Virus record (IMG/VR): IMGVR_UViG_3300036399_000015
Coordinates: 1 to 21,094 of that record
Source: a virus
Strand: one strand, 5' to 3'
DNA: 21,094 nt
How positions within the stretch are numbered: the stretch's first letter is position 1; each line of letters begins with the position of its first letter. Position numbers and translations under genes: made by a program. Positions 1 to 21,094 of the stretch are shown here, piece by piece. Below the pieces are notes generated by a model, which saw only the letters and a program-made list of their open reading frames with translations, was not told the DNA's origin and made no database searches.

Positions 1-1118
1 TGTATTTGACATCCATCAGACACATTCCTATTCCTAAGGATGGTGATGCTCAAGATGCATTAGACATCTGGGAAATGGAGGCAAGGAACAGAGGGGTTAT
101 GTTTATTGACGATTCTCCTGAGAACCTGAAGAGTCCTTCTAGCTTCAACCAATTTAGAGATATTGACCTCACGCGTACACAGGAGATACAATCTCGTTAT
201 ACGCTAGCACAACAGCTTAAGAATGAGTGTTGGGAGCTTGTGGGTATGAGTAGACAGCGTATGGGATCTGTGTCAGCTAGTGAGAGTGCTACAGGTGTAA
301 ACACAGCTGTGTCTCAGTCTTATTCTCAAACAGAACCATGGTTTGTTGCACATGAATATGTAATGGGTCAGCTCTATCAAGCAATCATTGATGCTGCTCT
401 ATACGTAGAATCTAAGAAGCCTCAGTCTACACTCAGCTACATCACTAGCGAGGGTGAATCAGCATTTGTATCTGTAAATGGTACAGACTTAAGATTCCGT
501 GACTTGAAGGTATTCTTGACAAATCGTCCTGAAGATACACAAATGTTTAACGAGCTTCGTCAATTGGCTCAGCCTTTGATGCAGAATGGTGGAAGCTTGT
601 ACGATGTAATTGAGCTTTACAGCACTAAGTCTATGAGAGCTATGAAGAAAGTGTTCAAAGATCTGCGTGATAAACAGCAGGCCATGGAACAACAGAAGCT
701 CCAGATTCAGCAACAGCAAGTTGAGCAACAGGGTCAAATTGCCCAGGCTCAGCTTCAACAAGCTCAAGTACAGAAAGAACAAGATATTGCTAATGATAAT
801 TATCAGAATGAGCTTGATCGCATCAATAAGAAAGAGATTGCCCTGATTGCTGCTGAAGCAAAGAACATGGGTCCTCTATCTGACGTGGATAAAACTGGAA
901 CTCCTGACGTATTGGAAATCAGCAAGTTAAACGCAGAACAAGAAAGAACGACTAAAGACTATCAGGCAAAGATGGCTGACCTTAGTACCAAGAATAGACT
1001 AGCTGCTGAGAAGATTGCTCTTGAAAGAGAGAAGTTACAAGTGGATCGTGAGAATCAGAGAAACGACTTAGCAATCGCTAGAGAAAATGCTAAGGGACGC
1101 TCTAAAAAACCTGAATAA
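1..1118 (+). CDS. Portal protein, C-terminal part (5' end outside window)
   Basis: The reading frame is already open at base 3, so the gene enters from upstream; the TTG at base 6 is not a real start. The visible ~371 residues begin in the portal body. The conserved stretch around visible residues 75-115 (RQRMGSVSASESATGVNTAV, then a QTEP motif) is the portal signature I recall from crAss-like phages: an arginine/methionine-glycine turn, a Ser/Glu-rich helix and a region facing the DNA channel. From about residue 220 the protein becomes a long Gln/Glu/Lys-rich coiled coil running to the C-terminus, which fits the barrel or crown of a portal dodecamer. In the virion the portal would form the DNA entry and exit pore and dock the terminase and tail. 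Its stop overlaps the next start (TAATG), so the two are probably translationally coupled. Residues upstream of the window cannot be assessed. Confidence 0.82.
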   Translation, partial: YLTSIRHIPIPKDGDAQDALDIWEMEARNRGVMFIDDSPENLKSPSSFNQFRDIDLTRTQEIQSRYTLAQQLKNECWELVGMSRQRMGSVSASESATGVNTAVSQSYSQTEPWFVAHEYVMGQLYQAIIDAALYVESKKPQSTLSYITSEGESAFVSVNGTDLRFRDLKVFLTNRPEDTQMFNELRQLAQPLMQNGGSLYDVIELYSTKSMRAMKKVFKDLRDKQQAMEQQKLQIQQQQVEQQGQIAQAQLQQAQVQKEQDIANDNYQNELDRINKKEIALIAAEAKNMGPLSDVDKTGTPDVLEISKLNAEQERTTKDYQAKMADLSTKNRLAAEKIALEREKLQVDRENQRNDLAIARENAKGRSKKPE

Positions 1119-1648
1119 TGTTTGATAGGCTAATTGACTTAATAACTGGCTGGTTTGAACAGCTGCTTCCCTTCTTTATCGTTAGAGATTTTGAGGAAGC
1201 AGTTGTTCTACGCTTTGGTAAATTCCACAAGGTAGTTAAACCTGGCTTTCATTGGCGCATCCCATTTGTGGATGATCCTATGGAACAGCATGTTGTAGTT
1301 ACAACATTGAGCCTATCCCCACAGAGTCTTTACACTAAAGACAAACAGAACATTGTTGTGAAGGGGTTGATCAAATACAAAATAGCTGATATTCAGACAT
1401 TTATATTAGAAGTGTATGATGCTCAGGATGCTATATCAGATATGACACAATACATTATCAAGAACATCATCATGGACAAAACCTTAGATGAGTGTATAGA
1501 TACTGAGATTGATAACATCCTCACGAAGAAAGCTAGAGTGGAGGCAAGAAAGTGGGGTGTTGAAATCCAACAAGTTACACTCACTGACATAGCTCCAATG
1601 CGTTCATACAGGATAATAAACGACACGGTGATAAACAAACTTGATTAG
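1118..1648 (+). CDS. Short SPFH/band-7 (stomatin/prohibitin-like) protein
   Basis: This 176-aa protein opens with a hydrophobic/amphipathic segment (residues 1-22, including LLPFFIV) suited to membrane insertion. A canonical SPFH beginning follows: an EEAVVLRFGKF strand (26-36), a KPGFHWRIPFVD turn (41-52) and a YTKDKQNIVVKGLIKYKI strand pair (72-89). A helical part with KARVEARKWGVEIQQVTLTDI (138-158) is the usual end of the domain. The long C-terminal coiled coil of stomatins and HflK/HflC is missing, so this is a minimal one-domain form. Known SPFH proteins oligomerise on membranes and often regulate proteases such as FtsH. The start overlaps the portal stop by one base (TAATG), tying its expression to the portal. 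Why a phage head operon carries it is not known to me; membrane-linked assembly, protease control or superinfection exclusion are inferences. Confidence 0.8.
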   Translation: MFDRLIDLITGWFEQLLPFFIVRDFEEAVVLRFGKFHKVVKPGFHWRIPFVDDPMEQHVVVTTLSLSPQSLYTKDKQNIVVKGLIKYKIADIQTFILEVYDAQDAISDMTQYIIKNIIMDKTLDECIDTEIDNILTKKARVEARKWGVEIQQVTLTDIAPMRSYRIINDTVINKLD

Positions 1649-1769
1649 AGTAAATTAGATTAATGCTATATTATATACGAAAATGGTGTATATAGATGCA
1701 TAACTCTTTGCTATTCAACAATCTCTGACTATTTTTACAAGCGTATAAACCAATTTAAACAAACTACAT
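1649..1769 (+). other. Intergenic leader before the scaffold-like gene
   Basis: This 121-nt AT-rich gap separates the SPFH gene from the acidic coiled-coil gene. It holds an AT-only-core inverted repeat, TATATAC (1672-1678) against GTATATA (1688-1694) with a 9-nt loop, which could be a weak hairpin or an operator. A promoter-like pair lies downstream at 1707-1737. The last bases before the start (AAACTACAT then ATGG) match those before the gene at 4812, suggesting a shared A-rich leader in place of a Shine-Dalgarno sequence. Confidence 0.45.
1707..1737 (+). promoter_or_regulatory. Candidate Bacteroidota-type promoter (TTTG / TAnnTTT)
   Basis: TTTG at 1707-1710 is followed after 19 nt by TATTTTTA at 1730-1737. 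This resembles the Bacteroidota sigma-factor consensus of TTTG near -33 and TAnnTTTG near -7, except that the final G is A. Transcription would begin near 1743, giving a leader of about 25 nt before the ATG at 1770. In AT-rich DNA such matches also occur by chance. Confidence 0.4.
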
Positions 1770-3056
1770 ATGGCTGAAAACCTAGATACCCCGTCATTCG
1801 GTAACTTTAGTATTGAAAATACTATGGAGATGGGACCTGGAAGTACAGAACTTCTCAATGATCTTATGTCTCCTGAGACATCAACGGGTAACCCTGATGA
1901 TATTCAGAAGATCGTAAAAACTGCTGAACCTCCTACTCCAGATCCAAAACCCGATGTTCCAAAAGGAAAAGAAGTTGTTCCTAAAGCAGATGGTGAAGAA
2001 TTCACTGGTCAAGATCTCATATCAAGCTTCCTTGGTGATAACACTCAAGAAGATGAAGATGAAGAAGAGGCTGATCCTCAACCAGTTAAGAAGAAAGCTC
2101 CAACAACTGAAGCTAAACCTGCTGAAGAAAATAGTAACGAAGAAGGAGAGGGAGAAGGAGAAGAGCAAGTGAGTCAATTCACAGCTTTATCTCGTGACCT
2201 TTTCAAACTCGGTGTTTTCTCAAAGGATGATGATGATGAAGAAGATATAAGCATATCCACCCCTGAAGAGTTCTTAGAACGCTTCCAAAGTGAAAAGAAA
2301 AAGGGAGCTGTTGAGATGGTGCAAAACTTCATTGGTCAGTTTGGCGAGGATTATCAACAAGCGTTTGAGGCTGTATTTGTAAAAGGTGTTAACCCCAAAG
2401 ATTACTTTGGTGCATATAATAATGTGATGAGCTTCTCTGAAATGGATCTTTCACAAGAGAACAATCAAGTGTCAGTAATCAAACAAGCATTAGCTGACCA
2501 AGGTTTTGAGCCTGAAGACATTGATACAGAAGTTGAAAGACTCAAAAACTACGGTGATTTAGAGAGCGTAGCTACAAAACATCACAAAGTGTTGGTTAAG
2601 AAGGAAGCCCAGAAACTTGCCCAAATGGAGCAAAAGGCTGAGGTGGAACTCCAACAAAAACAAGCAATTAAAAACCAATACATCCAGAATGTTCAGGGAG
2701 TCCTTCAAGACAAACTGAAATCTAAGGAATTTGATGGAATCCCCATCAACCCCAAGTTGGCAAACGAACTACAAGACTTCCTGCTGGTAGATAAATACAA
2801 GACAGCAAGCGGTGAGACACTCACTGATTTCGACAAAACCATCTTGGAATTGAAGAGACCTGAGAACCATGCAACAAAGGTGAAAGTTGCCCTCCTGCTT
2901 AAAATCCTAGAAAAAGATCCTACACTATCTACCATCCAAAGAACAGGCGTTTCAAAGAAATCGAACGAACTGTTTGGGGAAGTAGCTAGACAAGTGACTA
3001 AAACTAAGGCATCTAGCAGTGGTCAACCAGCCAAACAAAATTCATGGTTCATTTAA
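1770..3056 (+). CDS. Acidic coiled-coil protein, probable capsid scaffold
   Basis: I recognise this 428-aa protein by position and composition, not by a catalytic motif. It sits between portal and major capsid genes, where tailed phages usually encode a scaffold or capsid-maturation protein. Residues 1-130 are disordered and rich in Pro and acidic residues, with runs such as EDEDEEEAD (94-102), EEGEGEGEE (124-132) and DDDDEED (153-159). A helical middle (165-265) leads to a Gln/Glu/Lys-rich coiled coil (275-315), then a compact C-terminal helical part with a basic tail (RTGVSKKSNE, 391-400) that could touch the inner capsid surface. I see no protease dyad, so a fused prohead protease is unlikely. 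The start follows an A-rich leader with a candidate promoter 33 nt upstream. An internal cargo or other minor head protein is the alternative. Confidence 0.6.
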   Translation: MAENLDTPSFGNFSIENTMEMGPGSTELLNDLMSPETSTGNPDDIQKIVKTAEPPTPDPKPDVPKGKEVVPKADGEEFTGQDLISSFLGDNTQEDEDEEEADPQPVKKKAPTTEAKPAEENSNEEGEGEGEEQVSQFTALSRDLFKLGVFSKDDDDEEDISISTPEEFLERFQSEKKKGAVEMVQNFIGQFGEDYQQAFEAVFVKGVNPKDYFGAYNNVMSFSEMDLSQENNQVSVIKQALADQGFEPEDIDTEVERLKNYGDLESVATKHHKVLVKKEAQKLAQMEQKAEVELQQKQAIKNQYIQNVQGVLQDKLKSKEFDGIPINPKLANELQDFLLVDKYKTASGETLTDFDKTILELKRPENHATKVKVALLLKILEKDPTLSTIQRTGVSKKSNELFGEVARQVTKTKASSSGQPAKQNSWFI

Positions 3057-3082
3057 ATTTTAATAAATAAAAGGATAACAAA

Positions 3083-4636
3083 ATGGCAATTCAAACAATC
3101 CCAGGTCTAACTGGCTTCACGTATGCTCGTGTCGCATCAATGGACAAGCGTGCTGTGGGTAAGCTAACTGACGCTAACCACCTGGAGAGCTTTCACTCAA
3201 CCGAGCCTGCTGATTACGATAAGAAAATCATCAGCCTCTACACACAGAGCTCTCTTTACAGCAATGACTTCCTTGACATGATCAACAAAAGCACGCCTTA
3301 TTACATTGATAATAATAGCGATGCTTGGAAATGGCAAGTAGCTGTTCCCTACAAATTCCCTAAGATTATCGACATCCCTGCTTCTACAGCTGAGCTGAGC
3401 AAGCCTGGTATCGATGGTCAAGAGTTCCAATTGGTAATTGACACAAACGAGTTCTCTAAGAACGCAATCGTTTCTGTTGGTACTCGTCAATATGGTCCTC
3501 GTTTTTACGTTATTAAGGATCCAGTTCCTTGGAACATGGGCTTCCTTTACAGCTTCACACTTGTTACAGACAATCCAACTGTAGACTTCGTAAGCCCAAC
3601 CTTCTTACAGGTAGGTATCGAACTTGAGTTGGTTGATGCTGCAATTGGTGAATTCGATCAAGACTTATTGGGTCTTCCTCGTTTGGGTGAGCAAATCACT
3701 ATGTTTGAATCTTTAGGTTCTGCATATGGTTTCGAGCACAAAATCACTGAGTGGGCTGATGACAAAATGATGCGTGACTCTGCAGGTCGTCCTTTGGACA
3801 TCCTTGTATATGCACCTCAGCGTCGTAACCAACTTCCTTTAACTCGTAACGATGTTAAATGGGAGCCATTTATTGAGTTCTGGATGCGTAAGTCTATGCT
3901 TGAATTAAAAGTTAAGCGTATGATTTGGTCTCGTCCTGGTACTGTTAAGACTAACGGTAGCAAGCAAGAACTTAAGCGTACATCTGCTGGTGTTTATCAC
4001 AGAATGCGTAACAACGGTAACTTAGTTCAATACAACCGTGGAGAATTCACTGCAAACTTGATTCGTTCTGTGTTTGGTGACTTATTCTACAGACGTGTGG
4101 ATGTTAAAGACCGTCGTGTTAAAATGTACACTAATGAGGCTGGATTTGACGTATTCCAACAAGCTTTGAAGACAGACGCTTTAAACAGTGGCTTGACTTT
4201 CATGGCTGATTCTGGAAACCGTTACATGCAGGGTGAAGGCCAGCATATCACTTACAACTTTGCATTCGATGCAATGGTTACTCGTGAAACTGGTCGTGTT
4301 GAGTTAATTCACTTGAAAGAACTTGACCTTCCTCAAACTAACCTTGAATTTGGTCAGAACAAGAAGAGCACACCTGTATTCATGGTGTTCGACGTATCTC
4401 CTATGTCTGATGGTTCATTGGTTAACAACATCCGTGAAGTACGTATGAAGGGTGCACCTTCTATGACTTGGGGTTATATCGATGGAACTCGCCACCACTT
4501 AGGCTTTGCTAAGTCTCAGGGTATGAGCTCTGCGAACAAATTCCCAGGATACGAAATCTGGATGAAAGACCGTTGTGATGTATTCATTGAAGACTTGTCT
4601 CGTACAGTTCTTATTGAAGAAATCCCACAATTCTAA
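3083..4636 (+). CDS. Major capsid protein
   Basis: This 517-aa protein follows the scaffold-like gene and matches the size and position of the HK97-fold major capsid protein of crAss-like phages. Supporting features are a soluble alpha/beta composition without membrane segments, no low-complexity sequence, a regular spread of aromatic and Arg residues, and a conserved-looking C-terminal half (MRMTNE-like strand around KMYTNEAGFDVF, and the end RTVLIEEIPQF). Arginine is coded almost entirely by CGT, with only two AGA codons that I found, unlike neighbouring genes that use AGA and AGG freely. This is the bias expected of the most highly expressed gene. The ATG is preceded by AAGGA (3071-3074 region), one of the few purine-rich ribosome-site-like stretches in the window. 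A structured RNA element follows its stop codon. The call rests on context plus remembered family resemblance. Confidence 0.82.
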   Translation: MAIQTIPGLTGFTYARVASMDKRAVGKLTDANHLESFHSTEPADYDKKIISLYTQSSLYSNDFLDMINKSTPYYIDNNSDAWKWQVAVPYKFPKIIDIPASTAELSKPGIDGQEFQLVIDTNEFSKNAIVSVGTRQYGPRFYVIKDPVPWNMGFLYSFTLVTDNPTVDFVSPTFLQVGIELELVDAAIGEFDQDLLGLPRLGEQITMFESLGSAYGFEHKITEWADDKMMRDSAGRPLDILVYAPQRRNQLPLTRNDVKWEPFIEFWMRKSMLELKVKRMIWSRPGTVKTNGSKQELKRTSAGVYHRMRNNGNLVQYNRGEFTANLIRSVFGDLFYRRVDVKDRRVKMYTNEAGFDVFQQALKTDALNSGLTFMADSGNRYMQGEGQHITYNFAFDAMVTRETGRVELIHLKELDLPQTNLEFGQNKKSTPVFMVFDVSPMSDGSLVNNIREVRMKGAPSMTWGYIDGTRHHLGFAKSQGMSSANKFPGYEIWMKDRCDVFIEDLSRTVLIEEIPQF

Positions 4637-4782
4637 GGAACCATTCTAAGGATTCTATCCTTAGACCCCTTATATCGAGAAGAGATTGCCCCCCACATCC
4701 CCGTGGGGGAGCTCTTCTCACTTACAGAGTGGTTGGACTGGGGTGTCTCCCAATCGCTATCCCTTCGGTGGGAATCACTCTG
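4632..4782 (+). ncRNA. Structured RNA element after the capsid gene (three hairpins)
   Basis: The gap between the capsid stop and the next gene is much more GC-rich than its surroundings and folds strongly. Hairpin A pairs CTAAGGA (4646-4652) with TCCTTAG (4658-4664). Hairpin B pairs GAGAAGAG (4677-4684) with CTCTTCTC (4712-4719) and, above an internal loop, CCCCCAC (4690-4696) with GTGGGGG (4703-4709). Element C closes with CAGAGTGGTT (4725-4734) against AATCACTCTG (4773-4782), one G-T pair, and encloses two small hairpins (TGGGG 4739-4743 with TCCCA 4748-4752; CCC 4761-4763 with GGG 4770-4772). No T-run follows any stem, so this is not a plain intrinsic terminator. Roles in mRNA processing, 3'-end protection of the capsid message, attenuation, or a small RNA are all possible. 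I do not recognise a known RNA family. Confidence 0.65.
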
Positions 4783-4811
4783 CAAAATAAACCAAATAAA
4801 ATAAACTACAT

Positions 4812-5780
4812 ATGGGTAAGTTAGGTAAAATCTCAACTATTAAGAAGGAGTATAATAACTCACAACTTCAAACAATGCAAGGCGGTCTTTCACTAAAAGG
4901 CCTAACACGTATTCCTGGTACAGGGGTATTTAAGTATCCTTACAAGGAATTGGATGGACAGTACAGAACAGGACTTGATCCTAATGCTAGTTACATCCGC
5001 AGAATCTCTGATCCTCTTGAGAGAGAACTAGAGACTGAGCGTGTTACAGTTCTTAGAGACAAATTACAATCTGCATTGGGAGATGTTGACTTAGGTCCTC
5101 GTTCTAGTTTCTGGAACTATGGATTGTCTACATCAACAAGTGATACGCTGCATGTTCAGCCTGTAAAACTTCTAGATAGTGATAACTTCTTTGATCTTAA
5201 CATTCCTTTTCAGGAATTAGCGTTTTCATGGCTTCGTGTTCATCCTACAATTGCAAGCTCATATCAAGCTTGGGAGCGTGGTGAATATCCTGCTGAAACT
5301 CAGTTCTACGTAGCTGATGATGAAATCGAGAATGCTGTTCTCTTCAAGAAGAAGCAAATGATTAACAAAGCTATTGTTAAGTTTGACAGCATGACTCCTG
5401 AAAGAAAAAGAAAAGTGGCACGTTTGTTGGGACTACCTGTAACTGATGATACTAAAGAGGAAGCAGTTTACAATCTTGTAGACAATGTTCTCAAACAAAC
5501 CGAATTTAAAAACGGTAAGTATCAAGGGTTAAATCCTGTTGAAGTGTTCACTCGCTTCGCAGACATGAAGGATAACTTACTCCATATCAAAGACTTAGTG
5601 AAACAATCTCTTCTTCACTCAATATATAGATCTAAACCTAACGGTAAAATTTATGAAGGTGAGTTTGAAATAGCTAAGGATGAAGATGATTTAATTAAAT
5701 TGCTTGTTGATGATGATAATCAAGACTTGCTCTTGACTCTCGAAGCTAAGCTAAAAACTAAGAAATTGGCTGCAGTATGA
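4812..5780 (+). CDS. Hypothetical virion protein downstream of capsid gene
   Basis: I do not recognise a named family in this 322-aa protein. Its place directly after the capsid gene and the RNA element, and before a connector-like gene, suggests a head or head-tail joining protein. The N-terminus is basic and Gly-rich (MGKLGKISTIKKEYNN). Residues 60-165 are mixed alpha/beta with several aromatics (RSSFWNYGLS). From about 190 a helical region (KKKQMINKAIVKFDSMTPERKRKVARLLGL) looks like a small helical-bundle or SAP-like unit, and the C-terminus is acidic then basic (DEDDLIKLLVDDDNQDLLL, ending KLKTKKLAAV). No signal peptide or membrane segment is visible. The leader TAAACTACAT before ATGG is shared with the gene at 1770. 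The stop overlaps the next start as ATGA, so the two genes are probably co-translated. Confidence 0.6.
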   Translation: MGKLGKISTIKKEYNNSQLQTMQGGLSLKGLTRIPGTGVFKYPYKELDGQYRTGLDPNASYIRRISDPLERELETERVTVLRDKLQSALGDVDLGPRSSFWNYGLSTSTSDTLHVQPVKLLDSDNFFDLNIPFQELAFSWLRVHPTIASSYQAWERGEYPAETQFYVADDEIENAVLFKKKQMINKAIVKFDSMTPERKRKVARLLGLPVTDDTKEEAVYNLVDNVLKQTEFKNGKYQGLNPVEVFTRFADMKDNLLHIKDLVKQSLLHSIYRSKPNGKIYEGEFEIAKDEDDLIKLLVDDDNQDLLLTLEAKLKTKKLAAV

Positions 5781-6508
5781 TACCAGTAGATAGTTTATTA
5801 TATAAGATAGACCAAAAACTAAATAAACTATCAACTAATATACACCAGCAAATTAACTTGGAAGATAAAATTCTGGCTCTCAATGAGGCCCAGATTAAGC
5901 TGATAAAACAAAAGGTTGATGGTTTTAGTGTGGTAAGTGGAATGGGACTCGATGCTTTTAAAAAGCGTTATGAGGACCTCCAAAGCTTGGTCATAACATA
6001 TAACCATCAACCTCTTGACCTCACTATTAAGAACGCTGAACTAAATCAATGGTTTGCTGATCTGCACCTGCTTGTTCCTAAGTACATGTTCTATTTAGAT
6101 GCATATGTACTGGCTGACAAAGGGGTGTGTAAGGATAGAAAGATCTGGATTAACAGAGACTTAGCTAAACATGGTGACCTTCAGTTCATTCTGAACAATA
6201 CACATTATAGGCCGTCTTTTGAATACCAAGAGACTTTCAACTTCCTCTCGACAGACGAAATATCCATCTTCACAGATGGTACATTCACTCCGAGTAAGAT
6301 ATATATGTCTTACATGCGCTATCCTGTATACATTAACAAACAAGGATATATCATGTTAGATGGCCAACCATCAGTTGACCAAGACTGCGAACTTGAACTC
6401 TATCTAGAGGATGAGTTGTTAGACTTAACAGTACAAAACCTAGCAATGTACACAGAGAACGCTGCTGCTGTTCAAAGTGCACAGTTCAGGATACAGACAA
6501 ACGAATAA
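5777..6508 (+). CDS. Probable head-tail connector/ring protein
   Basis: This 243-aa protein overlaps the preceding stop by four bases (ATGA). Residues 4-48 form a long amphipathic helix or helical pair. The middle (95-150) is mixed alpha/beta, and the C-terminal part reads as beta strands then helix: YMRYPVYINKQGYIML (179-194), an acidic ELELYLEDELLDLTVQ helix start (205-220) and ENAAAVQSAQ (227-236). A strand, a glycine-tyrosine turn, an acidic D/E helix and an AAVQS end are typical of gp6-like head-tail adaptors and, as I recall, of ring proteins in crAss-like tails. The protein at 16235 has nearly the same length and a similar C-terminal plan (a GYLYVN turn, then a VLELTSQKLL helix), suggesting a diverged paralogue. 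Function is inferred from shape and context. Confidence 0.5.
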   Translation: MIPVDSLLYKIDQKLNKLSTNIHQQINLEDKILALNEAQIKLIKQKVDGFSVVSGMGLDAFKKRYEDLQSLVITYNHQPLDLTIKNAELNQWFADLHLLVPKYMFYLDAYVLADKGVCKDRKIWINRDLAKHGDLQFILNNTHYRPSFEYQETFNFLSTDEISIFTDGTFTPSKIYMSYMRYPVYINKQGYIMLDGQPSVDQDCELELYLEDELLDLTVQNLAMYTENAAAVQSAQFRIQTNE

Positions 6509-6536
6509 ATTTTTCAATCACCTAAAATAAAGCAAA

Positions 6537-7709
6537 ATGGCTGATTTTTCATTAACTACGCTTTTCGTAGTTCCAGTAGGGCAAACTGCGCTCCCTAGTT
6601 CTGGATCTACGCAAAACTTGACAGCTGGACAGTTTGGTATTTTTAAATCCGACTACACTCTAGCTACAGCTGCAAACATTGCAGCGTCTCCCTATTTTTA
6701 CATTGCGCAGGGCCGTACAAACACTTATCTGCAAGGCTCTAAGCGTTCAGATAAAATTAAAGGCTGTCCTTCAGGATCTGGTTGTAACAGCAATGTAACT
6801 GAGTGGTACAAAGTGGACGGTTGTCCTACTCCTCTCACTCAAATTACAGACGTTGTTAACTGGAACGCACAGTGTGGTGACATTATCACTGTAACACTTC
6901 GTGCTCACTCTAGCTACCTTGACACATTGTACTTCAACGGTTTTACTCGTTCAGTAACTGTAAACGCACCTTGTTGTGATTGCGGTGGTGATCCTTGTAC
7001 TAGCGTTAATGTACCTGCTTTGATCGATGATGTGATTTATCACTTCAATCTTCAAGCTCCTGGTAACAACCCTGACAACATCACTTTCTCTGACTTCTAT
7101 CAGTTCCAGAGAATTGGTAACGACCAAAACGCATTCTTGCGTATCACTGGTAAGCCTCTTACCAAATATGGTCAGCCTTGTGATGTGGCAGCATTTCCTT
7201 TCGAGTATGACAGAATGTGGTTCCGTACATTCGTATTTAGCGGACCTGCAACCACAGCTGACTTCATTGTAGCTGATCCTTGTAACACTGTTGCTGATCC
7301 TGTTGTAGTACAGCGTTCTTCTTACGCTTCTGGTACTTCTGCAGAGATTGCACAATTAGAGAAAAACTTCTACAGCTACCAAGCTGGTTACTTGAAGCAT
7401 CTCTACAGGATGAACGGTTACAATGAGAACTTTGAAAGCTGGGTGAGTGATGGTACTACATATACCACTTACTACATCAAGTTTAATGAGTTCGACAAGT
7501 CTGCTTATCAGTGGGGCGATTATATCTATGAAGACAGCACTGTAATCATTGCTCTTCAAAAGGATAGCGCTATGGAAACCGCTGTAGAAGCAGTTCTTGT
7601 GGCAGGTCTTGGTGCAGTTGTTGCTCAGAATGGTGCGTGTGTAACTACCACTTCTACAACAACCACTGTATGGCCTTCTACTACTACAACATCAACCTTG
7701 ATTCCGTAA
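6537..7709 (+). CDS. Cys-rich structural protein with Thr-rich C-terminal tail
   Basis: I do not recognise a named family in this 390-aa protein. Much of it reads as beta structure with many aromatics and few charges, which suits a virion surface or tail component. Cysteines cluster in the first half: residues 77, 83, 96, 113, then 146, 147, 149 and 154 (CCDCGGDPC), with 215 and 249 later. They could bind metal or form disulfides. After a helical stretch (347-365) the protein ends in an almost pure Thr/Ser tail (369-388, TTTSTTTTVWPSTTTTSTLIP region), like the tail of the 119-aa protein at 14444. Arginine codons are mostly CGT, second only to the capsid gene, hinting at high expression. A terminator-like hairpin lies 31 nt after the stop. 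A head decoration, fibre-base or tail protein are all possible. Confidence 0.6.
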   Translation: MADFSLTTLFVVPVGQTALPSSGSTQNLTAGQFGIFKSDYTLATAANIAASPYFYIAQGRTNTYLQGSKRSDKIKGCPSGSGCNSNVTEWYKVDGCPTPLTQITDVVNWNAQCGDIITVTLRAHSSYLDTLYFNGFTRSVTVNAPCCDCGGDPCTSVNVPALIDDVIYHFNLQAPGNNPDNITFSDFYQFQRIGNDQNAFLRITGKPLTKYGQPCDVAAFPFEYDRMWFRTFVFSGPATTADFIVADPCNTVADPVVVQRSSYASGTSAEIAQLEKNFYSYQAGYLKHLYRMNGYNENFESWVSDGTTYTTYYIKFNEFDKSAYQWGDYIYEDSTVIIALQKDSAMETAVEAVLVAGLGAVVAQNGACVTTTSTTTTVWPSTTTTSTLIP

Positions 7710-7739
7710 TAGTAGGCAAGTAACATAGATTATATAACC

Positions 7740-7780
7740 TAAGCCAGAGGTGAGAGGATACTACTCAATCCTCTGGCTTA
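7740..7780 (+). terminator. Terminator-like hairpin after the Cys-rich protein
   Basis: TAAGCCAGAGG (7740-7750) pairs perfectly over 11 bp with CCTCTGGCTTA (7770-7780). Inside the loop TGAG (7751-7754) can also pair with CTCA (7764-7767). The stem is followed by TTTATTTAAA. This fits an intrinsic terminator, though the T-run is broken by an A. Only 15 nt separate it from the next ATG at 7796. Confidence 0.75.
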
Positions 7781-7795
7781 TTTATTTAAAGCAAC

Positions 7796-8359
7796 ATGGC
7801 AGATTTAAAACTAGACATATTAGTAATTCCTACGTACAATGTAGAAACACTTGGAGTTGCTGATGCATCTGTATATCCAACTAATCCACCTGTTGTTTCT
7901 GGTGCTACAATTGAAATTACTGTTCCTGGATTTGGAACATTTATTAAACCATTCAGCGTTAACGACTTTAACATATTTACAACATCAAACTTAGGTATAA
8001 CCCCACCAGGTATAGATCAACCTCTACCTGATGGGGTTTATCGTTTAAAATACTCTGTAGCTCCTGCATACTTGAACTTCGTAGAGAAGTCAATTGTGCG
8101 TGTTGAACAGTTACAGGAGAAGTTTGATGGCGCGTTTATGAAGCTTGATATGATGGAATGTGATAGAGCTATTAAGACACAAGCAAAGGTGGACTTAAAC
8201 TCTATATACTTCTTCATGCAGGGGTCTATTGCCGCTGCTAACAATTGTGCTGAGATTGAAGCAACAAGATTATACACCCAGGCAGACATGATGTTGAACA
8301 ATTTTATAAAGAACAATTGTGGATGCTCTGGAACCAACTACGTAATAAATTTCTACTAA
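7796..8359 (+). CDS. Hypothetical structural protein (beta domain plus helical tail)
   Basis: This 187-aa protein starts 15 nt after the terminator-like hairpin. I recall similar proteins upstream of tail-fibre genes in Bacteroidota phages but cannot name the family. Residues 1-95 look like an immunoglobulin-like beta sandwich (strands around LKLDILVIPTYNV, ATIEITVPGFGTFIKPF and DGVYRLKYSV, with Pro/Gly turns). Residues 96-175 are helical (FVEKSIVRVEQLQEKFD, then AKVDLNSIYFFMQGSIAAAN and ATRLYTQADMMLNNFI). It ends with a CGCSGTNYVINFY strand. A beta sandwich plus helices would suit an adaptor between the tail and the fibres encoded next. One base separates its stop from the start of the 50-aa gene. 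Confidence 0.6.
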   Translation: MADLKLDILVIPTYNVETLGVADASVYPTNPPVVSGATIEITVPGFGTFIKPFSVNDFNIFTTSNLGITPPGIDQPLPDGVYRLKYSVAPAYLNFVEKSIVRVEQLQEKFDGAFMKLDMMECDRAIKTQAKVDLNSIYFFMQGSIAAANNCAEIEATRLYTQADMMLNNFIKNNCGCSGTNYVINFY

Positions 8360-8360
8360 T

Positions 8361-8513
8361 ATGGCTATGTGTAAAAAATGTGGAGCTAAGGTTGGATGTG
8401 GATGTCAATTGATTAACGGTCTTTGTGCAGCATGTAATGGTGCTGTAAAACAAGGAAGAAAACTTATAGGAAATGTTATCACCCAGGCTCACAAATTGTC
8501 CAGAGTGCGCTAG
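8361..8513 (+). CDS. 50-aa zinc-ribbon-like protein
   Basis: This small gene runs from ATG at 8361 to TAG at 8511-8513. Its 50 residues contain six cysteines in the first half: CKKC (4-7), CGC (13-15) and CAAC (22-25). Two CxxC knuckles 14 residues apart are the hallmark of a zinc ribbon. The rest is a basic helix (VKQGRKLIGNVITQAHKL, 29-46) that might bind nucleic acid or a protein partner. It starts one base after the previous stop and runs 41 nt into the next gene in another frame, as expected in a tightly packed operon. The position is conserved-looking but the function is unknown; a fibre-assembly factor or small virion protein is a guess. Confidence 0.6.
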   Translation: MAMCKKCGAKVGCGCQLINGLCAACNGAVKQGRKLIGNVITQAHKLSRVR

Positions 8514-8739
8514 TATACCAGTATTAATTGCTGATATAGATTGTAAACTAGCTTCTCTTGCAAACAATTTGTATAATAATGTTGTGTTTATGTTGAACCA
8601 GCCTGTGCCTGGAGGGGTGATGCTGGACCTCATAAACTACAGAAGAATACTTGCATACAAGTATTGTAACCCCGATTATGCTGCTCCATTCACAGTGAAT
8701 ATGATTGCGAGTAGAGTAAAACTTTTAAAATATAAATAA
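8473..8739 (+). CDS. 88-aa hypothetical protein before the collar gene
   Basis: The start at 8473 is the only ATG that leaves the N-terminus complete; the next methionine is 40 residues in. This makes the gene overlap the 50-aa gene by 41 nt in a different frame. The protein begins MLSPRLTNCPEC with a CxxC pair (9-12) and further cysteines at 24 and 65, then a helix (IADIDCKLASLANNLYNNVV) and a second helical part (MLDLINYRRILAYKYCNPDY). It ends in a basic VKLLKYK. I recall this pattern from small proteins beside tail-fibre genes in Bacteroidota phages, but no function is known to me. Its stop is followed immediately by the ATG of the collar gene, so the two are likely co-translated. Confidence 0.65.
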   Translation: MLSPRLTNCPECASIPVLIADIDCKLASLANNLYNNVVFMLNQPVPGGVMLDLINYRRILAYKYCNPDYAAPFTVNMIASRVKLLKYK

Positions 8740-9843
8740 ATGTCTAACATTTGTTCAAATTGCTATAATGGTTGTGTAGAAACAACATCTGATCAATGTG
8801 TAAGATATACAGGTGTAGATGTTCCTGTTTTGGGAATCCAAACAGGAGACTCTCTTTCGTATGTTGAACAAGCATTGATTACATTTCTCACATCCACTCT
8901 TGATGGAAATGGTATAGTGTTAACTATCAATCCTCAAGTCATTTGTCAGATTGTAAATAAGAATCTTGTATCGTGTGAAGGTCTTGATCTTCCAAATGTC
9001 GTTACTGCAATTATCAAAGCTGTTTGTGAGCTTGATACCAGACTAACCACTTTAGAAGGAAAGTTTAATACATTAGAAGGACCTTATACAATAGGTTGTC
9101 TTACTGGTGTAACATCAACCTCTGGAACACATGCGATTCTGCAAGCTGTTATTACAAAGCTTTGTGCTGTAGAGGTTACTCTAAATGCTCTTGCTCTTAA
9201 CGTAAGTACAAACTATGTTAAGCTTTCTGATCTTAACTCTCTGATTGCAGCCTATATAGCTAGCGCTGGAACTAGCACTAAGTTTTTCAACCGTATGGTT
9301 CCTTATGCTGTTGTAGAATACTACGGTAGTCTCACAGGTAAGTTTGATGGTACAGGTGCTGGTATTGCTGGAACTGATTGGGAGAAAATCTACCTCTGTA
9401 ATGGTAACAATGGCACTCCTGATAAAAGAGGACGTGTACCAGTTGGTGCTACAACAGGTATGGGTGGAGGAGCTTTCAATCCTGCAGTGGATCCTGGTGT
9501 AGCTGGTAATCCTGCTTATGCCTTATTAGGAACTGCTGGTTCTAACACGGTAACTCTTTCACCTACAGAGATTCCTGCTCACTCTCACACAGCTACAGCA
9601 ACTGTAACTGATCCTGGACACTTGCATACAATTTCATATGCCCATGGAGAAGCTGATCAGAATGAGCCTGGTGCATATGGTGATCTTATGGATATGAATG
9701 GTACAAAGAGCTCGTCTACTAGCACGAACACAGCAGTTACAGGAGTTTCTGTAGCAGTCAGTGTTGGTTCTACAGGAGGCGGATTAGCCCATAATAACTA
9801 CCAGCCTGGTCTGGGATGTTACTACATTATGTACATTCCTTAA
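8740..9843 (+). CDS. Tail-collar-domain fibre/adhesin protein
   Basis: This 367-aa protein begins with a Cys-rich motif (CSNCYNGC, 5-12) and a VRYTGVDVPVLG...GDSL stretch (21-39) that recurs in the next fibre gene and is probably the virion anchor. Residues 85-180 are helical, with heptad-like TRLTTLEGKFNTLEG. From about 187 a phage tail-collar domain follows, marked by TPDKRGRVPVG (226-236). The C-terminal part has paired histidines HSH (281-283) and HLH (294-296) in the arrangement that binds metal in T4 short-tail-fibre (gp12) tips, and it closes with a YQPGLGCYYIMYIP strand as in that family. It most likely forms a trimeric host-contact fibre. The start abuts the previous stop with no gap, and the following fibre gene begins 12 nt after its stop. 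A fibre role is fairly sure; the receptor is unknown. Confidence 0.8.
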   Translation: MSNICSNCYNGCVETTSDQCVRYTGVDVPVLGIQTGDSLSYVEQALITFLTSTLDGNGIVLTINPQVICQIVNKNLVSCEGLDLPNVVTAIIKAVCELDTRLTTLEGKFNTLEGPYTIGCLTGVTSTSGTHAILQAVITKLCAVEVTLNALALNVSTNYVKLSDLNSLIAAYIASAGTSTKFFNRMVPYAVVEYYGSLTGKFDGTGAGIAGTDWEKIYLCNGNNGTPDKRGRVPVGATTGMGGGAFNPAVDPGVAGNPAYALLGTAGSNTVTLSPTEIPAHSHTATATVTDPGHLHTISYAHGEADQNEPGAYGDLMDMNGTKSSSTSTNTAVTGVSVAVSVGSTGGGLAHNNYQPGLGCYYIMYIP

Positions 9844-9855
9844 TGTAAAGAATAG

Positions 9856-12800
9856 ATGTCTAAACAAAACTGTGATCCTTGTAACCCTGAACTAACTAGT
9901 TCTAACAACGTAAAGTATGATGGACCTAATCTCCCATGTACAGCTGTACATACGTGTGACTCGCTCACTGTAGCTCTACAAAAGATAGACGAGAGAGTTT
10001 GTAAACTAGGAGGTAGTTCTGGTACTAGTGGTACTAGTGGAACTTCTGGTTCCAGTGGTACATCTGGTATAAATGGAACATCAGGCTCGTCTGGAAGCAG
10101 CGGGTCTAGTGGTTCTAGTAGTACGTCAGGTACTTCTGGAACTACTGGTACGTCTGGTAGTTCAGGAACCAGGGGGACTAGCGGTAGCTCAGGTTCTTCA
10201 GGGAGCTCTGGAACTACTGGTACAGGAGGATCATCTGGAAGTAGTGGTACGTCTGCTACTTCTGGCACATCAGGTACAAGTGCTACAAGCGGCAGTAGTG
10301 GTACAACAGGCACAAGCGGTACCAGTGGTAGTACAGGTACCTCAGGGACCAGTGGGACATCTGGTACATCTGCTACTTCTGGTAGCAGTGGTACAACAGG
10401 TACAAGTGGAATAAATGGTACATCTGGTAGCTCTGGAAGCAGCGGAAGCAGTGGAACGAGTGGAACGAGTGCAACAAGTGGAAGCAGTGGTACGACAGGT
10501 ACTTCTGGTACTTCTGGTATTGAAGGTACATCTGGTACGAGTGGTTCAAGTGGAACAACTGGAACATCTGGTACAGCTGGTACAAGTGGTACAGGAGGTA
10601 CATCAGGCACAAGTGGTGTAGATGGTAATTCTGGATCTAGTGGTACGAGTGGTAGTACAGGCACTAGTGGTAGCAGTGGTAGCAGTGGTACATCTTCTAC
10701 GAGTGGAACTTCTGGTACAACTGGCACCAGTGGAAGTAGTGGTACCTCAGGAACATCTGCTACGTCTGGTACATCTGGACTTAGTGGCGATAGATATGCT
10801 ACAACTTCTTCTTCAACTTATACATTACAAGCTCCTGGTGGAACAGGTACAATCACTGTAGGTACAGGATTGTCTTATTCCCTAGGACAGTCTATTATTA
10901 TAACATATTCTCTAGATGCCTTTAAACATAACGAGGCAATCATTACAGCTTACAACCCTGGCACAGGTAGTTTAAGCTTCCAGGTAACAGGACAAACTGG
11001 TACAGGCACTTATTCATCTTGGGAAGTGAATCTTGACGGTGCTACGGGAGGAGATGGATCACACGGTACATCAGGAACTACGGGCACCAGTGGAACATCA
11101 GGCACAAGTGGCACTAGCGCTACAAGTGGCTCATCTGGCTCATCTGGAACTACAGGAACTAGTGGTAGCTCAGGAACATCTGGAACAACAGGTGTAGATG
11201 GTACTTCTGGTACATCAGGAATTGATGGTACGAGTGGAAGCTCTGGTACAAGTGCAACAAGTGGTTCAAGCGGAACTAGTGGCATTGATGGCACTAGTGG
11301 TAGTAGTGGATCAAGTGGAAGCAGTGGAACTAATGGAACAGGAGGCACCTCTGGTACTTCTGGTAGTTCGGGATCTAGTGGTTCCTCTGGAACAGCTGGA
11401 ACGAGTGGTATAAACGGTACGTCTGGTACCACAGGCACTTCTGGTAGTTCTGGTACTTCTGGCACAAGTGCTACTAGCGGTAGTTCAGGAACTACAGGAA
11501 CGTCTGGTACCACTGGTTCATCAGGTACTAGTGGATCTTCAGGAACATCAGGAACCAGTGCTACAAGTGGTTCATCAGGTACAACAGGAACCAGTGGTTC
11601 AAGCGGTACGTCTGTATCTGTATCTGGAACAACAAACTATGTTGTTAAGTTTACTTCAGCAAGTACAATAGGTAATAGTCAGATCTTTGATAATGGTACT
11701 AATGTTGGTATTGGAACTGCTACACCTTCTTACAAATTAGATGTTAGCGGTGCAATACAAACAAGTGTTGCAAGTGGGAATGGTTCTTTATATATAAACA
11801 ACTCGTCTTTGTCAGGAAAGTTTTGGACTTTAATTCCTGAAACTTCAAGCGGAGAAACAAACTTACTTTGGTACTATGGTGGTGCAGGTGCGAGTGTTAA
11901 AATGAATTTAACTAACACAGGCAATTTAGGATTAGGAACGAGTAGTCCAAGTGCTAAGTTATTTGTTGTTACAGATGGAGTAGGTTCTGTATCTAATGGT
12001 ATAGGAATGGACAATGGTGCTCAACAACATTTTTGGTACTTATCAGATAATACAACTTCAACTTACCAAATCAATAGCGCAAGTGGTGTATTTAGATGGG
12101 TTAATTCAAATGGGGAGTTAATGCGTCTTAACGCTTCAGGTAATTTATCAATAGGAAATACTAATGATACATATAAACTTGATGTAACGGGTCAAATAAG
12201 AGTAAACGGAAGTACAAATGAACAATTAATCGTTGATTATACAACTGTAAGTGGTGGTTTTACTTGGCAATCATTTAGATTAAACGGAACTAATAGATAT
12301 AGGATATTTGGTAACACTGATAATAGTTTTACTTTATGGAGTGATGTTTTATCTTCAAATGTATTATCAATAGCCTCTACAGGAGCATCTACATTCTCAA
12401 GTAGTGTAACAACGAGTACATCTACTAATGCAAGTTTTATTGCAACAACAAGTTCTGCAAGTGGATATTCATATATTGATTTTGCTAATACAGGTGCTTC
12501 AGGTAAAACTTATGAAATTGGAATAGGTGGTAATAGTGCAGCTTCAGGATATGCCAATAATTTATATTTTGATTTAGTAGGTGTTGGAAGCATAATGACT
12601 ATGACAAGTGGTCGTAATGTAGGTATAGGTACTACAACTCCGGGTACTAAGTTAGAAATCGTTAGCAGAGCGGCTGATGCTGACAGGACAATACCTCACA
12701 ATGTATTGACAATTACTGCACTACAGGGTAATGCTCCTTATGGGTTTTTTGGTGGGTCTATATTATTTAAGAATAGCAGTTATGTTACAGGGGTAGTAGA

Positions 12801-14436
12801 AAGTGCAAGAATAAGAAGTGTTATCTATGATGATGGTGCACCTTATAACTTTGGTGGGGGTTTATGGTTTGAAACAACACCAACTCCGGGTGGTACACTT
12901 ACGCCTTCTCTTGTTATAAACTATCAAGGGAACATAGGTATAGGAACCACAAATCCTAGTATATATGGTTTAGGTTTTACAAAACAAGTTACAATATCAA
13001 ATACAGCTTCATCTCAATATGGAAATCTTACTGTTGCTGGTGGCTCAGGCGCAAGTGGTGGTATAGATTTTGGAAATCAATCAGTAAGACACGCAGGTGT
13101 TTATGGATTAGATGGTTCTAATTTAGGATTTTATACAAATGGTTCTAATTCAGGTAGTGGATTATCTGAACGTATGCGCATAACAAGTGGGGGTGATGTA
13201 GGTATTGGTACTACAAGTCCTAATGTTAAATTACGTGTTGAAGGTAGCACTATTTTAAATGGTGCTGTATCTGCTAATACAACATATAATGCTTTTGCAT
13301 TAAATGTAGGAGGTATAGCTTATATTATTGGTGGAAGTGTTTGGGTAAACGATGCTTATGGATATGCAAATGCTTCTTCTGTAAACACAGGAATGTATCC
13401 TGATAGTTCCCATAATATTACCTTTAAAAATAATAATAGCACTAGTGTTTATATAAACAGTAGTAGGAATGTTGGCATTGGAACTACAAGTCCATTTTCT
13501 TCTTTAGATGTATCCACTTCCTCAACTGGAGCTATTTGTGTTGGCACTTCTTCAAATACTATTTCAAGTGGCGATTTGATTGGAGCTATTTCTTTTGTTT
13601 CAAGAGATGGATCAACCTACTCAAGTGGTGGTGTATCAAATATTAGATCTTATGCTACTGAAACATATAACTCAAGCAATGTAGGTGCTGATTTAAGATT
13701 TTATACAACAAATGCAATTCAAAATATTAACGCTGATGTTCTTTTTGGTACCGAGCGCATGCGCATAACAAATGAAGGAGATATAATAATAGGTTATAAT
13801 CAAACTACAGCTGTTATAATAGGTAGAACATTTGCAACTACTCACGCCTCAGGTAATAGAGGTGCTGAATTATTTTTTGGAATAGAGGATGGTGGTAATG
13901 GTGGTATGTATGTTTACAACGTAGCTTCAAGTGTTGCTGGGCATAACTCACAATATATCACACTTAACACACATGAAGGAGCAGTATCAACAGGAGAAAG
14001 AATGCGGATAACATCAACAGGAGATGTATTAGTAAACGCAACATCAACAACTCAAGGAGCTAAGTTCTATGTAAATGGGATAGGTGCATTTGGTAGTGTA
14101 TATGTTGGAGCATTAGGTACAGGAACTGTTTACTCAAATGCGGGATTCCTAACAAATACCAACCCTTCAGACAGAAGATTAAAAACTAATATCATACCAC
14201 TTACCTATGGTCTATCTGATATATTAAAACTAAATCCTGTTTCATATAATTGGAAAGACGGAACCAATGGTAAACAATTTGGATTTATAGCACAAGAAGT
14301 ACAAGAAATAATGCCTGATGCAGTAAAGCAAGGAGAGTACCTTGGACTTGAAAAAGACGCTATTTATTCAGCTTTGGTAAACGCTATTAAAGAGCAGCAG
14401 GCTCAAATCAACGAATTAAAATCACAAATAAAATAA
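9856..14436 (+). CDS. Collagen-like tail fibre with S74 self-cleaving chaperone
   Basis: This 1526-aa protein is modular. Residues 1-52 hold a CDPC pair and a VKYDGPNLP...CDSL anchor motif shared with the collar protein. Residues 53-311 and 395-586 are Gly-X-Y collagen-like repeats made almost only of Thr and Ser, about 150 triplets, around a beta-rich insert (312-394). Residues ~587-1437 form a shaft with nine G[ND][VIL]-x-[IL]G-type repeats, most reading NVGIGTTTP then KLDV, starting near 616, 690, 763, 921, 1026, 1114, 1205, 1309 and 1390. The C-terminus is a Peptidase_S74 intramolecular chaperone: SDRRLK places catalytic Ser1438 and Lys1443, with FGFIAQEV downstream and a final coiled coil. 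Known S74 domains trimerise fibres or spikes and then cut themselves off just before that serine. It is probably the main receptor-binding fibre. Confidence 0.88.
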   Translation: MSKQNCDPCNPELTSSNNVKYDGPNLPCTAVHTCDSLTVALQKIDERVCKLGGSSGTSGTSGTSGSSGTSGINGTSGSSGSSGSSGSSSTSGTSGTTGTSGSSGTRGTSGSSGSSGSSGTTGTGGSSGSSGTSATSGTSGTSATSGSSGTTGTSGTSGSTGTSGTSGTSGTSATSGSSGTTGTSGINGTSGSSGSSGSSGTSGTSATSGSSGTTGTSGTSGIEGTSGTSGSSGTTGTSGTAGTSGTGGTSGTSGVDGNSGSSGTSGSTGTSGSSGSSGTSSTSGTSGTTGTSGSSGTSGTSATSGTSGLSGDRYATTSSSTYTLQAPGGTGTITVGTGLSYSLGQSIIITYSLDAFKHNEAIITAYNPGTGSLSFQVTGQTGTGTYSSWEVNLDGATGGDGSHGTSGTTGTSGTSGTSGTSATSGSSGSSGTTGTSGSSGTSGTTGVDGTSGTSGIDGTSGSSGTSATSGSSGTSGIDGTSGSSGSSGSSGTNGTGGTSGTSGSSGSSGSSGTAGTSGINGTSGTTGTSGSSGTSGTSATSGSSGTTGTSGTTGSSGTSGSSGTSGTSATSGSSGTTGTSGSSGTSVSVSGTTNYVVKFTSASTIGNSQIFDNGTNVGIGTATPSYKLDVSGAIQTSVASGNGSLYINNSSLSGKFWTLIPETSSGETNLLWYYGGAGASVKMNLTNTGNLGLGTSSPSAKLFVVTDGVGSVSNGIGMDNGAQQHFWYLSDNTTSTYQINSASGVFRWVNSNGELMRLNASGNLSIGNTNDTYKLDVTGQIRVNGSTNEQLIVDYTTVSGGFTWQSFRLNGTNRYRIFGNTDNSFTLWSDVLSSNVLSIASTGASTFSSSVTTSTSTNASFIATTSSASGYSYIDFANTGASGKTYEIGIGGNSAASGYANNLYFDLVGVGSIMTMTSGRNVGIGTTTPGTKLEIVSRAADADRTIPHNVLTITALQGNAPYGFFGGSILFKNSSYVTGVVESARIRSVIYDDGAPYNFGGGLWFETTPTPGGTLTPSLVINYQGNIGIGTTNPSIYGLGFTKQVTISNTASSQYGNLTVAGGSGASGGIDFGNQSVRHAGVYGLDGSNLGFYTNGSNSGSGLSERMRITSGGDVGIGTTSPNVKLRVEGSTILNGAVSANTTYNAFALNVGGIAYIIGGSVWVNDAYGYANASSVNTGMYPDSSHNITFKNNNSTSVYINSSRNVGIGTTSPFSSLDVSTSSTGAICVGTSSNTISSGDLIGAISFVSRDGSTYSSGGVSNIRSYATETYNSSNVGADLRFYTTNAIQNINADVLFGTERMRITNEGDIIIGYNQTTAVIIGRTFATTHASGNRGAELFFGIEDGGNGGMYVYNVASSVAGHNSQYITLNTHEGAVSTGERMRITSTGDVLVNATSTTQGAKFYVNGIGAFGSVYVGALGTGTVYSNAGFLTNTNPSDRRLKTNIIPLTYGLSDILKLNPVSYNWKDGTNGKQFGFIAQEVQEIMPDAVKQGEYLGLEKDAIYSALVNAIKEQQAQINELKSQIK
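10012..10788 (+). repeat. Collagen-like Gly-Thr/Ser-Ser repeat block 1
   Basis: This block codes for about 86 Gly-X-Y triplets, residues 53-311 of the fibre, with X and Y nearly always Thr or Ser. A few GIN, GIE and GVD triplets and one GTR interrupt the pattern. At several places Gly is replaced by Ala (TSATSG) or Ser (TSSTSG). The DNA is not a perfect tandem repeat because synonymous codons change from copy to copy. Confidence 0.9.
11038..11613 (+). repeat. Collagen-like Gly-Thr/Ser-Ser repeat block 2
   Basis: This second block codes for about 64 Gly-X-Y triplets, residues 395-586, with the same Thr/Ser composition, GID and GVD insertions and the recurring Ala-for-Gly substitution (TSATSG). 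It is separated from block 1 by a roughly 83-residue beta-rich insert. Confidence 0.9.
11698..14166 (+). repeat. Shaft repeats of the fibre (VGIGTTTP...KLDV units)
   Basis: Nine degenerate units of about 70-160 residues lie between the collagen-like part and the S74 domain. Each has a glycine turn such as NVGIGTTTP, often followed by KLDV or KLRV. Three of the later units are preceded by an ERMRIT strand, coded at about 13168, 13752 and 13999. Such repeats build triple-stranded beta fibres. Confidence 0.7.
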
Positions 14437-14443
14437 AACAAAA

Positions 14444-14803
14444 ATGGCAACAACAGTATTTGAATGGGTAATCAGCCAATTAAATTGCGCTGTAGAATCA
14501 GAAGGTCTACCAGATGTAATCAATGTGATACATTGGAGATATAATGCAACACAAGAACATGATGGTAAGATTTATTTTGCAGACACTTATGGTGCATCAA
14601 GTGTAGCACAACCAAATCCACAAAACTTCATTCCTTACGCGGATGTAACAGAAGCTGAGGTGATTGGATGGCTTGAGGAAATACTTCCTGTAGATGCTAT
14701 GCAATTATCTTTGGAGAATAAGATTGCTCTACAGATCAATCCTGTGGAAGTCACACTTCCATTACCATGGCTTTCAACAACCACCACCACCACTACACTA
14801 TAA
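14444..14803 (+). CDS. Small phage protein with Thr-rich tail next to fibre gene
   Basis: This 119-aa protein follows the fibre gene by 7 nt. It begins MATTVFEWVISQL and continues with VIHWRYNATQ (28-37), a YGAS turn (49-52), FIPYADVTEAEVIGWLEE (62-79) and an LPLPWL motif near the C-terminus. I recall this pattern from a widespread family of small uncharacterised phage proteins found near structural genes (possibly DUF7936; not checked). It ends in STTTTTTTL, a Thr run like that of the protein at 6537. It looks like a single compact alpha/beta domain with an acidic helix (EAEVIGWLEEILPVDA). A fibre chaperone, cap or small virion decoration are plausible; none is shown. It is the last gene before a strong tandem terminator. 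Confidence 0.65.
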   Translation: MATTVFEWVISQLNCAVESEGLPDVINVIHWRYNATQEHDGKIYFADTYGASSVAQPNPQNFIPYADVTEAEVIGWLEEILPVDAMQLSLENKIALQINPVEVTLPLPWLSTTTTTTTL

Positions 14804-14811
14804 TTTATTAA

Positions 14812-14841
14812 AAATCCTGTTTTGTTGGTTTTACAGGATTT
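14812..14841 (+). terminator. First hairpin of tandem terminator
   Basis: AAATCCTGT (14812-14820) pairs over 9 bp with ACAGGATTT (14833-14841) around a 12-nt T-rich loop. It leads directly into the second hairpin, so the pair probably acts as one unit. Confidence 0.65.
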
Positions 14842-14870
14842 CTCCTGGGGCTTCGGCCCTGGGAGTTTTT
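14842..14870 (+). terminator. Strong intrinsic terminator with UUCG tetraloop
   Basis: CTCCTGGGGC (14842-14851) pairs with GCCCTGGGAG (14856-14865) over 10 bp, two of them G-T, closing a TTCG tetraloop. TTTTT (14866-14870) follows, then GTTT. This is a textbook intrinsic terminator and ends the fibre cassette. Confidence 0.9.
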
Positions 14871-14879
14871 GTTTAAACT

Positions 14880-14896
14880 CTAACCAACTTGGTTAG
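14880..14896. other. 17-nt near-palindrome between terminator and promoter
   Basis: CTAACCAACTTGGTTAG is an inverted repeat with 8-nt arms around one central base. It lies just upstream of a candidate promoter and the fragments GATAACC and AGGTTA that follow echo its arms. It could be a repressor or activator site, or a small hairpin; the sequence alone does not decide. Confidence 0.4.
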
Positions 14897-14923
14897 AATG
14901 GATAACCAGAAAGGTTAAAATAA

Positions 14924-14956
14924 TTTGGAAAATACCAAAAAACCTTCGTACCTTTA
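14924..14956 (+). promoter_or_regulatory. Candidate Bacteroidota-type promoter for the tail operon
   Basis: TTTG (14924-14927) is followed after 21 nt by TACCTTTA (14949-14956), resembling the TTTG / TAnnTTTG consensus with the final G changed to A. It lies after a strong terminator and 28 nt before the next start codon, where a promoter is needed. The same final-base deviation occurs in the candidate at 1707. Confidence 0.5.
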
Positions 14957-14984
14957 GGGCAATTTTAATTCAAAAAAGTTGTAA

Positions 14985-16235
14985 ATGCCTGAAAATCAAT
15001 CCCTTCTGCAACAACTGGAGCAAATGCTCCATTGGAAAAAGAGCAAAAAGTTCTATGCAGACAAACTAAACATCACAGAGAACGAGGTGGATGAGTTACT
15101 GAAGGGGTTGCGAGGGTCAGAAGAAATACAGAATGATGCTGAGATTTCAAACTACATTGGAGAGTTAGAAGACCATGTAGTAAGGTTTTTAGAGGATATA
15201 CAGAAAGGAACAGGTGAGGTGGTATTCAACTCTAAAGATGAAATCAAAAGCTTAGATGAGTTAATTGAAAAGTGCAATATTGACACAGAGAAATGGGAGA
15301 TAACTAAATACGTACAGAACTATTGGGGAAATGGTGAAACTCCTCATTGGCAAGTAAAAGCATGGTTGGGTAAGAAGAAGGATGAGCAAGTGTTTCAAGA
15401 TAGCTTCATCTCCTTCCTAGAGAACTACCAACCAATATCTCCAGAAGTAATGGCTCCTAAGTATGCTGAAGGTAAGAAAGATGCTTGCCTAATCATTAAC
15501 AAACAGGATTCCCATTTAAATAAGTTAGACATAGGAGGAGAGAATGATATAGACCATCGCTTTGGTGATTTCATCCAGAGGGTGGAAATAATCCTAAATC
15601 AAGCTTCCCTATCTAACAATCTCACAGATATCAAATACATTATTGGTTCTGATGAGTTCAACAGTGAGTTCACCAATTCAACTACAAAGGGCACTCCCCA
15701 ACAAAACATCCTTTCATATCATGATGCGTTTCAGGCAATATGTGATCATGAAGTGAGCGTGATAAACCTGCTCCTTCAGAAAGGAGAAAATGTGGATGTT
15801 ATATTTGTAGCTGGTAATCATGATGAATATGTAGGATGGCATTTAGCCAGTTGGTTACAAACCTACTTTAGAAGCGAAGAGCGTGTGTTCTTTGACATCT
15901 CTCCAAGATATAGAAAGTATGTGAGCTATGGTACATCAGCATTAATGTTTAACCACGGAGATGCTTTAAAACCTGCAAAGCTTGCTGGCTTGTTCCCTAT
16001 GGAGTTTAAAACTGAATGGTCAGAGCATGACAACTTCTACATATTCACAGGTGACAAACACCATGAAATGAGTCTTGATTTCAATGGTATTAAGTTCTAT
16101 CAACTACCTGCATTCTCTACAGCCAAGAGTTCTTGGGATGATAAGAATGGATACACCGTAACCAAGGGTGAGGTGACAGGGTTCTTGATAGATCTCCAAG
16201 ATGGAATAACAAACATATTCAAACAGTATTTATAA
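14985..16235 (+). CDS. HTH plus calcineurin-like metallophosphoesterase
   Basis: Residues 18-43 (KKSKKFYADKLNITENEVDELLKG region) look like a helix-turn-helix. A linker to about 165 is followed by a metallophosphoesterase domain. Its metal-binding motifs are visible in order: D175-x-H177 in KQDSHL, GSDEFN (221-226, in place of the usual GDxxD/N), GNHDE (277-281), NHGD (323-326) and GDKHHE (356-361, in place of GHTH). All the main ligand positions are present, so an active two-metal enzyme is likely. The substrate could be nucleic acid or a phosphoprotein; the HTH points to DNA. It opens the operon downstream of the terminator and candidate promoter, and its stop overlaps the next start (TAATG). 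Its presence among tail genes is unusual. The domain call is firm; the role is inference. Confidence 0.82.
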   Translation: MPENQSLLQQLEQMLHWKKSKKFYADKLNITENEVDELLKGLRGSEEIQNDAEISNYIGELEDHVVRFLEDIQKGTGEVVFNSKDEIKSLDELIEKCNIDTEKWEITKYVQNYWGNGETPHWQVKAWLGKKKDEQVFQDSFISFLENYQPISPEVMAPKYAEGKKDACLIINKQDSHLNKLDIGGENDIDHRFGDFIQRVEIILNQASLSNNLTDIKYIIGSDEFNSEFTNSTTKGTPQQNILSYHDAFQAICDHEVSVINLLLQKGENVDVIFVAGNHDEYVGWHLASWLQTYFRSEERVFFDISPRYRKYVSYGTSALMFNHGDALKPAKLAGLFPMEFKTEWSEHDNFYIFTGDKHHEMSLDFNGIKFYQLPAFSTAKSSWDDKNGYTVTKGEVTGFLIDLQDGITNIFKQYL

Positions 16236-16963
16236 TGTCAACTTTTAGGAAGCTAGTTTCAGATGTACGTTCTATGCACAAGTTGCTCTCCACGGACAAC
16301 TTGATCACGGATAGAGCTGTCATGTCTGAAATTAGAAACAATGCCTTCCTCTTGATTAAGCGTGAGACTAATCTGAGGAAGTTATGGGCAACCGATACAG
16401 TTTTTACCACCATTCCCTGCTTGGAGATGGTGGAAGTTCCTATTTCTGAATGTTGTGATTATGTAGATCCTTGCACAGTGGCTAGAACAAGATTCAAGCT
16501 GCCTAGGATTACAGAGGGTAATTATCAATATGTCATTCAGGGTGTTTATTCAATTAACGCTATGAGTGGTCAGGGAAAGAAACTTAAGGAAATAACCATC
16601 AACCGATACGTGAACTTGCTCAAGCTTCCTATAATTAAAAATGAGGAATACTATTGGATTTCTAACGGATATCTGTATGTGAACAATCCACTCTTAAAAG
16701 CAATCAGACTTGTTGCTCTTTTCGAGGAAGATGTTCCAAATGAGATAATGTATCCAGAATGTGGATGCGGAACTCCTAGCTATACACCAGAGCAACTGTG
16801 TGTAAATCCTTTAGATAAAGAATCTCCAGTTCCTGGCTATCTAGAAAAGCAGGTGTTGGAGCTCACTTCTCAGAAGCTTCTCTCTACGTATTTCAAATTG
16901 AAGACAGACATCACAAATGATGGAGTTGATGGTCAAGCACCTAACGCTCCAAATTTGAGATAA
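16235..16963 (+). CDS. Probable tail ring protein
   Basis: This 242-aa protein overlaps the phosphoesterase stop by one base. It begins with helices (1-50). The middle is beta-rich with Cys pairs ECCDYVDPC (72-80) and ECGCGTP (175-181), the turn YYWISNGYLYVNN (139-151), then IRLVALFEED (157-166). The C-terminal helix is GYLEKQVLELTSQKLLSTYF (201-220), followed by a disordered Asn/Pro/Gly end. The GYLYVN turn, acidic patch and late helix resemble the protein at 5777. Together with its place directly before the IHF-like and ring-type genes, this suggests one of the dodecameric ring proteins of crAss-like tails. I cannot say which ring, and the assignment is by resemblance and context. Confidence 0.5.
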   Translation: MSTFRKLVSDVRSMHKLLSTDNLITDRAVMSEIRNNAFLLIKRETNLRKLWATDTVFTTIPCLEMVEVPISECCDYVDPCTVARTRFKLPRITEGNYQYVIQGVYSINAMSGQGKKLKEITINRYVNLLKLPIIKNEEYYWISNGYLYVNNPLLKAIRLVALFEEDVPNEIMYPECGCGTPSYTPEQLCVNPLDKESPVPGYLEKQVLELTSQKLLSTYFKLKTDITNDGVDGQAPNAPNLR

Positions 16964-16966
16964 GAT

Positions 16967-17443
16967 ATGAGAGTAAAGATAGACTGGAGAAGCGCCAGCA
17001 AAGAAAACTACAACAGTTTCTGTAAGAAACATCCGTCCATAAAGCTCACCTTTGATCAATGGAGAAACATCGTTTATTCTTTTAACGATGCTTTTAAAGA
17101 ATACATTCTTGAGACAGGAGAGAAAGCAAAGCTGCCTTTTGGTTTTGGTGAGTTTGCCATAAACAAGAAAAAGCGTAAGAAGGTAAAAGACATTCATGGA
17201 AAAGAGTTTGTCAACCTTCCTATTGATTGGAAAAAGACAAAGGAGAAAGGTAAACGTATTTACAACTTTAACTTTCACACAGAGGGCTTCTTCTTTGGAT
17301 GGGTGTGGTTTAAGTCAACAGCTAGATTCAGACAATCACCGTTGTGGTATTTTAAACCTTCCAGAAACACGTCTAGACTTCTTTCTCACTATCTAAGAGC
17401 TGACGATAAATATCAACATCTCTATCACGAATGGAAAAAGTAA
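16967..17443 (+). CDS. HU/IHF-fold small protein in tail operon
   Basis: This 158-aa, strongly basic protein has an N-terminal helical part with FDQWRNIVYSFNDAFKEYIL (29-48), then KLPFGFGEFAINKKKRKK (55-72). The GFGEF core (59-63) followed by a basic arm is the diagnostic beta turn of HU/IHF DNA-binding proteins (GFGTF in HU). The C-terminal half is Trp/Phe/Arg-rich (FHTEGFFFGWVWFKS, 103-117; SPLWYFKPSR, 124-133) and is not part of a standard HU, so the gene is longer than the ~90-aa family. Crass-like phages are known to carry IHF-like genes beside tail genes, and this order (IHF-like, ring-type, muzzle-type) fits. It may condense DNA or act as a structural adaptor. The fold call is moderately firm. 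Confidence 0.65.
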   Translation: MRVKIDWRSASKENYNSFCKKHPSIKLTFDQWRNIVYSFNDAFKEYILETGEKAKLPFGFGEFAINKKKRKKVKDIHGKEFVNLPIDWKKTKEKGKRIYNFNFHTEGFFFGWVWFKSTARFRQSPLWYFKPSRNTSRLLSHYLRADDKYQHLYHEWKK

Positions 17444-17448
17444 AATAG

Positions 17449-18420
17449 ATGTCATACTATTACAAATATAATTTTATCAGCCCTGCGCCTGTATACGCTA
17501 CAGTTAAGGAGGAATTCAAAAGCTATTTTGATACAGGAGCAGTTGATGATTTAATGTTCCCCACCTATCTAGACAAATGTCTCAGAAAGTTGGGTAGAAC
17601 AACTTATGTGATTTCTCAGGAAATCCTACACATTAACGACTATCAAGCTAGACTCCCAGACAACTTCTTTGCTGTGAGAGAGGCTTGGATGTGTACAGCT
17701 GTAAATGGTTTCCCTTATCAACAGGCTAACTCATTCTACTCACAGGCTGCTACAGCTACAACAATTCAGGTGAGCCCTATCACCACAGATTGTCCAATCC
17801 CTAGTCCTTGTTGTGGTAATGTAGGATGTGATGGTTCTTGTATGCCTGAACTCATTCAAACAGTGTACAAGACTAATAATGAAGCAGCAGTTAGCTATCG
17901 TAGAGAATACCTATTAAAACCTGGTAACATTTCTGCACAAGGTAACTGTGGTGTAGACTATACCAATAACTGGGAGTTCTATGCACAGGCACCTCCTATT
18001 AATGAGTTCACTCCTGGTTCCTCTTGGTATGACTCATTTGATATCAGAGACAATAAGTTTGTCACTAACTTCCGTAATGGTGTGGTGCATCTGTTGTTTT
18101 ATGCTACAGAATATGATGCTGGTGGAAATCAGTTAATTCCTGACAACTATCGTATTAGAGAATATGTTGAAGCTTTCATCAAGTATAAGGTGATTGAAAC
18201 GCTCACTAATCAAGTGAACGATGAGACATACAATCAGCTAGAAAGGAAGATGATGAACTACAAACAACAGTCTGAAGAAGCTTTCATCATGGCTGATATT
18301 GAGATTAAGAAGCAAGATCCTTGGACTAAGCAACGTAGGATTAAGAATGACTTGAACAGATTTAACATGTATGAACTTCCTAATCGTACTAATAGATACG
18401 GTTGGAGACGCAATAATTAA
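17449..18420 (+). CDS. Probable portal-proximal ring/tail connector protein
   Basis: This 323-aa protein starts 5 nt after the IHF-like gene and ends 5 nt before the muzzle-type gene. The N-terminus (1-80) is helical and ends in YQARLPDNFFAVREAWM (65-81), a pattern I associate with phage head-tail connectors: a Pro-Asp-Asn-Phe turn before a strand. A Cys-rich loop follows (DCPIPSPCCGNVGCDGSC, cysteines 115, 121, 122, 127, 131). The C-terminal helices contain RIREYVEAFIKYKVIETL (235-252) and a Gln/Lys/Glu-rich coiled segment (256-290), ending basic (NRYGWRRNN). This resembles the first ring protein of crAss-like tails, which meets the portal. The Cys loop is probably a metal or disulfide knot. 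The exact ring is inferred. Confidence 0.6.
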   Translation: MSYYYKYNFISPAPVYATVKEEFKSYFDTGAVDDLMFPTYLDKCLRKLGRTTYVISQEILHINDYQARLPDNFFAVREAWMCTAVNGFPYQQANSFYSQAATATTIQVSPITTDCPIPSPCCGNVGCDGSCMPELIQTVYKTNNEAAVSYRREYLLKPGNISAQGNCGVDYTNNWEFYAQAPPINEFTPGSSWYDSFDIRDNKFVTNFRNGVVHLLFYATEYDAGGNQLIPDNYRIREYVEAFIKYKVIETLTNQVNDETYNQLERKMMNYKQQSEEAFIMADIEIKKQDPWTKQRRIKNDLNRFNMYELPNRTNRYGWRRNN

Positions 18421-18425
18421 TACTA

Positions 18426-21094
18426 ATGGCTGAACAGGAACAAGGCAATATTAGACAGGAGTATAACAATGCTACTACAGGTCTTAACATGGACCAAACC
18501 CCTAACCAAATTGCAAAGGGGAAACTAACGTATGCAATAAATGCTACTGTTGAAAACTATGATGCTAATTCTGTAAACTATCAGAATGAGCCAGGGAACG
18601 AACTTTGTGTTACGTTCCCTTCAGGTTTTGTGCTTATAGGTAATCACTTCATCCAAGAGAAGAACAAACATATATTCTTTATCACTAACCCTGATACAGG
18701 AGCTAGTCAGATTGGACAGATGGAGAACAATGATTGCGTATATCGTGTAATTGTAAATGCTCCTTGCCTCAACTTCAATACTGGCTACCCTATACACAAG
18801 GTGGCACATAAGATAACTAATTGTACCACAGAGATTTATTGGACAGATGGATTCAATCCTAGAAGATATTTGGACATTGACAATATTCCAAAAGTTCTAA
18901 AATCTGGAACTCCGTTCTGTGATCCAGAATATACAGACGACCTAGACTGTAATCAACTTAAACTTCAACCCAACTTTAATATCCCTCAACTGGAGGTAAC
19001 TGATGTTACTAGCACAGGTAATCTGATTGCTGGTACATATCAGTTTGCTGCGCAATACTGTGATGCTCAGGGTAATCCTTACACGTCCTACTATTCTGTT
19101 ACCAACCCAACACCTATTGCTGATAAGTTCATTACATCAGTGAACTTCAACTATACTGTTGGGAAGTCTATCATCCTCAATATAAGCAATCTTGAGGACA
19201 CAGGACTTTACCAGTATTTTAACTTAGCGGTGATTAAGACAGTGAATAACATCACTTCTGTTGAGCTAGCTGGTACATATTACATCGATGCTGTTCAAAA
19301 GGAAATCACATACACTGGTCAGAACGTTACACAAATCAGACTGACTATCAATGATATATTTGAGAAGTTCCCTTATTACGACATTGCTCAAGATCTTACA
19401 ACAGCACAAGATGTCTTGATATGGGACAACCTTACATCTATTGATCGTATTAACTACCAAAGCATTGCTAATCAAATTCCTCTGTTATGGGAAAGCTGGA
19501 GAATTCCTGCTGACCAAAACTATTCAGATGAGTTGAATGCCACCAATCTCAGAGGTTATTTGAGAGATGAGGTGTATGCTTTTGAGATAGTGTTCTTGCT
19601 TAAGAATGGTAAGCAGACAGATGGATTTCATATTCCTGGTAGAATCAAAGGCGCTACAGAGAACTTACAACCTGATGTACCAGATACCAACCCAGACTTT
19701 ATAGGCGTTCCTGATTACACATCTGGAGGAATAGGATATAGCTCTTATTGGAAAATCTACAATACAGGATCTGTACTTGGTACAAGTCCTGGATATTCTC
19801 CAGCTCCTGACTACAGAGGCCCATATCAATATGGTGAGTTTGGTTATTGGGAATCAACAGACACCTACCCATGTAACAAAGATGTGTGGGGCGATCTTGC
19901 TGGTCAGCCTATTAGGCACCATAAGTTCCCTGACATCAATGTAAGTCCTGCTTACGAATCTAAGATATTTACAGGACCTTCAGGTATGGTTCAGGGTAAT
20001 GATGCTGTGTTCCCTATTGGTGTACAATTAGATGTACAACTAGTGAGCTCACTTATTCAGACATCCACTCTTACACCAGAACAGAAAGATGATATTGTAG
20101 CATTTAAAATCATCCGTGCTGATCGTGGTACAAACAAGTCTATTGTTGCTAAGGGTATCCTTAGAAACGTAAATACGTATGAGAGAGAAGAGGAAACCTA
20201 CTACTATCCTAACTACCCATACAACGATCTTAACCCAGATCCATTCCTTAATACAACTAACAATGCCTACTCACAAATCTGTGATGGGTATAGTGTATTC
20301 ATAGACACACTTGGTCTAGACCCTGCTGGTGGACCTTCTTTTGCTGAGGTGGAATACACTGATTGCAATACGAACAAAACAACAAAGAAGAAATACTTTG
20401 CAATTGGTCAATATCCACTTTGCTCAATAGGTAAGCCTACAATCCTTGGTCCTGCAACAGGAAGGGTGGGGCTTTCTACATATGAGATATGGACAGCTCA
20501 GGTTTGTAATCCAAGTCCTTTCGCATTTGCCAGAGGTGGTAGAATTGAGTGGAACGACATCTATACAGGTGTCACTACACAGTGGGTGAATGGATGGCCT
20601 ACCTCTCCAGTGTATACATTATATGTAGTTCCTGGCACAGGTGGTCCTGTACAAATTGAAGGCCCTGGTGATATTTGTTTCACTGGTCCAACACTTGTTA
20701 CAGGTGCAAATTGTAAAGCTGAGAATCCTCAACCTGGATTTACAGAGAAATACAGACAGATATTTAACTCTCCTGAAACTTCTTTCGGACAGCCTTTCTT
20801 AGGTGGTGTTCTTAAGCTTGAGAGTGTAATGTTTGGTAGAGGTAAAGGTCACTTTGTTGAGGTGAGAGATAATGCTAAGTACAAACTCTTAACAGAAGAA
20901 GCTCAGCGTGATGCTCTTGAAAGTGCTGAAGAACTAGGTGATGTAACCACACCATTCAATGCGACTGCTATGTTTACAGCATACCAGGCGTATTTAACCA
21001 TCTATGTAAATGGTATTACAAGGAAGAACTATGCTTACTCTTTCAACTCCATAGGAGATTATAACTATGGGGTGGGGGTTCCTGATGATCTAGG
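18426..21094 (+). CDS. Muzzle/tail stabilisation protein, N-terminal part (runs off window)
   Basis: The ATG lies 5 nt after the previous stop, and the frame stays open to the window end: 889 complete codons, so the gene is truncated by the window and its full length is unknown. It begins MAEQEQGNIRQEYNNATTGL and continues with an asparagine/glycine-rich beta pattern. RHHKFPD (497-503) and SFGQP (786-790) are motifs I recall from the crAss-like stabilisation protein, called the muzzle in the phicrAss001 structure. Such proteins form the tail barrel below the rings. Low charge, many aromatics and frequent Asn-Pro turns fit a large beta-propeller-like virion protein. This is one of the strongest pointers to Crassvirales here. 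No signal peptide or membrane segment is visible in the part seen. Confidence 0.75.
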   Translation, partial: MAEQEQGNIRQEYNNATTGLNMDQTPNQIAKGKLTYAINATVENYDANSVNYQNEPGNELCVTFPSGFVLIGNHFIQEKNKHIFFITNPDTGASQIGQMENNDCVYRVIVNAPCLNFNTGYPIHKVAHKITNCTTEIYWTDGFNPRRYLDIDNIPKVLKSGTPFCDPEYTDDLDCNQLKLQPNFNIPQLEVTDVTSTGNLIAGTYQFAAQYCDAQGNPYTSYYSVTNPTPIADKFITSVNFNYTVGKSIILNISNLEDTGLYQYFNLAVIKTVNNITSVELAGTYYIDAVQKEITYTGQNVTQIRLTINDIFEKFPYYDIAQDLTTAQDVLIWDNLTSIDRINYQSIANQIPLLWESWRIPADQNYSDELNATNLRGYLRDEVYAFEIVFLLKNGKQTDGFHIPGRIKGATENLQPDVPDTNPDFIGVPDYTSGGIGYSSYWKIYNTGSVLGTSPGYSPAPDYRGPYQYGEFGYWESTDTYPCNKDVWGDLAGQPIRHHKFPDINVSPAYESKIFTGPSGMVQGNDAVFPIGVQLDVQLVSSLIQTSTLTPEQKDDIVAFKIIRADRGTNKSIVAKGILRNVNTYEREEETYYYPNYPYNDLNPDPFLNTTNNAYSQICDGYSVFIDTLGLDPAGGPSFAEVEYTDCNTNKTTKKKYFAIGQYPLCSIGKPTILGPATGRVGLSTYEIWTAQVCNPSPFAFARGGRIEWNDIYTGVTTQWVNGWPTSPVYTLYVVPGTGGPVQIEGPGDICFTGPTLVTGANCKAENPQPGFTEKYRQIFNSPETSFGQPFLGGVLKLESVMFGRGKGHFVEVRDNAKYKLLTEEAQRDALESAEELGDVTTPFNATAMFTAYQAYLTIYVNGITRKNYAYSFNSIGDYNYGVGVPDDL

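Follow-up and report, generated by a model that had tools for sequence, protein, structure and literature searches.

The window, a 21-kb virus record analysed over its full length, carries an open reading frame at positions 1118–1648 (+ strand, ATG start, TAG stop) that encodes a 176-aa SPFH protein, which we refer to as SPFH-A. Its ATG overlaps the stop codon of the portal gene (TAATG), as an earlier note on this DNA had reported. The gene is followed by the presumed scaffold gene and then, as the second gene downstream, by the gene for the major capsid protein (MCP). The locus contains the following features:

3..1118, + strand: portal gene, C-terminal part (phrog_6547, E=9e-45; slot alignment)
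1118..1648, + strand: mini-SPFH gene (SPFH-A), 176 aa (Band_7, stomatin and Foldseek matches; dN/dS)
1118..1171, + strand: N-terminal amphipathic helix, codons 1–18, probable membrane anchor (AF2 helix 2–16; hydrophobic moment)
1178..1612, + strand: SPFH1/SPFH2 domain, codons 21–165 (Pfam envelope; AF2 secondary structure)
1640..1710, + strand: conserved promoter-like element, TTGATTAGAGTAAA..TTAATGCTATATTAT..CTCTTTG (locus comparison; putative promoter function)
1770..3056, + strand: presumed scaffold gene (lies between portal and MCP, as phi14:2 g092)
3083..4636, + strand: major capsid gene (Crass_capsid PF23898, E=1.6e-26)

The window comes from a crAss-like phage, probably a member of the Crassvirales. 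In addition to the MCP, its ring 1, ring 2 and muzzle proteins match crAss families (PF25702, E=8e-19; PF24228, E=7e-11; PF25731, E=4e-33), and the order of its structural genes is that of Cellulophaga phage phi14:2: portal, scaffold, MCP, and further on metallophosphatase, ring, IHF-like, tail and large virion protein. The terminase and polymerase genes lie outside the 21 kb. The presumed scaffold gene is so named from its position alone; it matches phrog_16294 (E=1e-6), a family of unknown function.

Most genes of the window have no Shine-Dalgarno sequence and are preceded by A-rich leaders, a pattern that would suit a Bacteroidota host. By its MCP, the nearest named phage (25% identity) infects the cyanobacterium Leptolyngbya. 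The Leptolyngbya phage Lbo-JY46 (PP438436.1; L264, L384) has a crAss-type capsid gene annotated as hypothetical (PF23898, E=3e-34), and a 260-aa SPFH gene at 3866–4648, distant from its head genes. A contig binned in a Tissierellales MAG (L259, JACIXZ010000023.1) is a crAss-like phage fragment whose MCP is 88% identical to that of the window. A Tissierellales host, suggested by the MCP match in GTDB genomes, was set aside, as it depends on this one MAG contig and probably reflects a binning artefact.

Fold and anatomy of the mini-SPFH protein

Three lines of evidence bear out the earlier identification of a minimal SPFH protein. The Pfam family Band_7 (PF01145) matches residues 21–165 of the 176 (E=4.7e-27) with 95.6 bits, above the curated cut-off of 23.6, which places SPFH-A in the SPFH/Band_7 superfamily. 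When a profile of 40 relatives was compared with solved structures, it matched human stomatin over residues 6–162 (E=1e-14). The AF2 model, of moderate confidence (mean pLDDT 71.7), retrieved stomatin, HflK, HflC, QmcA and prohibitin in Foldseek with E-values of 1e-11 to 1e-8 (stomatin, 1e-11); structure prediction, proposed in the earlier note as a check, thus recovered an SPFH fold. SPFH-A is not an HflK by the NCBIfam model, because its score against TIGR01933 (82 bits, E=4.5e-23) falls under the curated cut-off of 159.4; against the hflC model it scores 56 bits, with a cut-off of 134.4.

SPFH-A ends where the coiled coil starts in other SPFH proteins. Only about 11–16 residues remain after SPFH2, and the protein is indeed a one-domain form that lacks the C-terminal coiled coil. 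At the other end, AF2 predicts a helix spanning residues 2–16, and residues 2–18 are amphipathic, with a hydrophobic moment of 0.57 (p=0.0018 against shuffles). This helix is a probable membrane anchor; no transmembrane segment was seen in SPFH-A.

The protein is under strong purifying selection. SPFH-A relatives are encoded on 120 viral contigs, nearly all complete copies are exactly 176 aa long, and an alignment of 40 sequences contains 64 invariant columns, with the SPFH2 surface strongly conserved. The dN/dS ratio is 0.055–0.06, and likewise among pairs with dS <0.7. The number of relatives, the low dN/dS and the fixed length rule out a chance ORF or insertion. We also observed two damaged alleles. 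In L169 (1849–2361), a deletion of ~139 nt frameshifts the SPFH gene while the portal and scaffold genes are intact, which reflects either natural loss or an assembly error. In L375 (2927–3477), a deletion, possibly an assembly error, takes the end of the SPFH gene together with the conserved intergenic element.

Contents, edges and turnover of the portal–scaffold slot

Junctions were compared in 147 distinct loci, collected through matches to the portal, MCP or SPFH protein. The space between portal and scaffold genes exists in four states: SPFH-A (103 loci), a second SPFH form, SPFH-B (6), a two-gene cassette (16), or empty (22). These proportions are biased, since SPFH itself served as the query for some of the loci; all four states also occur in the set seeded by the portal alone. 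The survey of related genomes that the earlier note had called for finds the gene in most relatives and speaks against a chance insertion. SPFH-B proteins are 172–175 aa long, ~25% identical to SPFH-A, and match Band_7 with E=4e-13. The cassette encodes a ~79-aa protein followed by an 84–89-aa protein with an invariant HEHFH (HExxH-type) motif. This second protein, found in place of the SPFH gene at 6336–6587 in L173 and in 15 other loci, had no family, structure or phage match, and its fold model was unusable (pLDDT 43). Further genes occur in or beside the slot: an endonuclease VII/HNH gene (PF02945, E=8e-26) adjoins the SPFH gene in L156 (3628–4050) and L346, a GIY-YIG-type gene lies ahead of the scaffold gene in the slot of L259 (1–660), and an extra 66-aa ORF is present in L068 and L266. 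The endonuclease genes may drive exchange of the slot.

On its left the slot is bounded by the portal stop codon, on its right by the promoter-like element (window 1640–1710). This element is nearly invariant, occurs once in 137 of 138 loci and in every slot state, contains an extended -10-like TGCTATATTAT, and is separated from the scaffold ATG by 99–113 nt (~109 nt). In SPFH-A loci, the element begins within the SPFH gene and shares bases with its final codons and stop codon, an overlap that may partly explain the conserved C-terminal KLD of the protein. An RNA hairpin was ruled out for the element, as it folds no better than shuffled sequences (z -0.1). The location between portal and scaffold genes given in the earlier note is correct, but the gene is not seamlessly embedded there: the 121-bp intergenic stretch that contains the element separates it from the scaffold gene, and SPFH-A is therefore better described as trailing the portal gene.

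On the + strand, no terminator-like site was detected near the SPFH-A gene, and the start of the gene shows no promoter-like site. A scan for sigma-70-type promoters gave two weak matches within the ORF, fewer than expected by chance. SPFH-A appears to depend on the portal transcript, and the earlier suggestion that it is expressed with the head genes, drawn from the overlap with the portal stop codon, is plausible.

On a tree of the portal C-terminus and scaffold from 138 loci (quick search), a minimum of 15 changes in slot state is needed; when only strongly supported branches are considered, SPFH-A still requires 12. Such counts do not distinguish gain from loss and could be too high if the flanks have recombined. 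Close pairs illustrate the turnover. L167, which has the SPFH gene, and L168, which has the cassette, share 93% over portal plus scaffold. The portals of the window type (L162) and L166 are 96% identical and their SPFH proteins 70%, while L080 and L070 have portals that are 73% identical and SPFH proteins that are 95% identical. Across loci, the correlation with portal identity is weaker for SPFH identity (rho 0.28) than for scaffold identity (rho 0.52). As judged from these sequence comparisons, SPFH alleles move between backbones, and the portal–scaffold junction serves this crAss-like lineage as a slot for exchangeable cargo.

In records of 114–117 kb with an empty or cassette slot, searched in whole, no SPFH gene was found anywhere. 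These records look near-complete, since gene-bearing relatives are of the same size, although IMG/VR does not class them as closed. Relocation of the gene in empty-slot genomes was ruled out for the records searched in whole, some of which may be incomplete. No Band_7 match was obtained for three of the named Crassvirales tested (phi14:2, crAss002 and DAC15), and crAss001 has a partial one under the cut-off. In phi14:2 the slot is empty, with the scaffold gene 107 bp after the portal gene.

The closest relatives outside the lineage are mini-SPFHs of 183–184 aa in other, unrelated large phages (L380, L390–L396), of which that of L380 is 38% identical to SPFH-A. Their genes are found apart from identified head genes, either within groups of small accessory genes or flanked by genes for endonuclease I and a primase. 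The primase of L380 has its closest counterparts in Microcystis phage Mel-JY01 and in Flavobacterium immuto phages. The podovirus ctgrD200 (L260, MW202733.1) has a 187-aa SPFH ORF (3983–4546) that starts 15 nt after the terminase gene, and no relatives of its protein were found in viral contigs. Its prohibitin-like gene is probably annotated too short. In a phylogenetic tree, the mini forms cluster separately from HflK, HflC, QmcA/YbbK and two full-length phage SPFHs; the support of 86/99 is not decisive, and long branches meet there. The best tree places SPFH-A closer to the large-phage form than to SPFH-B, but a single origin of SPFH-A and SPFH-B from one ancestral slot gene was not rejected (p-AU 0.10–0.12). 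The A1 profile scan of genome contigs, which reaches close relatives only, found no close cellular source.

Candidate functions and comparison with known systems

We consider SPFH-A to be, on balance, an accessory membrane-acting factor for host takeover or cell protection rather than a part of the virion or its assembly. Two observations suggest a host-directed role: the lineage can do without the gene, and its nearest relatives outside are placed apart from identified head genes. The proposed mechanism starts from a C-terminally stripped SPFH protein carried as exchangeable cargo. It would be translated from the end of the portal message, bind the inner face of the host cytoplasmic membrane through its amphipathic helix, and join or cap host SPFH rings of the HflK/C–FtsH or stomatin/QmcA type; membrane proteolysis or a microdomain-linked process would thereby be altered during infection. 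In full-length SPFH proteins the coiled coil builds cages, and the capping proposal draws on the cages known for HflK/C and stomatin. By this analogy, capping of host SPFH assemblies is a tentative assignment of the specific target, and the general class of accessory factor is the likelier of the two statements. Mimicry of HflKC, raised in the earlier note, is a possible role of SPFH-A. A broader formulation, that mini-SPFHs are a phage-specific family which, without the coiled coil, would cap or poison and so open or disarm host SPFH cages (HflK/C–FtsH, stomatin), with the junction as a dedicated exchange site for host-directed genes, is more doubtful still. Several observations weigh against these ideas. 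Since full-length phage SPFH genes exist, the missing coiled coil may have no functional meaning. In most of the lineage the gene lies at the portal stop codon, a placement that might tie it to late expression or assembly, and the ctgrD200 mini-SPFH also adjoins a head/packaging gene, the terminase.

The main rival, which sequence does not separate from the accessory host-directed role we favour, is superinfection exclusion, also raised in the earlier note, or anti-defence: the protein would alter the inner membrane so as to block injection by a second phage or a membrane-linked defence, leaving host SPFH rings untouched. High turnover of the slot and swapping of alleles suit genes engaged in competition or an arms race, and the predicted membrane-binding N-terminus would serve such a role. 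Yet no recognised defence or exclusion gene lies beside SPFH-A, and the SPFH2 surface is strongly conserved, which is more suggestive of a constant partner than of a protein evolving fast in an arms race; we regard this alternative as rather unlikely. Far less probable is the head-assembly role raised in the earlier note, in which portal and procapsid would be assembled at the membrane with the SPFH protein as anchor or organiser. The portal-stop overlap in most of the lineage and the probable membrane contact would agree with it, but many close relatives lack the gene while sharing the head genes, 22 of 147 loci and phi14:2 have an empty slot, unrelated genes fill it elsewhere, and the closest outside relatives are encoded apart from identified head genes. 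Slot turnover, SPFH-less relatives and this placement of the outside relatives therefore argue against an obligate head-assembly anchor, and we judge such a role very unlikely for the phages that carry the gene. Finally, SPFH-A might be a near-neutral passenger in a slot where mobile genes land, brought there by endonuclease genes such as those in or beside it in L156, L346 and L259, and the one broken allele (L169) would be in keeping with this. However, a dN/dS of ~0.06, the fixed length and the invariant residues mostly refute an unimportant passenger, which we consider highly improbable.

SPFH proteins govern membrane proteases and microdomains in all cells. Here, phages of a widespread crAss-like lineage exchange, as a cassette, a stripped form that selection holds at one length. 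With so small a protein one could ask how much of the SPFH fold suffices for binding membranes or host SPFH rings, and the portal–scaffold junction stands out as a site of exchange at which to look for further host-directed genes.

No demonstrated function for such a gene was found in the literature searched, in agreement with the earlier note, and we found no earlier report of SPFH genes in crAss-like phages in the open-access literature (subscription journals and most preprints lay outside the search). Published phage SPFH proteins include the full-length Kayvirus MbpS, encoded beside the lysis genes (PMC7150955), and HflK/C-like proteins in Pseudomonas phages (PMC4936722, PMC8540360), in each case as annotation or conjecture. 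For LeBron gp49, a Band-7-like protein of 298 aa, overexpression inhibited growth (PMC13148394).

SPFH-A shares the SPFH1 and SPFH2 sequence and fold with stomatin, HflK, HflC, QmcA and prohibitin (PF01145), as well as a hydrophobic or amphipathic N-terminus. Cellular SPFHs, however, are 250–420 aa long, whereas SPFH-A has 176 aa and lacks the coiled coil and C-terminal region. Full-length phage SPFHs (Kayvirus MbpS, the prohibitin/band 7 proteins of a Rhizobium phage and Skarpretter, phrog_200) are likewise phage-borne copies of the domain with unproven function. Unlike SPFH-A, those included in the tree are 283–284 aa long and fall with cellular proteins, and full-length phage SPFH genes adjoin lysis, replication or metabolism genes rather than occupying a portal–scaffold slot. 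The same stripped architecture as in SPFH-A is seen in the mini-SPFHs of 183–187 aa (L380/L390–L396 and ctgrD200, the latter ~25% identical to SPFH-A) and in A0A6J7WFI0 (173 aa), although the other carriers are different types of phage and their gene neighbourhoods differ. While SPFH-A may differ from phage ‘morons’ in that no promoter or terminator of its own was found adjacent to it, it resembles them as an optional gene among otherwise collinear relatives, placed between conserved late genes and exchanged among related phages.
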